Source: Shimia sp. R10_1 (GTDB taxonomy: Bacteria > Pseudomonadota > Alphaproteobacteria > Rhodobacterales > Rhodobacteraceae). Taken from it: a stretch of 64,000 bases of DNA. Location: assembly GCF_017744095.1 (NCBI RefSeq), contig NZ_JAGHQX010000003.1, positions 310,001-374,000 on the forward strand, read 5' to 3'. A program made the translations under genes and the position numbers. This document shows positions 1-64,000 of this stretch, piece by piece. The notes beneath the pieces are model-generated. The model had not been told where the DNA came from, searched no databases, and saw only the letters and a list, made by a program, of their open reading frames with translations. Every line of letters begins with the position of its first letter. Position 1 is the stretch's first letter.

Positions 1-272
1 AAGAGGGCATCTTTGCCGATCTGGCCATTGTGAAGGCTTGGAAAGCCGATGAAACCGGCAACCTGGTGTTCCGCAAAACCGCCCGCAACTTCAACGCGCC
101 TGCCGCCACCTGCGGCAAGATCTGCATCGCTGAGGTTGAGGAAATCGTGCCCACCGGATCGCTGGATCCAGACGCGATCCACCTGCCCGGCATCTACGTG
201 CACCGCATCATTGCTGGCGCGCATGAAAACCGTATCGAACAGCGCACAACGCGCCCGCGCGAGGAGGCATAA
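1..272 (+). CDS. scoA: 3-oxoacid CoA-transferase subunit A (C-terminal part)
   Basis: The window opens inside this gene; about 89 residues are present, read in frame from base 3 to the TAA at 270-272. The visible part ([11 protein letters not shown], then a PGIYVHRII block near the end) is typical of the alpha subunit of succinyl-CoA:3-ketoacid or acetoacetate CoA-transferases, which move CoA between succinyl-CoA and a 3-oxoacid in ketone-body and polyhydroxyalkanoate use. It is followed after one base by the beta subunit, so the two form an operon. The exact acid substrate cannot be told from this fragment. Confidence 0.85.
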
Positions 273-273
273 A

Positions 274-903
274 ATGGCTTGGGATCGCAATCAAATGGCG
301 GCACGCGCCGCACAGGAACTGCAGGACGGCTGGTATGTGAACCTCGGCATCGGCATCCCGACGCTGGTGTCCAACTACATCCCCGAAGGTGTTGAAGTCA
401 CGCTGCAGTCTGAAAACGGCATGCTCGGTATGGGCCCCTTCCCCTATGAGGGCGAGGAAGATGCCGATCTGATCAACGCCGGCAAACAGACCATCACCGA
501 GCTGCCGCAAACCGCCTATTTTGACAGCGCGCAGAGCTTTGCGATGATCCGAGGCGGTAAAATCGCCATGGCCATCCTCGGCGCGATGGAAGTGGCGGAA
601 AACGGCGATTTGGCGAACTGGATGATCCCCGGCAAGCTGGTGAAAGGCATGGGCGGCGCGATGGATCTGGTGGCCGGTGTCGGCCGCGTGGTGGTTGTGA
701 TGGATCACGCCAACAAACACGGCCAGTCCAAAGTGCTGAAAGAATGCACTCTGCCGCTGACCGGCAAAGGCGTGGTCGACCGCATCATCACCAATCTCGG
801 CGTGCTCGATGTGGTCGAAGGAGGCCTAAAATTGGTGGAACTGGCGGAGGGCGTATCCGAGGAAGAGTTCCGAGCCGCAACCGAGGCCACTTTGGTCAAC
901 TGA
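274..903 (+). CDS. scoB: 3-oxoacid CoA-transferase subunit B
   Basis: A 209-residue protein starting at ATG 274, right after the stop of subunit A and behind a GAGGAGG ribosome-binding site at 261-267. The [10 protein letters not shown] segment near residue 45 carries the glutamate that forms the CoA thioester in this family, and the GIGIPTLV block lies near residue 25. The length matches bacterial beta subunits of 3-oxoacid CoA-transferase. Both subunits are needed for transfer of CoA from succinyl-CoA to acetoacetate or a related acid. The original in-frame reading upstream overlaps subunit A and has no coding character, so ATG 274 is chosen. Confidence 0.93.
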
Positions 904-1238
904 GCAAAATGCAAAACTGTTCAGGCACCCCATACAGGTGCCTGACGCCCCCCCGATCAGAGTGCCTCTGCGGCGTGTACACAACAGCCGCTTTCAGCCT
1001 AAAAACAAACTGCCTCCACTCTGCAACAAATTATGTCTGAATTTTTTCACGCTTACGGACCTTGCTGTCCGTTAGGCCCAGCGGTCTTAGAGCGCCTATG
1101 CGCACAGGTATGGGCACAGCCGCCGCGCACCAAACGTCTCCGCACGCGCCCCATGCGCAGCGCTTAACCAACGCCATTTGCGTCCACAGCGTGCACAATA
1201 TATGCGGCGTGCGTCAAACCTGTCGCAATGTCGGTCTG
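904..1238. other. Intergenic region between scoB and the hybrid kinase gene
   Basis: The region separates two convergent genes. Apart from the hairpin at 921-945 I see no gene, RNA or repeat in it. Short open frames here lack coding character. Confidence 0.6.
921..945 (+). terminator. Hairpin downstream of scoB
   Basis: A perfect 9-bp inverted repeat (TCAGGCACC at 921-929, GGTGCCTGA at 937-945) with a 7-base loop lies 18 bases after the scoB stop. No U-run follows, so it may terminate weakly or protect the 3' end of the transcript. Confidence 0.5.
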
Positions 1239-4001
1239 TCAGCTGCCAAATTTGGCCACACCTTCACTGTCCTGCAAAGGCGTGCTGGCATCGCTGTGCT
1301 TGGAAAACTCCCACAGTAGATCTAGCAAGTCTTCTTTTTTGAAGGGTTTGGACAGAACCGCATCCATATTGCTCGCCAGATAGGTTTCGCGATCTTCACG
1401 ACTGGCATTGGCAGTCAGCGCAATGATCGGCGTGGCCGGCAAGCCATGCAGCAATTCGAAATCGCGAATCCGTTGCGTCGCTTCCAAACCGCCCATCACA
1501 GGCATCGAAATGTCCATCAGCACCGCAGAAAACCCGCGATCCCTCTGAAAGGCCTCCACCGCTTCCTTGCCATTCACACAGAACACAATCTCAACAGGCT
1601 CTTTCTTAAACAGTTTTTCCAAAACCAGGCGATTGACCCGATTGTCATCTGCCGCAAGCAGCCGAAGTTCGGGCAGACCAGAAGGCCCGGAAACCGCACT
1701 TACGTCTGCCTCAGGCTCAGGGCACAGGCGGTCCACCAATGTGGAATTGGTCATCAGCGGATTGAGCCAAGGGTGGTGCCCGCTCCCTGCGTCGACCGAA
1801 CCGATGTCAAAAACCGGACAGTCCCCATTATCCACCGCAGCGCACGCTCCCCCAAAGACAAGCAGTGCATCGAGGTCAGACTGTGGCGGCACTGCGTCCG
1901 GCGACGTGAAAACGGCCACCTCTGCGCCAAGATAGGCCAAGCGTTCGGCCCAATACTGCGCCGCTTTCAAGTGTGAGACATCATTCTCAGTTACGAACAC
2001 TGCGCATCGTTTTCCGGAAAGACTGTGGACAGGCGCCTGAGCGCAGTGGGCCGTGCTCAGCGGCAAGGTTATCGAAAATGTTGTGCCTTCCCCTAAAGTG
2101 GACGTCACTCCAATTTCGCCGTCCATCACATCCACCAGCCCCTTGGTGATCGCCAAACCAAGCCCGCTGCCATCGAATGTACGCGTTGCAGAATTGTCCA
2201 CTTGCTTGAAAGCTTCAAAAACCCGGTCAATTTTATCGGCGGCGATGCCGACCCCGCTGTCGGCCACATGCAGGGTGAAACGCTCCGATGTTTCCGTGTC
2301 CGTGCGCGCAAGAGTGACACGTACATGCCCGCGCAGCGTGAATTTATTGGCGTTCCCCACAACATTCAGCAAAATCTGTCGCAGCCGTTTCGCATCAGAC
2401 CAGATCACGCGTGGCATGTCCGCGCCAACCGCAACCTCAAAAGCCACCTCCGGCTTTTCCAACCCCTGCTTTACAAGCCCCACGACCTCATAAACCAGAT
2501 CGTCTATGAAAACGGGTTCGGTCGATGTCTCAAACTGATTGGCCTCAAGTTTGGAAAAATCCAGAATGTCATTGATGATCCCCACCAGAGCCAGCCCAGA
2601 GGAGCGGATCACATCCACAGTTTCGCGCGCCTCCGCGGTTAAATCTTCTGACAGAAGCACTTCAGACATGCCAATGATGCCATTCATCGGCGTTCTGATC
2701 TCATGGCTCATATTCGCGAGGAACCGGCTCTTGGTTCTGTTGGCCTCCTCCGCAGCATGCACCGCGCGATTGAGCTTGGCTTCGTGCTCTTTCTGGCGCG
2801 TGGTGTCTCTTTCAACCGCGATCATACGCAGCAGCTGCCCCTGTTCATCCAGCACCGGATTGATGGCGATATCCACCCAATAGGGCCGTCCGTCTTTGGC
2901 ATAGTTCACCAATTCAACAGACACCGGATTCCCAAGGTCAAGATTACGGGACATATCGGCAATCGCCGCAGGGTCAGACTCTGGCCCTTGCAGAAAATCA
3001 CCAGGCGCGCGCCCAAAAACCTCTGCCAATGTGTACCCAGTCAAACGTTCAAAGGCAGGATTCACCCAAGTGATCCGCCGATGTTTGTCGGTGATCACCA
3101 CCGCGTCGTTGGAACGGATGGCAACCTCTGATAACTCGCGCTGTTTTTCTTCCAGAATTTCCATCTCACGCTTGGCGTGTTGCAGCGCCTGCACCGGGCG
3201 CACCAGCAAGCGATGACCGAGAAATGACATGGCAGGAGCCGTCAGCAGCAAGATCCCAAAAATGGCCCAAGTCAGTGAGCGCAACAAATCGTGACGCGTC
3301 AGATCCAAAGCCTGCGCATCCCATTGCACATGCAGAAAGAAGCCCACGTCTTGCAAAGCACTGGCAAACCGCCATTGCCCCGGTTGCTCTCCCGAGGTTG
3401 GTAAGATCCTGAGTTCTGTTGCTTTTGGGGGCATAATCTGTGCCGGCAAAGCCCAAGCTGCATCAACAGCAACAATCACGCCTTCCACCGCGCCATTGGC
3501 CAACACAGGCGTCGCCACCAAAAGCGCAGGCTGATTGTTCAGATAGGCGACATCAAAAAGCCTGCGCTCTTGCAAAACCACGCGCTCAGCCAACGCAGCC
3601 GCCCGGTCTGTGAGGCGCGTCGTCAGCGCGCCTGTGTCATCCAGCCGATAAATTTCTTCGGGAAAGAAATCAAAAACCACAACACCATCCAGAGGTTTCA
3701 CCTCAAAATAGCTGCGAAAGATCGCCTCCGTGAAACTATCGCCTGTTGCATCGCCTAAAACCCTGTTCACGATTGCCGGTTGTGCCGCCAGAAACGACAG
3801 GCTCAAGCCAAGTTGATCCATTTGAGTGTTCAACCGCTCTGCCAGCGCATCCCCTTCTGCCCGCGCAAACTCTTGCTGGGAGGTCAGCGTCTGTTCAGAG
3901 ACTGACAGGCGCACCACCGCGCTGGTGAATGCGCCCGAGGCCAGCGATCCCAGCACAACAAATATGTTGAACACCAATGTGTAGCGAAAGGAACGGCCCA
4001 T
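1239..4001 (-). CDS. Membrane hybrid histidine kinase, PAS and receiver domains
   Basis: A 920-residue sensor kinase. A membrane segment near residues 8-30 and another near 240-265 bracket a periplasmic sensory region of about 210 residues. A PAS/PAC pair follows (about 290-405; NPAFERLTGYT), then HisKA with phospho-acceptor His433 in MSHEIRTPMNG, and HATPase with N, DSGVGI and GSGLGLAI boxes (about 540-650). Residues 655-760 look like a degenerate receiver, and the C-terminal receiver (about 780-900) has Asp830 in LMDISMP. There is no Hpt domain, so relay to a separate Hpt protein is implied. It starts 3 bases after a periplasmic binding-protein gene, its likely ligand-sensing partner. Confidence 0.92.
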   Translation of the reverse strand: MGRSFRYTLVFNIFVVLGSLASGAFTSAVVRLSVSEQTLTSQQEFARAEGDALAERLNTQMDQLGLSLSFLAAQPAIVNRVLGDATGDSFTEAIFRSYFEVKPLDGVVVFDFFPEEIYRLDDTGALTTRLTDRAAALAERVVLQERRLFDVAYLNNQPALLVATPVLANGAVEGVIVAVDAAWALPAQIMPPKATELRILPTSGEQPGQWRFASALQDVGFFLHVQWDAQALDLTRHDLLRSLTWAIFGILLLTAPAMSFLGHRLLVRPVQALQHAKREMEILEEKQRELSEVAIRSNDAVVITDKHRRITWVNPAFERLTGYTLAEVFGRAPGDFLQGPESDPAAIADMSRNLDLGNPVSVELVNYAKDGRPYWVDIAINPVLDEQGQLLRMIAVERDTTRQKEHEAKLNRAVHAAEEANRTKSRFLANMSHEIRTPMNGIIGMSEVLLSEDLTAEARETVDVIRSSGLALVGIINDILDFSKLEANQFETSTEPVFIDDLVYEVVGLVKQGLEKPEVAFEVAVGADMPRVIWSDAKRLRQILLNVVGNANKFTLRGHVRVTLARTDTETSERFTLHVADSGVGIAADKIDRVFEAFKQVDNSATRTFDGSGLGLAITKGLVDVMDGEIGVTSTLGEGTTFSITLPLSTAHCAQAPVHSLSGKRCAVFVTENDVSHLKAAQYWAERLAYLGAEVAVFTSPDAVPPQSDLDALLVFGGACAAVDNGDCPVFDIGSVDAGSGHHPWLNPLMTNSTLVDRLCPEPEADVSAVSGPSGLPELRLLAADDNRVNRLVLEKLFKKEPVEIVFCVNGKEAVEAFQRDRGFSAVLMDISMPVMGGLEATQRIRDFELLHGLPATPIIALTANASREDRETYLASNMDAVLSKPFKKEDLLDLLWEFSKHSDASTPLQDSEGVAKFGS

Positions 4002-4004
4002 GGC

Positions 4005-5219
4005 TCAGAAACTGTCGGCTCGGGCCGTCACAATCCGATCGTCAGCATCAAAGCGCGCCATACAGAAATCGCCAACATCGAGCGCCTCATGGGCGTCCGG
4101 ATTGTCTGGCGCATAGGGAGAAAAGGGCAAGGAATAGCTGCGCAACAGCCCTGAGATGGGCCCCTCAATCTGAGTCATCGCCGCCACAAACATTGCCCGC
4201 TGCGAGGCAATATCTACGCTTGGATCAACCTGCCTCAGCGCCTCAATCAGCAAAAGCCCCAGATCAAAACCATGGAAGAACCCCGCTGGGGCGCGCAAGT
4301 AACCTTCTGCATCAAAATCCTCCTGATAGGTGCGCGCCACAGTTTCCAGCCGCTCCGAGGTCAATGCGTCGCCCGTATCAAAATCAAAACATGGCTGGAT
4401 AAAGGTCAGCGCCAGCTCATCGCGCACCTGCGTCGGGACTTGCGTCTCAAAATTGCCGCCTGTGATGCCCCAGTGGCTGTACATGTGCAGCGCCACCTGT
4501 GTCTCATTGAGCGCTGCGAAAATCGTGGCAGCATCTGCCGAATTGCCGACATAGATTGCACAATCACTGCCTGCCATATCCAAATCACGCGCCAAAGACA
4601 CCGCATCCGCCATGCTCAGATTTCCCGAAAAATACCGCACAGTATATGCCTCAAATCCAAGCTTTTGCATTTCAGCTACCATGGTTTTTTCGTTGGATTC
4701 CCCCCACCCGGACCGCCACAGTACAAGGCTGACATTTTGACACTGATCGGTCTCTACGGCTTGAGGCACAATGATTTTTGCGGCTTTGGAGTCATCCAGT
4801 GACAGCCGGAAAATGCTGTTCCGCTCGGTCTCTGATCGCGTCAGTGGTGCGGCCGCAGACCAGGGCAAAACCAACGGGATGCCATTTTCATTGACATAGT
4901 CTTTTGCGCGCAAATAGGGCGGCGAATGCAGCCCCCCCACCACGGCGATCGCCTCCGGGTCGGTCAAAAACTGTTGCAAATGGCGTTGGGAACGGCGCGC
5001 ATTGGCGCGGTGATCAAGCACCACAAACTCAACGGCCCGCCCGTCAATCACATGGCCGACCTCATCAAATGCCGCGCGCATCCCCACCTCGATGGCCCGC
5101 GCAGAGGCATAATTGGAGGTGCGATCCGCATCCAGATAAAGTTTAACAGACTCCGCTGAGGCCGGCCCAGACAGGGCACCTATCAGCGCGCACAACAGCG
5201 CAAAAACACGTAAAACCAT
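4005..5219 (-). CDS. Periplasmic amino-acid-type binding protein (Peripla_BP_6-like)
   Basis: A 404-residue exported protein. The signal peptide (VFALLCALIGALSGPASA) is cleaved near residue 22. The mature protein resembles type I periplasmic receptors of the branched-chain amino-acid family: it has a VGGLHSPPYLRAKDYVNENGIPLVLPWS block, and a second lobe containing WRSGWGESNEKTM. The ATG at 5217-5219 is chosen over the upstream TTG at 5240 because it opens directly on the signal peptide. No permease or ATPase genes flank it; instead it sits immediately upstream of a membrane hybrid kinase. I infer that it presents a ligand to that kinase rather than to a transporter. The ligand is unknown. Confidence 0.85.
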   Translation of the reverse strand: MVLRVFALLCALIGALSGPASAESVKLYLDADRTSNYASARAIEVGMRAAFDEVGHVIDGRAVEFVVLDHRANARRSQRHLQQFLTDPEAIAVVGGLHSPPYLRAKDYVNENGIPLVLPWSAAAPLTRSETERNSIFRLSLDDSKAAKIIVPQAVETDQCQNVSLVLWRSGWGESNEKTMVAEMQKLGFEAYTVRYFSGNLSMADAVSLARDLDMAGSDCAIYVGNSADAATIFAALNETQVALHMYSHWGITGGNFETQVPTQVRDELALTFIQPCFDFDTGDALTSERLETVARTYQEDFDAEGYLRAPAGFFHGFDLGLLLIEALRQVDPSVDIASQRAMFVAAMTQIEGPISGLLRSYSLPFSPYAPDNPDAHEALDVGDFCMARFDADDRIVTARADSF

Positions 5220-5298
5220 AACAACACCGAAACAAAACAAGCACTCTCAACATGAACAGAGTAAGAACAAAACCTTAACAAAGCCTCTAGACTTGCGG

Positions 5299-6204
5299 TC
5301 AAACGGCAAAGGGTTGCAGGCTCTTTTCGAAATTAGCCAAAAACTCCAACGTCAAAACCGAAGTCGATTTGTGGTTCGGCCAGATCAACGACAACCGATG
5401 TGTCAAATTGCCGGTATAAGGCCGATAAGAGACCCCGCGCCCGACATATTCGTGCGCATCCAGCTCACTCAAGACAGAGACGCACACGCCCTTGGCCGCC
5501 AATTCGCAAGCACAGGTGAACTGACGCGTTTCAATGAAGCTGTCCATGGCGACATCTTCGCGTTCCAACGATTCGCGCAAGCGCAGATAAAACTCACTGC
5601 CAATGCGATCATGGGCAATCCGCTCCCCTGCCAAATCACTGGGGGTGACCACATCCAGCGCCTCAAGCCGGTGCCCTTCAGGGAATACACAGACACAGCG
5701 GATCGGGATGGTTTTGCTGTTGAGCGCATGGTGTGGGCGAAACGTATCGGTGATGCCACAGTCATACTGCTCGCCAATCACCCAATCCAGGATGCGCTCA
5801 GGGCGGTCAGGCTCAATTGTCACCGTTACATTTGGGCGGGCGTCCAGAAAATCTGCAACCACGGTTGGCAGATGGCTGGTTGAAAACCCGGGCAGACACG
5901 CGATTTTCAAATGGCCGCTGGTGCCACCCTGAATGTTGTGACGCAAGTTCCTGATCTGCTCCATCGAGCTGAAAATACGCTCGATTTCCGGCAGCAGATA
6001 CTGTGCCTCACGCGTCAAAACCATGCGGCGACCAGAGCGCACAAACAAAGGGTATCCAAGCTCCTTTGCCAGATCCGACAGCAGGCGGCTCACCGCAGGT
6101 TGTGAAATGTTCATGGCCTTGGCGGTCAGGCTGATCGTACCGCTTTCCCCCAACAGGCCAAGGGCCTGAAGCTGTCGAATGCGCAATGGCTCTATGGCGG
6201 TCAT
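5299..6204 (-). CDS. LysR-family transcriptional regulator
   Basis: A 301-residue regulator with an N-terminal winged helix (residues about 8-65; TAKAMNISQPAVSRLLSDLAKELGYPLFVR) and a LysR substrate-binding domain (about 92-295). ATG 6204 has AAGGGA about 10 bases upstream and is preferred to the TTG at 6234. It is transcribed away from the polyamine-type ABC operon that starts at 6489, and the shared region holds a dyad at 6242-6259. By the usual LysR arrangement it probably controls that operon, with the transported compound or a breakdown product as co-inducer. This link is inferred. Confidence 0.93.
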   Translation of the reverse strand: MTAIEPLRIRQLQALGLLGESGTISLTAKAMNISQPAVSRLLSDLAKELGYPLFVRSGRRMVLTREAQYLLPEIERIFSSMEQIRNLRHNIQGGTSGHLKIACLPGFSTSHLPTVVADFLDARPNVTVTIEPDRPERILDWVIGEQYDCGITDTFRPHHALNSKTIPIRCVCVFPEGHRLEALDVVTPSDLAGERIAHDRIGSEFYLRLRESLEREDVAMDSFIETRQFTCACELAAKGVCVSVLSELDAHEYVGRGVSYRPYTGNLTHRLSLIWPNHKSTSVLTLEFLANFEKSLQPFAV

Positions 6205-6488
6205 GAAGATGCTGTCCCTTGGTCGCTCTCGCAAGATCTTTTAGTATAATGACATACTATATGTAACAGTAATAATAATGTTGAATTATAGATGCGACTG
6301 CGGCACCCTCTGCGCTGTCCGGTCAGGTGGCGATTCACTCACACCTGGGGAAGAGGAAGGGGAGTGCACCGCGTACAGATGAACCGTCGGCCTGGAGCGT
6401 CAGGGCGCAATCTGATCAGCGCCTGAAACAATCCAGCTTGATGATTTGCACTGGGGCACGCCTCACCAGCAACACAGGGAAAAACACG
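6205..6488. promoter_or_regulatory. Divergent promoter region, LysR gene / ABC transporter operon
   Basis: The 284 bases hold the upstream regions of both genes. The part next to LysR (6240-6290) is strikingly AT-rich compared with its surroundings and contains the dyad at 6242-6259. The rest, up to the binding-protein start, is an untranslated leader with no recognised riboswitch. Confidence 0.5.
6242..6259. promoter_or_regulatory. Candidate LysR operator
   Basis: TAGTAT at 6242-6247 and ATACTA at 6254-6259 form a perfect inverted repeat with a 6-base spacer in an AT-rich stretch, 38 bases upstream of the LysR start. It fits the T-N11-A dyad favoured by LysR regulators. Confidence 0.5.
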
Positions 6489-7565
6489 ATGTTTGCAAAT
6501 TTTGAAAAGCTCGGCGTCGCGGCTGTCACCGCAACCGCCATTTATGCGCTGCCTATGGCTGCTGGCGCCGACACACTGCGCCTGCTGACGTGGGGCGGCT
6601 ACGCGCCTGAAGAGGTCATCGCGAAGTTTGAGGCAGAAACCGGCCACACTGTTGAGGTAACCACCTCCAACAACGAAGAGATGATTGCAAAACTGCGCGC
6701 CACCAACGGCGGCGGCTTTGATCTGGCACAGCCCAGCCAAGACCGCATCACCAGCGCGCAGGAAGAGTTTGGCATCTACAAGCCAATCGACATGTCCCGC
6801 ATCAAATCAGAGCTGTTCATCCCGTCCATGCTCGCCGCAACCGCGGAAAACTCCACCTTTGACGGCGAAGTCTACGGTCTGCCACATGTCTGGGGCACGA
6901 GCGGCTTGGTTGTGAACACCGCCAAAGCGGGTGACGTCACCGACTACACCGATCTGTGCGAGGCCTCCGTGTCTGGCAAAGTGTCCTACCGTCTGAAGCG
7001 CCCAACCCTGATCGGCTTTGCCTACTCCATGGGCCTTGACCCATTTGCAGCCTACGATGACGCAGACGCCTATCAAGAGATCCTCGATCAGGTCGAAGCA
7101 AAGCTGATCGACTGTAAGCCAAACGTCAAAACCTATTGGGGTGGCGGTGATGAAATCAAACAACTGCTGCGCTCTGGCGAAGTCATCGCCTCCATGGCGT
7201 GGGACACCGGCGGATGGCAGCTGAACGCCGATGATGCGGACATCACCTTTGTCGCCCCAGAAGCCGGTGCGCTTGGCTGGATCGACACCTTTGTTCTGCC
7301 CGCACGTGGCCGCGCCGATGATGCCGCCTATGACTGGATCAACTTTGTGATGCGCCCTGACATCGCTTCCATGATCACCAACACCGCAGGCAACTTCACC
7401 GCCGCTGTAGATGGCGATGCCGGTGTGAATGCCGATCTGAAAGCACGCTATCAGGGCAGCTTTGATCAGGCGGCGATTGACAACATCAAATGGTACCCAC
7501 CGGTGCCAGCAGGTCTGGAAGCACTGGAAGGTGCCACTCTGGATCGCGTGAACGCAGCGAAATAA
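6489..7565 (+). CDS. Polyamine-type ABC transporter substrate-binding protein (PotD/PotF-like)
   Basis: A 358-residue periplasmic protein with an N-terminal export signal ending near GADTLRLLTWGGY. That opening, followed by EEVIAKFEAETGHTVEV and WGTSGLVVN, is typical of PotD/PotF spermidine/putrescine receptors (SBP_bac_8 type). ATG 6489 gives a signal peptide at the right place; the longer upstream frame does not look coding. It is the first gene of an operon with ATPase and two permeases. The hairpin after it should favour higher levels of this gene than of the membrane parts. The true substrate could be another cationic or small amine compound. Confidence 0.9.
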   Translation: MFANFEKLGVAAVTATAIYALPMAAGADTLRLLTWGGYAPEEVIAKFEAETGHTVEVTTSNNEEMIAKLRATNGGGFDLAQPSQDRITSAQEEFGIYKPIDMSRIKSELFIPSMLAATAENSTFDGEVYGLPHVWGTSGLVVNTAKAGDVTDYTDLCEASVSGKVSYRLKRPTLIGFAYSMGLDPFAAYDDADAYQEILDQVEAKLIDCKPNVKTYWGGGDEIKQLLRSGEVIASMAWDTGGWQLNADDADITFVAPEAGALGWIDTFVLPARGRADDAAYDWINFVMRPDIASMITNTAGNFTAAVDGDAGVNADLKARYQGSFDQAAIDNIKWYPPVPAGLEALEGATLDRVNAAK

Positions 7566-7583
7566 ACCACTCTAAACCATTGC

Positions 7584-7610
7584 AAAGGGTGCCCCTCGTG
7601 GGCGCCCTTT
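7584..7610 (+). terminator. Intercistronic stem-loop after the binding-protein gene
   Basis: AAAGGGTGCCC (7584-7594) pairs with GGGCGCCCTTT (7600-7610), one G-U, around a 5-base loop. It lies between binding protein and ATPase genes, a usual place for an mRNA-stabilising or partly terminating hairpin. Confidence 0.65.
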
Positions 7611-7630
7611 CACCAATTTTGAGGCCCCCA

Positions 7631-8737
7631 GTGACCAACAGCACCCCCGATCTCTCCTGCAGCAATCTGGTGAAAGACTTCACCGATTTCCGCGCCGTCG
7701 ACGGCATCAGCTTTGACGTGCCCAAAGGATCGTTTTTCTCCATCCTTGGCCCCTCCGGCTGCGGCAAGACCACGCTGCTGCGCATGATTGCAGGCTTTCA
7801 GTCCCCAACCAGCGGCGATCTGCGGATAAAAGGCACCTCCATGATTGGCGTGCCGCCCAACAAACGCCCCGTCTCCATGGTGTTTCAGCACCTCGCGCTG
7901 TTCCCAACCATGAACATTGGCGACAATGTCGGCTTTGGCCTGCGCCAGCGCGGTGTGGGCAAAAAAGAGATTGGCAAACGGGTGGATGAAGCTCTGGAAC
8001 GCGTCGGCCTGCCCGGTGTGGCCAAGCGCCGTGTGGATCAGCTCTCCGGCGGTCAGCGCCAGCGCGTGGCCATCGCCCGTTGCATGGTACTTGAGCCCGA
8101 TGTGCTTCTGCTGGATGAACCGCTCGGCGCGCTGGATCTCAAACTGCGTGAACATATGAAGGTGGAGCTCAAGGCGCTTCAGGCCGCCTTTGACACCACC
8201 TTCGTCTACATCACCCACGACCAATCCGAAGCCTTGGTGATGAGCGACAACATCGCCGTGATGAACAAAGGCCGCTTTGAGCAGGTGGGCACGCCTCATG
8301 AGGTTTACCACGCCCCTCAAACCGCCTTTGTTGCGGGCTTCGTCGGCGATACCAACAAGCTGTCCGCAAAAGTCACCGCAACCAACGGCGCCATGCTCTC
8401 GCTCGTGACCGATGCAGGCAGCGAAGTGCAGGTGTCTGCCCCCAACGCGGGCCTCGCTGTTGGTCAAAAAGCGCAAATCTTCCTGCGCCCCGAAGCGATT
8501 GACCTTTTGCCGATCGGCACCGCGCAACAGCCCGGCAGCAACGCCTCCGAAGGTGTGGTGGAAACCGTGCTCTTTAATGGCGCCAACAGCTCTGTCACCG
8601 TGCGCGACGCCGCTGGCGGCCTGATCAGCGCAGCCCTGCCCCAGACCGGCGCGCTCGCGAACCTGAAAAAAGGCGACCGGCTGATCACACGCTGGAGCGC
8701 CGAACAGGCCCGCTGTTATGCAGCGCAGGAGCAGTAA
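7631..8737 (+). CDS. potA: Polyamine-type ABC transporter ATP-binding protein (PotA-like)
   Basis: A 368-residue ABC ATPase. Walker A is GPSGCGKTT (about residue 42), the Q-loop FQHLALFP follows, the signature is LSGGQRQRV, and Walker B is VLLLDEPLGALD, with the switch His in YITHDQSEA. A C-terminal TOBE domain (about 290-365) marks the PotA/MalK group. The start is GTG 7631, with GAGG about 6 bases upstream; upstream in-frame sequence overlaps the hairpin and lacks coding character. It drives import by the permease pair encoded next, 3 bases downstream. Confidence 0.95.
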   Translation: MTNSTPDLSCSNLVKDFTDFRAVDGISFDVPKGSFFSILGPSGCGKTTLLRMIAGFQSPTSGDLRIKGTSMIGVPPNKRPVSMVFQHLALFPTMNIGDNVGFGLRQRGVGKKEIGKRVDEALERVGLPGVAKRRVDQLSGGQRQRVAIARCMVLEPDVLLLDEPLGALDLKLREHMKVELKALQAAFDTTFVYITHDQSEALVMSDNIAVMNKGRFEQVGTPHEVYHAPQTAFVAGFVGDTNKLSAKVTATNGAMLSLVTDAGSEVQVSAPNAGLAVGQKAQIFLRPEAIDLLPIGTAQQPGSNASEGVVETVLFNGANSSVTVRDAAGGLISAALPQTGALANLKKGDRLITRWSAEQARCYAAQEQ

Positions 8738-8740
8738 GCC

Positions 8741-9607
8741 ATGACCTCTGACGCATCCCGGCTTGGGTTCTACCTGCTGCTGGCACCAATCCTGCTCTGG
8801 TTGGTGCTGCTCATCATCCTGCCCCATATCGGGCTTTTCATCGTCTCCATCAGCGAGAAAGTCGGCCCCCGCGAATATGAATACGGGCTGGGCAACTATG
8901 CCGCCTTCTTTGGCGAACCGCTTTATTGGCGCACTTTTGCGCGCACGGCCATCATGTCCATTCTCGCCACGGCGCTGACGCTGGTGCTGGGCTTTCCGAT
9001 TGCCTACTACATCGCAAAACTCACCAAAGGGCGCACCAAAACCACGCTGTTTCTGATGTGCATGATCCCGTTCTGGGTGTCTGAGCTGGTGCGCACCTTC
9101 GGCTGGATGATCCTGCTGCGGGAAACCGGTGTGTTCTCCAACCTGCTGCAATCGCTTGGCTTGGCCAGCGGCGGGGTAGAGATGCTGTATAACGACGCCG
9201 CCATCATGGTCGGCCTTGTCTACACCTCAATCCTCTTCATGGTGGTGCCGCTTGTCACCACGCTCGACAGTCTGGACGACAGTCTGATTGAGGCCGGCTA
9301 TGACCTTGGCGCGAACAGCACATCCATCATGCGCGAGATCGTCATTCCCCATGCGATGCCCGGCATCGTGTCGGGCTGTATTGTCGTGTTCATGCTGTCC
9401 CTTGGCAACTATCTCACCCCGATCCTGCTGGGCGGCAAGGACAGCCTGTGGTTCACAGGCATGATCTACACACAGTTCATCACCCGCTTTAACTGGGAAC
9501 TGGGCGCGGCCTTTGGCTTCCTGCTGCTGGCGCTGTCCTCGCTTGTGGTGTTTGTCGGCCTGAAACTCTCCGGTCAGTCACTTTCTGAAACGATGGGGCG
9601 GTCATGA
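8741..9607 (+). CDS. potB: ABC transporter permease (PotB-like)
   Basis: A 288-residue inner-membrane permease with about six membrane segments, the first at residues 8-30. The EAA loop that contacts the ATPase reads EAGYDLGANSTSIMREIVIPHAMPGI (near residue 188). Length and EAA motif match the PotB/PotH half of spermidine/putrescine transporters. It begins 3 bases after the ATPase gene and overlaps the next permease by four bases (ATGA), so the two permeases are probably translated together as a heterodimer. Confidence 0.93.
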   Translation: MTSDASRLGFYLLLAPILLWLVLLIILPHIGLFIVSISEKVGPREYEYGLGNYAAFFGEPLYWRTFARTAIMSILATALTLVLGFPIAYYIAKLTKGRTKTTLFLMCMIPFWVSELVRTFGWMILLRETGVFSNLLQSLGLASGGVEMLYNDAAIMVGLVYTSILFMVVPLVTTLDSLDDSLIEAGYDLGANSTSIMREIVIPHAMPGIVSGCIVVFMLSLGNYLTPILLGGKDSLWFTGMIYTQFITRFNWELGAAFGFLLLALSSLVVFVGLKLSGQSLSETMGRS

Positions 9608-10461
9608 TTCCTACGATTTCCCAACCATGGTTCACAAAATGGGCCTACCGCGCCTATGTCGGGCTGTTTTTCGTCTACCTCGCGCTGCCGCTCGCGGTTG
9701 TCTGTGCCTTTGCCTTCAACAACAGTGTGTTCCCTGCGCTGCCGTGGGAAGGCTTCACAATGGCGTGGTTCTTTGGCACCGAAGCACCTTTTGTCGGCGT
9801 CTTTCATGAACGCGCGATCCTGCGCTCCATCGGCACCTCAGCCTTTGTGGCCGCATGGGTTTCAGCCCTCGCGGTCACAGTTGGCACCTGCAACGCCTTC
9901 CTGTTTGTCCGCCATGACTTCCGCGGCAAAGCCCTGCTGTACATGCTGATGCTATTGCCGCTGATCATCCCCGGCGTGATCCTAGGCATTTCAATCCTCG
10001 TGTTCTCAAGCTCCATAGCCAACACGCTCGAAGACGCGACCGGCCTCTGGTTTGACGGGCTGCGCCCCGGCCTGCCGCTGGTGATCTTGGGGCAGTTCTC
10101 CTTCATCACAACCTTTGCGACGCTGGTGATCTCCGCCCGCCTTCAGAAGTTTGACGCAAGCCTGGAAGAAGCGGCACTGAACCTCGGGGCCAGCAAATGG
10201 GGCGCGGTGCGCCAGATCACCCTGCCCTTCCTACTGCCCGCTATTGTGGCGAGCGCGGTTGTATCGGTGCTTATGAGCTTTGAGAACTTCAACACCACGC
10301 TCATTCTGGTGGGCTCTGACTCCCCGCTCACGATCACCATGTTTGACAAGCTCAAACAAGGCTCTACGCCGGTGCTCAACGCGGTGTCGCTGCTGCTCAT
10401 CATCGCCTCTGCAATACTGGGGCTCCTGTCGCTGGTTTTCCAGAAGTCACGCGATCGCTAA
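9604..10461 (+). CDS. potC: ABC transporter permease (PotC-like)
   Basis: A 285-residue permease with a first membrane segment at about residues 12-38 and five more. The EAA loop is EAALNLGASKWGAVRQITLPFLLPAI (near residue 187), where the glycine and the hydrophobic tail are well preserved. It pairs with the preceding PotB-like protein, whose stop it overlaps. It is the last transporter gene, and a hairpin with a short T-run follows at 10471-10498. Confidence 0.93.
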   Translation: MIPTISQPWFTKWAYRAYVGLFFVYLALPLAVVCAFAFNNSVFPALPWEGFTMAWFFGTEAPFVGVFHERAILRSIGTSAFVAAWVSALAVTVGTCNAFLFVRHDFRGKALLYMLMLLPLIIPGVILGISILVFSSSIANTLEDATGLWFDGLRPGLPLVILGQFSFITTFATLVISARLQKFDASLEEAALNLGASKWGAVRQITLPFLLPAIVASAVVSVLMSFENFNTTLILVGSDSPLTITMFDKLKQGSTPVLNAVSLLLIIASAILGLLSLVFQKSRDR

Positions 10462-10470
10462 ACAAATCCG

Positions 10471-10498
10471 AAGGGGGCCATGCGCCCCCTTCCCCTTT
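10471..10498 (+). terminator. Rho-independent terminator after the ABC transporter operon
   Basis: AAGGGGGC (10471-10478) pairs with GCCCCCTT (10484-10491) around a 5-base loop, followed by CCCCTTTT. It lies 10 bases after the permease stop and separates the transporter from the PAS-LuxR gene. Confidence 0.7.
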
Positions 10499-10526
10499 TG
10501 CAGAGCCTGTGCCATCACTGCGCCCC

Positions 10527-11069
10527 ATGGAACTGCACGCACTGGCTTTTGATCACGCCCCTGTGGGGCTTTGCATTCTGCAAAACCGCATCATTTCGCG
10601 GGCCAACCTGCGCTTTGCAGAAATGTTCGGCCTGACTGCCGAAGACTGCTCTGCCCGCTCCATCGCCGATTTTTACGCCTCTCAAGAGGATTTTCGCACC
10701 ATCGGCGAGCGCGTGTATTCGGCCATCGCCGATACGGGGCGCTACAGCGACGAACGTGTCATGCGCCGCACCGACGGCACCCTGTTCTGGTGCCGCGTGC
10801 GGGGCCAGTCCACCTCCCCCGACAACCCGTTTCAGAAAAGCGTCTGGTCCTTTGCCGATCTATCCGAGGACCGTCCGGTGGTTGAACTGACACAGCGGGA
10901 ACGTGAAGTCGCCATTCTCACCTGTCGCGGTATGACGTCAAAAGAGATCGGGCTAGAGCTCGCGCTCTCTTATCGCACTGTCGAAGAATACCGCGCGCGG
11001 CTGCTGCGCAAATTCGGCGCACGCAAGCTCGCAGAGCTTGTGGCCAAACTCGCAGGCATGCCGCTTTAA
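10527..11069 (+). CDS. PAS-LuxR transcriptional regulator
   Basis: A 180-residue protein. An N-terminal PAS domain (about residues 5-112; VGLCILQNRIISRANLRFAEMFG, then a PAC-like RRTDGTLFWCRVRG) is joined to a C-terminal LuxR/GerE helix-turn-helix (about 118-175; LTQREREVAILTCRGMTSKEIG and SYRTVEEYRARLLRKFG). There is no receiver domain, so a small ligand or redox cue to the PAS domain probably acts directly. ATG 10527 is preferred to the GTG at 10509 because the PAS fold starts at once. It lies in line with, but after the terminator of, the ABC transporter operon; a role in regulating that operon is possible but unproven. Confidence 0.9.
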   Translation: MELHALAFDHAPVGLCILQNRIISRANLRFAEMFGLTAEDCSARSIADFYASQEDFRTIGERVYSAIADTGRYSDERVMRRTDGTLFWCRVRGQSTSPDNPFQKSVWSFADLSEDRPVVELTQREREVAILTCRGMTSKEIGLELALSYRTVEEYRARLLRKFGARKLAELVAKLAGMPL

Positions 11070-11248
11070 GGCGCAATACGGGCTTTCTCAGTCAAAAATG
11101 ACCTACAGGGGCTTAAAATCACCCCCATTTCCCCCCATCTGACAGGCCAGTTCAGCTTTCCTAGGGGGTGCTTTTTCTCTATAAGCGCCGCAGGGGAAAC
11201 CAGAATAAGACTCAACCGCGCCCCGCGCGAAGAGGATAGAAAACGTAA

Positions 11249-11749
11249 ATGAGCAACAAAAATCACGACTCCGATGTGGCCTTTATCTCTGCACTGGCGG
11301 AGCTTCTGCGCGATAATGACCTGACCGAGCTGGAAGTCATGCGCGAATATGGCGAAGACGACAGCCTGAACGTACGCGTCAGCCGCCAGACCCAAGTGGT
11401 CGCCGCTCCGGCACAGGTCGCCGTGGCCGCGCCGGCCGCCGCACCCGCTGCTGCGCCAGCCGCAGCCCCAGCCGCTGCAGCACCTGCCGCTGCACAAGAC
11501 GATCCTGCCAGCCATCCGGGCGCTGTGACCTCGCCAATGGTCGGCACCGTGTATCTTGCACCAGAGCCCGGCGCCGCCTCCTTCGTCAGCGTCGGTCAGT
11601 CCGTCAGCGAAGGCGACACCCTGCTGATCGTCGAAGCGATGAAAACCATGAACCACATCCCGGCGCCAAAATCCGGCACCGTGAAGCGCATTCTGGTGGG
11701 CGATGGCGATACCGTGGAATACGGCGCGCCGCTGGTGATCATCGAGTAA
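11249..11749 (+). CDS. accB: Biotin carboxyl carrier protein of acetyl-CoA carboxylase
   Basis: A 166-residue carrier. Residues about 8-45 form the N-terminal helical part, about 50-82 an Ala/Pro-rich flexible linker with a repeating AAAP pattern, and about 88-166 the biotinyl domain with biotin on Lys132 in EAMKTMN. Biotin carboxylated by AccC swings to the carboxyltransferase in the first step of fatty-acid synthesis. The start ATG 11249 has AGAGGA about 12 bases upstream. It is followed after 10 bases by accC, the standard pair. The 179-base upstream region should carry the promoter. Confidence 0.97.
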
Positions 11750-11759
11750 GGATCCCCCA

Positions 11760-13112
11760 ATGTTTGACAAAATCCTGATCGCCAACCGCGGAGAGATCGC
11801 CCTGCGCGTGATCCGTGCGTGTCGCGAAATGGGCATCAAATCCGTCGCGGTGCATTCCACCGCCGATGCGGATGCGATGCACGTGCGCATGGCGGATGAG
11901 GCGATCTGTATCGGCCCTGCGCCGGGCACAGAGAGCTATCTGAACATGGCCTCCATCATCGCCGCCTGCGAAGTCACTGGCGCACAGGCGATCCACCCGG
12001 GCTATGGCTTCCTGTCAGAAAACGCGAACTTCGTGCAAATCGTCGAAGATCACGACCTGACTTTCATCGGTCCGACCGCGGAACATATCCGCATCATGGG
12101 CGACAAGATCACCGCCAAAGACACGATGATCAAACTCGGCGTGCCTTGCGTACCGGGCTCTGACGGGGGCGTGCCAGATCTGGCTGCTGCCAAGAAGCTT
12201 GGCGAAGAGATGGGCTATCCGGTCATCATCAAAGCCACCGCCGGTGGCGGCGGGCGTGGCATGAAAGTGGCGCAAACCGCCGCTGACATGGAAAGCGCCT
12301 TCATGACCGCACGGGCCGAGGGCAAAGCCGCTTTTGGCAACGATGAAGTCTACATCGAAAAGTACCTCACCACCCCGCGCCACATCGAAATTCAGGTGTT
12401 TGGCGACGGCAAGGGCAATGCGGTGCATCTGGGCGAACGTGACTGCTCCCTGCAGCGTCGTCACCAGAAGGTGTTTGAAGAGGCCCCCGGCCCCTCCATC
12501 ACCCCAGAAGAACGCGCCAAGATCGGGAAAATCTGTGCGGATGCGGTTGCGAAAATCAACTACATTGGCGCGGGCACCATCGAGTTCCTCTATGAAAACG
12601 GCGAGTTCTATTTCATCGAAATGAACACCCGTCTTCAGGTGGAACACCCGGTCACCGAAAGCATCTTTGGTGTGGACCTTGTGCGCGAGCAAATCCGCGT
12701 CGCCGCTGGTCAGCCGATGTCCTTCGGTCAAGATGATCTGGAGATCAACGGCCACTCCATCGAAGTGCGTATCAACGCTGAGAAACTGCCGGATTTCGCA
12801 CCGCGTCCCGGTAAGATCACAGCCTTCCACGCGCCCGGTGGCCTTGGCGTGCGCATGGACAGCGCACTCTATGATGGCTACTCGATCCCACCTTACTATG
12901 ACAGCCTGATCGGCAAGCTCATCGTGCATGGCCGCGACCGTGCAGAGGCGCTCGCGCGTCTGGAGCGTGCCCTTGGGGAGCTGATCATCGACGGGATCGA
13001 CACCACCACGCCCCTGTTCCATGCACTTCTGCAGGAAAAAGACATCCACACCGGCGAATATAACATTCACTGGCTGGAAAAATGGCTCGAAACCAATTTG
13101 GTAGAGGGCTGA
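11760..13112 (+). CDS. accC: Biotin carboxylase of acetyl-CoA carboxylase
   Basis: A 450-residue enzyme that carboxylates biotin on AccB using bicarbonate and ATP. The N-terminal domain opens with [22 protein letters not shown]. The ATP-grasp part has the glycine-rich loop GGGGRGMK (near residue 163), the HIEIQVFGD block and the catalytic [16 protein letters not shown]. The C-terminal carboxylase domain follows. Length equals that of E. coli AccC (449), which separates it from the longer PccA encoded at 45823-47850. It follows accB in one operon and is followed by aat after 19 bases. Confidence 0.97.
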
Positions 13113-13131
13113 GCGCACATGGGCGCGCATC

Positions 13132-13782
13132 ATGTCTGAGGTCACGCCAGACCTCTTGATGCGCGCCTATGGCATGGGGGTCTTTCCCATGTCCGAAAAC
13201 CGCGATGACCCGGATATTTTCTGGGTGGATCCCATCCGCCGCGGCATCTTTCCTCTTGATGGATTTAATGTCTCCCGCAGCTTGGCGCGGCGCATCCGGC
13301 GTGGCCGCTATGATGTGTCCCTGAACGCTGATTTTGAGGGCGTGCTCTACGGCTGTGCAGATCGCGATGAGACTTGGATCAATGCGCAAATCCATCAGCT
13401 CTATATGGATCTGCACCAGCGCGGACAGGCCCATTCACTGGAGATCTGGGACGGCCCACGCCTCGCAGGCGGCGTCTATGGCGTCACCCTTGGCGCAGCG
13501 TTCTTTGGCGAAAGCATGTTTTCGCGCGCCACCGATGCGTCCAAAGTCGCGCTGGCGTTTCTGATCGAACACCTGCGCCGTTGTGGCTTCACCCTGTTTG
13601 ACACCCAGTTTCTCACTGAGCATCTCGCCTCACTGGGCGCCATCGAGGTGCCACGGGCCGACTATCATAAAATGCTCACATGGGCCCAGCGTCAGGACGC
13701 GGACATCACCGCTCACTCGCTGCCTTCCGCCTCAGAGGTGCTCGCCTCTGCCGCCTTACAGCGCAAGACCCAGACATCATAA
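13132..13782 (+). CDS. aat: Leucyl/phenylalanyl-tRNA-protein transferase
   Basis: A 216-residue cytoplasmic enzyme that moves Leu or Phe from tRNA to the N-terminus of proteins with basic N-terminal residues, marking them for ClpAP through ClpS. Recognisable blocks are LLMRAYGMGVFPM near the start, FWVDPIRRGIFPL, and VYGVTLGAAFFGESMFS (near residue 120) followed by FDTQFLTEHLASLGA. It is the last gene of the accB-accC-aat run. Its 3' end overlaps the converging DUF2155 gene by 70 bases, so the last 23 or so residues and those of the opposing protein constrain each other. Confidence 0.96.
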   Translation: MSEVTPDLLMRAYGMGVFPMSENRDDPDIFWVDPIRRGIFPLDGFNVSRSLARRIRRGRYDVSLNADFEGVLYGCADRDETWINAQIHQLYMDLHQRGQAHSLEIWDGPRLAGGVYGVTLGAAFFGESMFSRATDASKVALAFLIEHLRRCGFTLFDTQFLTEHLASLGAIEVPRADYHKMLTWAQRQDADITAHSLPSASEVLASAALQRKTQTS

Positions 13783-14228
13783 CGTGGATGATCCAGCGCG
13801 CTCAGCGCCGGAGAGCTGGCAATCATCCAGCCCTGAAATAGGTTCTCCCCTGCGCCTTTGTCCTCAAAGACGGAGACAAACGCATACGCTTCGCCGGTCG
13901 GGTTCTCGGTGGGATGGCGGCACTGCGCCATATCCACCCGCAGGGTGCCAAAATTGACGCTATAGCCATTCTGCAGCTCGAAGTCCGCCACCTGCCCGGT
14001 CAGCTTATCAAGCCCCCGCAGCATGGCGCTTTCCCCAACTGTGGCCGCCACAACGGTTTCGCTCGTCACATCGCCTAAGGGGATCTCAAGCGGCTCATAG
14101 CGCAGCGGCGCAATCTCAAGCATCTCGATCTCAATGTCCTGCGCCATTACAGGCGTCGAGACAAAGGCCGTCGCCGCGCCCACCCCCAGTGAAACGCTCA
14201 GTCCAAGCGCCTTAACCGCTTTTTGCAT
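13713..14228 (-). CDS. DUF2155 periplasmic protein
   Basis: A 171-residue exported protein with a signal peptide ending near TPVMAQ (about residue 30). The body has MLRGLDKLTGQVADFEL and GTLRVDMAQCRHP, then AYAFVSVFEDKG and FQGWMIASSPALSALDHPRYDVWVLRC, which match the DUF2155 family found in alphaproteobacteria. Two cysteines (CRHP and VLRCK) could form a disulfide. ATG 14228 sits one base after the MlaD-like gene stop, so the two are in one operon. No biochemical role is established; the context with MlaD-like and complex I proteins suggests an envelope task. Confidence 0.85.
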   Translation of the reverse strand: MQKAVKALGLSVSLGVGAATAFVSTPVMAQDIEIEMLEIAPLRYEPLEIPLGDVTSETVVAATVGESAMLRGLDKLTGQVADFELQNGYSVNFGTLRVDMAQCRHPTENPTGEAYAFVSVFEDKGAGENLFQGWMIASSPALSALDHPRYDVWVLRCKAAEASTSEAEGSE

Positions 14229-14229
14229 A

Positions 14230-14679
14230 TCAGCTCTCTCCGCTGCCGCTGACAAACTTCAACAGAAGCGAAATCAGGCTGACAGAGCCCTGCGTGTCTT
14301 CGATCTCATCACCGGCTTCAAAATTGAACGGCGACCCACCGGGCAGAATTTCCACAAAGTTGCCGCCCAGCAGCCCTTCAGAGGAAATCACAACCGCGCT
14401 GTCATCGGGCAGCTCAATGCCATTGGCCACGTTAAACGTGGTGGTCGCCCGGAATGTTGCAGGATCCAGATCCACATCGGTCACTGTGCCAATTTTCACA
14501 CCCGCCAGGCGCACGTCCGTGCCCACGCTGATGCCCTCAATTGAGCGGAAAGATGCGGTCAGCCCATAGCCCCCCGTATCGCCGCCCACATTGGAAAACT
14601 GCGCGCCATACAGCAGAAAACCTGCTGCCACCGCGACCACAGCCGCGCCTACAAAAGTCTCAGTACGTACCGCCGACAT
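14230..14679 (-). CDS. mlaD: MlaD/MCE-family lipid transport protein
   Basis: A 149-residue single-pass membrane protein. A membrane anchor at about residues 8-28 (VGAAVVAVAAGFLLYGAQF) is followed by one MCE domain (about 38-118; SIEGISVGTDVRLAGVKIGTVTDVDLDP). This is the architecture of MlaD, the periplasmic hexameric subunit of the Mla phospholipid transporter. Start ATG 14679 gives the usual length; the upstream ATG at 14766 would overlap the preceding gene. The ATPase and permease partners (MlaF, MlaE) are not in the window, so assignment to a given transporter is open. Confidence 0.88.
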   Translation of the reverse strand: MSAVRTETFVGAAVVAVAAGFLLYGAQFSNVGGDTGGYGLTASFRSIEGISVGTDVRLAGVKIGTVTDVDLDPATFRATTTFNVANGIELPDDSAVVISSEGLLGGNFVEILPGGSPFNFEAGDEIEDTQGSVSLISLLLKFVSGSGES

Positions 14680-14686
14680 GGGTGTC

Positions 14687-15076
14687 TTACTCCGGGCTCC
14701 AAGCCTCATAATCAGAGCGTTCAACAGGCGCTTTGCCCGTGGCTCTGATCGATCCTGCCGGCGCATAGGCCAAAGCCGAGCCGGTCACATTTTCCTGATG
14801 TGGGATTTCCCACGCTTTGTGCGCCAATGGTTTTTCCGAGGGCACCTCGTCAAAGGTCCGGTGCAGCCACCCATGCCAATCCGCACTCACGCGGCTGGCT
14901 TCAGCCTCACCATTATAGATCACCCAGCGCTTTGAATCATCGGCATTGCGGTAATAGACATTGCCCTCAGCATCCTCGCCAACCTTTGTGCCTTTGCGCA
15001 TCGTATAAAGTTTGGTGTTCAGCGTCGCGCCGTTCCACCAGGTCAATACGTTGTTGATTGTGCTCAGAATGCCCAT
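14687..15076 (-). CDS. NADH:ubiquinone oxidoreductase subunit NDUFA12
   Basis: A 129-residue protein of the NDUFA12 (B17.2, 17.2 kDa) family, an accessory subunit of complex I found in mitochondria and alphaproteobacteria. Family hallmarks seen are [56 protein letters not shown] (with K for the first R here) and [21 protein letters not shown] 15076 is preceded by GGAG at a good distance and is chosen over an upstream ATG. It is transcribed with the MlaD-like and DUF2155 genes, 7 bases downstream. Confidence 0.95.
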
Positions 15077-15139
15077 GGGAGTCTCCGCAAGTACATGTCT
15101 CATATGGACCATTTGCCCTCAAAGGTCCAGTCTGCGCAA

Positions 15140-15159
15140 GCCTGACAACACAGTCAGGC
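15140..15159 (-). terminator. Hairpin between VOC gene and NDUFA12 gene
   Basis: GCCTGAC (15140-15146) pairs with GTCAGGC (15153-15159) around 6 bases. It lies between two minus-strand genes, so it may end the upstream VOC transcript. There is no U-run. Confidence 0.4.
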
Positions 15160-15193
15160 ACGCCACGCCCCAACAATTCATGGCGGCCGAACG

Positions 15194-15628
15194 CTATTCG
15201 GCCCCCTGTTCACAAAATGTCAGCTTATTGCCAAAGGGATCCGTCAGCTTAAACTGTACGCCCCAGGGCATCTTCTCAAGCTCCGGTCGCACGTTCTGAG
15301 GATTGCGCGCCAACAATTCATCGCAGTAACCCGCGACCCCCTCCATCGGTACGAAACAGCCGCTCCCCGGCGTTGCGTCCCCAAAGTGCTCGCTCAGGTG
15401 GAGCAAACAGCCCGCGCGCGACACCTGCATATACAAAGGAAACCCGGGCTCATGCTGGTGTTGCCAATCCAAGGTAAATCCAAGAAAATCAATATAAAAT
15501 TTTTGTGCACGGGCTGTGTCAAACACCCGCAAAATCGGAATGGCTGATCGAAGCATCACCTTCTGCACAGGATCAGCCTCCGCTGAGCTTCCCGCCATAT
15601 GAGCCCCCTGTTCTCGCAAGAGTTGCAT
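15194..15628 (-). CDS. Glyoxalase/VOC superfamily protein
   Basis: A 144-residue protein with one pair of beta-alpha-beta-beta-beta units. Residues about 28-140 contain PILRVFDTARAQKFYIDFLGFTLDW, PLYMQVSRAGCLLHLSEHFGD and GVQFKLTDPFGNKLTFCE, with His/Glu positions that could bind metal. This variant resembles the bleomycin-resistance-like glyoxalase superfamily proteins of unknown substrate. ATG 15628 is backed by AGGACAGGA just upstream. It appears to be a single-gene unit, with a hairpin downstream. Confidence 0.85.
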   Translation of the reverse strand: MQLLREQGAHMAGSSAEADPVQKVMLRSAIPILRVFDTARAQKFYIDFLGFTLDWQHQHEPGFPLYMQVSRAGCLLHLSEHFGDATPGSGCFVPMEGVAGYCDELLARNPQNVRPELEKMPWGVQFKLTDPFGNKLTFCEQGAE

Positions 15629-15743
15629 CTTTTCCTGTCCTCACCAAAGGACAGAGCCACGCAGTTGTCAATCTTGTTGGCAGAAGCTCAGCAAAATCGC
15701 AGCTGTCTGTGCAAGAAACAGCCACCCGTGAGCGAGGCGAAGC

Positions 15744-16628
15744 TCAGCGCGCGCCCCGCCACATAATCACCAGACCAGACAGCACAATCAGTAGGCTCCC
15801 GGCAATCATCATCGCATCGAGCCCCTCGCCAAAGACAACCACACCCAACGCAACGCCAAACAACAGGCGGCTGTATCGAAACGGCGTGACGGCAGAGACT
15901 TCACCTGTTCGCATCGCCCGCATCAGAGCGCTATAAGCGAACACACCACAGGCCACAGCGGCCACCACAGACAGCAACGCCATGGGCGGCGGCATGTGAA
16001 ACGGCTGTTGCTCCCAGAACTGACCATAGAGCGCACCGGCAAGCACAATCGCAAGAAAGCCATAGAGCCCCAGCACAGCCGTCCCCAGGCTCGCAGGCGC
16101 CGCCCGGCTGGCCAGATCACGCCCGGCAAACCCAAGCATGCCGCCCACCGCCAAAAGCGACAACAGCGTGAAACTATCCCCGCCGGGGCGCACCACCAGC
16201 ACGACACCCAGCAGCCCGATCACAATCGCCAGCCAGCGCCGCCAGCCCACCTGCTCGCCCAGCACCAGCGCGGCAAAGGCCACCACCACAAGTGGCGTGG
16301 CCTGCAAAATCACAGTTGTGGACGACAACGGCGTCAGCGCCAGCGAGAGCGTGAAAAACAGCCGCCCAAACACCTCAAAAAACACCCGCACCTGCATTGG
16401 GCGCGACAGCACTTCTTTGGGGGCCAGCGGCTGCCCTTTGGCGCGCAACCACAGAGCAAACACCATGGCCCCACCTGCACCAAACAGCACCATCACCTGC
16501 GCAATCGGCAAGCTCTGCGCGGCGGCCTTCAAGAAAGCATCCTCCACGGCAAACCCAGCCATTGCGGCGATCATAAACAGGCTACCAAGCCTGTTGGCGG
16601 CGCGATCCGTGGCGATATGTGCGGTCAT
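15744..16628 (-). CDS. EamA/DMT-family membrane transporter
   Basis: A 294-residue inner-membrane protein with about ten hydrophobic segments in two EamA repeats (about 14-145 and 155-290). Motifs include LTPLSSTTVILQATPLVVVAFAALVLGEQVGWRRW in the first repeat and SAVTPFRYSRLLFGVALGVVVFGE in the second. Family members export metabolites such as amino acids; the substrate here is unknown. It lies 20 bases after the RidA gene and could share its transcript. Confidence 0.9.
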   Translation of the reverse strand: MTAHIATDRAANRLGSLFMIAAMAGFAVEDAFLKAAAQSLPIAQVMVLFGAGGAMVFALWLRAKGQPLAPKEVLSRPMQVRVFFEVFGRLFFTLSLALTPLSSTTVILQATPLVVVAFAALVLGEQVGWRRWLAIVIGLLGVVLVVRPGGDSFTLLSLLAVGGMLGFAGRDLASRAAPASLGTAVLGLYGFLAIVLAGALYGQFWEQQPFHMPPPMALLSVVAAVACGVFAYSALMRAMRTGEVSAVTPFRYSRLLFGVALGVVVFGEGLDAMMIAGSLLIVLSGLVIMWRGAR

Positions 16629-16648
16629 TTTTTTGCTCTCTGTCAGCG

Positions 16649-17032
16649 TCAGGCAGAGACGCGCGCGGTGACTTCGATCTCAATTTTCATCGCCGCTTCC
16701 ATAAGGTCGGCAATCACCATCGTCGCCGCCGGCTTGGCCTTGGCAAAGACCTCACTTGTCACCGGCCAGCATTTCTCAAAATCGCTGCCATCGGGCAGAA
16801 TATAGGTCACCCGCACCACATCATCGAGGCTGCTGCCTGCCTCCTCAAGCGCCTTGCCAATGGTGGCCAGCGTATTGCGGCACTGATCCACCACATCCTC
16901 AGGCAGGGTCATGGTGGCGTAGTCATAGCCCGTCGTGCCCGAAACAAAGACCCAGCCATCCGCCACAACCGCGCGGGAATAGCCGATTTTTTCTTCAAAA
17001 GGGGATCCGGTGGAAATGTGACGGACAGACAT
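16649..17032 (-). CDS. RidA-family protein (YjgF/YER057c/UK114)
   Basis: A 127-residue protein of the RidA group: ADGWVFVSGTTGYDYATMTLPEDVVDQCRNTLATIGKALEEAGSSLDDVVRVTYIL, ending with the family segment AKPAATMVIADLMEAAMKIEIEVTA. RidA hydrolyses reactive enamine/imine intermediates made by PLP enzymes. The catalytic arginine expected in the R-x-TVEV-like end segment is not obvious here (a lysine is present), so it may belong to an Rid subgroup with another substrate. ATG 17032 has AGGAG 8 bases upstream and is preferred to ATG 17053. Confidence 0.9.
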   Translation of the reverse strand: MSVRHISTGSPFEEKIGYSRAVVADGWVFVSGTTGYDYATMTLPEDVVDQCRNTLATIGKALEEAGSSLDDVVRVTYILPDGSDFEKCWPVTSEVFAKAKPAATMVIADLMEAAMKIEIEVTARVSA

Positions 17033-17130
17033 GATGCGCTCCTGAATTGTCATTCAGCCCAGACATCCTCCGCCAGCAGGCAACTGTCAATGGCCCCCGC
17101 CACAGGCGTGACATGAGGCCTCATAGGTGC

Positions 17131-17400
17131 CTAGCGTTTCCAGAACCCTTTGGATTTCGGCTTTTGCCCCTGAAGGTGCTTTTTCAGCTCGGTGTAGCCG
17201 CCAATTTTCTTGCCATCGATGAAAATCAACGGCGTTGTCGTAATGTGATGCTTGTCTTTGAAAGCATCCGTCTCCCGCCGCGTGCGCAGAATATGCTCTT
17301 CAATCTCAAACTTCTCCCGCTTGAGCAGGTCACGCGCGGCGGTGCCATAGCCACAAGTGTAGTTGGGCAGATCCATGCGATAGAGTACGGCTTTGGGCAT
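17131..17400 (-). CDS. Glutaredoxin-like protein, CGYG active site
   Basis: An 89-residue thioredoxin-fold protein. The redox site is CGYG (residues 16-19) after YRMDLPNYT, with the cis-proline motif TTPLIFIDGKKIGGYTELKKHL further on. The second cysteine of the classical CPYC is replaced by glycine, so a monothiol mechanism with glutathione is expected. The basic C-terminal tail (QGQKPKSKGFWKR) is unusual. It lies upstream of the RidA gene on the same strand. Confidence 0.88.
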   Translation of the reverse strand: MPKAVLYRMDLPNYTCGYGTAARDLLKREKFEIEEHILRTRRETDAFKDKHHITTTPLIFIDGKKIGGYTELKKHLQGQKPKSKGFWKR

Positions 17401-17706
17401 TTTCGTGGTCCTTTGTTAGCGCGCCCGATATTGGGTGCCGCACCCGCAAAGGCAACCAGCCCCCCGCTCACATTTGCGTGGGCCAAGCTTCCTCATTCGC
17501 CAAATTTCCTGGGGTGAATGCACGCCCCGCGCGCAAAGGGGCAAGACTCCGGAGTGATCGCCATTTAACCGATACGGCACTACGCTCCAACGACGGCGAT
17601 GCGCAGGAAACGGGCTTTGCAAAGTCAGATACAGGCGGTAACAACGCGGACAAAGTGAGCTTTCGCTGCGGGTGCGCCAATGTCAGGTTTCCTGTTTTAG
17701 AGAAGC
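17401..17706. other. Intergenic region with possible decayed sequence
   Basis: Both flanking genes are on the minus strand. An open minus-strand frame (17468-17680, about 70 residues) shows no family resemblance and poor codon character; I take it as non-coding. The stretch marks the left edge of a module that looks inserted. Confidence 0.4.
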
Positions 17707-18390
17707 TTAACCAACAGAAAACAGTCGCTCAAATTCTTTAGCTCCATTTGTCGAGAACGAAATCACGCGCGTTTTCTGATCGCGTTTGGCCCACGACAGG
17801 TCTTCAAACCGGCTAAGGAACGCGCGGCCAAGACTACCCGCCAGATGCGACCTGCGCTCGCTCCAATCCAAACATTCTCGGCAAAGCGGTGATTTATTTT
17901 TACGTAATTCCGTCAGATCAATTCCGAGTTCTGTCACAAAGGCTTGGCCGGAACGCGTTAGATTTAGATCCTCGCCGTCGAGGATCAGATGGCCCTGCGC
18001 TATCAGGCTGTCGAACATCTGTGTGCCCATATCACCCGCAAGATGATTGTAGCAGACGCGTGCCCGTCGCAATTCAGCATCCTTCGGCCCGGTACGCTTG
18101 CGCAGATGTCCTGATCCCGCGGCCAAACCCATCAAGCCTTCCAGAACATGCGCAACTTCGTCGTTGGCGAGAGAAAAATACTTGTGCCGCCCCTGTTTGC
18201 GAGGACGCAACAGACCGCCGTCATCGAGCTTGGACAGGTGGGAGCTTGCTGTCTGGATAGTAACGCCCGCTTCCTCCGCCAATTCGCTCACGGTCAGGGC
18301 CTTCCCGCTCATGAGCGCAGTCAGCATGTTAGCACGCGCGGGATCGCCGATCAGCGCCGCGACATGTGCAATATCAGGACCTTCTTTCAT
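17707..18390 (-). CDS. ArsR-family winged-helix repressor with C-terminal extension
   Basis: A 227-residue regulator, twice the usual ArsR length. Residues about 5-85 form the winged helix (ALIGDPARANMLTALMSGKALTVSELAEEAGVTIQTASSHLSKLDDGGLL). The extra half (about 100-227) has four cysteines, two of them in CRECLDW near residue 180, and contains a LDWSERRSHLAGSLGRAFLSRF stretch known from larger ArsR proteins. Whether those cysteines sense a metal or an oxidant is not known. It diverges from the NIPSNAP-ABM-LysE operon, and a perfect palindrome lies in the 74 bases between, so it probably represses both. Confidence 0.9.
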   Translation of the reverse strand: MKEGPDIAHVAALIGDPARANMLTALMSGKALTVSELAEEAGVTIQTASSHLSKLDDGGLLRPRKQGRHKYFSLANDEVAHVLEGLMGLAAGSGHLRKRTGPKDAELRRARVCYNHLAGDMGTQMFDSLIAQGHLILDGEDLNLTRSGQAFVTELGIDLTELRKNKSPLCRECLDWSERRSHLAGSLGRAFLSRFEDLSWAKRDQKTRVISFSTNGAKEFERLFSVG

Positions 18391-18402
18391 AGTTCGAGCC
18401 TA

Positions 18403-18417
18403 ATCGAAGCATTCGAT
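18403..18417. promoter_or_regulatory. Candidate ArsR operator
   Basis: ATCGAA-GCA-TTCGAT is a perfect 6-3-6 inverted repeat 13 bases upstream of the repressor start and 48 bases upstream of the divergent operon. Similar TTCGAA-rich dyads are bound by ArsR-family proteins. Confidence 0.6.
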
Positions 18418-18464
18418 CATCGCAATTCGGTAGACCGGAGAAAACACACTAAAAGGATTCCGCT

Positions 18465-18788
18465 ATGTTGACCTGCATCATTCGCTACCAGATCGACCCG
18501 ACCAAGAAAGCCCTGTTTGAAGAATATTCCCGCAACTGGGGCCAGGCGATTCCGCGCTGTGGCGCGGACCTGATCGGCTATTACGCGCCCCATGAAGGGT
18601 CATCGACGCTGGCTTACGGCATCTATAATGTGGAAAACCTTGCGGACTATGAAGCCTATCGGGCGCGACTGTCGGCGGACCCGTTGGGCCGTGAGAACTA
18701 TGAGTTTGCCCAGAAAGAGAAATTTCTGCTCCGCGAGGATCGGACATGGCTCAAGCTCGCGTCAGCCCCGCATGGAGGTGGCGCATGA
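18465..18788 (+). CDS. NIPSNAP-family protein
   Basis: A 107-residue dimeric alpha-beta barrel protein: MLTCIIRYQIDPTKKALFEEYSRNW at the start, then IGYYAPHEGSSTLAYGIYNVENLADYEAYRARLSADP, the pattern of NIPSNAP proteins related to antibiotic-biosynthesis monooxygenases. No catalytic role is known for bacterial members. It is the first gene of a three-gene operon, overlapping the next gene by four bases, and its expression is likely controlled through the palindrome at 18403-18417. Confidence 0.85.
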   Translation: MLTCIIRYQIDPTKKALFEEYSRNWGQAIPRCGADLIGYYAPHEGSSTLAYGIYNVENLADYEAYRARLSADPLGRENYEFAQKEKFLLREDRTWLKLASAPHGGGA

Positions 18789-19129
18789 TCGCGGTGATTT
18801 TCGAGGTCGAACCAGCAGAGGGCCGCAAGGGCGATTATCTCGATATCGCCGCCGAGATGAGACCGATGCTGAATGAGATCGAGGGGTTCATCTCGGTCGA
18901 ACGGTTTCAGAGCCTTACCGATCCGCGCAAGGTACTCTCCTTGTCGTTTTTCAAAGACGAGGACGCGATTGCACGCTGGCGCAATTTGAGCGCGCATCGC
19001 AGGGCGCAGACGAAAGGGAGAAGCGGCGTATTCGACGACTATCGGCTGCGCATCGCGAGCGTCATCCGCGATTACGGCATGTTTGATCGCGCGCAAGCCC
19101 CAAAAGACAGCAAAAAGGCCCACTCATGA
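18785..19129 (+). CDS. Antibiotic biosynthesis monooxygenase (ABM) domain protein
   Basis: A 114-residue ferredoxin-like protein: MIAVIFEVEPAEGRKGDYLDIAAEMRPMLNEIEGFISVERFQSL, then SLSFFKDEDAIARWRNLSAHRRAQTKGR. This is the ABM layout, whose members oxidise quinone-like compounds or degrade heme, or have no known substrate. ATG 18785 overlaps the NIPSNAP stop (ATGA) and is far better than the longer frame, which runs into NIPSNAP. It overlaps lysE by four bases as well, so the three are translationally coupled. Confidence 0.87.
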   Translation: MIAVIFEVEPAEGRKGDYLDIAAEMRPMLNEIEGFISVERFQSLTDPRKVLSLSFFKDEDAIARWRNLSAHRRAQTKGRSGVFDDYRLRIASVIRDYGMFDRAQAPKDSKKAHS

Positions 19130-19743
19130 TTTCACTTATTTTGACAGCGTGGGCCGCCCTCGCCACGGCGGCGATTTCGCCCGGCCCAAACCTCGTTGCT
19201 GTTGCATCGCGTGGCCTTGGTTCGGGCAGAAACTCTGCACTGATTGTTGCGGCGGGCTTAGCCTGTGGCGCGTTTCTATGGTCATTTCTAACAGCCGTAG
19301 GGCTTGGAACTTTATTTGAGGCTTATCCGGCCCTTCTGCGCATCATGGGCCTATTCGGTGGAGCATATCTCCTGTGGCTTGGTTTCAAAGGATGGCGTGC
19401 TGCGCTAACCGGAAAAGGCGGACAGATCGCGCCCATCAAGGGGCGCGGGGTGTGGCAGGACTTTTTACATGGCTTGACGGTCACATCGTCTAACCCCAAG
19501 GTTGCTCTACTTTGGGCATCACTTTCTACGTTCGTCGGGCCTGCGATCACCGATTGGCCACTTCTTTTGATGTTCACAACAGGGTCGGCAATCATCATCT
19601 TTGCAATCTATGGAACATATGGCTGGTTGTTCTCCACAGGCCGCGCACGAGGTCTTTATCAGCAATTTCAAAGGACCAGTGAAGCGCTCTTTGGCACTTT
19701 GTTTGGAGGACTTGGCATATTCATGATGAACAGAGCACTATAG
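19126..19743 (+). CDS. LysE/RhtB-family exporter
   Basis: A 205-residue inner-membrane protein with about six hydrophobic segments. The family motif near the start is ATAAISPGPNLVAVASRGLGSGRNSALIVAAGLACGA; further on come LRIMGLFGGAYLLWLGFKGW and TSSNPKVALLWAS. LysE/RhtB proteins export amino acids or similar small molecules. In this operon with NIPSNAP and ABM proteins under an ArsR-like repressor, it may export a toxic compound or its product. Codon choice is less GC-rich than in neighbours, in keeping with transfer. Confidence 0.9.
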   Translation: MISLILTAWAALATAAISPGPNLVAVASRGLGSGRNSALIVAAGLACGAFLWSFLTAVGLGTLFEAYPALLRIMGLFGGAYLLWLGFKGWRAALTGKGGQIAPIKGRGVWQDFLHGLTVTSSNPKVALLWASLSTFVGPAITDWPLLLMFTTGSAIIIFAIYGTYGWLFSTGRARGLYQQFQRTSEALFGTLFGGLGIFMMNRAL

Positions 19744-19904
19744 TAACCAGACCTTCATGCGCGGCGCAGCATTCGGTAAAATGGGCTCACAGAAGTCTTT
19801 CGCTATTACCTTTGCCAAGGACCGCTTTGGACTGCGTGCAGTCACCGAGCTTTCGAACCCAGCGTCTGGAAAGTCCACAATCCCATCACCGCTCAACCCA
19901 AAAC

Positions 19905-19930
19905 AAAAAAGGCGCCCCAACCGGAGCGCC
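19905..19930 (-). terminator. Rho-independent terminator of clpX
   Basis: Read on the minus strand, GGCGCTCC and GGGGCGCC pair (one G-U) around GGTT, followed by six Ts (19910-19905). It lies 26 bases after the clpX stop. Confidence 0.8.
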
Positions 19931-19955
19931 CTTTCAAAACCTATTGCAGAATTGC

Positions 19956-21221
19956 TCAGCCCGCCGTCGCTGGCTCTTTCTCGCTCTCGCCGTGGATCAT
20001 CAGCGGCGCGGCCTGGGTGGTTGCGGCTTCTTCGTTCACCACAACCTCGGTCACGCTCTCCTGACCCGGCAGCTCAAACATCGTGTCGAGCAGGATCTCT
20101 TCGAGGATGGAACGCAGGCCACGGGCACCGGTCTTGCGCTCAATCGCGCGGCGCGCAATTGCTTTCAGCGCCTCATCGGTGAAAGTCAGCTGCACATCTT
20201 CCAGCTCAAACAGACGCTGATACTGTTTCACCAGCGCGTTCTTGGGCTGTGTCAGAATGATCACCAGCGCGTCTTCATCCAGATCTTCCAGCGTCGCCAG
20301 AACCGGCAGACGGCCAACAAATTCCGGGATCAGACCAAATTTCAGCAGATCTTCCGGCTCCAGATCCTGGAAGATCTCACCCACGCCGCGCTCGTCATTG
20401 TCACGCACATCCGCGCCAAAACCCATCGCAGAGCCTTTGCCACGCTGCGCAATGATGCGGTCCAGACCAGCAAAGGCCCCGCCGCAGATGAACAAAATGT
20501 TGGTGGTGTCCACCTGCAGGAACTCCTGCTGCGGATGCTTGCGGCCACCCTGTGGCGGCACAGAGGCAACAGTACCTTCCATCAGCTTCAGCAGCGCCTG
20601 CTGCACACCTTCGCCAGACACGTCACGTGTGATCGACGGGTTCTCGGATTTGCGCGTGATCTTGTCGACCTCGTCAATGTAGACGATGCCACGCTGCGCG
20701 CGCTCCACATTATATTCTGACGCCTGCAACAGCTTCAGGATGATGTTCTCAACATCTTCACCGACATAGCCAGCCTCGGTCAGCGTGGTCGCATCCGCCA
20801 TGGTGAACGGCACATCCAGAATGCGCGCCAGCGTCTGCGCCAACAGCGTCTTACCGCAGCCGGTCGGGCCGATCAGCAGGATGTTGGATTTCGCCAGCTC
20901 AATATCGCCACCCTTCTGAGCGTGGTTGAGGCGTTTGTAGTGGTTGTGCACCGCCACAGACAGCACCCGTTTGGCAACCGCCTGACCGATCACATAATCG
21001 TCCAGCACGTCGCAAATCTCGCGCGGCGTTGGCACCCCTTCAGAAGACTTCAGCCCACTGGCTTTTGTCTCTTCGCGGATGATGTCCATGCAAAGTTCGA
21101 CACATTCGTCACAAATGAAAACGGTTGGCCCCGCAATCAGTTTGCGCACCTCGTGCTGACTCTTGCCACAAAAGCTGCAGTAAAGAGTATTCTTGCTGTC
21201 ACCACCGGATGTGTTCGACAT
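19956..21221 (-). CDS. clpX: ATP-dependent Clp protease ATP-binding subunit ClpX
   Basis: A 421-residue AAA+ unfoldase that feeds SsrA-tagged and other substrates to ClpP. The N-terminal zinc-binding domain has four cysteines ([12 protein letters not shown], then [10 protein letters not shown], residues about 12-40). Walker A is GPTGCGKT (about 118-125), Walker [12 protein letters not shown] (about 180), and sensor/arginine elements follow in LLKLMEG and PEFVGRLP. Length is within the usual 410-430. It lies downstream of clpP, with a stem-loop in the 130-base gap, and has its own terminator. Confidence 0.98.
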
Positions 21222-21315
21222 GTCTTCCCTTTCAGGCCCAAAACTACGGCCTCAGTTCCTGAGGCCACCGCTCCAGCCAGCTTAGGGCAGGCAGAAAGCG
21301 GGTACAATGCGAAAG

Positions 21316-21345
21316 TGCCCGGTGAAGTTCATGCCTCACCGGGCA
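21316..21345 (-). terminator. Stem-loop between clpP and clpX
   Basis: TGCCCGGTGA (21316-21325) and TCACCGGGCA (21336-21345) form a perfect 10-bp stem with a 10-base loop just after the clpP stop. There is no T-run on the minus strand, so partial read-through into clpX is likely. Confidence 0.6.
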
Positions 21346-21351
21346 GCTGAT

Positions 21352-21984
21352 TTATTTCTCTTCGTCGTCGCCTTTGGCGCGGTTTTCGACAATCTCGTCG
21401 ATCAAACCCCACTCTTTGGCCTCTTCCGGGCTCATGAAGTTGTCACGCTCAAGCCCCTGCTCCACCTCTTCATAGGTGCGGCCGGTGTGCTTCACGTAAA
21501 TTTCATTGAGGCGTTTCTTCAGCTTCAGGGTTTCTTCGGCGTGGATCATGATGTCCGTCGCCTGGCCCTGATAGCCGCCAGATGGCTGGTGCACCATCAC
21601 GCGCGAGTTCGGCAGAGAGAAACGCATGCCCGCTTCACCTGCGGTCAGCAACAAGGAGCCCATGGAGGCCGCCTGACCAATCACCAGCGTGCTCACCTTC
21701 GGCTTGATGTACTGCATGGTGTCATAGATCGACAGACCGGAAGTCACCACGCCGCCGGGGCTGTTGATGTACATGCTGATCTCTTTGGAGGGGTTTTCCG
21801 CCTCAAGGTGCAGCAGCTGCGCAACGATCAGGCTCGACATGCCGTCATGCACCGGACCGTTAAGGAAAATAATGCGCTCTTTTAACAGGCGCGAGAAAAT
21901 ATCATAGGCGCGCTCACCACGGCTGGTCTGTTCCACAACCATGGGCACAAGGGTGTTCATATAAGTCTCAAAAGGGTCTTTCAT
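21352..21984 (-). CDS. clpP: ATP-dependent Clp protease proteolytic subunit ClpP
   Basis: A 210-residue serine protease that assembles as a tetradecamer and degrades proteins unfolded by ClpX or ClpA. The catalytic triad is visible: Ser107 in [12 protein letters not shown], His132 in [12 protein letters not shown] and Asp181 in [11 protein letters not shown]. Residues 1-20 are the short propeptide region, so start ATG 21984 fits. It is transcribed toward clpX. Aat, which supplies N-degron substrates to the same protease system, is also in the window but far away. Confidence 0.98.
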
Positions 21985-22366
21985 ATCGCCTGCCTGTTGA
22001 TCGCTTCGGCCCGACCGTCGGACCCTACCAAGAGAGTCTTAGTGGTGGGTTCGGAGGGCTGCAAGGCCACCTAAGGATTTTTGAGTTAAAGCGAGGTAAA
22101 GGTGGGGGGCGAAAGCACAACGTAAGAGGTTATTGATCAGCCTCGTTCGAATGCCCCCCTAAGCCAAATCAAAAATCTGGCAGCGCCCGAACCGCCCCCA
22201 CGGGGCGGGCGCTTCGCTTCCTGCCCCTCGGTTCGTGCGCGGCAGCATTTATGCTGCTAATGTCCCGACAAAATCTACTCACATAGCCAACGGTTCAACA
22301 CACTTGATTTCAGCGCAACTTTGAGGCGACAACGCTTCTGGTAGAAATTCGAAGAAAGACAGCTGC
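21985..22366. promoter_or_regulatory. clpP upstream region with one GC-rich repeat
   Basis: These 382 bases hold the clpP promoter (no clear sigma-32 site could be assigned) and one copy of a GC-rich imperfect palindrome at 22179-22212. No gene was found. Confidence 0.5.
22179..22212 (+). repeat. GC-rich intergenic repeat, copy A
   Basis: Starts with GGCAGCGCCCGAACCGCCCC and runs into a GGGCGGGCGC-like end. The first 22 bases are identical to copy B at 23015, and the two ends are partly complementary, so it can fold on itself. Confidence 0.6.
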
Positions 22367-22921
22367 ATGAAGAAAGCCGCAAAATGGATCGCCTACGGTT
22401 TAGGCCTATACATCCTTTTTCTCGCTTTGCTGTTTGCCTTCTATAGCCTCTCGCTTGCCTCTCCAAAAATCGCAAACATCGAGAAACGCATAAACCCCTC
22501 AAAATTTGTCTTCTGGCAAAACCAAGGGTTCTTTTCGACCCCACCATTGTTCACCAGACCGCTCTCAGATCCCAATGGGTATCTGTCTTTCGACGAACCA
22601 ACCGATTTTCACGATGTCGATATCTGGGTGATCCTGCTTGAAGGCTTCGCGGACATTCACACTTTCGAACTTGCACAGCAGCTTGGCCTCGACCCCGACG
22701 ATATCGCAGACAGCGCACCGGGCAACAGCATTGAAAAAAGCGGCGTTGGTATACACCTTAGGCGGCACGTGCTCCCTTTTTACGTTCAAAGAAAGAAGAT
22801 CGTGATACTGGATGCAAAGTACATGCGGGAAAACTACAATCCGGAATGTTTGGATAAAATGGTTTATGGGGCAATGATAGGCCAGAGAGACGCCGCTCTA
22901 CGTGAACGCTGCAAGCTATAA
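22367..22921 (+). CDS. Hypothetical membrane-anchored protein
   Basis: A 184-residue protein of no family I recognise. Residues about 8-32 (WIAYGLGLYILFLALLFAFYSLSLA) form one membrane anchor or uncleaved signal. The rest is soluble and probably periplasmic, with FHDVDIWVILLEGFADIHTF and a GLDPDDIADSAPGNSIEKSGVG loop. Two cysteines near the C-terminus (PECLDK and RERCKL) could pair. Base composition is lower in GC than its neighbours, and it sits between two copies of an intergenic repeat, which suggests acquisition. It is transcribed alone. Confidence 0.6.
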   Translation: MKKAAKWIAYGLGLYILFLALLFAFYSLSLASPKIANIEKRINPSKFVFWQNQGFFSTPPLFTRPLSDPNGYLSFDEPTDFHDVDIWVILLEGFADIHTFELAQQLGLDPDDIADSAPGNSIEKSGVGIHLRRHVLPFYVQRKKIVILDAKYMRENYNPECLDKMVYGAMIGQRDAALRERCKL

Positions 22922-23014
22922 AGTTCCGCTTGTGAAAACTCCATGCGCCCCTTCGTCGAACTCTTCGCCACCCATCCCCGCCGCAAAGCCATTCCTATGC
23001 CAAAGCTGCGCTTT

Positions 23015-23049
23015 GGCAGCGCCCGAACCGCCCCCAACCGGGCGGGCGC
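23015..23049 (+). repeat. GC-rich intergenic repeat, copy B
   Basis: Same opening 22 bases as copy A (22179-22200), followed by ACCGGGCGGGCGC. It lies between the orphan membrane-anchored gene and the Tag-family gene. Confidence 0.6.
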
Positions 23050-23180
23050 GGCAGCTCAGCAATTGACCCCGTGCAATTCTGATCAAACCACTTGAGAAAC
23101 TGCACAGGTAAATCTCTGGCGCGCGCCCAAAAAATCGCAACAATGCTCTGAAGATCAACGCCACCCAAAGGACCCAACCC

Positions 23181-23843
23181 ATGCGCCCCTTCGACGAGAT
23201 CTTCGCCATCGCCGCCGACCGCAAAGGCGGCTCCGCTGCGCTTGAAGCCCAACTGACCAAACCCAAATCCGCCGAGGACCTTGCGCAAATCCCCGAAGAC
23301 CGCTGGCTTGCCCAATTCACCAAAGGCGTGTTTCAAGCAGGCTTTAACTGGCAGGTCATCGAGAACAAATGGGAGGGCTTTGAGGCCGCTTTCCATGGCT
23401 TTGATGTGGACCGCTGCGCCTTTCTGCACGACGAAGATATGGACCGCCTGATGTCCAACACAGACATCGTGCGCAACGGTCCCAAAATCCGCACCGTGAT
23501 CGAAAACGCCCACTTCCTGCAATCCCTGCGCGCAGAGGGCGGCGCGGGCGTGGTGCTCGGCGGCTGGGCCGCGACCGACTATATCGGCCTGCTCGAATTT
23601 ATGAAAAGGGGCGGCTCCCGCATCGGCGGCAACACCGGTCAATATGCGCTGCGCTTCTTGGGCAAAGACAGCTTCATCCTGTCCCGCGATGTGGTCGCCC
23701 GCCTGATCGCCGAAGGCGTGGTGGACAAACAGCCCACCTCCAAAGGCGCGATGAAGAAAGTGCAGGAAGTCTTCAACATCTGGATGGAGCAATCCGGCCG
23801 CAGCCTCACCCAAATCAGCCGCGTGCTGGCAATGAGCGTGTAG
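23181..23843 (+). CDS. DNA-3-methyladenine glycosylase I family protein (Tag-like)
   Basis: A 220-residue protein of the Tag family, which removes 3-methyladenine from alkylated DNA. The active-site region FQAGFNWQVIENKWEGFEAAFHGFD (about 54-80) and the following DTDIVRNGPKIRTVIENAHF match Tag. However, the N-terminal cysteine and the C-terminal His/Cys that bind zinc in E. coli Tag are absent (the start reads MRPFDEIFAIAADRKGG, and the C-terminal tail lacks the CxxH pattern). It is thus a divergent, zinc-free member whose activity is open. Confidence 0.85.
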   Translation: MRPFDEIFAIAADRKGGSAALEAQLTKPKSAEDLAQIPEDRWLAQFTKGVFQAGFNWQVIENKWEGFEAAFHGFDVDRCAFLHDEDMDRLMSNTDIVRNGPKIRTVIENAHFLQSLRAEGGAGVVLGGWAATDYIGLLEFMKRGGSRIGGNTGQYALRFLGKDSFILSRDVVARLIAEGVVDKQPTSKGAMKKVQEVFNIWMEQSGRSLTQISRVLAMSV

Positions 23844-23956
23844 CCGCGCGCCTGCGCAAAGCCCGACCGGGGGTGGGCGCACTCAGCGGGCAACCTGCCC
23901 GTTTATGCCGACCAAACACATCCGGTTTCATCAAGTTGCCGCGCCCCGTCGCCTAA

Positions 23957-23987
23957 GCGCCCGCCCTGCGGACGGTCGGGCGCTGCC
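23957..23987 (-). repeat. GC-rich intergenic repeat, copy C (inverted)
   Basis: On the minus strand it begins GGCAGCGCCCGACCGTCC and ends AGGGCGGGCGC, a close relative of copies A and B in opposite orientation. Confidence 0.55.
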
Positions 23988-24075
23988 CCAGCGCCTTCGG
24001 CTTGTTCTGGGGCTAAGGCCAGCATGCGACGCAACGCCCCTTGCGTTCACAAACGCCCCTGCCCCAAGATATTGA

Positions 24076-24110
24076 ACCGACGCAATACAGCCGCGTTACC
24101 GACGCAATAC
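24076..24110 (+). repeat. Iteron-like direct repeats
   Basis: ACCGACGCAATAC occurs at 24076-24088 and again at 24098-24110, 22 bases apart start to start (about two helical turns). A third partial ACCGACG follows at 24109. Confidence 0.6.
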
Positions 24111-24165
24111 CGACGTTTCAAACAGGGCAAATCTGCCCCATTAACCTCTTAGGCAACAGCGGCCT

Positions 24166-24849
24166 TCAGCCGTCCACCAACAGCCCGTTTTCCAGCCGCA
24201 CCACCCGGTCCATCCGCGCCGCCAGCTCCATATTGTGCGTCGCAACCAAAGCCGCCAGCCCGGTCTCCCGCACCAGGGTCATCAGCGCGTCAAACACCTG
24301 ATCACTGGTTTTAGGATCAAGGTTGCCCGTCGGCTCATCTGCCAATAAAATCCGTGGCTTATTGGCCAAAGCTCGACAAAACGCCACCCGTTGCTGCTCC
24401 CCACCAGAGAGCTCGGCTGGCCGGTGATCCGCCCGGTGCGCCACACCGACAATCTCCAGAAGCTCCCGCCCCTGCGCCAAAGCCTCTGCCTTGCCCACGC
24501 CATTGGCCATCTGCGGCAGGGCAATATTCTCTAAGGCACTGAATTCCGGCAACAAATGGTGAAACTGATAAACAAATCCAATGTCCTGCCGCCGCGCCTT
24601 TGTACGCTGTCGATCCGACTTTCCGGACAATTGCTGGCCACCAATTTCCACCGTCCCCGCGTCCGGCGCATCAAGCAGCCCTGCCATATGCAGCAGCGTT
24701 GATTTACCGGCGCCAGAGGGGGCCACCAAAGCCACCATCTCGCCTGCGGTCAGGCTCAGATCCGCGCCGCGAACCACGTGAATTTCGCTGGCCAAGCTCT
24801 TGTTATAAAACTTTTCTACGCTATTCAGCCTTAGAACAATTTCATTCAT
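24166..24849 (-). CDS. lolD: Lipoprotein-releasing ABC transporter ATP-binding protein LolD
   Basis: A 227-residue ATPase that powers release of lipoproteins from the inner membrane to LolA. Walker A is [12 protein letters not shown] (about 42), the signature [15 protein letters not shown], and Walker [13 protein letters not shown], followed by the switch His in VATHN. The LolD-typical [17 protein letters not shown] (Q-loop) is present. It overlaps the lolC/E gene by 8 bases, so the pair is coupled. Confidence 0.95.
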
Positions 24850-26128
24850 AGCGCAGCGCCTCCACCGGGTTCATCCGGGCCGCACGCCGCGCCGGAAAAA
24901 TCGTGACAATAAACGAAAGTCCCAGTGACAGGCTCACCGCGCTTATCACGTCCTCCACCTGCAACCGCGCTGGCAGGTGGTAGATATTGCGGATCGACGG
25001 ATCCCAGGCTTCTCCACCCAAGAGTATGTTCACAAAAGAAAAAATTGGGTCGATATAAATCGCGAACAAGCATCCAAGCGCCACGCCCATCGCCGTGCCA
25101 ATCACCCCGGTGAAAGCCCCACAGATGAAAAACACCCTTAGAACAGAGCCTTCCGTCAACCCCATGGTGCGCAGAATGCCAATGTCGCGCCCTTTGTTTT
25201 TCACCAGCATCACAAGGCCAGAGACAATGTTCATCGTGGCTATCAGCACCAGAACGGACAGGATGACAAACATCACATTGTCCTCAACTTCCAATGCGTT
25301 AAGGAACCCACCTGAAGCTTGCTGCCAGGTCCAGATCAGTGCCCTGTCTCCGCCAGCTTGCAACAGCGGCACCGCAATCGCGTCCACATCCTCCGGATCC
25401 GCGACCATCACCTCAATCTCATCGGCCACGCCGTCCCGTTCAAAAAACAGCTGCGCTTCTTCAAACGGCAGATAGACCCGTGTGCGATCAATGTCATAGC
25501 GCCCAGCCGAAAAGATATAAACCACCTCATAGCTGCTCACCCGCGGCGACGTACCGAAGGCGGTTTTGACACCGTTGGGGGAGATAATCTTGATCTTGTC
25601 GCCAACCAACACCCCAAGCTCCCGCGCCACGCCAGAACCAATCGCAATCCCCTCACCATACCGCGCCAAGTCGCCTTCGCTGGTTGCGGGATCGGCAATC
25701 CGCGGCAATTCCGCGAGATCCTCAGCCCGCATGCCAAAGACCTCAACGCCCGCGTTTCGGCTACGCTTGTTGGCCATGACTTGGCCCTTCACCAGCGGCG
25801 CGGCGCGCGTCACACCAGGCACCGCCTGTATACGCTCAGCCATCGCGTCGAAATCACGAATGGTGCGATCTATCTGACCTGTCTCTGAGATTTCGCCACG
25901 TTGATAGATAGTTACGTGGGCATTGGCCCCCAGAATTGTATCGACAAATTCCGCGCGAAACCCTGCCCGCACCGAAAGCGTTGCGATCAGCGCAAACACC
26001 GCCAGCGTGATGCCAATCAGGCTGATCCATGTCATCACGCTCACGCCGCCTTCGGCGCGCCGTGCACGCAGATAGCGCCACGCAATCATCCACTCAAATC
26101 GGGAAAAAGGGGCTGTTGTGCCTGCCAT
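24842..26128 (-). CDS. lolC: Lipoprotein-releasing ABC transporter permease LolC/LolE
   Basis: A 428-residue inner-membrane protein with the FtsX/MacB layout: one membrane segment at about 35-58 ([23 protein letters not shown]), a large periplasmic domain (about 60-285), and three more segments (about 290-320, 335-365, 390-415). The opening [18 protein letters not shown] is typical of LolC/LolE. A single permease gene is present, as is usual in alphaproteobacteria where one protein serves both roles. It lies upstream of and overlaps lolD. Confidence 0.94.
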
Positions 26129-26279
26129 GTCTGCTCCAGGTTCTGGTTGAGCGCGACCCTATGAGCCCCCCTGCAAAGGGTCAACCCAGCACCGCACGCC
26201 CTTAGGCAACATCCTGCAACGGTACGGCACATGCAGCGCGGCTTCCTTTTGCGGCAAATATCCCCGCCGGAGGCAAATA

Positions 26280-26307
26280 AAAACCCCCGCACAAAGGCGG
26301 GGGTTTT
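26280..26307 (-). terminator. Terminator of proS
   Basis: AAAACCCCCGC (26280-26290) pairs with GCGGGGGTTTT (26297-26307) around six bases. With A-runs on one side and T-runs on the other it can act on both strands; it lies 40 bases after the proS stop. Confidence 0.75.
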
Positions 26308-26347
26308 CAACACAGGGCGCGCCGGAAGGCGCACACTTTATCAAAGC

Positions 26348-27700
26348 TTACAGCCCAACCACACGGTGGTCCGCGTAAATCTCAATCAGCTTGGCCACCG
26401 CCGCTTCTGGCGACAGTTCTTCGCTCTCTCCAGTGCGGCGGCTGGTCAGCTCGACCACTCCATTTTTAAGGCCACGTGGCCCCACAGTGATGCGCCAAGG
26501 CAGTCCGATCAGATCCATCGTGGCAAACTTGCCGCCCGCACGCTCTTTCCGGTCATCATAAAGCGGCTCAAGACCTGCAGCGATCAACGCCTTTTCAAGC
26601 GCTTCACAGGCGGCATCGGCCTCTTCGTCGCCCTGCTTGAGGTTCACGATGCCCGCATGGAACGGGGTTACACCTTCAGGCCAGATGATGCCTTTGTCGT
26701 CATGGCTCGCCTCAATGATCGCGCCCAGCAGGCGGCTCACACCAATGCCATGGCTGCCCATATGTACAGAGACTTTCTCTCCCTCAGCGGTCTGAACCTG
26801 CGCGTTCAGCGCATCAGAATACTTGGTGCCAAAGTAGAAGATCTGCCCCACTTCGATGCCGCGCGCCACACGGCGGCGCTCTTCCGGGATTTCGTTGAAC
26901 AGCGCCTCATCATGAGTCTCGTCCGTGCGGGCATACTTGGAGGTAAACTCCTCCAGCACGCCCTGACACTGCGCAACGCTGTCATAGTCGATCTCACGAT
27001 CACCAAAGGTCAGATCGGTCACCGCGCTGTCATAGAAGACCTCAGACTCACCGGTTTCTGCCAGCACGAGGAATTCATGGGTGTAGTCGCCGCCAATCGG
27101 GCCACCATCCGCACGCATCGGGATCGCCTGAAGCCCCATACGCTCATAGGTGCGCAGATAGCTCACCAGATGACGGTTATAGGCGTGCAGCGCGTCTTCT
27201 TTGGTCAGGTCAAAGTTATAGCCGTCTTTCATGTAGAATTCGCGGCCCCGCATCACGCCGAAACGCGGGCGAATTTCATCACGGAATTTCCACTGGATCT
27301 GATACATGGTCAGCGGCAGATCTTTGTAAGAGCTCACATTAGAGCGGAAGATATCTGTGATCAGTTCTTCTGCAGTTGGCGTATAGAGCATGTCGCGGTC
27401 GTGGCGGTCTTTGATGCGCAGCATCTCTTCGCCGTATGCATCATAGCGCCCGCTCTCTTTCCACAAATCGGCGGACTGCAGCGTTGGCATCTGCATCGGG
27501 ATATGGCCCGCGCGCACCTGCTCTTCATGCACGATATTTTCAATCTTGCGCAGCACTTTGAAGCCCAGCGGCAGCCAGGAATAAATCCCGGCGCTGGATT
27601 GCTTGATCATACCAGCGCGCAACATCAGGCGGTGGCTCACAATCTGGGCTTCAGACGGCGTTTCTTTCAACACAGGCAGGAAATAGCGGGACAGGCGCAT
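26348..27700 (-). CDS. proS: Prolyl-tRNA synthetase (short form)
   Basis: A 450-residue class II synthetase that charges tRNA-Pro. It opens [30 protein letters not shown]. Class II motif 2 is [20 protein letters not shown] (about 145), and motif 3 is [16 protein letters not shown]. It lacks the roughly 180-residue editing insertion of bacterial-type ProRS (about 570 residues), as is common in alphaproteobacteria, so editing of Ala-tRNA-Pro may need a separate protein. ATG 27700 follows GGAGA and is chosen over ATG 27766. It is upstream of lolC on the same strand but ends in a terminator. Confidence 0.97.
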
Positions 27701-28169
27701 CTGCAGTTTTCTCCAATAGGGCGGCCTGTTCAGAATGACAGGCCCGCCAAAGTCAGCGTTCGCCATGGGCTAGCCCAATCGGCGACCTGAGGCAAGCCGC
27801 GCCGCTCCACCCAGCTGGCAATTGTCACAAACACCGAAACACCTCACAGCTGCCACAAGCTGCGCAGCCCTGCGCCAAGCCAGAACACCGGTAAACGGAC
27901 ATCAAAGGTGACACAGGCGCAAAATGGCCGAAGCAAGTCATCAAACGGCGGACCGTTGCTCAATGCCTCCAATTTGCATCAAATATGACGCTTTAGTTAT
28001 CAAAATTCACCTTGGATTAACTCGAAACGCATTAGATATCTAAGGCAGATTGCCGTTTCTGAGGTGTGGGCGAAAGCGGCGGTCACAGAATGATCCGCAA
28101 CGCCCTTTCTGATTTTTTGGCCCTGGGGCAACCGCCCACATATGACTAGCGAAAGCACGAGCTTTAAAG
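27701..28169. promoter_or_regulatory. Divergent upstream region, proS / GAF hybrid kinase
   Basis: The 469 bases hold promoters of two divergent genes. An AT-rich tract (27985-28045) near the kinase gene contains a perfect 12-base palindrome. No small gene or structured RNA was recognised. Confidence 0.5.
28032..28043. promoter_or_regulatory. Palindrome upstream of GAF hybrid kinase
   Basis: TTAGATATCTAA is a perfect 12-base palindrome in an AT-rich tract, 127 bases before the kinase start. It is a possible operator; the regulator is unknown. Confidence 0.35.
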
Positions 28170-29858
28170 ATGAACAAACCTGTGAATCCGGCCTTTAATA
28201 TGTCGCCGGCTGATGATCGCACGCTACAGGCGCTTGGCCTTGTAGATGCAGAGTCAGAGCAGACATTTGACAATCTCAGCTCCCTGGCCAGCCGGGTACT
28301 CAATGTACCGGTTGCGCTGGTCAGCATCGTGCAGCCCAGCGAAGATCGCCAGTATTTCAAAAGCCACTTTGGCCTGTCTGCTGAGGTGGCAGAGGCGCGT
28401 CAAACCCCACTCAGCCATTCGTTCTGTCAATATGTTCGGGCCACCAACGCTCCATTGGCGGTCAGTGATGCCCGTGAACACCCCGTGCTTAAGCACAATG
28501 GCGCCATCGACGATCTTGGGATGATTGCCTATCTCGGAATGCCGATTCACCTGCCCGATGGCACGCCCATTGGCGCCCTCTGCGCCGCCGATAAAACACC
28601 GCGGACCTGGAGCCCGGACGATCAGCGCACCCTGTCTCAGATCGCGTTGTGCGTGGATGAACAAATCGCCCTAAAGTCTGCCGTGGCTGACGCGCAGGAG
28701 GCCGAAGCGAGTGCACAACGCGCCGCGCAAGCGCGCGAAACATTCCTCGCCCATATGGCGCATGAAATTCGCACGCCTCTCAATGGGATCATCGGCTCCG
28801 TTGATTTGATGACCGAATATGCGGATACGCTGCCGCAAAACAGCGACTGCTCTGAGCTGCTGACATCCATTGAAACCTCTTCAATGGGCTTGCTGCGCAT
28901 CCTCAATGACTCCCTAGACCTCAGCAAAATTGACGCAGGTGAGCTGACGCTGGAGCTTCTGCCCTTCTCCGCCCATGATGCAACGGCGTCGGTGGTTTCC
29001 TTGTTCCGGGCCAGCGCGGACGCAAAATCAATCGCTCTGAAATGCGACTGCGCCGCTAAAGACAGCACAGCATTGCGGCTCGGCGATGAGTTTCGCTATC
29101 GCCAAGTCCTTGGCAATCTGGTCAGCAACGCGATCAAATTTACCGAACAGGGCGCTGTCAGCATCAAACTGGTGAACACCCCCACAGACATCACGCTCGA
29201 AGTGTCTGATACTGGCGCCGGCATGGAAGAGGCGCATCTGAACCGCCTGTTTCAACCCTTTACGCAGGCCACAGCCTCCGTAGCGCGCACCAAAGGCGGC
29301 ACCGGCCTTGGCCTTGCCATTGTGAAAAACCTTGTTGATTTGATGGGGGGAACCATTTCGGTCTCAAGCGCGGTGGGCGTCGGCACAACGTTCAAAGTGA
29401 CGCTGCCAATGGTGCAAGCAACACAGCAACAAAGCGCCCAAATCTCCCCAGATGTGCTACACACCGCCTTCGAAGGCAAAACCGTGCTGGTTGCGGATGA
29501 CAGCAGTGTCAACCGCCTCGTTCTCAGCAAAATGCTGGAAAACATGGGCGCAACGGTCAAAACAGCGTCAAACGGTGCGCAGACCCTGCAACAGGCACAT
29601 GACACACGTTTTGACATGTTGTTCATCGACATTCAGATGCCCGACTTCAGCGGAGACCAGATCGCCCGCGCACTGCGCTGCAATGGCTCCACAAGCCTGT
29701 CAAAGCGCGACACCAAACTGGTTGCCGTGACAGCAAATGTGTTTCCTGATCAGGTGCAAAGCTATCTCGACGCGGGGTTTGATCACTGCTTAGGCAAACC
29801 CCTCAAACGGGTAGATTTGCTTGAGGTGCTGCAGTCCTGCGCAACAGGATGCACTTAG
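28170..29858 (+). CDS. Cytoplasmic GAF hybrid histidine kinase
   Basis: A 562-residue soluble kinase. The GAF sensor (about 30-165; LVSIVQPSEDRQYFKSHFGL and LGMPIHLPDGTPIGALCAADKTPR) is followed by a short coiled coil, HisKA with His198 in MAHEIRTPLNG, HATPase (DTGAGM, GGTGLGLAI; about 305-412), and a C-terminal receiver (about 435-560) with Asp487 in LFIDIQMP. No membrane segment and no Hpt domain are present, so output passes to a separate Hpt or response regulator. Cysteines in the GAF domain (SFCQYV, ALCAAD) might sense redox, which is inference. It appears monocistronic. Confidence 0.92.
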   Translation: MNKPVNPAFNMSPADDRTLQALGLVDAESEQTFDNLSSLASRVLNVPVALVSIVQPSEDRQYFKSHFGLSAEVAEARQTPLSHSFCQYVRATNAPLAVSDAREHPVLKHNGAIDDLGMIAYLGMPIHLPDGTPIGALCAADKTPRTWSPDDQRTLSQIALCVDEQIALKSAVADAQEAEASAQRAAQARETFLAHMAHEIRTPLNGIIGSVDLMTEYADTLPQNSDCSELLTSIETSSMGLLRILNDSLDLSKIDAGELTLELLPFSAHDATASVVSLFRASADAKSIALKCDCAAKDSTALRLGDEFRYRQVLGNLVSNAIKFTEQGAVSIKLVNTPTDITLEVSDTGAGMEEAHLNRLFQPFTQATASVARTKGGTGLGLAIVKNLVDLMGGTISVSSAVGVGTTFKVTLPMVQATQQQSAQISPDVLHTAFEGKTVLVADDSSVNRLVLSKMLENMGATVKTASNGAQTLQQAHDTRFDMLFIDIQMPDFSGDQIARALRCNGSTSLSKRDTKLVAVTANVFPDQVQSYLDAGFDHCLGKPLKRVDLLEVLQSCATGCT

Positions 29859-29971
29859 CCAAAGACGCCGACCTCAACGGGCCACGCCCGCGCGTTTGTG
29901 ACTTAAGCTTGCAACCTTTGGCAGCTTCGGCGATGACTGGTGCAAACCTATATTAACGGAGCACGCGGTCC

Positions 29972-31057
29972 ATGGCGCTTCCTGCCAAGAAACAATTTCA
30001 GTTCTGGGGTATCTTCATAGTTGTGTTTGCCCTGATGTTTTGGGCACTCGGACATGTGTTGTTGCCGTTTGTTCTGGGCGGGGCCATCGCCTATTTTCTG
30101 GATCCTGTTGCCGACCGACTGGAGCGCAGCGGGTTTTCCCGCGTGGCCGCCACAGCCCTGATCACCTTGCTGGGCGTTCTGGTTTTCGCTGTCATGGTTC
30201 TGGCCGTGGTGCCAACACTCATTCAACAAACGATTGCATTGGTGGAAACCTTGCCGCAATTCTCAGCGCAGGTGCGTGCCTTTGTTGCCTCCAATTTCCC
30301 GAGCCTGCAACAACCCGATTCAATCATGCACCAGACGCTGCAGCAGATCAGCGGTCTGCTCAAGGAACGCGGCGGCGAGTTTCTGCAAACCGCGCTCAGC
30401 TCGGCAGCCTCACTGCTCAATGTGATCACACTTTTGGTGATCGCCCCGGTGGTCGCCTTCTATCTTCTGCTTGATTGGGACCGAATGGTCGCCGAGGTGG
30501 ACAAGCTGCTGCCGCGCGATCACGCCCCGATTGTGCGCCGCTTGGCCAGCGACATCGACAAAACCCTCGCCTCTTTTGTTCGCGGCATGGGCACGGTCTG
30601 CCTGATCCTTGGCACGTATTATGCCGTGGCCCTGATGGTGGTTGGCCTCCAATTTGGTCTGGTTGTGGGCTTCATTGCCGGTCTTGTGACCTTCATTCCG
30701 TACCTCGGTGCTTTGATTGGTGGCGCATTGGCCATCGGCCTTGCGCTCTTCCAGTTCTGGGGGGATTGGCTTCAGGTCGGGCTCGTCGGCATTGTCTTTG
30801 CCATTGGGCAAATGGTCGAAGGCAATATCCTGACACCAAAACTGGTGGGCAAATCTGTGGGGCTGCACCCCGTTTGGCTGCTGCTGGCCCTGTCTGTGTT
30901 TGGCGCACTCTTCGGATTTGTGGGGATGTTGATCGCCGTTCCGGTCGCGGCGGCCATCGGTGTGCTTGCACGTTTCGCCACAGGCCAATACATGTCGTCC
31001 AAAATGTACTACGGGCACAGCGCTTCACCGAACGAAAGCGCACAGGACGCTGAATAA
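29972..31057 (+). CDS. AI-2E (PerM) family membrane protein
   Basis: A 361-residue inner-membrane protein. Hydrophobic segments at about 12-32, 33-50, 60-85 (first group), then 150-172, 205-300 and 305-340 give the seven or eight membrane passes of the AI-2E/PerM family. The family block PVVAFYLLLDWDRM is at about 155-168, and GLVTFIPYLGALIGGALAI further on. Some members release autoinducer-2, others act in ion or solute transport; this cannot be told. It lies 5 bases upstream of hda, a gene order often seen in alphaproteobacteria. Confidence 0.9.
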   Translation: MALPAKKQFQFWGIFIVVFALMFWALGHVLLPFVLGGAIAYFLDPVADRLERSGFSRVAATALITLLGVLVFAVMVLAVVPTLIQQTIALVETLPQFSAQVRAFVASNFPSLQQPDSIMHQTLQQISGLLKERGGEFLQTALSSAASLLNVITLLVIAPVVAFYLLLDWDRMVAEVDKLLPRDHAPIVRRLASDIDKTLASFVRGMGTVCLILGTYYAVALMVVGLQFGLVVGFIAGLVTFIPYLGALIGGALAIGLALFQFWGDWLQVGLVGIVFAIGQMVEGNILTPKLVGKSVGLHPVWLLLALSVFGALFGFVGMLIAVPVAAAIGVLARFATGQYMSSKMYYGHSASPNESAQDAE

Positions 31058-31062
31058 AACCA

Positions 31063-31731
31063 ATGGCTGAACAGCTGAACTTTGATCTGCCCGTCCGGGC
31101 AGCGCTTGGGCGTGATGATTTCTTTGTAAGCCCCGCCAACGCTATGGCGCTGGGTCTTGTTGACCTCTGGCCCAATTGGGTCGGGGGAAAACTGGTGCTG
31201 TCTGGGCCTGTTGGTTCCGGCAAAACCCATCTCACCCATGTGTGGGCTGCCCTGGCAGACGCACAAATCGTGCCAGCCATTAGCCTCACCAAAGACAGCG
31301 TGCCTACGCTCGCGAAGGCACCCATTGCAGTAGAAGACGTGCACCTGATTGCAGATGATCCAGCGGCCCAAACGGCCCTGTTTCATCTCCACAACCTGAC
31401 ACTGGCCGAAGGTCACACGTTGTTGCTCTCAGGCGTCGGCGCACCGCTACAGTGGGGCCTCACCCTGCCCGATCTGCTCAGCCGCATGCAGGGCACCACC
31501 GTAGCCACGCTCGATCAGCCTGACGACATGCTCTTGATGGCCGTGATGGCGAAACAGTTCGGCGACCGCCAGCTGATGCCCACCCCTGATGTGCTCAGCT
31601 ACATTGCCAAACACATGGACCGCTCCTTCGCCGGGGTCGCCCGCGTGGTCGAGGCCGTGGATCAACTGTCATTGAGCGAAAAACGCCCCATCACCAAAGT
31701 ACTGGCGAAGCGGGTGCTTGAGCAGGATTGA
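31063..31731 (+). CDS. hdaA: DnaA-related regulatory protein Hda
   Basis: A 222-residue AAA+ protein like the ATPase part of DnaA but without its DNA-binding domain. Walker A is SGPVGSGKTHLTHVW (about 46-60), and the Walker B-like segment is APIAVEDVHLIAD (about 86-98). The C-terminal FAGVARVVEAVDQLSLSEKRPITKVLAKRVL resembles the lid domain. Hda with the DNA clamp promotes DnaA-ATP hydrolysis and prevents over-initiation. It begins 5 bases after the PerM-like gene. In related genomes ppk usually follows; here a three-gene group lies between. Confidence 0.9.
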   Translation: MAEQLNFDLPVRAALGRDDFFVSPANAMALGLVDLWPNWVGGKLVLSGPVGSGKTHLTHVWAALADAQIVPAISLTKDSVPTLAKAPIAVEDVHLIADDPAAQTALFHLHNLTLAEGHTLLLSGVGAPLQWGLTLPDLLSRMQGTTVATLDQPDDMLLMAVMAKQFGDRQLMPTPDVLSYIAKHMDRSFAGVARVVEAVDQLSLSEKRPITKVLAKRVLEQD

Positions 31732-31805
31732 AACGTCCCAAAGCTGAGAAAAGACAAATGGCAAAGACGGGCCAGTTTGCCTTGGCCCGCCAAGAAACTC
31801 CCGCC

Positions 31806-32570
31806 TTAGAACTTGCCGTTGTCATGCACCATTTGCGCCGGGGTCGGCGAGACAACATCCCAGTGCTCGACAATCTTGCCATCTTCAACCCGCCACAGAT
31901 CAAAGAAGGCCCATGGCTGATCGCTCACCGTTGCATCTGAGGCGACAAAAACGAAATTGCCCTCTGCAACCACGATCTGCGGCTCAAACTTGGTGATGAC
32001 ATACCCTTGATCGGCCCAGGCTTTGGTGCCTGCGATCAGCCCATCAATCCCATCTTTAAGCTGCGGATTGTGCTGCATGTAGACCTCTGAATACAGCGGT
32101 GCCTTTTCCGGCGCAGCGCCGCCCAATACATCCCGCACAAAGCCAAGCACCAGCGCCTTGTTCTCTTCCGTGCTATCCAGATCCGTAATTTCTGTTGGGC
32201 CATCTGTCATGCCCCGCCCCGAAGCGGTGGTCGCAGGAATGGGTTGCAGATTGTCCCAATGCTCCGCAACTTTGCCATCCTCGACGCGAAAAACATCAAA
32301 AGCCGCAAGACTTGGCGCGCCAAAAGCATCCGCATTTTCAAAGGTGCTGTGCAGGACCACCAAATCCCCTTCAGAGATAACACGATGGGTTGTGACCGAC
32401 ATGCCAGACTGCGCCACAAGCGGCACAAGCGCCATCAAGCCCTCGGCCCCGGTTGGCACCTGCGGATTGTGTTGAATGTAGTTTGGCGTGACCAATGCAC
32501 GGGCAGCCTCTGGGTCGTGATCCGCAAAAGCGGCAGTAAAAAGTGCGAGAACAAGTTCTTTGGGAGACAT
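31806..32570 (-). CDS. Tandem SnoaL/NTF2-like protein
   Basis: A 254-residue protein made of two similar SnoaL-like domains (about 1-115 and 133-254). Each has a YIQHNPQ or YMQHNPQ motif and an FDVFRVEDGKVAEHWD or FDLWRVEDGKIVEHWD motif, showing internal duplication. SnoaL-like proteins are small-molecule isomerases, hydrolases or binding proteins; this one is of unknown substrate. There is no signal peptide. It diverges from an HxlR repressor gene, and two TGGTA/TACCA dyads lie between, so it is probably the main HxlR target. Confidence 0.87.
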   Translation of the reverse strand: MSPKELVLALFTAAFADHDPEAARALVTPNYIQHNPQVPTGAEGLMALVPLVAQSGMSVTTHRVISEGDLVVLHSTFENADAFGAPSLAAFDVFRVEDGKVAEHWDNLQPIPATTASGRGMTDGPTEITDLDSTEENKALVLGFVRDVLGGAAPEKAPLYSEVYMQHNPQLKDGIDGLIAGTKAWADQGYVITKFEPQIVVAEGNFVFVASDATVSDQPWAFFDLWRVEDGKIVEHWDVVSPTPAQMVHDNGKF

Positions 32571-32603
32571 GATCTAATCCTTTGATTCGTTGTGCCTCAC
32601 CCC

Positions 32604-32622
32604 TGGTATCAAAATCATACCA
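32604..32622. promoter_or_regulatory. Candidate HxlR operator 1
   Basis: TGGTAT (32604-32609) and ATACCA (32617-32622) form a perfect inverted repeat with a 7-base spacer, 34 bases upstream of the SnoaL gene. Confidence 0.6.
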
Positions 32623-32650
32623 TATCTCAATTACGCACCTTGAACTGACC

Positions 32651-32670
32651 TGGTACGGTAAACAATACCA
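32651..32670. promoter_or_regulatory. Candidate HxlR operator 2
   Basis: TGGTA (32651-32655) and TACCA (32666-32670) repeat the same half-sites with a spacer one base longer, and an internal GGTA overlaps. A single ATACCA half-site follows at 32735-32740. Confidence 0.5.
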
Positions 32671-32749
32671 TGTTTGCAAAGATTAATTGCGCTCAACGCA
32701 AAGCTCAGATATTTTACCATTCAGTTTCGAAATGATACCAAGGCCTACC

Positions 32750-33127
32750 ATGCTGCCAATCGGTGTTGCCAACAAAGCAGAAGCCTCAAACTGCTCAATT
32801 CGCTCAGTGCTCTCCAATGTGACCGGCAAATGGCGCATGATCATCATCATGGCGCTGGAGGATGAACCCAAGCGGTTTGGCAGCCTCAAACGCTGTATTG
32901 GTGACATCACCCAAAGCGTGCTGACAGAAAATCTGCGTGGCCTACAGCGTGATGGCTACATCACCCGCGAGGTTGATCCCGGTCCTCCGGTGGCTGTGTC
33001 CTACGCACTAACCCCTCAAGGGCGCGCATTGCTCGACCTGCTCAAACCTCTTGTGTTCTGGTCTCATGAGCAAATGCCCGAGGTGCGCCAGCACCGCATG
33101 GAATACGATCGCGATCACGCGAAGTAA
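32750..33127 (+). CDS. HxlR-family transcriptional regulator
   Basis: A 125-residue winged-helix protein. The core reads NCSIRSVLSNVTGKWRMIIIMALEDEPKRFGSLKRCIGDITQSVLTENLRGLQRDGYITREVDPGPPVAVSYALTPQGRAL, the HxlR pattern. Cys15 sits where YodB/HypR-type members carry the redox- or quinone-sensing cysteine. The start ATG 32750 has AAGG six bases upstream; ATG 32732 is possible. It diverges from the SnoaL gene with TGGTA/TACCA dyads between, and so probably controls itself and that gene. Confidence 0.9.
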   Translation: MLPIGVANKAEASNCSIRSVLSNVTGKWRMIIIMALEDEPKRFGSLKRCIGDITQSVLTENLRGLQRDGYITREVDPGPPVAVSYALTPQGRALLDLLKPLVFWSHEQMPEVRQHRMEYDRDHAK

Positions 33128-33158
33128 GCATCTCATACAGCGGACCAGACCCGCCTCC

Positions 33159-33641
33159 TCAGGGAGAGAGACGCGTCCGCATCCGGACTTTGACAAGCTC
33201 TGCCCCTAACAGAGGGTCACGACGCATACCACGCCACTCTTCGACAAATCCCAAATGAAGATACAACCGATGCGCACGCGTATTATCAGCGGCTACTTCA
33301 ATCGTTGCATCCTCATACCCGCGGTCGAAAATTCTGGTGGTAAGTGCTCCAATCAATGCCGTCGCGCAACCGCGCCCCTCAAAGCCAGGAGAGACCCAGA
33401 CATCGCTGATATGGTTGTCACGGCCTTCACATGCCGCAAACCCAATAGGCACGCCCGCTATAACCGCGACCAAGATGTTGCAATTCTGATCTTCAAGGAA
33501 ACTCAAAAACGGATTGGCTCTTTCCATTTTGGCCACAACTGACGGCGCTACCAAAGGACCAATTCCGCGCTTCCAAGCCTCAAGCCCTAAGTGCGCAAGG
33601 GCCTGAAAATCTTCTGGGCACGCTGTTCTAACCTCAATCAA
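33159..33641 (-). CDS. GNAT-family N-acetyltransferase
   Basis: A 160-residue acetyltransferase. Motif A, which binds acetyl-CoA, is DVWVSPGFEGRGCATALIGAL (about 90-110), followed by IEVAADNTRAHRLYLHLGFVEEWRGMRRDP (motif B). Such proteins acetylate an amine on a protein, antibiotic or metabolite; the substrate is unknown. It is convergent with the HxlR gene and separated from ppk by 206 bases. Confidence 0.9.
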   Translation of the reverse strand: MIEVRTACPEDFQALAHLGLEAWKRGIGPLVAPSVVAKMERANPFLSFLEDQNCNILVAVIAGVPIGFAACEGRDNHISDVWVSPGFEGRGCATALIGALTTRIFDRGYEDATIEVAADNTRAHRLYLHLGFVEEWRGMRRDPLLGAELVKVRMRTRLSP

Positions 33642-33847
33642 AACGCATTTACCTCAAAAGGCTCCACAGTTCTGCCTCGACGCCTGACAAGGCACACGAC
33701 CATTGTAAAACGGAGAGATCCAAATTCTTTACATCCGTCAAGACAATTGTTCCGCGTGAACAGCTGAGCCAGCCCCACACGCTGGACCCTCCACAAAATC
33801 CACCCTACAGTCATCTTCTCGTTACCTGCCAATGGCATGAGGGCTGC

Positions 33848-36022
33848 ATGACCCAAGCTGACTTTCTGAAATCCGACTTCCCCGCCGCCACTGCAATGCC
33901 GGATCTGGACATTTCCGGGGCTGATCGCTTTTACAATCGCGAGCTGAGCTGGCTCGGCTTCAACTGGCGTGTGCTAGAGGAAAGCGAGAACCCGCGCGTG
34001 CCGCTCCTTGAACGCCTGCGCTTCCTGTCGATCTCTGCCACCAATCTGGACGAGTTCTACACCGTCCGTGTTGCGGGCCTGCGTGAACTGGTGCGCGAGG
34101 GGAACACAACCCCCGCCCAAGATGGGCATTCCCCAGCTGAACAGCTTGTCCTCATCAACGAAGACGCCCGCAATCTGCTGCAAGAACAGCAGCGCATGTT
34201 CAACGAATTGCGCGGCGCACTCGAAGGCGAGAACATCCACATTCTGAACCGCGAGGCCCTGTCGGAGGCGGATCAAGCCTTCCTCGCCGATGTGTTCATG
34301 AACCGCGTCTTTCCAGTGTTGTCGCCGCTCGCCATCGACCCGGCGCACCCCTTCCCCTTTATTCCCAACACCGGCTTCGTGTTGGCCCTGCAACTTGAGC
34401 GCAAGAAAAACAAACGTCCCCTGCAGGCGCTCCTGCCAATCCCGCATCAGATTGACCGCTTTGTGTTTCTGCCCTCCGAAGGCAATACCGTACGTGCGCT
34501 CCCTCTGGAGGAACTGCTGATCCTGCATCTGGACAGCGTGTTTCCGGGCTACAAAGTCAAAGGCCACTGCGCCTTTCGCGTGCTGCGTGACAGCGATCTT
34601 GAGGTCGAAGACGAGGCCGAGGATCTGGTGCGCGAATTTGAAGTTGCCCTGAAACGTCGCCGCCGTGGCGAAGTTGTGCGTCTCAAAATCACCGCAGACG
34701 CCCCCGCCGCACTCAAAAAACTCATCATGCATGAGCTTGAAGTGCGTGGCGACGAAGTGGTTGATATCACGGGCATGATTGGCCTTGCGGACCTGAAGGA
34801 ACTGGTGCTGGATGAACGCCCGGATCTGCTTTGGCCCTCGTTTACCCCGCGCGTGCCTGAACGTGTGCAGGACTTTGACGGCGATATGTTTGCAGCCATC
34901 CGCCAGAAAGATATGCTGCTGCACCACCCCTATGAAACCTTTGATATGGTGGTACGCTTCCTGCAGCAGGCGGCCCATGATCCCAATGTGGTCGCGATCA
35001 AACAGACGCTTTACCGCACCTCCAAAAACTCGCCCATCGTCAGCGCACTGTGTGAAGCCGCAGAGGATGGTAAATCCGTCACTGCGCTGGTGGAGCTCAA
35101 AGCCCGGTTTGATGAGGCCGCCAACATCCGTCAGTCTCGCAGGCTGGAGCGCGCGGGCGCCCATGTGGTTTACGGCTTTCTCGATCTCAAAACCCACGCC
35201 AAGATCTCAACCGTGGTGCGCCGCGAAGGGGAAAAGCTGGTCACCTACACCCACTACGGCACCGGAAACTATCACCCGATCACGGCCAAAATATACACCG
35301 ATGTCAGCCTTTTCACCTGCGATGCGGATCTGGGGCGGGATGCGAACAAGGTGTTCAACTACCTGTCCGGCTATGTGGAGCCGGAAACCCTCGACAATCT
35401 GGCGATCTCCCCAATCAGCCTGAAGCCCCGCCTGCTGGAAATGATCGGTACAGAGGCAGAAAACGCCCGTGCCGGCAAACCTGCCGCGATCTGGGCGAAG
35501 ATGAACTCCCTTGTGGAAGCCGAAGTGATTGATGCACTCTACGCGGCATCTCAAGCAGGTGTGAAAATCTCGCTTGTGGTGCGCGGCATCTGTTGCCTGC
35601 GCCCCGGCATCGAAGGGCTTTCAGACAACATCCGCGTGAAATCTGTCGTGGGCCGTTTTCTGGAGCACTCTCGCGTCATGTGTTTTGCCAATGGTCAGGA
35701 ACTGCCCAACAAAAAAGCGCGGGTTTTCATGTCCTCCGCCGACTGGATGGGCCGCAACCTCAAACGCCGCGTGGAAACACTGGTGGAGGTCAAAAACGCC
35801 ACGGTGAAAGCGCAAATCATGAGTCAGGTGTTGGCCGCCAATCTCGCGGATGTGGCCCAAAGCTGGGTCATGAAACCCGATGGCAGCTTTGAACGCCAGC
35901 CGCTACCTGAGGGCGAATTTGCCTTCAATTGTCACCGCTTCTTTATGGAAAACCCTTCCCTGTCGGGCCGCGGTTCCGCAGGCGCATCTGATGTGCCCAA
36001 ACTAACCCATACGGATGATTGA
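33848..36022 (+). CDS. ppk1: Polyphosphate kinase
   Basis: A 724-residue PPK1. The N-terminal domain starts RFYNRELSWLGFNWRVLEESENPRVPLLERLRFLSI, the head domain follows, and the two C-terminal domains carry the catalytic histidine in FLDLKTHAKIS (near residue 450) with YTHYGTGNYH shortly after, and a second HKD-like ARVFMSSADWMGRNLKRRVE segment. It makes polyphosphate from ATP reversibly. It is followed after 87 bases by ppx, the usual pair. Confidence 0.97.
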   Translation: MTQADFLKSDFPAATAMPDLDISGADRFYNRELSWLGFNWRVLEESENPRVPLLERLRFLSISATNLDEFYTVRVAGLRELVREGNTTPAQDGHSPAEQLVLINEDARNLLQEQQRMFNELRGALEGENIHILNREALSEADQAFLADVFMNRVFPVLSPLAIDPAHPFPFIPNTGFVLALQLERKKNKRPLQALLPIPHQIDRFVFLPSEGNTVRALPLEELLILHLDSVFPGYKVKGHCAFRVLRDSDLEVEDEAEDLVREFEVALKRRRRGEVVRLKITADAPAALKKLIMHELEVRGDEVVDITGMIGLADLKELVLDERPDLLWPSFTPRVPERVQDFDGDMFAAIRQKDMLLHHPYETFDMVVRFLQQAAHDPNVVAIKQTLYRTSKNSPIVSALCEAAEDGKSVTALVELKARFDEAANIRQSRRLERAGAHVVYGFLDLKTHAKISTVVRREGEKLVTYTHYGTGNYHPITAKIYTDVSLFTCDADLGRDANKVFNYLSGYVEPETLDNLAISPISLKPRLLEMIGTEAENARAGKPAAIWAKMNSLVEAEVIDALYAASQAGVKISLVVRGICCLRPGIEGLSDNIRVKSVVGRFLEHSRVMCFANGQELPNKKARVFMSSADWMGRNLKRRVETLVEVKNATVKAQIMSQVLAANLADVAQSWVMKPDGSFERQPLPEGEFAFNCHRFFMENPSLSGRGSAGASDVPKLTHTDD

Positions 36023-36109
36023 CCTCACCGCATGATTGACCCAGAAGTGTCGCGTGGCGCACAGTGATGTGTAGCAACACGCGACTCTTTTCGGCGGGAC
36101 CAGACACCG

Positions 36110-37645
36110 ATGCCTAACGACCCAAAACAGGACAACACCCTGTTTGAACGCCCTATTTTTGAGGATCCCGGTGCCCGTGCGCTGTCTCGTGTTGGGGTTG
36201 TCGATGTCGGCTCAAACTCCGTGCGCATGGTGGTGTTTGATGGCGCAGCCCGCAGCCCCGCGTATTTTTACAATGAAAAAATCATGTGTGCTCTGGGCGC
36301 AGGCATCGCTGAAACCGGCCTACTGAACCCCAAAGGGCGCGAACGGGCATTGGCTGCGATTGCCCGCTTTGCCCAGATCGCGCGCACCATGGAAGTCTCC
36401 GGCCTCACCGCCGTCGCCACTGCCGCTGTGCGCGAAGCCAGCGATGGCCCCGATTTCTGCGCCGAAGTGCTGGCGCAGACCGGCGTGCCGATTCATGTGA
36501 TAGATGGCGCAGAAGAGGCCCGACTGTCCGCACAGGGCGTGCTCACCGGCTGGCCCGGCGCCTATGGACTGATCTGTGACATTGGCGGCGCCTCCATGGA
36601 GCTTGCGGAAATCAACGACGGTCAGGTTGGCCGCCGCGTGACCTCGCCGCTTGGCCCGCTCAAACTGCGCGATGTCAAAGGCGGCAAAAAAGGTCGCCGT
36701 GCCTTCATCAATGAAACGCTTGATCAGCTCTATGCCCAGATGGGCAACCAGCGAAATCGCCTATTTTTGGTGGGCGGCAGCTGGCGCGCCATCGCCCGCA
36801 TCGACATGGAGCGGCAGAACTACCCGCTGAAAGTGCTGCATGAATACCGAATGACCGCCACCTCGGTGCGCGAAACCGCGAAGTTCATCCAGTCACAAGA
36901 CCCAGATGCCCTGCGCGCCCGCTGCGGCGTTTCCAGTTCTCGGATGGATCTGGTGCCTCTGGCGATTGAAGTGCTGAAAGGCGTGCTGCGCCGCTTCAAA
37001 CCCCATGACATCGCCATCAGCTCTTATGGCATCCGCGAAGGCGTGCTCTATGAGCAGATGCCTGAACGCATCCGCGAGCGCGATCCGCTGATCGAAGCCT
37101 GCCGCTTCATGGAAGCCAAAGATGCGCGCATCCCCGGCTTTGGCAAGGCGCTCTATCGCTTCATTCAGCCCTTGTTCAACGCAGCCAAGCCCGAACAGCA
37201 CCGCCTGATCAAAGCCGCCTGCCTGCTGCATGACGTCAGCTGGCGCGCGCATCCAGACTACCGCGCCGAAACCGTGTTTGACAGCACCACACGCGCCAAT
37301 CTCGGTGGTCTCAAACACAGCGAGCGTGTGTTCCTTGGCCTGTCCCTGCTGCACCGCTACCGCAACAAAGCGGAAGGCACGCGTTTTGCAGAACTGGCCC
37401 GTTTGCTCAGCGACAAAGAGCGTCATCAGGCCGAGGTGATCGGCAAAGCCATGCGTTTTGGCGCCATGCTCTGGCAGAATGACAGCGAGAATATGGGCAG
37501 CCTAAAGTATTTCCCCAAAAAGGCGGAACTCCACCTGCGTCTGCCCACCAGCACCGGCGCACTTTATGGCGAAGTGGCAGAATCCCGCTTCAATACACTT
37601 TGCAACGCGCTCGGCGCGCAACCCACCGTCAAGATGCGCGACTAA
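36110..37645 (+). CDS. ppx: Exopolyphosphatase (Ppx/GppA family)
   Basis: A 511-residue phosphatase. The N-terminal ASKHA fold begins VGVVDVGSNSVRMVVFDG (about 28-45), with the second phosphate loop YGLICDIGGASMELAEI (about 148-165). The C-terminal HD-type part (about 320-511) has AACLLHDVSWRAHPDYRA. It degrades polyphosphate or pppGpp and balances Ppk1. Both genes are on one strand and likely in one operon. Confidence 0.95.
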   Translation: MPNDPKQDNTLFERPIFEDPGARALSRVGVVDVGSNSVRMVVFDGAARSPAYFYNEKIMCALGAGIAETGLLNPKGRERALAAIARFAQIARTMEVSGLTAVATAAVREASDGPDFCAEVLAQTGVPIHVIDGAEEARLSAQGVLTGWPGAYGLICDIGGASMELAEINDGQVGRRVTSPLGPLKLRDVKGGKKGRRAFINETLDQLYAQMGNQRNRLFLVGGSWRAIARIDMERQNYPLKVLHEYRMTATSVRETAKFIQSQDPDALRARCGVSSSRMDLVPLAIEVLKGVLRRFKPHDIAISSYGIREGVLYEQMPERIRERDPLIEACRFMEAKDARIPGFGKALYRFIQPLFNAAKPEQHRLIKAACLLHDVSWRAHPDYRAETVFDSTTRANLGGLKHSERVFLGLSLLHRYRNKAEGTRFAELARLLSDKERHQAEVIGKAMRFGAMLWQNDSENMGSLKYFPKKAELHLRLPTSTGALYGEVAESRFNTLCNALGAQPTVKMRD

Positions 37646-37735
37646 AGTAGTTTGTGTGTTATCGCGGCCGCGCGTTTCGTGTTCAACCGAATGGGAGAGG
37701 CCACGCACTGGCGATTCAAGCCAAACGAAATGGCT

Positions 37736-38116
37736 CTAAAGCTCTATTGCATTGTCGTCCACGCTGTCGTCCCCCTCAAGCTCCAGCTCCTGAGGCGTCT
37801 TTTTGCGCAGGATAATATCGCCATTGGGCAGCATCTCAGGCGCATGATACTGGCTCCAGTCTTTCACTTGCGAAAACACCTCGCCAAGCTTCGGCCCCAT
37901 CTCCAGCATGAAGGCCTGAATGCTTGGGCCCGCTTCATCCATGAACGACTGCAACCCCTCAAGCGCTGGCGCCATCTCTTCCTGCAACCCTTTGAAAAAC
38001 AAAAGCGCGCCCTCTTCCATCAGGCTGCGTCCCTCGGCCTCATCTTCCGCCAGAGCCGCGCCTCCAGACAGGCCCAAAGCCCCGGCAAAACCCACCGCCA
38101 AAATCACCTTTTTCAT
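37736..38116 (-). CDS. Small exported protein of unknown function
   Basis: A 126-residue protein with a cleavable signal peptide (KKVILAVGFAGALGLSGGAALAE, cut near residue 24). The mature part is acidic and helical, with GLQEEMAPALEGLQSFMDEAGPSIQAFMLEMGPKL, then the conserved-looking tail HAPEMLPNGDIILRKKTPQELE. Similar proteins are common in Rhodobacteraceae, and to my knowledge have no assigned role. ATG 38116 is preceded by AAAGGAG and is chosen over GTG 38137. It is last in a run of minus-strand genes after the endonuclease/phosphatase gene. Confidence 0.8.
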   Translation of the reverse strand: MKKVILAVGFAGALGLSGGAALAEDEAEGRSLMEEGALLFFKGLQEEMAPALEGLQSFMDEAGPSIQAFMLEMGPKLGEVFSQVKDWSQYHAPEMLPNGDIILRKKTPQELELEGDDSVDDNAIEL

Positions 38117-38137
38117 GACCGCTCCTTTCGCATCCAC

Positions 38138-39163
38138 TCAAAGATCAATATCCAGCACCACCGGAAAGTGGTCTGACGCAACCAACAAAGCCTCGCGCAA
38201 TTTCGCATCCCGCCAACAGGCGTGATCGTCAAACGGATGCCAAATCCGCCACTCCGGTTGCGCCGCGCGCAACCCTTCGGAGATCATGACATAGTCGAGC
38301 AGCGCCGACAAATAGCGCCCCTCGCGCTCAATATGAAACCGGGCCGTGCTCGCCTGCGCCGCCAGTGGGTGGCGCAAAGCCGCCTGCGCGTGCGGGTCAA
38401 ACATCGCCGCCCCACCGCCAACGCCCATGATGATCTCAACGGAGGAGCGCCCAAACAGATCTTCAAACGCATCCAGCCCCGGCCCATCATTCAGATCACC
38501 CAGCAAAATCACGTCTTCGCCTGCGGCCAACTCTGCCTCAATCCGCCGCCTGAGCCAGATCGCCTGCGCCAGCTGCTTGCGGCGATTGGCAATCGAAATT
38601 CGCATCACATCCGCATCTGAGCGCGCCCCATGCGGCGCTTTGGATTTCAGATGTGCACCAATCATACGCAGGGAGCGCCCGCGCGCTGTGGTCAGGGCAA
38701 GCTCCAGCGGTGGCTTTGAAAACCGCACCAGATCCTCGCGGGCGTCCACATCCAGATCAATCCGCATCGCCCCGTCAAACCGGGGCGCTCCAACCGCGCC
38801 CTCCGGGCCACTCACAGCGCCACGCGGATCATGTCGCGGCGTCAGTGCCGCCGGATCATACAGCAGCGCGATTTCCTGTTGTGTGGTGTTCTCAAACCCC
38901 ATGATCGCTTTGTGCGCGCGCAGATCGAACGCGCCGGCAAAATTCTCAAGCGCAGCCACCGCATCGCGCCGCCGCCCCTGATCAGGCGCTTCCACAATCA
39001 TCACCGCATCCGCATTCAAGGTGCGAAACACATGGCCCAATGCGTCTATCTGCGCAGCCCGGCTGACGCCTTTGCGCCCCGATCCCCGCTGATCGCGCAA
39101 CAGGTGATTGTTGTCGTCAAACAGACTGGCGAACCACTCCACATTATACGTGGCAATCCGCAT
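38138..39163 (-). CDS. Endonuclease/exonuclease/phosphatase family protein
   Basis: A 341-residue protein of the metal-dependent EEP fold. Catalytic segments are TYNVEWF (about 4-10), MIVEAPD (about 55), MIGAHLKSK (about 170), LLGDLNDGPG (about 222) and ASDHFPV near the end. Members cleave DNA, RNA or phospho-lipids/inositols; which one is not clear. No signal peptide is present, so it is cytoplasmic. Its ATG shares a base with the stop of the TerB-DnaJ gene. Confidence 0.92.
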   Translation of the reverse strand: MRIATYNVEWFASLFDDNNHLLRDQRGSGRKGVSRAAQIDALGHVFRTLNADAVMIVEAPDQGRRRDAVAALENFAGAFDLRAHKAIMGFENTTQQEIALLYDPAALTPRHDPRGAVSGPEGAVGAPRFDGAMRIDLDVDAREDLVRFSKPPLELALTTARGRSLRMIGAHLKSKAPHGARSDADVMRISIANRRKQLAQAIWLRRRIEAELAAGEDVILLGDLNDGPGLDAFEDLFGRSSVEIIMGVGGGAAMFDPHAQAALRHPLAAQASTARFHIEREGRYLSALLDYVMISEGLRAAQPEWRIWHPFDDHACWRDAKLREALLVASDHFPVVLDIDL

Positions 39164-39840
39164 CAGGCGGCCTCGTTAATCTGATCCCAGGCGCGGTTGA
39201 TATCAATCATACGTTTTTCTGCGATTTTCACGGCCTCTTCCGGCACGCCCCGGGCAATCATGCTGTCAGGATGTGTCTCACGCACAAGCTGCCGCCAGGT
39301 TTTGCGGATCTCGGCAATCGGCATCTCCGGATCCACGCCCAGCACGTGATAGGGATCTGGCTCTGCATCCGGCACATAACGCGCCCGCATCGCTTTGAAA
39401 CAGCGCTCATCCATGTCAAGAATCTCGGCGACACGGCTCAGAAACACATCCTCATTGGGATGATACTCCCCATCCGCCACCGCAATGTGAAACAGCCCTT
39501 CCATCAAATCCGCCGGCCGGCCGCGCGACGCACCAAACATGCCTTTTATGCGCAGCGCATATTCCTCAAAGCCCGCCACGTCCTGGCGCGCCATATTGAA
39601 CACCTTCGCCGCCTGCGCCTCATCCTGTGGCGCGATCTGAAACACCTCACGGAACGCTGTGACCTCATCACGCGTCACCAATCCATCCGCCTTGGCCATC
39701 TTCGCACCCAGCGCAATCACCGCGATTGTAAAGGCAACAGAGCGCTCCGGCGGCGCACGTAGCTGTTCAAACACAGCCGAGAGAGACTCCCCCTGACTGA
39801 GGGAAGACAAAGCTTGGCTGATGCGGGACCAAATAGACAT
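39163..39840 (-). CDS. TerB-DnaJ domain protein (DjlA-like)
   Basis: A 225-residue protein. A helical TerB-like domain (about 30-150; IALGAKMAKADGLVTRDEV and ADGEYHPNEDVFLSRVAEILDM) leads to a C-terminal J-domain (about 162-225; DPYHVLGVDPEMPIAEIRKTWRQLVRETHPD). The HPD motif that activates DnaK is intact. The DjlA N-terminal membrane segment is missing. It is a DnaK co-chaperone with an unknown client. Confidence 0.92.
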   Translation of the reverse strand: MSIWSRISQALSSLSQGESLSAVFEQLRAPPERSVAFTIAVIALGAKMAKADGLVTRDEVTAFREVFQIAPQDEAQAAKVFNMARQDVAGFEEYALRIKGMFGASRGRPADLMEGLFHIAVADGEYHPNEDVFLSRVAEILDMDERCFKAMRARYVPDAEPDPYHVLGVDPEMPIAEIRKTWRQLVRETHPDSMIARGVPEEAVKIAEKRMIDINRAWDQINEAA

Positions 39841-39882
39841 GCCCCTAACCTATCCTCTCCTGCGCCAATTGCCAGTGCTGCA

Positions 39883-40356
39883 TCACAGCATTTTTTGCAA
39901 AAGCACCAAATCCATCCAACGGTCAAACTTCCGCCCCACCTCTGGCAGCCGCCCAACCTCTTCAAATCCCATGCGTTTGTGAAAGTCGATCCCGCCCGTG
40001 TTTTCACCGCCGACACCGGCCACCATCACGTGATGCCCAGCGGCTTTCGCTGCAAGTTCAAGCGCAGCAAGCAGGGCACGCCCCATGCCCTGCCCGCGCG
40101 CTGCTTCGGCAAGATAAACGGTGTGCTCCACCGTGCGCAGATAGCCAGGTCCCGCGCGAAACGGCCCATAGGTGGCAAAGCCCACCACCTGCCCGTTCCG
40201 CACCGCAACCAGAAACACCGCCTGCTCCAGCGCCGCGCGCACAGCCTCCGTAGTTTTCTCTACTGTTGTGAAGGTGCTCACCCCATCGCGGATCTCACGG
40301 TTCCAAATGGCCGCAATGGCCTCTGCGTCCGAGATCTCTGCTGTGCGCAACCTCAT
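39883..40356 (-). CDS. GNAT-family N-acetyltransferase, phosphinothricin-acetyltransferase-like
   Basis: A 157-residue protein that resembles Pat/Bar-type acetyltransferases: AAIWNREIRDGVSTFTT near the start, EHTVYLAEAARGQGMGRALLAAL (motif A), and HKRMGFEEVGRLPEVGRKFDRWMDLVLLQK at the end. Family members acetylate phosphinothricin or methionine sulfoximine. It overlaps the VOC gene by four bases (ATGA), so the two are coupled. Confidence 0.9.
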   Translation of the reverse strand: MRLRTAEISDAEAIAAIWNREIRDGVSTFTTVEKTTEAVRAALEQAVFLVAVRNGQVVGFATYGPFRAGPGYLRTVEHTVYLAEAARGQGMGRALLAALELAAKAAGHHVMVAGVGGENTGGIDFHKRMGFEEVGRLPEVGRKFDRWMDLVLLQKML

Positions 40357-40958
40357 CGCAGCACGCGCGTGCCGTGGGGCGTGTCAAAGGTCGCGCGCAG
40401 CTCCGAAGGCCCTTCCACAAACACGACCCGCGCATCAGACAGCCCAACCGCAGCTTCCAGTGCCGCTGCCTCCGGATGCGCCACCTCCAGTCGAGTGAGC
40501 GCCACACCGGAGGCTGGCAATAATTCCGCAGGCGTCACCGCCACATCCCACTGAATGAGCGCTGGAAAGCGGTTGTCAAACGGCAGCACGCCGCTGTCCG
40601 GCACCGCCATCCGCCAGCGCAGATCCCCACGCGCCAAAGCAATCGGTTTGCCTGCATCCGCATCTAGGCCCGCCAGCTCAGCCTCAAGATCATCGCTCCG
40701 GCAAATCCAGTTCCCCAGCCGCGCCCCACCAGACAGCCGATCCAGATCAAACCAGCGTGGATAAGGCAGCGCATCCGCCGCCGGATTGGCGGCAATCGCT
40801 TCCAGGTACAGCCCATCTGCCAGGCCAATCAGCTGATTGTGCGTGCCAAAATGCGCATGCTCTCCGCCCGGCCCCATGGCCACGCCCAGCGCCTCTTCCA
40901 CATGTGCCACAGCCTCTGCGAGGTTTTCTGCCGCCACGGCCAAATGATCCAACTGCAT
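40353..40958 (-). CDS. VOC-family protein with glyoxalase-like domain (Glyoxalase_3 type)
   Basis: A 201-residue protein. The opening MQLDHLAVAAENLAEAVAHVEEALG and then GPGGEHAHFGTHNQLIGLADGLYLEAIA match the longer Glyoxalase_3 group rather than methylmalonyl-CoA epimerase, which is about 135 residues. Start ATG 40958 is preceded by GGAGAGGA. It is separated from scpA by a terminator and is coupled to the following GNAT gene, so its function is probably not in the propionate pathway. Confidence 0.85.
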   Translation of the reverse strand: MQLDHLAVAAENLAEAVAHVEEALGVAMGPGGEHAHFGTHNQLIGLADGLYLEAIAANPAADALPYPRWFDLDRLSGGARLGNWICRSDDLEAELAGLDADAGKPIALARGDLRWRMAVPDSGVLPFDNRFPALIQWDVAVTPAELLPASGVALTRLEVAHPEAAALEAAVGLSDARVVFVEGPSELRATFDTPHGTRVLR

Positions 40959-41012
40959 TGCGCATCCTCTCCGTTTTGCGCCACAAAAACCCAAAGCCTC
41001 GCCAACCACAAC

Positions 41013-41040
41013 GAAAAAGGGACGCGAAACCGCGCCCCTT
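41013..41040 (-). terminator. Terminator of scpA
   Basis: On the minus strand AAGGGGCGCG and CGCGTCCCTT pair (one mismatch) around GTTT, and a run of Ts (41016-41013) follows. It lies 57 bases after the scpA stop. A second G/C dyad is at 41069-41082. Confidence 0.7.
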
Positions 41041-41097
41041 CCTCTTGCTCAAAATATCCCGGGGGTTTGGGGGCTGGCCCCCAACAGACAGGATCCC

Positions 41098-43224
41098 TCA
41101 GTCACGTGCATCCCGGATCAGCTGCAAAATGTTCTGCGCCGCCTCAGGGATGTTGGTGCCGGGACCAAAGATCGCCTTCACGCCCGCTTTCTTGAGGAAG
41201 TCATAATCCTGCTGCGGAATAACGCCGCCGCAGATCACAATAATGTCTTCCGCATCTTTTTCCTTCAGCGCTTCAATCAACTGTGGCGCAAGCGTCTTGT
41301 GCCCGGCCGCTTGCGAGGAAATGCCAACCACATGCACGTCATTGTCCACCGCATCCTGCGCCGCTTCTGCCGGGGTCTGGAACAGAGGACCCACATCCAC
41401 GTCAAAACCGATGTCGGCAAAAGCCGTGGCGATCACTTTGGCGCCACGGTCGTGCCCATCCTGCCCCATTTTCACCACCAGAAGACGTGGGCGACGACCC
41501 TCTTCTTCGGCGAAGTCTTCGATGGATTTCTGAATGGCCGCAAAGCCTTCGTCACCTTCATAGGCCGCTCCATAGACACCCGCGAGGGTTTTCACCTCGG
41601 CACGGTGACGACCAAACTCTTTCTCCATTGCCATGCTGATTTCCCCAACTGATGCCCGCGCACGCGCCGCTTCCACAGCCGCCTCAAGCAGGTTGCCACC
41701 TTCTTTGGCACGCCGTGTGATTTCCGCCAGTGCCGCCTGACAGACCGCCTCATCACGCTCCGCACGCATCTTCTTCAGACGCGCAATCTGGCTTTCCCGC
41801 ACAGCCACATTGTCCACGTCCAGAATGTCGATCGGGTCTTCCTGCTCCTTGCGGTACTTGTTGACCCCAACGATCACCTCTTCGCCCCGGTCAATCATCG
41901 CCTGACGCTTGGCTGCAGTTTCCTCGATGCGCAGCTTGGGCATGCCGCTGGCCACAGCCTTGGTCATGCCGCCCATCTGCTCGACTTCTTGAATGATCGC
42001 CCAGGCCTTCTCGATCAGCTCCTCAGTAAGGCTCTCAATGTAGTAAGAGCCCGCCAGCGGATCGACCACATTGGTCACGCCAGTCTCTTCTTGCAATACC
42101 AGCTGCGTGTTGCGCGCAATCCGGGCAGAGAAGTCTGTGGGCAGGGCAATTGCCTCATCCAGCGCATTGGTGTGCAGAGACTGCGTGCCACCCAATACCG
42201 CAGACATCGCCTCATAGGCGGTGCGGATCACGTTGTTGTAGGGGTCCTGCTCCTGCAGGCTCACACCCGATGTCTGACAGTGGGTGCGCAGCATTTTGGA
42301 GCGCTCGGATTTCGCGCCAAATTCGGTCATCACGCGGAACCACAGCGTGCGCGCCGCCCGCAGCTTGGCAATCTCCATGAAGAAGTTCATGCCAATCGCA
42401 AAGAAGAAGCTCAAACGCCCGGCAAACTTGTCCACATCCATGCCCGCATCAATCGCGGCCTGCACGTACTCCTTGCCGTCCGCAATGGTATAGGCCAGCT
42501 CCTGCACAAGGTTCGCGCCCGCTTCCTGCATGTGATAGCCGGAAATCGAAATGCTGTTGAACTTCGGCATCTCATTGGAGGTGAACTCGATGATGTCAGA
42601 GATGATCCGCATGCTCGGCTCTGGCGGATAGATATAGGTGTTGCGCACCATAAACTCTTTCAGAACATCGTTCTGAATGGTGCCCGACAGCAGCGCTTTG
42701 TCGTGCCCCTGCTCTTCGCCCGCCACAATGAAGTTGGCCAGAATTGGAATGACAGCGCCGTTCATGGTCATGGAGACCGACACCTGATCCAGCGGAATGC
42801 CGTCAAACAGCACCTTCATGTCTTCAACAGAGTCAATCGCCACACCGGCTTTGCCCACGTCCCCCACAACACGCTCATGGTCACTGTCATAGCCACGATG
42901 TGTCGCCAAATCGAAGGCCACCGAAACACCCTGCTGACCCGCGGCCAGATTGCGACGGTAAAACGCGTTGGATTCTTCTGCGGTGGAGAAGCCCGCGTAC
43001 TGACGGATCGTCCAGGGGCGGCCCGCATACATCGTCGCCTTCACGCCACGCGTAAAGGGCGCAAACCCCGGCATCGTGCCGGTATGAGGCAGATCCGCCG
43101 TATCCTCAGCCGTGTAGAGGGGTTTGACCCGAATGCCTTCCAGCGTCTCCCAGGTCAGGTCGTCCAGAGGTTTGCCGCGCAGCTCTTTCTCTGCCAGTTC
43201 GGCCCATTTCTTGGTGTCCGTCAT
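41098..43224 (-). CDS. scpA: Methylmalonyl-CoA mutase
   Basis: A 708-residue single-chain adenosylcobalamin enzyme that turns (R)-methylmalonyl-CoA into succinyl-CoA, the last step of propionyl-CoA assimilation. The TIM barrel (about 20-420) opens [26 protein letters not shown] and has [16 protein letters not shown]. The C-terminal B12 domain (about 575-708) has [13 protein letters not shown] with the cobalt-ligating His, and [20 protein letters not shown] 43224 has GAGG nine bases upstream; ATG 43233 is too near it. It begins 25 bases after the sulfotransferase-like gene, so the two are in one operon. Confidence 0.97.
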
Positions 43225-43249
43225 CGATGTCATCCTCAACTTCTTGTTG

Positions 43250-44140
43250 CTAACCAAAGCGACTGGCCAGGCCAGCCCTCTCCGGTGTGCTGTCTTCAAT
43301 CAGATACGCCAGACCATCCGCCCCGGCACGCAGCCAGGCCAGATCTTCGACGTAAATTTCTCTCAGTATGTCCACCTTGAACGCGTCAAACGGGTGCCAG
43401 CGGCCCATCCCGTTCGGCAAGGCGTCAGGCGTTTCGCGGCGATCTTGCAAAATCTCGCGCAGCTCTGGCAATTTGGGCACCTGCGCCAGACCATTCAGGC
43501 GAAAGTTTGTCGGCGCCTCAAACCGCCCGCTCACCGCGTAGCCCAAAACCACTTCCGGGCGGGCGCCCAGACGCTCATATGGGATCACCAGAATCTCTGC
43601 GTCAGGCGCGGCGCAGGCCAGATCCATCACCACCTTGCGCCAGCTGCGGGGTTGGGTGACCAGCCGTTCCAGCTTGGCGGCATCTGGCAGGGCATGGCCC
43701 TGACGCAAACCATGGGCCAAAGCGCCGCCCCAATAGTCCTCCAATGCGCGCATGCCGATGATCACCCGCTTCACGCGACCGCCAAAGGCATGCACAAATC
43801 GGGCCACACGCTCCCCCGCCGCCGGATACAAACGCTCCGAAGTGAGATTGTTTGTGAGGCTGCCCAGCATATCCGGCTCAAGCACCATCAGATCCTTGAC
43901 CTTATCACGCTCAAGCATCGCCGCCCGCAAACGCACCCGTCCGGCCCCGCGCGCACGGCGCCGTTCCACGCCGTGCAGACCGGAGCGCAATGTGACCCCG
44001 TCAAACAGGCCCTTGCGGGTGTGCTCTGTTGTCCAGACCGCCAAACCATTGGCCTGAAGTGACCGCCGGTTGCGATTGAGATAGCTTGCGAGTGTGGAAA
44101 CCCCAGAGAGATGGGCCCCGACATGTAGGATGACGTCCAT
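43250..44140 (-). CDS. Sulfotransferase-like P-loop protein, degenerate
   Basis: A 296-residue cytoplasmic protein. [36 protein letters not shown] aligns with the 5-prime phosphosulfate loop of sulfotransferases (usually HxGxxKTGTTS), but K-T-G-T-T has become L-S-G-V-S, so PAPS binding is doubtful. The middle [21 protein letters not shown] resembles the RNP strand that follows. ATG 44140 gives an immediate start of the fold. It is the leading gene before scpA; co-occurrence suggests either a linked role or shared expression only. Confidence 0.7.
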
Positions 44141-44317
44141 GGCTGCGCGCACCTTGCTAAAGGCCAAACCCGCAGGGGCGGCCGGATATACAGAGGCGGC
44201 CATCATGCACATGCACCTATGGAGATCATGCTAATCGACTGTAAAATTTGACCCAATTTACGGTTTGGGATCGTAATGTCAGGCAACACGCTTATATTGG
44301 GCGCAGCAGGAGAGAGA

Positions 44318-44791
44318 ATGACACACCGCTTAGCCCTTGTTCTAATTGCCTTTCTGTCGGCCACCGGCGTTGCGGCACAGGCCACCGAAGCCACACCCGA
44401 AACCGGCACAGAAAACGCTGAAAATACACCACAACTTGTGCGCTCCGGCCTGGATGCAGATCCAGACGCGTTCCTCTGGGTGAATCGGCTGATCGTGGTT
44501 TTTGCTGACACCCCACGCGATCCACGCTTCGCCCAGCAGATGGAGCTGATCGAGGCGCAACCGGACGATTTGCGCGTACGCGATGTGGTTGTGTTCACCG
44601 ACACCGATCCGGCGGCCCAATCCGCCCTGCGCCAAAAACTGCGCCCACGTGGCTTCATGATGGCGATGATTGGCAAAGACGGCACCGTGTATTTCCGCAA
44701 ACCGCTGCCCTGGTCGGTGCGCGAAATATCCGCCAACATCGACAAAAACCCGCTGCGCCAACAGGAAATCCGCGACCGCCGCCAGCCTTGA
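44318..44791 (+). CDS. DUF4174 secreted protein
   Basis: A 157-residue exported protein. The signal peptide (HRLALVLIAFLSATGVAAQA) is cut near residue 21, followed by an acidic Thr/Glu-rich stretch and a domain with FLWVNRLIVVFADTPRDPRFAQQMELI, VVVFTDTDP and PRGFMMAMIGKDGTVYFRKPLPWSVREISANID, matching DUF4174. This resembles a thioredoxin-like fold without the cysteines. ATG 44318 follows GGAGAGAG directly and is preferred to ATG 44276. It is transcribed opposite to the neighbouring scpA and aldo/keto reductase genes. Confidence 0.87.
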   Translation: MTHRLALVLIAFLSATGVAAQATEATPETGTENAENTPQLVRSGLDADPDAFLWVNRLIVVFADTPRDPRFAQQMELIEAQPDDLRVRDVVVFTDTDPAAQSALRQKLRPRGFMMAMIGKDGTVYFRKPLPWSVREISANIDKNPLRQQEIRDRRQP

Positions 44792-44834
44792 ACGCGCATC
44801 TCTGCGCGCGGCGTGATATGCCCATTGGCCGGTC

Positions 44835-45749
44835 TCACGGCATCGTTTTCCCGCGCGCGGCGATCAGCACGTCATACCAGTCCTGACGGCTCAGGCGCAC
44901 GTCAAACACCTTTGCACTGTCTTTGATCCGCGCCACATTCTGGGTGCCGATCAACGCAATGAGATTGCTGGGATGCGCCAGAACCCAGGCCAGTGCCACA
45001 TGGTCCACGCCCACGGATTCGCGCGTGGCGATCCCTTCCAGCACGGTCAGCACGCGGGCCTCCTGCGTGCCCGCTTCCGGCTGATGCGCCGCTGTCAAAC
45101 GGCCTCCGCCCAACGGCGACCAGGCCATCACCGCAAGGTTCAGTTCCTGCGCAATATCCAGCGTGCCATCTTCCAGCGGATCAATCGCCAGCGGCGAAAA
45201 CTCCGGCTGGCTCGCGACCAGAGGAAAATCCAACTTGCTTTGCAACGCTCGGATCTGCGTGTGAGTGAAATTGCTCACCCCTGCTTCGCGGATTTTGCCC
45301 GTCTGGCGCAGATGCGTCAGTGCATCTGCCACCTCCTCAAACGAGGCAAGAAGATCCGGACGATGGATCAGAAAAACGTCGATGGTGTCGGCGCCAAGCC
45401 GCGCGAGCGAGCCTTCACAGCTCGCAATCAGGTTGGACGCGCGGCTGTCGTAGGGCACAGGCGGATGAATGCCCGCTTTGGTCACCAGCACCGTGCGCGC
45501 GCGCAGATCTTTTTCTGCGCGGTAGACAGCACCCAGCACCTCTTCTGCAGCGCCAAAGCCCTCAGCCCCAAATCCGTAGATCGCTGCCGTGTCCACGAGG
45601 TTGGCGCCAATTTCCAGCGCCGCATGCACCTTCTGCGCCGCCTCCGCCGCTGTAGACCCTGCAAACCGCCAGCACCCATAGGCCAACCGCCCGGTGTCAA
45701 ACGGGCCAATTTGGGTCGTCTTTGCAATTTGCAATGCGTCTCCGGTCAT
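44835..45749 (-). CDS. Aldo/keto reductase
   Basis: A 304-residue TIM-barrel NADPH oxidoreductase. The catalytic tetrad is visible: Asp in NLVDTAAIYGFG with Tyr, Lys in VLVTKAGIHPP, and His in VFLIHRPDLL. The C-terminal nucleotide-binding segment IALIGTQNVARIKD is present. ATG 45749 is used because the upstream TTG frame lacks coding character. It lies between pccA (73 bases upstream) and the convergent DUF4174 gene and could be transcribed with pccA. Confidence 0.93.
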   Translation of the reverse strand: MTGDALQIAKTTQIGPFDTGRLAYGCWRFAGSTAAEAAQKVHAALEIGANLVDTAAIYGFGAEGFGAAEEVLGAVYRAEKDLRARTVLVTKAGIHPPVPYDSRASNLIASCEGSLARLGADTIDVFLIHRPDLLASFEEVADALTHLRQTGKIREAGVSNFTHTQIRALQSKLDFPLVASQPEFSPLAIDPLEDGTLDIAQELNLAVMAWSPLGGGRLTAAHQPEAGTQEARVLTVLEGIATRESVGVDHVALAWVLAHPSNLIALIGTQNVARIKDSAKVFDVRLSRQDWYDVLIAARGKTMP

Positions 45750-45822
45750 GGCGGGCACCTGTGGTTTCGGCGGTGAGCGCGCGCCCGACAACCATGCCGG
45801 GCGAGCCTTTGTTTGGATCAGA

Positions 45823-47850
45823 TCATTCGAACTCGATGATCACATCATCCACCGCGAGGCTGTCGCCCGCGGCTGCGTTGATCTTGCTGACCACGGCCTT
45901 CTTCTCGGCCCGCAGGATGTTTTCCATCTTCATGGCTTCCACCGTGCACAGCGCCTGACCTTCCTGAACTTCGTCGCCGACTTCCACGTCGACCTTCACG
46001 ATCAGACCCGGCATTGGGCAGAGCAGCATCTTGGAGGTATCTGGTGGCAGCTTCTCTGGCATCAGCTTTGCAAGCTCGGCTTGGCGCGGCGTGCGCACAT
46101 GCACTTTCATATCTGCACCACGGGTGCGCAGACGGAACCCACCGGAGATTTTGCCAACCTTCAGCACTAGGCGGCCATCCACATCGACCTCAGCCAGCTG
46201 GTCACCCGGTGTCCAGTCAGAGGCCACGCGCAGCTTGCTGCCATCCTCAAACTTGACGGTAGAACCTTCTTTGTCGGCCTTCACCTTCACGGCAAACTCA
46301 TGGCCCTGCAGCGTGACAACCCACTTTTTGCCAACACGGCGCTCGTGGTTGTCCATACGGCCCGACACACGGGTGCGACGGATCTCCGCCACGCGGTACA
46401 TCGCCGCCGCTGCCGCCGCCACGCGCTTGAGCTGCGCCTCAGGCAGCTCTACGCCGTCAAAGCCTTCCGGATACTGCTCTTCGATAAAGGCTGTGGTCAT
46501 ATCGCCCTTGATGAAGATCGGGTGATCCATCACCGCCGACAGGAACGGCAGGTTGTGGCCGATGCCTTCCACCTCAAAGCTGTCCAGCGCCACACGCATC
46601 GCCTCAATCGCCGCGTCTCGGGTCGGGGCCCATGTGCAGAGCTTGGCGATCATCGGGTCATAATACATGCTGATCTCGCCGCCTTCATAGACGCCAGTGT
46701 CATTGCGCACGACCTCATCGCCCGCATCACCGGGCTGGGTGCCAGGGGTGTAGGCTTTGGTCTCCGCCGGTGGGCGGTAACGGGTCAAGCGGCCAATGGA
46801 CGGCAGGAAGTTGCGATAGGGATCTTCCGCATAAAGACGGTTCTCAATCGCCCAGCCCTGCAGCTTCACATCGTCTTGGGTGATGCTCAGCGGCTCACCA
46901 TTGGCGACACGGATCATCTGCTCCACGAGGTCCACACCGGTGATCAGCTCGGTCACAGGGTGTTCCACCTGCAGGCGGGTGTTCATCTCAAGGAAGTAGA
47001 AGTTTTTGTCGCCATCCACGATGAATTCCACGGTCCCGGCAGAGGCATAACCCACCGCTTTTGCCAGCGCGACAGATTGCTCGCCCATCGCCTTGCGGGT
47101 GGCTTCATCAAGGAACGGGCTTGGCGCCTCCTCCACAACTTTCTGGTTCCGACGCTGGATCGAACATTCGCGCTCGCCCAGATACACACCGTTGCCATGC
47201 GCGTCACACAGCACCTGAATTTCAATGTGGCGCGGCTGGGTCACAAACTTCTCGATGAAGATACGGTCATCGCCAAAGCTGTTGGCCGCTTCGTTCTTGG
47301 AAGATTGGAAACCCTCGCGCGCTTCTTCATCGTTCCACGCGATCCGCATGCCTTTGCCGCCGCCACCAGCGGAGGCTTTGATCATCACCGGATAGCCGAT
47401 CTCTTTAGAGATCTTCACCGCCTCATCCGCATCCTCGATCAGGCCCATATAGCCCGGCACGGTGGACACATTGGCGTCCTGCGCGATCTTTTTGGAGGTG
47501 ATCTTGTCCCCCATCGCCTCAATCGCCCCTTTAGGGGGCCCGATGAAGGCCACGCCAGCCGCTTCCAGCGCCTCGGCAAATTTTGCGTTTTCAGACAGGA
47601 AGCCATAGCCAGGATGCACCGCCTGTGCGCCGGTCTTCTTGATGGCCTCCATGACCTTGTCGATCACGATGTAGGATTGGTTTGCCGGAGGTGGGCCAAT
47701 ATGCACCGCCTCGTCTGCCATCTGCACGTGCAGCGCCTGCTTGTCAGCATCCGAATAAATCGCCACCGTCTTGATGCCCATCTTGCGGGCGGATTTGATC
47801 ACGCGACAGGCAATCTCGCCCCGGTTGGCAATCAGGATCTTATCGAACAT
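45823..47850 (-). CDS. pccA: Propionyl-CoA carboxylase alpha subunit
   Basis: A 675-residue biotin-dependent subunit. Biotin carboxylase (about 1-450; [56 protein letters not shown]) leads to a BT domain (about 480-600) and a C-terminal biotinyl domain with the lysine in EAMKMEN near residue 640. With PccB it carboxylates propionyl-CoA to (S)-methylmalonyl-CoA. It is followed by an aldo/keto reductase gene and preceded by a terminator and a small lipoprotein gene, so it probably has its own promoter in 47851-47902. Confidence 0.97.
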   Translation of the reverse strand: MFDKILIANRGEIACRVIKSARKMGIKTVAIYSDADKQALHVQMADEAVHIGPPPANQSYIVIDKVMEAIKKTGAQAVHPGYGFLSENAKFAEALEAAGVAFIGPPKGAIEAMGDKITSKKIAQDANVSTVPGYMGLIEDADEAVKISKEIGYPVMIKASAGGGGKGMRIAWNDEEAREGFQSSKNEAANSFGDDRIFIEKFVTQPRHIEIQVLCDAHGNGVYLGERECSIQRRNQKVVEEAPSPFLDEATRKAMGEQSVALAKAVGYASAGTVEFIVDGDKNFYFLEMNTRLQVEHPVTELITGVDLVEQMIRVANGEPLSITQDDVKLQGWAIENRLYAEDPYRNFLPSIGRLTRYRPPAETKAYTPGTQPGDAGDEVVRNDTGVYEGGEISMYYDPMIAKLCTWAPTRDAAIEAMRVALDSFEVEGIGHNLPFLSAVMDHPIFIKGDMTTAFIEEQYPEGFDGVELPEAQLKRVAAAAAAMYRVAEIRRTRVSGRMDNHERRVGKKWVVTLQGHEFAVKVKADKEGSTVKFEDGSKLRVASDWTPGDQLAEVDVDGRLVLKVGKISGGFRLRTRGADMKVHVRTPRQAELAKLMPEKLPPDTSKMLLCPMPGLIVKVDVEVGDEVQEGQALCTVEAMKMENILRAEKKAVVSKINAAAGDSLAVDDVIIEFE

Positions 47851-47902
47851 CGTCTCGTCCTTCTGGTCTTGTCAGGCCGCAAGCGCGGTCTGGTTTGGCA
47901 AT

Positions 47903-47940
47903 AAAAAAGCCACCCGCCCGCGCAAGCGAGGGGATGGCTT
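47903..47940 (-). terminator. Terminator of the small lipoprotein gene
   Basis: On the minus strand AAGCCATCCC pairs with GGGTGGCTT, extended by a GC-rich inner stem, followed by six Ts (47908-47903). It separates the lipoprotein gene (48023-48226) from pccA. Confidence 0.65.
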
Positions 47941-48022
47941 CGTTTCTGGGATCAACTGTGGCTCAGCCGAAGAGCTCAGAACCGTCAGGCAAGGTGCAGT
48001 AAGTGCTGCACCCGCCGCCTGA

Positions 48023-48226
48023 TCAGCAACTGTTGGAGAATTCTTTACAATAGACCACATTGGCCGCGCTGCCGACGACGGCACCCGCCGCAAGGTTGGC
48101 GCCAACAACCGCCGAGACCGCTGTACCTGCACCTGCCCCAATGAGCGCTTGTTCATTGAATGTGTCACCACAGGCGCCCAACGCGGTGAGCGCGCACAAG
48201 CCGATAATGGCTGAAGAAAGTCGCAT
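48023..48226 (-). CDS. Small lipoprotein, glycine-zipper-like
   Basis: A 67-residue protein. The lipobox LTALGAC places the lipidated cysteine at residue 19. The mature part has an Ala/Gly-rich stretch (LIGAGAGTAVSAVVGANLAAGAVVGSAANVV) of the glycine-zipper type, and two more cysteines (YCKEF and SNSC) which may form a disulfide. It is probably anchored in a membrane facing the periplasm. It ends in a terminator before pccA and has no recognised function. Confidence 0.8.
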   Translation of the reverse strand: MRLSSAIIGLCALTALGACGDTFNEQALIGAGAGTAVSAVVGANLAAGAVVGSAANVVYCKEFSNSC

Positions 48227-48855
48227 GTCTGAGTGTCCAATACCTGCGAAGGGACGAGGCCCCTAAGATTGCTGTCCGTATCCGCGTCAGCCCCCAAAAT
48301 ATCCTCATCGCGTTCCTCAAGTCCTGCCACGCGCAGGCCCTTGAAAAAAACGGGTGATTCTGAAGGGACACAACAGAACCACCCGGAAGGGGAAGGGTAA
48401 CGGAATACACTGTTACAGGAACCCGCCAAATCGGCGCATTCCTCAGCACGCATGATGCCTGCAAATCTCGGAAACCAAAGTGGATTTTGCGCCCACGCAC
48501 AACGATAGGCCGCATCCTGCCCAATCAGCTGACCCCAAGGCAACTTCCCGCCGACAGAAAACAGGGCCCCCGATGCCAATCGGCGATCACTCGCCATCAC
48601 AACCGCGCGACAATTCGGAACCAAATGGTACACAAGTGCATTTTCAAGAGGGGCGCGATCACATTTTCCAAACAAGATCGTCGGCAGTTTCACCAAAGTC
48701 TTACCCCGGCAAATGCCAATCTTTGCGTCCAATCTCACAAAACGGTCACAAGTCACTGAGAATTTTGGCCGCTCTGCTCTCAGCGACGTCATTTCGAGAA
48801 TGTGCAAACCCGTGAAACCCATGGGGCGTTGCACGTCACTGAAAGGACCAGCCAA
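48227..48855. promoter_or_regulatory. Long divergent upstream region, lipoprotein / DcaP-like porin
   Basis: The 629 bases hold no gene I can support. They separate two divergent genes and include a dyad GTAAC/GTTAC at 48397-48416. The length is unusual for so dense a region and leaves room for an unseen small RNA or a complex porin promoter. Confidence 0.45.
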
Positions 48856-50004
48856 ATGCGCAAACCCAGACACAGACTTGTCACCGTCGCGGCGTTGACC
48901 ATCGGCACCACCGGCACGCTCGCCCATGCCCAAGATCAAGGCACACAGGCCGAACTTGACGCGCTGCGTGCCCGTGTTGAGGCACTCGAATCCGGCAGCG
49001 AACCGACCAGCACCGGCAGCGGTGATTTCAACGTTGGCGGCACCAGCATCGACATCTACGGCTACCTGAAAGCCGACTTTTACTACGACACAGACTTCCG
49101 TCAGGGAGATACGGCCTTTGTGAACGCGATTGGTGAGCCCACCAACGCCACCGACGGCAGCTTTGGGGCCACTGCCCGTCAGTCCCGCCTTGGCTTCCGC
49201 ACCAACACCGACACCAGCATCGGCAATGTCGCCGGCAAACTGGAGCTGGATCTGTTCGGCTCCGGCGGCACCGCAGAGCTGCGCCTGCGCCACGCCAGCG
49301 TTCAACTGGGTGACAACTGGCTGATTGGTCAGGACTGGACCAACTTCATGCCGCTGAGCCAATACCCCACCACCGTGGAATTCAACGGCCCCGTTGGCAT
49401 CTCTTTTGCCCGCGTCCCGCAAATCCGCTACACCCACAACTGGGATCAGCTGACCTTCAGCGCCTCGATCGAGGAAAACAACGCGGCCTCTGACGACCCG
49501 ACCTTCACCTCGGCCCTGTCTTACGACACCGACCTCTTCAGTGCCCGTGTGGCGGGCCTGACAGGCAGCGTGCGCAGCGGTGGGCAGGACATCGACCAGA
49601 GCGGCTTCACCCTGTCCGGCGCAGTCCGCCCTTGGGAGGGGGGGCTCTTCCAGGCGACCTATGTCGACGGCGAAGCCCTCGGCCCGCTGCTGATTGGGGG
49701 CGGCAACGCCGCTGTCGGCGGTCAGGCCAATGATGTCTCCGGCTACACGCTGGAATTCCGGCAGGACATTGGCGCGCGCTGGAACGTGGGCATCGCCTAC
49801 GGCCGCGAGGATTACGACCTTGCCAGTTCCACCGGCACGCTGGCCTTCGACGAGCTGGAAACCATCCACCTCAACGCCTTCTACAAGGCCACCGACGATC
49901 TGACGTTCAGCGCCGAGTATTTCATCGGCGAACGCAACGACGCGGGCAGCGGGCGCACATTTGACTCTGACCGCATCCAGCTGGCTGTCCAGCTGAACTT
50001 CTAA
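48856..50004 (+). CDS. DcaP-family trimeric outer-membrane porin
   Basis: A 382-residue outer-membrane protein. A signal peptide (VTVAALTIGTTGTLAHA) is followed by a short coiled coil (AELDALRARVEALESG, about 30-48) typical of DcaP, and a beta-barrel with alternating strands ending in aromatic LAVQLNF. DcaP proteins take up carboxylic acids and other anions. ATG 48856 has GAAAGGA nine bases upstream. The gene lies on the strand opposite to the pcc genes, inside their locus, so it may admit short-chain acids; this is inference. Confidence 0.87.
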   Translation: MRKPRHRLVTVAALTIGTTGTLAHAQDQGTQAELDALRARVEALESGSEPTSTGSGDFNVGGTSIDIYGYLKADFYYDTDFRQGDTAFVNAIGEPTNATDGSFGATARQSRLGFRTNTDTSIGNVAGKLELDLFGSGGTAELRLRHASVQLGDNWLIGQDWTNFMPLSQYPTTVEFNGPVGISFARVPQIRYTHNWDQLTFSASIEENNAASDDPTFTSALSYDTDLFSARVAGLTGSVRSGGQDIDQSGFTLSGAVRPWEGGLFQATYVDGEALGPLLIGGGNAAVGGQANDVSGYTLEFRQDIGARWNVGIAYGREDYDLASSTGTLAFDELETIHLNAFYKATDDLTFSAEYFIGERNDAGSGRTFDSDRIQLAVQLNF

Positions 50005-50090
50005 AGCAGAAACGTGGCCCTGCCCGCCGAAAGCGGCAGGTGGGGCCATGATCTTAGAGGCCAAAGCGATATGTGCGCCCGGCTGATGCA

Positions 50091-50444
50091 TCAGAAATCG
50101 TCTTCAAATGCGTCCGGGAAAGAGGCACGCGCCACGACCTCGTCAATCACCAAAAGCGCGTCATAGCTCTCTGGATCAAACGGATCTTCTGCCGCGACCA
50201 CCTCACGGCCAAAAAGCCAGCTCAGGCGACCGGCATCGAGATTGCCCCGCTCAAACGGCTGATCGCCAAAATGCTCCCACAGCGCCGCCATAAAGGCGCT
50301 GTCGGCACGGCGATCTGCGGGCTTGCGGTCCTTGAAACGCTCCCGTTTCGTGATCGCAGTCACCCCACGAGGGTTCGCACGACGGATGGTGAATTGAAAA
50401 TCTGATCCCGGAAGACGACCGGGGAAGCCGCGATGCTTAATCAT
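50091..50444 (-). CDS. Conserved hypothetical protein of the pcc locus
   Basis: A 117-residue soluble protein with no signal or membrane segment. Distinct blocks are IKHRGFPGRLPGSDFQFTIRRANPRGVTAITKRERF near the start and LDAGRLSWLFGREVVAAEDPFDPESYDALLVIDEVVARASFPDAFEDDF at the end; the acidic C-terminus is notable. I recall such proteins next to pccA/pccB in Rhodobacteraceae but know of no function. ATG 50444 follows GGGAG and is chosen over the longer frame. Confidence 0.75.
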   Translation of the reverse strand: MIKHRGFPGRLPGSDFQFTIRRANPRGVTAITKRERFKDRKPADRRADSAFMAALWEHFGDQPFERGNLDAGRLSWLFGREVVAAEDPFDPESYDALLVIDEVVARASFPDAFEDDF

Positions 50445-50552
50445 GCCTGCGCTCCCTTCTGTTGAGGGCGCGGCGTCCGCATCACCTGTGTTGAGACGCA
50501 AGCAGGCCCTGCGGTCTGCTCGCCATTTTTTTCAAAAGAAAGACCTGCGGCC

Positions 50553-50699
50553 TTACTTGTATTTGCCAGTGTAGGTTGGCTCGGTTGAGATGGGCTCTGG
50601 GTCAACCACAACGAACTCTTCGATGGGTTCGTCTTGGCCACAGGCCGCCACGAGGGCCACAAGGCCGATCGCGAGGAATGACTTGATGCTCTTCGACAT
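50553..50699 (-). CDS. 48-residue lipoprotein of the pcc locus
   Basis: A very short gene: MSKSIKSFLAIGLVALVAAC, with the lipobox LVAAC, puts the lipidated cysteine at residue 20, and the mature peptide has an acidic, proline-rich tail (IEEFVVVDPEPISTEPTY) ending GKYK. The frame is 49 codons long with ATG at 50697-50699 and TAA at 50553-50555. A GGAG ribosome-binding site precedes the start. A small lipoprotein of this kind is likely to sit in the inner or outer membrane; its role is unknown. Confidence 0.8.
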   Translation of the reverse strand: MSKSIKSFLAIGLVALVAACGQDEPIEEFVVVDPEPISTEPTYTGKYK

Positions 50700-50757
50700 C
50701 TGTTTCTCCACTTATCATTTTCAATTTGGACAGGGACGATGCGCCCTGCCTGCCTCA

Positions 50758-50777
50758 ATGCCACAGCGATGTGGCAT
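50758..50777. promoter_or_regulatory. Hairpin with GCGA loop in the pcc locus
   Basis: ATGCCACA (50758-50765) and TGTGGCAT (50770-50777) pair perfectly around GCGA, a GNRA tetraloop. It lies between the DUF6497 gene and the 48-residue lipoprotein gene, on the minus-strand transcript, and could slow decay or set relative levels. Confidence 0.5.
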
Positions 50778-50901
50778 GCGCGGAGAATAGGGGATTCTTT
50801 CGCAAAAAGATAGGGATAGGAGCCTGCCTTAAGGCGCTGTGGCGTGTTTGCCGCAACCGCATCAGGCTGTGTGAAGCTGCTCACAATATCTAGTGGTGTC
50901 A

Positions 50902-51396
50902 TCAAAACCCCTCCCAGATACAGGTGCCATCCTGCACGCTGAATGCTTCAAAATACTGTTGGGCGAGATGGGTCATCACGCCGAATTCTGTTTCTCTGTC
51001 TGCCATGGATATGATCACCTGATCGACTTTTTCTTCGGAAACAGCCAGATACGGCACCGCGACGCCAATGCACAGGTGAAAGAAGTCCTCTTCAATCTCC
51101 GTAAAGGCGATCCCCTGCCGCAACAGGGGCATCACATAGCGAAACCGTGCTACGCGACTTGCATCATCGCGGGTTTCAAACAGGACTTCTTGTAGGGATA
51201 TGTCGTTGCCGGAGGGCACAGCTGGAGCCTCCTCCAAAACTCCAGCCGTGGCCGCAGCACCCAAAAGGGGCCCTCCTAACGCGGCAAAAACAATGTGAGT
51301 CGCAGGCTTACATAGTTTTTCAACAAAAGCTCCAAAAAATATGCGCAATGCAGATTTTTTTTCCACAGCCCCCTGACATTGGTAGGAATTTGTCAT
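50902..51396 (-). CDS. DUF6497-like membrane-anchored protein
   Basis: A 164-residue protein. A hydrophobic stretch (ATHIVFAALGGPLLGAAATAGVL, about 32-54) may be a membrane anchor or late signal. The rest (VPSGNDISLQEVLFETRDDASRVARFRYVMPLLRQG and QVIISMADRETEFGVMTHLAQQYFEAFSVQDGTCIWEGF) recalls the DUF6497 family known to me from this same locus. Cys in HLCIGV and TCIWEG may pair. Its ATG overlaps the preceding gene by four bases. No function is assigned. Confidence 0.75.
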   Translation of the reverse strand: MTNSYQCQGAVEKKSALRIFFGAFVEKLCKPATHIVFAALGGPLLGAAATAGVLEEAPAVPSGNDISLQEVLFETRDDASRVARFRYVMPLLRQGIAFTEIEEDFFHLCIGVAVPYLAVSEEKVDQVIISMADRETEFGVMTHLAQQYFEAFSVQDGTCIWEGF

Positions 51397-51746
51397 GCCA
51401 GCACCTTTTTAGGTTGCGCATGACGAATCCAACGCACGCGACGCTTGGGGCAATTCAGCACCTGTGAAATGTCTGCCTCAAGCTTCTGACGCGCCACCGC
51501 GCCAGCCACTTCGCCGCCAGCAACAACATGCAGACCGCCATCCACACGCGTCACCTGCACGACCGGCGCAAAACCACGTAAATCCTGCAGCGCGCGCCAC
51601 ATATCCTGCCGCACCTGCTGCGCCACGCGCACACGGCAGGCATCCGGCAACGTCGTCTCCGCCGCCACGTCCCACCGCACAGGCAGGCGCCGCGCCACCG
51701 TCACCCGGTCACCCTCACGCAGGATATGCCAGCGACGGCGGCTCAT
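51393..51746 (-). CDS. Conserved hypothetical protein of the pcc locus
   Basis: A 117-residue basic, soluble protein without signal. It reads SRRRWHILREGDRVTVARRLPVRWDVAAETTLPDACRVRVAQQVRQDMWRALQDLRGFAPVVQVTR, then GGLHVVAGGEVAG. One cysteine near residue 38 and one (LNCPKRRVRWIR) near 100 are present. The Arg-rich ends could bind nucleic acid or acidic lipids, but I recognise no domain. The ATG at 51746 is adopted as the only good start. It overlaps the DUF6497-like gene by four bases, which indicates coupling. Confidence 0.72.
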   Translation of the reverse strand: MSRRRWHILREGDRVTVARRLPVRWDVAAETTLPDACRVRVAQQVRQDMWRALQDLRGFAPVVQVTRVDGGLHVVAGGEVAGAVARQKLEADISQVLNCPKRRVRWIRHAQPKKVLA

Positions 51747-51803
51747 GCGGGCGCCCTCATGTCAAAGGCGCCCGACAATACAAAGCGATATATGCAACGC
51801 CCA

Positions 51804-52235
51804 TCAGCCATCAAAGAACTTAAAGCCCCGGCATTTGGCTGACGAGAATCCAGCCTGCACCTCGCCACCGGCTTTCTGCCAGTCCATCACCAAAATCACG
51901 CGGTTGTATTTCAGATCGGCAAACTGAGCGCGCACCTTCTCTTGAGTGAGTTTGCACATCTCAACCATCTGCTTTTTGACAACAGACTTGTTGGCAGGCA
52001 CAGGGCCAGACATCACCGCACCAACCAAAGGCTGCGCATTGCGACGCACCCGCGTGCTCGCCCCGTCATCGCGGCTGGTCGTCGTCGTGATTTGATTTTC
52101 CTGAATGGAAACGACGCACCCTTTGGTGCCTCCGCCCAAATCAAACGCCTGAATGCCACGGCAGCTTTGGGCCTCTGCCGCGAGCGGCAGTGCAAACAAC
52201 GCGCATGATGCAAAAATCAACGTTCTCATATTCAT
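51804..52235 (-). CDS. Secreted hypothetical protein of the pcc locus
   Basis: A 143-residue exported protein. The signal peptide (TLIFASCALFALPLAAEAQ) is cut near residue 21. The mature part has CRGIQAFDLGGGTKGCVVSIQENQITTTTSRDD, MVEMCKLTQEKVRAQFADLKYNRVILVMDWQKAG and AKCRGFKFFDG, with four cysteines well placed for two disulfides. ATG 52235 follows AAGGA with a short gap. It is 42 bases downstream of pccB and probably in its operon. No function is known. Confidence 0.72.
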   Translation of the reverse strand: MNMRTLIFASCALFALPLAAEAQSCRGIQAFDLGGGTKGCVVSIQENQITTTTSRDDGASTRVRRNAQPLVGAVMSGPVPANKSVVKKQMVEMCKLTQEKVRAQFADLKYNRVILVMDWQKAGGEVQAGFSSAKCRGFKFFDG

Positions 52236-52277
52236 CTTTTCCTTGTGTGGTTTTTCAATGAAACCACTCATAGACGA

Positions 52278-53810
52278 TCAAAGCGGAATGTTGTCGTGTT
52301 TTTTCCAAGGGTTCTCGAGCTTCTTGTTACGAAGGCTCGCAAACGCGCGGCTCACCCGGCGGCGTGTGCTCTGGGGCATGATCACCTCGTCGATAAAGCC
52401 GCGCTCCGCCGCCACAAATGGCGTTGCAAACCGCTCTTCATAGTCCTTGGTGTGCGCCGCAATTTTCTCAGCATCGCCAAGATCCGCACGGTGAATAATC
52501 TCGGTCGCGCCCTTTGCTCCCATCACAGCGATCTCCGCTGTGGGCCAGGCATAGTTGAAGTCCCCACGCAGGTGTTTGGAGGCCATCACGTCATAAGCAC
52601 CGCCATAGGCCTTCCGGGTGATCACCGTCACTTTCGGCACGGTCGCTTCACCATAGGCAAACAGCAGCTTCGCGCCATGCTTGATCACACCGCCATACTC
52701 CTGGCTGGTCCCCGGCAGGAAGCCCGGCACATCCACCAGCGTCAGGATCGGGATCTCAAAACAGTCACAGAAGCGCACAAACCGTGCCGCCTTACGGGAG
52801 CTGTCAATGTCCAGGCAGCCCGCCAGAACGGTTGGCTGGTTGGCAACCACCCCCACGGTCTGCCCCTCCAGACGGATGAAGCCCGTGATGATGTTTTTGG
52901 CGTAATCTTCCTGAATTTCGTAGAAATCGCCCTCATCTGCCACCTTATGAATGAGCTCTTTCATATCATAAGGCGTGTTGGGGTTTTCCGGCACCAGCGT
53001 ATCAAGGCTTTTCTCCACGCGCCCCGGCTCATCAAAGAACGGGCGAACGGGCGGCTTTTCGCGGTTGTTGAGCGGCAGGAAGTCCACCAAACGGCGCACT
53101 TCGGCCAGCGCTTCCACGTCGTTTTCAAACGCACCATCCGCAACAGAAGACTTCTTGGTATGCGTGCTTGCGCCACCCAACTCTTCGGCGGTCACAACCT
53201 CATTGGTCACGGTTTTCACAACATCCGGGCCGGTCACAAACATATAAGACGTGTCTTTGACCATAAAGATGAAGTCGGTCATCGCAGGGGAATAAACCGC
53301 GCCACCGGCACAGGGGCCCATGATCACGCTGATCTGCGGCACCACACCAGAGGCCATGATATTGCGCTGGAACACTTCGGCATAGCCCGCCAGCGAGTCG
53401 ACACCTTCCTGAATACGCGCGCCACCTGAATCGTTCAGACCAATGATCGGCGCACCGTTCTGCACCGCCATGTCCTGAATTTTGCAGATCTTCTGGGCGT
53501 GGGTTTCCGACAGGGAGCCGCCAAACACCGTGAAGTCTTGCGAGAAGACATAAACCATACGGCCATTGATTGTGCCCCAACCGGTGATCACACCATCACC
53601 AGCAGGCTTGTCTTTCTCCATGCCAAACTCGGCGCAGCGATGCGTTTTGAACATGTCAAACTCTTCAAAGCTGCCCTCATCCAACAACAGCTCGATCCGC
53701 TCCCGCGCCGTCAGCTTGCCTTTGGCATGTTGGCTGTCGATCCGGCGCTGGCCGCCACCAAGGCGCGCAACCTCGCGGCGCTCTTCCAATTGCTGCAGAA
53801 TATCTTTCAT
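52278..53810 (-). CDS. pccB: Propionyl-CoA carboxylase beta subunit
   Basis: A 510-residue carboxyltransferase subunit that transfers the carboxyl from biotin on PccA to propionyl-CoA. The N-terminal half (about 30-250) has [14 protein letters not shown] and [14 protein letters not shown] after [13 protein letters not shown]; the C-terminal half (about 300-510) has [36 protein letters not shown] and [20 protein letters not shown]. These two oxyanion-hole segments define the acyl-CoA carboxyltransferase fold. It is separated from pccA by about 4.4 kb of small genes and a porin gene. Its upstream region holds TTTGCAAA-type elements. Confidence 0.97.
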
Positions 53811-53940
53811 GGCCGTCCCTCATGATCTCAATCGCGCACTGTCCGGCACAGGCCCACACGACCTCCCACCAACACCAGCGCACGCACCCTGGTTTTAAAG
53901 TACCATAAGAAGCCCACCCGCCTCACAAAAGCATTATTCG

Positions 53941-53994
53941 GCAAATTTGCAAATTATGAGGAATGCGGCGCGTGCGAATTGCAAATCAGCAAAT
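53941..53994. promoter_or_regulatory. Candidate PccR operator upstream of pccB
   Basis: Overlapping palindromes GCAAATTTGC (53941-53950) and AATTTGCAAATT (53944-53955) include one TTTGCAAA, and a direct pair GCAAATCA-GCAAATCG (53981-53995) follows. The region is 131-184 bases before the pccB start and 59-112 before the divergent MFS gene. R. sphaeroides PccR is reported to use TTTGCAAA pairs. Confidence 0.55.
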
Positions 53995-54052
53995 CGTTCA
54001 CATCTGAATTTTCTTCGTGGACATTAAATCACCCGCCACCTACCTCTTAGCC

Positions 54053-55267
54053 ATGAACAGTCATTCACGCGGCACGTTTTTAGACCGCAGCACACCACCC
54101 CACATCCTGACGCTCATCCTGCTTGCTGGGGTGTCAGCGTTGTGTATGAACATCTTCTTGCCCAGCCTGCCCTCGATGGCGGAGTATTACGGCACAGATT
54201 ATGCCGTGATGCAGCTGTCGATTGCGGTCTATCTGGCGGTCAATGGCGTGCTGCAAATTGTTGTGGGCCCCATCTCCGACAAGCTGGGGCGACGCCCGGT
54301 GATCCTGTGGGGGCTGGCGATCTTCCTGCTGGCCACGCTGGGATGCATCTTTGCCCCCAACGCGGCGATCTTTCTAGCCTTCCGCATGCTGCAGGCCGCG
54401 GTTGTTGTCGCCATGGTGCTCTCGCGCGCGGTGGTACGTGATATGGTGTCCACCGAGGAAGCCGCCTCCATGATTGGCTATGTGACCATGGGCATGACTG
54501 TGGTCCCGATGCTGGGCCCTGCCCTTGGCGGCGTGCTTGATGCCGCCTTTGGCTGGCAAGCCAGCTTCTGGATGCTGTTTGCGATCGGGCTCGCCATTTT
54601 CTGGCTCACGTTTCGCGACCTCGGCGAAACCAAAACAGCCAGCGGCCTCTCCCTTGGGGCGCAGGTCCGCCAATACCCAGAGCTGCTGACCAGCCCCCGC
54701 TTCTGGGGGTATTCCCTCGCAAATGGCTTCACCTCAGGCGCTTTCTTTGCCTATCTGGGCGGCGCGCCTTTTGTGGCCACGGAACTCTTTGGCATGTCCT
54801 CTTCGCAAATGGGCATCTATTTCGGCGCTCCAGCTGTGGGATATTTCATCGGCAATTTCCTGGCAGGCCGCTACTCCGCACGCATTGGCATCAATCCAAT
54901 GGTGCTGGCGGGCTGTCTGATCTGCGGCCTCGGTGTGGCTGCCTCACTCACCACCTTCTATCTCGGTCACGGCTCTGCTGAGGTGTTCTTTGGCTTCATG
55001 ACCTTTGTCGGCATCGGCAATGGGCTCGCCATTCCAAACGCCACGGCCGGCGCCCTGTCCGTGCGCCCACAGCTCGCAGGCACCGCATCGGGCCTCACCG
55101 GGGCCATTATGATCGGCGGCGGCGCGGCACTGTCAGCGCTCGCAGGCACATTGCTTACACCTGAAACCGGCGCCTTTCCCCTGCTTTGGCTGATGGTCGC
55201 AACCGCAACCCTGTCCGTTGTTGCCATCGTGCTTGTCATCCTCAGAGAGAAGCACCTGCGCCTGTAA
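54053..55267 (+). CDS. Bcr/CflA-family MFS drug exporter
   Basis: A 404-residue inner-membrane protein with 12 hydrophobic segments. The Bcr/CflA signature DKLGRRPVILWGLAIFLLAT (about 80-100) follows the second segment, and SRAVVRDM is in the fourth. The family exports drugs and sometimes amino acids or sugars. ATG 54053 is preferred to GTG 54017 because the first helix follows properly. It diverges from pccB and so shares the operator-bearing region; a link to propionate use is not implied by sequence. Confidence 0.9.
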   Translation: MNSHSRGTFLDRSTPPHILTLILLAGVSALCMNIFLPSLPSMAEYYGTDYAVMQLSIAVYLAVNGVLQIVVGPISDKLGRRPVILWGLAIFLLATLGCIFAPNAAIFLAFRMLQAAVVVAMVLSRAVVRDMVSTEEAASMIGYVTMGMTVVPMLGPALGGVLDAAFGWQASFWMLFAIGLAIFWLTFRDLGETKTASGLSLGAQVRQYPELLTSPRFWGYSLANGFTSGAFFAYLGGAPFVATELFGMSSSQMGIYFGAPAVGYFIGNFLAGRYSARIGINPMVLAGCLICGLGVAASLTTFYLGHGSAEVFFGFMTFVGIGNGLAIPNATAGALSVRPQLAGTASGLTGAIMIGGGAALSALAGTLLTPETGAFPLLWLMVATATLSVVAIVLVILREKHLRL

Positions 55268-55323
55268 AAGCGCAAAGCCGCCACAGGCGCGCACCGCGGC
55301 AAAATCCCACTGGCATCGCAGGA

Positions 55324-55345
55324 TTTGCAAAGCTATCTTTGCAGC
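55324..55345 (+). promoter_or_regulatory. Candidate PccR autoregulatory operator
   Basis: TTTGCAAA (55324-55331) is followed after six bases by TTTGCAGC; GCAAAG-CTAT-CTTTGC forms an inverted repeat with 4-base spacer (55327-55342). It lies 31-52 bases before the GTG of the PccR-like gene. Confidence 0.6.
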
Positions 55346-55375
55346 TATGCAGCCAGGGATCACGGGAGGACCACG

Positions 55376-56776
55376 GTGCCAACGCAAAAGCTCTACGCAG
55401 GCGCAAAGCTGCGCGAAATTCGCACGCGGCTGACGCTCACGCAGAAAGACTTCGCGCAGAAACTTGGCGTTTCCCTGCCCTATCTGAACCAGATGGAAAA
55501 CAACAACCGGCCGGTCTCCACCACGGTTGTGCTCGCTCTGGCCCAGGAATTTGGCCTTGATGTCACCGAACTCAGCACCGGTGACAGCGAACGCCTGGTC
55601 TCTGACATGCGCGAAGCGCTGGCCGACCCGGTGCTGGCAGAAACCTCCGCGCCGCTGGCCGATTTGCGCCTTGCGGCCTCCAACGCCCCCGCCCTCGCCC
55701 GCGCCTTTCTGGAGTTGCACCGCGCCTACCGCCAGACCCACGAACGTCTCGCCTCTCTGGATGAGGCTCTGGGCCGTCAGGACGTGCAAACCCAATCGAG
55801 CCCTTGGGATGAAGTGCGCGATTTCTTTCACTATTGCGACAACTACATCGACGCAGTGGACCACGCCGCAGAACGCTTCGCTCAGCAAGCCATAGAGCAC
55901 GGCGGCGTCCGCGCGGCAGCGCTGGCGTCTCTGCGCGAGGCTGGCATCGCTGTGTCCTTCACCGATGTCGATCACCTGCGCGCCTATGATGCAGACACCC
56001 AAAGACTGCAAATTTCCCGCTACGCCCAGCCAGAAACACAGACCTTCCAGCTTTTGTTGCAAGTTGCCCTCCTGCAAAACGGTCAACTGCTGGAAGCCAC
56101 GCTGGACTTTGCCCGCTTCCAGAGTGACGCGGCCCGCGCCATCGCCAAGATCGGGCTCGCCAACTATTTTGCCGGTGCGGCGCTTATGCCCTACAGCACT
56201 TTTCTGGATGCCGCGCGCGACACACGCCACGATCTCGAACTGCTCGCGAACCGTTTTGGCGCCTCCATCGAACAGGTCGCCCACCGGCTATCCACGCTAC
56301 AACGCCCCGGCAACAAGGGGATCCCATTCTTCTTTGTCCGCGTCGATCAGGCCGGTACCATCACCAAACGCCACTCTGCCACCCGCCTGCAATTTGCCCG
56401 TTTCGGCGGTGCTTGTCCTCTCTGGAACGTCCACCGCGCCTTTGAAACGCCCGGTCACTTCCTGCGCCAGCTGGCCGAAACGCCCGATGGCGTGCGCTAC
56501 ATCTCTTTGGCCCGCGACGTCTCTAAATCCGGTGGCCACTTCGGCGCGCCTGTGCGCCGCTACGCCATCGCATTGGGCTGCGAAATCCGCCACGCCGACG
56601 CGCTGGTCTATGCCGATCATATGGAACTGGACAACCCCCGCGCCTTTGAGCCCATCGGCATTTCCTGCCGCATCTGCGAGCGCACCCATTGCCACCAACG
56701 CTCGGTGCCCCCACTCGAACGCCGCCTGACGATTGACGAAAACCGCCGCGATGTGTTGCCATATGATGTGGGGTAA
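55376..56776 (+). CDS. pccR: Short-chain fatty acyl-CoA regulator (PccR/ScfR type)
   Basis: A 466-residue regulator. The N-terminal helix-turn-helix (about 10-65; GAKLREIRTRLTLTQKDFAQKLGVSLPYLNQMENNNRPVS) is followed by a long region ending in the DUF2083-type C-terminus with clustered cysteines (ISCRICERTHCHQR). This is the ScfR family; PccR of Rhodobacter sphaeroides controls propionyl-CoA carboxylase, with the acyl-CoA as the signal. GTG 55376 follows GGAGGA at a good distance, and the TTG at 55325 does not. Its operator-like element is just upstream, and pccB is 1.6 kb away. Confidence 0.9.
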   Translation: MPTQKLYAGAKLREIRTRLTLTQKDFAQKLGVSLPYLNQMENNNRPVSTTVVLALAQEFGLDVTELSTGDSERLVSDMREALADPVLAETSAPLADLRLAASNAPALARAFLELHRAYRQTHERLASLDEALGRQDVQTQSSPWDEVRDFFHYCDNYIDAVDHAAERFAQQAIEHGGVRAAALASLREAGIAVSFTDVDHLRAYDADTQRLQISRYAQPETQTFQLLLQVALLQNGQLLEATLDFARFQSDAARAIAKIGLANYFAGAALMPYSTFLDAARDTRHDLELLANRFGASIEQVAHRLSTLQRPGNKGIPFFFVRVDQAGTITKRHSATRLQFARFGGACPLWNVHRAFETPGHFLRQLAETPDGVRYISLARDVSKSGGHFGAPVRRYAIALGCEIRHADALVYADHMELDNPRAFEPIGISCRICERTHCHQRSVPPLERRLTIDENRRDVLPYDVG

Positions 56777-57049
56777 ACGCCCCGCCCCCCACACATCCGC
56801 TCATGCACCCGTGATCGATATTGCAACACAGCGACGCCTAAAGGCCCATTGTGACCAATCACACTCAGGCACAAAGCCTGCAACACCCTGAAAAATATAA
56901 ATTCCTATCGCTGCGCGCCTTGTTTGAAAATTGTTCAATGGCGCGCTCACACATTTTCTTTGGCCCTTGTGAAATGACAGCGCACCGCCGCTGTGGTGCT
57001 TTGCCCCCACACAAACAACACCCCATTTTACAGACAAAGGGCCTCTCAC

Positions 57050-57724
57050 ATGTTCACCCGTTCCCTCCTGGGCGCAACCCTGCTCGCCACCACAACCCTC
57101 GCGGCACCCGCCTTTGCCCAAGACTGGTACGTCCAGGGATTTCTCGGATATTCCTATGCCGATGACGCAGAGCACTCCGGCAACATCGGCGGCAACACAC
57201 AAAGCGTGCTCACCGACCTGGACGAAGATCTGAGCTACGGTGTCTCCGTTGGCCGCAACATCACGAGCTTTGGCAATGGCTTGTCCTTGCGCGGCGAAGT
57301 GGAGCTGTCCTACCGCTCAAATGACGTCAACGCGGTCGACTTCAGTGGCAATGGCGCAGGCAACGAGGCCAACCCAGGCGGCGATATTTCAGCCACCTAT
57401 CTGTTGGGCAATCTGATTGTGGATGTGGAAACCAGCTCCAAGTTCACACCTTACTTTGGCGGCGGTCTTGGCGTGGGGTTCTTTGACCAGAACATTTCTT
57501 ATGGCAATGGCGTGACCATTCGTGGCGATGACGAAGTCTTCACCGCCCAGCTGATCGCGGGCACGTCCTATGAAATCAATGATCAGGTCTCGCTGTTTGG
57601 CGATGTGCGCTACACACGCGGCTTTGACGTCACCGGCACCCGCACTTCCCCGGCAGGCACAGCCACTGTGTCAGACGACCTGTCCAACACCTCCCTGAAC
57701 CTGGGTGTGCGCTTCACGTTCTGA
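57050..57724 (+). CDS. Outer-membrane beta-barrel protein
   Basis: A 224-residue outer-membrane protein. The signal peptide (TRSLLGATLLATTTLAAPAFA) is cut near residue 22. The mature chain has alternating hydrophobic strands (WYVQGFLGYSYADDA, GGGLGVGFFDQNISYGNG, VSLFGDVRYTRGFDV), ends LNLGVRFTF with the terminal phenylalanine needed by BamA, and fits an eight-stranded OmpA-like barrel. ATG 57050 is chosen because it starts the signal peptide. It is convergent with DUF465 and ends before a strong hairpin. Confidence 0.88.
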   Translation: MFTRSLLGATLLATTTLAAPAFAQDWYVQGFLGYSYADDAEHSGNIGGNTQSVLTDLDEDLSYGVSVGRNITSFGNGLSLRGEVELSYRSNDVNAVDFSGNGAGNEANPGGDISATYLLGNLIVDVETSSKFTPYFGGGLGVGFFDQNISYGNGVTIRGDDEVFTAQLIAGTSYEINDQVSLFGDVRYTRGFDVTGTRTSPAGTATVSDDLSNTSLNLGVRFTF

Positions 57725-57787
57725 TCCGCGCCCAGCTGCAAACGTGTTTCATGTGATGCGCCCTTAATTTGACGTGAAACACGGGCT

Positions 57788-57819
57788 GCGCTCCGCCAGA
57801 GTCCCCTCTGGCGGAGCGC
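57788..57819. terminator. Strong bidirectional hairpin
   Basis: GCGCTCCGCCAGA (57788-57800) and TCTGGCGGAGCGC (57807-57819) form a perfect 13-bp stem around GTCCCC, between two convergent genes. A second, weaker dyad (GTTTCATGT / ACGTGAAAC) lies at 57746-57781. Confidence 0.75.
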
Positions 57820-57840
57820 AATTGACTTGGTTCAAAAGAC

Positions 57841-58080
57841 TCAGTTCGCTTTCAGATAGGCGTAGATCTCATCTTTCAGAGCGCCACGGCGCTTGCGCAG
57901 ATCCACTTCTGCCAACTCTTCGCGCGGGGCCACGTTGGTTTCTGCAACGTGCACCTTACGGTTGATTTCGTGGTACTCCGCCGCCAGCTTGGCAAAGTGA
58001 TTGTCGCTGACCTTCAAAGCACTCATTTTCTCGGCAAATTCTGGAAACTCTTCGGCCAGCTCATGTGGGGTGTTAGACAT
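57841..58080 (-). CDS. DUF465/YdcH-like small protein
   Basis: A 79-residue acidic-basic helical protein. LAEEFPEFAEKMSALKVSDNHFAKLAAEYHEINRKVHVAET, then REELAEVDLRKRRGALKDEIYAYLKAN, is the DUF465 pattern, a helical hairpin of unknown role found across proteobacteria. It has no signal or membrane segment. It is a single-gene unit ending near the hairpin at 57788-57819. Confidence 0.9.
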   Translation of the reverse strand: MSNTPHELAEEFPEFAEKMSALKVSDNHFAKLAAEYHEINRKVHVAETNVAPREELAEVDLRKRRGALKDEIYAYLKAN

Positions 58081-58175
58081 GCTGTTCGCTCCTTTTTTCG
58101 AAGTTCAACATGACTCTAACAACCAGAATCGGGGCCAACTTTGACCCCGATCAAATCCGCAAAACAAATGAAGCT

Positions 58176-59837
58176 TTAGCGCTGCGCTTCTTGCCACCCT
58201 GGGTGGAACCATGGCTCTGCATTCGAGGCGGCCAACCGGCGCCCCAGAATGTGATCAGAGGCCTTCTCTCCGGTCATGATGGATGGCCCATTCAGGTTGC
58301 CGTTGGTGATGCGCGGGAAGATGGAACTGTCCGCGACCCGCAACCCATCCACGCCGATCACGCGGCACTCGCTGTCCACCACGGCCATCGGGTCATTGGC
58401 CGCGCCCATTTTGCATGTACCACAGGGGTGATAGGCGCTTTCCGCATGCTCCCGAATGAAGCTGTCGATCTCATCATCGCTCTGCAACGCTGCCCCAGGC
58501 TGGATCTCATGCTTCACGTAAGGCTGCATCGCCTCCTGCGCAAAGATCTCCCGTGTCAGGCGGATACAGGCGCGGAAATCTTCCCAATCCTGCTCGGTCG
58601 ACATGTAGTTGAAGAAGATGTTCGGCGCATCCTTCGGGTCCGCTGAGGACAATGTGACATGCCCCCGCGATGGCGAACGCATCGGCCCAACATGCGCCTG
58701 AAAGCCATGTCCTTCCGCTGCCGCCTGCCCGTCATAGCGCACCGCAATCGGCAGGAAATGATACTGGATATCCGGATAGGAAATACCCGCACGCGAGCGG
58801 ATAAACCCGGCCGTTTCAAATTGGTTGGACGCCCCAAGGCCCTTTTTGGTGAACAGCCACTGCGCCCCGATCAACCCCTTGCCAATCAAGTTCCAGTACT
58901 TAAACAGCGTAATCGGCTGTTTGCAGGCCATCTGCAAATAAACCTCAAGGTGGTCCTGCAGGTTCTGCCCCACACCGGCGCGATCCGCGATCACCTCGAT
59001 GCCATGCTCCGCCAGATGCGCAGCCGGGCCAATGCCCGAAAGCATCAAAAGCTTCGGCGAATTGAGAGAACTGGCCGCAAGGATCACCTCGATATTGGCG
59101 CGGATCACCTCAACCTTGCCGCCGCGCTCAATCTCCACGCCCACGGCGCGGCCATGCTCCATCACAACTTTGCGCGCAAGCCCACGCACCAGATCACAGT
59201 TTTCACGCTTCAGCGCAGGCTTAAGGTAGGCATTGGCGGCCGACCACCGCTGCCCTTTGTAAACAGTCATATCCATCGGGCCAAAGCCCTCTTGCTGCTG
59301 ACCGTTATAGTCATCCGTCACCGGATACCCCGCCTGACGCCCCGCTTCTACAAAGGCCGCATGCAGCGGGTTGTTGCGTGGCCCGCGGCTGATGTGCAGC
59401 GGCCCATTGACTCCACGCCAATCCGGGTCCCCGCCCTGCCCACTCTCATGCCAGGTCTCCATGCGCTTGAAGTAGGGCAGCACATCCGCATAGGACCATC
59501 CATCCGCGCCACTTTCGGCCCAATGGTCATAGTCGCCCGCATGCCCACGCACATAGACCATACCATTGATGGAGCTGGAGCCCCCAATCACCTTGCCCCG
59601 CGGACACACCAGTTCGCGCCCTCCGAGGTGCGGTTCTGGCTGGGATTTATACCCCCAGTCATAAAGGCGCATGTTCATCGGATAGCTCAGCGCCGCAGGC
59701 ATCTGAATGAACGGGCCAGCATCGGTCCCGCCATGCTCAATCACCAACACTGATTTCCCGGCTTCACTCAGACGATAGGCCATGGCGCAGCCCGCAGAGC
59801 CGGCCCCAACAATCACATAATCTGCCTGCATAGTCAT
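58176..59837 (-). CDS. betA: Choline dehydrogenase (GMC oxidoreductase)
   Basis: A 553-residue FAD enzyme that oxidises choline to betaine aldehyde. The FAD-binding GAGSAG loop (about 11-16) opens the chain, followed by a GMC signature 1 ([26 protein letters not shown], about 80-106) and the signature 2 stretch ([17 protein letters not shown]). The catalytic His/Asn pair lies in the [13 protein letters not shown] and [17 protein letters not shown] segments. ATG 59837 and 59831 are both possible. It follows betB after 37 bases on the same strand. Confidence 0.96.
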
Positions 59838-59874
59838 TCTTCTCCGACAGAGGTCGCGCCAGCAAGGGCCGCGG

Positions 59875-61326
59875 TTAGTAAGGCGCTTCCACGTCGCCCA
59901 TGCGCACGTAAACCGATTTCACCTGGCTGTAGTGATTGATCGCTTCTTTGCTGTTCTCCCGGCCAACGCCGCTGTTTTTCACCCCGCCAAACGGCGCTTC
60001 CACAGGGGCGTCATTGTAGGAGTTGATGAAACAGCTGCCCGCCTCCAGCTTCCCAATCACGCGGTGACCACGGGACAGATCAGAGGTGAACACACCGGCT
60101 GACAGGCCAAATTCAGTGTCATTGGCACGCGCAATCACCTCGTCTTCGTCCTCGAAATCCAGAACCGACATCACAGGGCCAAAGATCTCTTCACGCGCGA
60201 TGGTCATATCGTCGGTGACATCGGCAAACACAGTGGGTTCAAGGAAGAAGCCCTCGCGGTCCATCCGCTTGCCACCGCACACCAGCCGCGCGCCTTCTTC
60301 TTGGCCTTTCGCCATGTAGCCAAGCACGATGTTCATCTGACGTTCAGACACCATCGGACCAAAGCTTGTCGCCTCATCCAGCGGGTCACCGATCACCGCC
60401 GTGCCCAGACGCTCCGTCAGACGGGTCAGGAACTTCTCCTTGATGCCCTTTTGCACAAACACCCGCGTCCCGTTGGAGCAGACCTGACCAGAGCTGTAGA
60501 AATTGCCCAGAATGGCCCCGCCCACAGCGTTCTCCACATCCGCATCATCAAAAATGATCAACGGAGATTTCCCGCCAAGCTCCATGGTCACATGCTTCAT
60601 ATGGCTGGCGGCAGCGGCGTAGACCTTCTTGCCGGTGGGCACAGAGCCGGTCAGGCTCACCTTGTCCACGCGCGGATCATTGACCAGCGCGCTACCCACT
60701 TCGCCCATGCCCTGAATAACGTTATAAACCCCCGCGGGTACTCCGGCCTCATGCAGGATTTCCGCAACCTTCAAGGCACACATCGGCGTGGTTTCAGACG
60801 GCTTGAACACCATCGCATTGCCGCACGCCAGCGCAGGCGCGCCCTTCCAGCAGGCAATCTGCGTTGGATAGTTCCACGCCCCAATGCCCACACACACGCC
60901 CAGCGGTTCGCGCACGGTGTACACCCAGTCCTCTCCAAGCGGAATGTGCTCGCCAGTCAGGGTTGCGGCCATCCCACCAAAGTATTCCAGCGCATCCGCA
61001 CCGCTGGTGGCATCCACCGCGATGGTTTCCTGATACGGCTTGCCGGTGTCATAGGTTTCTAGCACCGAAAGCTCGTGATTGCGCTCCATGATCATCGCAG
61101 CTGCGCGAGTCATGATGCGGCCACGTTCGCGCCCAGTCATCGCCGCCCAGATCTTCTGCCCCGCTTTCGCGCTCTCCAGCGCCTGATCAATGATCGCCGG
61201 TGTCGCCGCATGCACCTTGCCGATCACCTCACCTGTTGCGGGGTAGACGATATCAATCTGCGCCCCTGCGGTGTCCTCCACATAGGTCCCGTTGATGAAA
61301 TGGCTCGCGGTCGGTTGCAGCTGCAT
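59875..61326 (-). CDS. betB: Betaine-aldehyde dehydrogenase
   Basis: A 483-residue NAD(P)-dependent aldehyde dehydrogenase that makes glycine betaine. The catalytic Cys283 is in [17 protein letters not shown] and the general base Glu249 in TMELGGKSP. The Asn of [15 protein letters not shown] is also conserved. ATG 61326 follows AAAGGAG and is preferred to ATG 61365. It is the first gene of the betB-betA operon, with the betI start and a dyad lying upstream on the other strand. Confidence 0.96.
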
Positions 61327-61415
61327 GGCTGGCTCCTTTGGTGGCGCACACACTCTCTGCGGCATGGCGCGGAATCTCGGTTGTGGGCGAGCCTAGCATC
61401 GGTTTTTTCATTTTT

Positions 61416-61427
61416 AAATGGTCATTT
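61416..61427. promoter_or_regulatory. Candidate BetI operator
   Basis: AAATG-GT-CATTT forms a short inverted repeat in an AT-rich tract (61404-61437) between divergent betB and betI. It is the only dyad-like element in the 159-base gap. Confidence 0.45.
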
Positions 61428-61485
61428 CATTTTTTTATCGAAACAACAACATTGTACCTGCGCGCCAGCACGCTAAAGTGGCGCA

Positions 61486-62070
61486 ATGAGCAGAACACGC
61501 ATCCGGGACATTCGACACGAAGAGCTGATCAACGCCACCATGACGGCGGTGCACAAACGTGGCTATGCCGTTGTCACCATGGCGGAAATCGCTGCCGAAG
61601 CGGGGGCATCTGCGGCGTCAATCAACTATTATTTCGGCTCCAAGGAAAAGCTGATGGAGGCCACGATGCGCCGCCTGCTCTCCCTGCTCAAAGATGCAAT
61701 GCTGGAACGTTACGCCACCGCAAAAACACCCCATGATCGGCTCATGGCGGTGATTGACGCGAACTTCTCTGACCGGCTTTACACCAATGAGCAATGCTCC
61801 ATGTGGATGCAGTTCTGGGCCAACGCCCCCTATGCCCCCGCCCTGCAACGTCTGCATCGCATCAACCGCGCCCGCGTGACGGCACATTTCCGTGCTGAAT
61901 TGCGCGCGCTGGTTCCAGATGCACGACGGGAAACCATGCGTGAAGCGTTGCAATGCTATATGGATGGGGTCTGGCTAGAAGCCGCCCAAACAGAAACACC
62001 GCTGGATCCGGCTCAGGCCCGCAAAGAGGCGCGTGAAGTGACCAACCTGATGTTGCGCTCCCACGCTTGA
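61486..62070 (+). CDS. betI: TetR-family repressor BetI
   Basis: A 194-residue repressor. The helix-turn-helix (about 8-55; EELINATMTAVHKRGYAVVTMAEIAAEAGASAASINYYFGSKEKL) and the choline-sensing C-terminal half (WMQFWANAPYAPALQRLHRINRARV, then LQCYMDGVWLEAA) match BetI of proteobacteria, which represses bet genes until choline is present. Unlike E. coli, it is divergent from betBA and convergent with betC, which lies 58 bases beyond on the opposite strand. Confidence 0.93.
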   Translation: MSRTRIRDIRHEELINATMTAVHKRGYAVVTMAEIAAEAGASAASINYYFGSKEKLMEATMRRLLSLLKDAMLERYATAKTPHDRLMAVIDANFSDRLYTNEQCSMWMQFWANAPYAPALQRLHRINRARVTAHFRAELRALVPDARRETMREALQCYMDGVWLEAAQTETPLDPAQARKEAREVTNLMLRSHA

Positions 62071-62128
62071 ACATAAAACAGCAGGGGCCGCGCGTCCGCC
62101 GCACAGCCCGAACACTTTGCTCACAACT

Positions 62129-63637
62129 TCATTCCCCGCGCGGGAACCGCTGGTTTTCTTCCACCACATTCAGATCCATGTGGTTGCGCATGTACCGCTC
62201 AGAGGCTTTCTGCAGCGGCTGATAATCCCACGGATAATAGCCGCCTTCCCGCAGCGCCTCGTAAACCACCCAACGCCGCGCCTGACTTTCCCGCACCGCC
62301 GCATCAAACGCCGCCAGATCCCAGCGCGCCTCCGATTTGGCACGCAGTGTCTGCACCGTGCCCTGATGATCCGCCACCTCGGCCAGATTGGTCAGCTCAT
62401 GCGGATCGGCCTCCAGATCAAACAGTTGATCCGGGTCCAGCGCACAGCGGTTGTATTTCCACTTACCATAGCGCAGTGACACCATCGGCGCATAAGAGGC
62501 CTCCGCCGCATATTCCATCGCCACCGGCGTGTCCCGCGTGCCGCCTTGCCCCAGATGCACAAGGCTCTCCCCCGTGGTCCAGGGCATGACCTCCTCCATG
62601 CTCACCCCCGCCAGATCACACAGCGTCGGGCAGACGTCGATATTGCTCACCGGCGTGGCCACCAGCCCCGGCTGCATCTGCGGCGCCGCCACCATCATCG
62701 GCACCCGGCTTGAGCCTTCATAAAAGCTCATCTTGAACCAAAGCCCGCGCGCGCCAAGCATATCACCATGATCGCTGACAAACAGAATGATGGCTTCCTG
62801 ACGGGTCGCCTCCAGCGCCTCCATCACCTCGCCAATCTTGTCGTCCAGATAGCTGATATTGGCAAAATAGGCCCGACGGGAGCGGCGCACATCTTCTTCA
62901 GTGATGTCAAAACTGCGCCAGTCATTGGCATCAAAGATCCGCTTGGAATGCGCGTCCTGCTCTTCATAAGGGATCGGCCCCACCTCCGGCAGCAGGTGTT
63001 CGCAATCCTCATAAAGATCCCAATATTTCTTGCGCGCTACATAAGGATCATGCGGGTGGGTGAAGCTCACCGTCAGACACCAGGGCCGATCATCATGCCC
63101 CCGCGCCAGATCGTAGACCTTGCGCGTGGCGTGATAGGCCACCTCGTCATCATATTCCATCTGGTTGGAAATTTCCGCGACACCCGCGCCGGTGACGCTG
63201 CCCATATTGTGATACCACCACTCAATCCGCTCACCGGGCTTGCGATAATCCGGCGTCCAGCCAAAATCCGGCGGATAGATGTCTGTGGTCAGCCGCTCCT
63301 CAAAACCGTGCAGCTGATCGGGGCCGACAAAATGCATCTTCCCTGACAGACAGGTCTGATACCCCGCCCGACGCAGATGGTGCGCGTAGGTGGGGATAGA
63401 GGAGGCAAACTCCGCCGCATTGTCGTAAACCCGCGTGTCGCTGGGGAGTTGCCCCGTCATAAAGCTCGCCCGCCCCGGCGCGCACAGCGGGCTCGCGGTA
63501 TAGGCGTTCTGAAACCGTGTGGAGCGCGCCGCCAGCTTTTTCAGGTTCGGCGCATGCAGCCACTCCGCAGGCCCGTCGGGAAACAACGTCCCATTGAGTT
63601 GATCCACCATAAAAATCAAAATATTGGGACGGGACAT
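62129..63637 (-). CDS. betC: Choline-sulfatase
   Basis: A 502-residue arylsulfatase-family enzyme that frees choline from choline-O-sulfate. The signature CAPGR (Cys52) is the site of conversion to formylglycine; this needs a formylglycine-generating enzyme encoded elsewhere. The start is NILIFMVDQLNG, with metal-binding Asp12, and LFVSDHGDMLGARG near residue 295 supplies further metal ligands. No signal peptide is seen, as in cytoplasmic BetC of rhizobia. It is separated from betBA by betI and faces it tail to tail. Confidence 0.95.
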   Translation of the reverse strand: MSRPNILIFMVDQLNGTLFPDGPAEWLHAPNLKKLAARSTRFQNAYTASPLCAPGRASFMTGQLPSDTRVYDNAAEFASSIPTYAHHLRRAGYQTCLSGKMHFVGPDQLHGFEERLTTDIYPPDFGWTPDYRKPGERIEWWYHNMGSVTGAGVAEISNQMEYDDEVAYHATRKVYDLARGHDDRPWCLTVSFTHPHDPYVARKKYWDLYEDCEHLLPEVGPIPYEEQDAHSKRIFDANDWRSFDITEEDVRRSRRAYFANISYLDDKIGEVMEALEATRQEAIILFVSDHGDMLGARGLWFKMSFYEGSSRVPMMVAAPQMQPGLVATPVSNIDVCPTLCDLAGVSMEEVMPWTTGESLVHLGQGGTRDTPVAMEYAAEASYAPMVSLRYGKWKYNRCALDPDQLFDLEADPHELTNLAEVADHQGTVQTLRAKSEARWDLAAFDAAVRESQARRWVVYEALREGGYYPWDYQPLQKASERYMRNHMDLNVVEENQRFPRGE

Positions 63638-63737
63638 GGGCGGCTCCTCCTGCGGCTCTGTTTGCGTGACCCTAGGCGCGGCCGATCTGGAAACGCAATC
63701 TCAAAGACGACACCGCCATGTCGCAGCCTGCGGCTGC

Positions 63738-64000
63738 TCACATCTTTGTCTGCCCCACCAAAGGCGTGATCTGACGCCGTTTGATCACCGCCTCACGCCA
63801 GGTGATGAAGCTGATCGCCCCGATGATCACCAGCGCCCCCACCAGCACCCAAACATCCGGCTCCTCGCCAAAAGCCAGCCATCCCAGCAGCACCGCCCAG
63901 ACCATCTGCAAAAAGCTCACCGGCTGGGTCACCGTCACCGGCGCGGCCTTAAACGCCAGCGTCATGGTGTAGTGGCCCGCCGTGGCAAAACACGCCACGA
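63738..64000 (-). CDS. EamA/DMT-family transporter (C-terminal part)
   Basis: The gene runs off the window; about 87 residues of its C-terminal end are present, with three hydrophobic segments (SFLQMVWAVLLGWLAFGE, DVWVLVGALVIIGAISF) and the TQPVSFLQMVWAVLLGWLAFGEEPD block of the second EamA repeat. The tail (REAVIKRRQITP) is basic. Substrate unknown; it lies 100 bases from betC, on the same strand but upstream, so it could be transcribed into betC. Confidence 0.85.
   Translation of the reverse strand, partial: VACFATAGHYTMTLAFKAAPVTVTQPVSFLQMVWAVLLGWLAFGEEPDVWVLVGALVIIGAISFITWREAVIKRRQITPLVGQTKM

Follow-up and report, generated by a model that had tools for sequence, protein, structure and literature searches.

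The interval between pccB and pccA, the genes for the beta and alpha subunits of propionyl-CoA carboxylase, contains in Shimia sp. R10_1 two hidden open reading frames that bridge the gene cluster located there and that the preliminary description of the locus had missed. The first, ORF X (50441..50902, - strand), runs from the stop codon of gene C to the start of gene E: its ATG overlaps the C stop (TGATG), its stop overlaps the E start (ATGA), and gene D lies inside it in a different frame. The second, ORF Y (47872..50091, - strand, 739 aa), opens with an ATG overlapping the E stop (TGATG) and ends 21 nt before pccA. Comparison of the locus across the Rhodobacteraceae leads us to favour, with modest confidence, the view that X and Y are translated spacers keeping ribosomes on the message. 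The wider proposal is put forward more tentatively: long frames may have been kept over more than 60 genera purely as a translatable track, with nested lipoprotein genes having promoters of their own, an arrangement that we have not found described.

The window, that is the whole 64-kb stretch of DNA that was analysed, carries pccB at 52278..53810 and pccA at 45823..47850, both on the - strand, and Pfam agreed with the identities previously proposed for them (PF01039 with 664 bits for pccB; Biotin_carb_N and PCC_BT for pccA). The five open reading frames that had been placed between these genes were all found on the same strand at their coordinates. Gene A (51804..52235, - strand), whose product is probably secreted, occupies a variable slot after pccB. 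Gene B (51393..51746, - strand) codes for a basic protein of 117 aa (alignment A3). Gene C (50902..51396, - strand) codes for a protein that carries a signal or anchor at its N-terminus and has two conserved cysteines (alignment A2), and its earlier description as DUF6497-like was borne out by a PF20107 score of 129.7 bits against a cut-off of 24.3. Gene D (50553..50699, - strand) encodes a 48-aa lipoprotein and gene E (50091..50444, - strand) a protein of 117 aa. The span originally given to the cluster, 50091-52235, does hold these five genes but stops short of pccA, a variable DcaP-like porin (48802..50004, + strand; PF19577, 65 bits) and a small Gly-rich lipoprotein, gene F (48023..48226, - strand), lying in between. 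ORF Y in the window runs antisense to the porin and holds gene F in another frame. The tight overlaps mentioned in the preliminary description exist at B and C, which overlap by 4 nt, but the remaining junctions measure 42 nt (pccB-A), 57 nt (A-B), 202 nt (C-D) and 108 nt (D-E), the last two both being spanned by ORF X.

Genes A, B, D, E and F gave no match over the cut-off in Pfam and NCBIfam. Rfam returned no row over the gathering score and one chance-level row (E 0.33), and a phage origin was discarded, the best PHROGs row having an E value of only 0.019. Two genes lie upstream of pccB and divergent from it, one for an MFS transporter and the other for a PccR-type regulator of the ScfR family (55325..56776, + strand; PF09856, 234 bits). 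Downstream are genes for an aldo/keto reductase and methylmalonyl-CoA mutase and, on the opposite strand, a DUF4174 gene. The PccR motif is TTTGCAAA-N4-TTTGCAAA; it was absent from the 64-kb window when up to 3 mismatches were allowed.

The conservation of the gene set was evaluated using one genome per genus of Rhodobacteraceae (120 genera, the family being assigned from record names) and a set of named loci, the best 80 of 574, all with Rhodobacteraceae-type names except for two record titles. The usual order among these best 80 was pccR, MFS, pccB, (A), B, C, D, E, (porin), F, pccA. A pccB gene was found in 118 of the 120 genera, and 114 loci were oriented by it; five genomes with pccB at a contig edge (G026, G055, G059, G080 and G101) and one lacking it (G106) were left out, and gene E was searched in these six as well. 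L175, which has no pccB, was also left out, and L176 has a truncated one. Near pccB, gene E was present in 104 of the 114 loci, F in 81, C in 78, D in 77, B in 41, the porin in 7 and A in a single one. Conservation as a set, which had been proposed as a check, thus held largely for B-C-D-E, found family-wide between pccB and pccA, but not for gene A, with three clear relatives (L208-L210) and a weak one (L241) among the best 80 named loci, a distribution confined to near relatives. Genes A, B, D and F were searched within the family; B occurred in 42 of 120 genera, at no more than about 2.5 kb from pccB in all of them except G114, and DUF6497 in 85.

Gene E was detected in 113 of the 120 genera, at the locus in 104, elsewhere in 4 and at contig edges in 5. 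It was a single copy in 148 of 149 genomes of an order sample, all of them Rhodobacteraceae, and G055 had two copies. In a class sample of 241 genomes gene E matched 4, all Rhodobacteraceae; the 20 listed non-matching genomes all belong to other families, and 217 further genomes did not match. The corresponding sample for DUF6497 (192 genomes) gave 3 matches, again all Rhodobacteraceae, the 20 listed non-matching genomes being from other families. Six of the seven genomes devoid of gene E were also listed without DUF6497, and the seventh, G106, was not among the DUF6497 matches. Judging from these searches, gene E belongs to the protein core of the Rhodobacteraceae and seems to be a family-restricted signature, near-universal inside the family and with no match outside it among the genomes listed. 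A table for Rhodobacterales has been published (PMC2241609, in its accessible part), for which gene E has no mapped TM1040 tag. In a scan of the gaps that counted 5 named loci twice, eight loci had pccB and pccA as neighbours, and in six of them the two genes overlapped or were less than 40 nt apart. By comparison of the loci, the stretch from pccB to pccA forms an operon segment that is conserved across the family.

Gap and substitution counts for X and Y were taken after removal of 5 duplicate loci. In C-to-E gaps of at least 40 nt the X frame was open in 130 of 138, the other two frames being open in 4 and 6 against a Markov expectation of 10.2, and 133 of the 138 gap lengths belonged to a single phase class. 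Of the 138 gaps, 111 had an ATG located on the C stop (66 of 78 for the genus set), and with one genome per genus the X frame was open in 62 of 68 gaps, the other frames in 2 and 3. The C-D gap was exactly 214 nt long in 39 of 62 loci and had a common phase in 59 of 62, because ORF X runs through it. All 39 gaps of 214 nt were stop-free in the X frame, the other two frames being stopped in 36 and 37 of them. When alignment columns were permuted among the sequences, a procedure that keeps every conserved block of the alignment, a mean of 9.9 and a maximum of 16 gaps were open vs. the 39 observed. Gaps lacking gene D also had an open X frame (17 of 19). The possibility that the 214-nt gap between C and D holds a structured RNA was rejected: only a single stem of 4 pairs was supported, Rfam was negative, and length changes in the gap come in steps of three, which argues for a reading frame.

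The frames being open and in phase, and the recurrence of an MxPQYLA-like sequence at the N-terminus of X, would also be expected if X and Y encoded real proteins, either fast-evolving or dependent on no more than a bulk property, for instance composition or disorder. We regard this as quite improbable on the basis of the substitution pattern. Substitutions were counted per codon position between close disjoint pairs and were evenly distributed in X (207/202/193, 16 pairs) and Y (41/57/47, 4 pairs), in contrast to 344/235/870 for C, 247/164/610 for D, 1028/705/3266 for E and 150/94/532 for F. A gapped count, in which 5 named loci on the same contigs as genus loci were counted twice, agreed with these values (X 158/160/160, Y 74/84/88); for Y the counts rest on 4-5 pairs. 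The G+C content of X by codon position (0.59/0.56/0.53) and the length of Y, which spans from less than 100 to about 760 codons with inserts, also speak against encoded proteins. The even counts bear on both strands, and X was accordingly discarded as an ordinary gene or an opposite-strand gene. No constraint on the peptides of X and Y is thus detectable, whichever strand is read, in contrast to the products of C, D, E and F, which are constrained. Since the frames are kept, stops are rare and codon positions are even, the selected property would be translatability, not the peptide.

By the same substitution counts, the evolution of genes C, D and E is that of coding sequence, and D and F are, on this evidence, true lipoprotein genes located in other frames inside X and Y. 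Gene D was considered as a spurious open reading frame and as LptM (NF047847), and both options were rejected, the former by the coding substitution pattern in its own frame and the latter by a score of 18.7 bits vs. the curated cut-off of 27.7. A Shine-Dalgarno (SD) match of at least 4 bases preceded gene D in 76 of 77 loci. Inside X, a TATTCT hexamer (50784..50789, - strand; columns 113-118 of alignment A4) is a likely -10 element of D: in this TAnnnT-type box T113 and A114 were invariant and T118 was present in at least 90% of 34 sequences. Right after the box a covarying stem-loop was identified (50760..50775, - strand; columns 127-142 of A4), whose 4 pairs were changed on both sides in 10-13 of the 34 sequences and broken in 0-1. 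These features suggest that D likely has its own promoter inside X.

ORF Y was examined in 152 gaps of 40-1200 nt between gene E and pccA. In 127 of them (expected 2.3) the Y frame stopped no more than 30 nt away from the start of pccA, often 19 nt inside pccA, and some frame was open that far in 143. With one genome per genus the E-pccA gap was bridged in some frame in 90 of 100 loci, in frame 0 in 81, and was unbridged in 10. The median length of Y was 226 codons among the frames ending at pccA, in a count that took the 5 named loci twice, and a single frame spanned 21 of 22 longer gaps (frame 0 in 17, frame 1 in 4). In the four genomes where gene E is located away from pccA the Y frame extended for 48, 20, 11 and 124 codons. 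An ATG on the E stop was present in 25 of the 152 gaps and a start codon at -3 in 103; since 118 of the 152 stops are TGA, with which a start codon at -3 comes largely free, the start of Y is weak evidence. Gaps holding an antisense porin were bridged in 19 of 19 cases, only 5 of these 19 coming from the genus set. The antisense frame 0 of ordinary genes in these genomes was open over 390 codons in 47/114, 45/111 and 54/110 cases. Given how commonly antisense frames are open, and since related species account for most of the porin loci, a long Y opposite the porin contributes little evidence, and insertion of a porin in the right phase suffices for a bridge.

This frequent openness of antisense frames, together with the synteny of the whole neighbourhood, is also what would be seen if the genes were passengers in a stable chromosome stretch and the bridges a general habit, or a base-composition effect, of operon gaps. 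As a control the sucC-sucD junction was analyzed in 40 of 61 genomes of the family, which gave 8 short junctions and 32 gaps. Fully open frames occurred in 7, 4 and 8 of the 32 gaps (expected 5.2 per frame), with no conserved phase. When the less strict criterion applied to Y was used, 20 of 32 gaps had some frame extending to no more than 30 nt from sucD (expected 9.6), and frame 0 ended there in 8 of 32 (expected 2.6). This twofold excess of near-bridging frames favours a general habit, as does the insertion of variable genes into sucCD and sdhCDAB among roseobacters, described in the available text of PMC3305630; the excess may reflect such inserted real genes or a milder form of the same bridging. 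The other frames of the bridged gaps are closed, 39 X gaps are open vs. 9.9 after column permutation, and sucC-sucD has no conserved phase. We consider the explanation by passengers and gap habit highly improbable.

With X and Y as translated spacers, ribosomes leaving C would re-initiate on X and continue to E, and those leaving E would re-initiate on Y and cover the message up to pccA. The covered message would block Rho from loading and terminating in the gaps, and the track may couple or balance the supply of PccA with the upstream translation products. SD-like matches of at least 4 bases preceded E in 76 of 104 loci (44 in shuffled sequences) and pccA in 102 of 111 (shuffled 43). Given these sites of their own, coupling is not strictly required for E and pccA, and Rho exclusion is favoured over pure ribosome delivery. 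The pccB-to-C and pccB-to-B gaps, in whose scan the 5 named loci were likewise counted twice, showed no phase and an openness near chance, and every junction was short or bridged in only 69 of 100 loci, which leaves a track starting at pccB unsupported.

The genes A-E had been put forward as a candidate for an unrecognised, mostly envelope-directed system co-expressed with pccB. Co-expression at the pccB end is corroborated in print, as RT-PCR in Ruegeria pomeroyi joined SPO1094, a putative propionyl-CoA carboxylase that we read as pccB, to the next two genes (PMC3305630, in the text available). If the genes served the carboxylase as an accessory or envelope system linked to propionate, this co-transcription would fit, as would the position of gene E, which keeps to the pccB-pccA interval even in L115, a divergent locus. 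On a FastTree phylogeny of PccB, PccA and Mcm (109 of the 114 loci, many open forks, long branches for L115 and L174), gene E changed state at the locus only 6 times, but C, D and B did so 16, 21 and 22 times. Moreover, four genomes with adjoining pccB and pccA carry gene E elsewhere: C accompanies it in L202 and L203, B and D do so in L201, and in L200 none of the three was found with it; C-E or B-D-E have thus left pcc jointly in three genomes and E alone in one. Among 104 loci, E was in the same place in 95, the DUF4174 gene in 92, the MFS gene in 84, PccR in 80 (a count for which little room was available upstream) and a glyoxalase-like gene in 53. The opposite-strand DUF4174 neighbour being about as conserved in place as E, synteny alone is no proof of shared function: gene E is, from these counts, tied to its place, yet the whole place is stable. 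We judge an accessory or envelope system unlikely, and a service of these genes to the carboxylase, as suggested earlier, is unsupported.

A single envelope system is likewise unsupported, gene A being poorly conserved and gene E, the most conserved of the set, having no signal peptide by eye. Envelope targeting was judged from signal peptides by eye and from the lipobox pattern, which occurred in 75 of 76 D and 79 of 80 F sequences. Gene E, earlier characterized as an acidic cytosolic protein, is bipartite in charge, with a median net charge over 103 sequences of +8 in residues 1-50 and -8 after, and one might guess from these basic N-terminal and acidic C-terminal halves that it binds nucleic acid or protein. 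The structural model of gene E had a pLDDT of 94 and gave no Foldseek match below 0.001. A second structural look returned many winged-helix chains at low Z, the best being MarR 2qww (Z 4.7, rmsd 4.6, 74 aligned), and the modelled fold is perhaps, and weakly, winged-helix-like. For gene C the best row of the second look (4lg3, Z 6.9) fell inside the described background of the tool. A sequence search of solved structures with genes E and C yielded nothing below 0.2.

Further published data touch the locus. In the text available, SPO_PG022 lies behind SPO1094 (PMC3305630), SPO1094a is listed as a new ORF (PMC4334477), and SPO1099 appears in a table of predicted sRNA targets (PMC4809877). A transposon screen indicated that PccR controls pccB and possible downstream genes, the accessible part of that paper naming no gene between pccB and pccA (PMC12632250), and none of the terms searched was present in the accessible part of a second transposon-screen paper (PMC5513736). 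No paper naming the DUF6497 family was found in the literature searched, and a narrow literature search found no description of long ribosome-delivering ORFs.

A conserved open reading frame is usually taken as evidence of a protein, and X and Y keep their frame and end points with the peptide apparently free; frames of this kind would mislead gene finders and proteogenomics. With them, the question of how Rho is kept out of long operon gaps becomes directly testable by single-base stop mutations, and the definition of gene E, a near-universal protein of the family with no Pfam or NCBIfam match, provides a target for knock-out.

Among known systems, translational coupling by stop-start overlap (PMC12548453, in the text available) is similar in that X mostly starts on the C stop and the start codon that follows marks the end of each of the two frames. 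X and Y differ from it in being long spacers that appear to lack codon constraint, not genes. The same review, in its accessible part, holds the idea of short ORFs whose sole role may be ribosome delivery (PMC12548453). X and Y resemble such upstream ORFs in that the proposed function lies in being translated, with even substitutions pointing to an unconstrained peptide. Unlike those, they are not short, mostly 140-230 codons and up to about 760, and they are located between operon genes with lipoprotein genes nested in other frames. The variable genes in sucCD and sdhCDAB of roseobacters and SPO_PG022 (PMC3305630) concern the same family, SPO_PG022 even the same locus, but no conservation of open frames is described in the available text of that work. 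Finally, gene C is a clear member of DUF6497 (PF20107), for which the place adjoining pccB is new here.

The neighbours of pccA, which encodes the alpha subunit of propionyl-CoA carboxylase, were compared among 104 loci. An aldo/keto reductase gene is located behind pccA in the window (44835-45791) and is present in 3 of these loci; the Shimia-like loci L208-L210 likewise carry it in this position. A DUF4174 gene (44276-44791) lies between pccA and mcm, the methylmalonyl-CoA mutase gene, on the opposite strand, and its conservation in place (92/104 loci) is about that of E, the 117-aa gene upstream of pccA.

At the other end of the locus, visual inspection of L208 showed an ORF of cupin-like appearance between the small genes A and B, and the place of A in L267 is occupied by an ORF of 208 aa whose start is signal-like; the slot directly 3' of pccB thus accepts varying genes. 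In genome G055 the region comprising pccB, the DUF6497 gene C and E occurs in two differing copies, on contigs C36 (L205) and C78 (L204), reflecting either a duplication or a mixed assembly. The records of L218 and L274 are entitled Nocardioides marinus DP1N28-1 and Maritalea mobilis DP3N28-3 respectively, yet each carries a pcc locus of Rhodobacteraceae type, and both labels look wrong.

X and Y, the open frames running from C to E across lipoprotein gene D and from E to pccA across lipoprotein gene F, appear by eye to have a similar recurring motif close to their starts, consisting of ATCTTGCGG followed by TTTGnGGC and CACAG (50700-50901 in the window, and the gap between E and F in many loci). 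A CGCTATCCCTCTCCC-like sequence likewise appears by eye to be recurrent 5' of F. As a control for the openness of the two frames, the sucC-sucD gaps (L322-L361) were analyzed, where frames reached close to sucD in 20 of 32 cases versus 9.6 expected, about a twofold excess.
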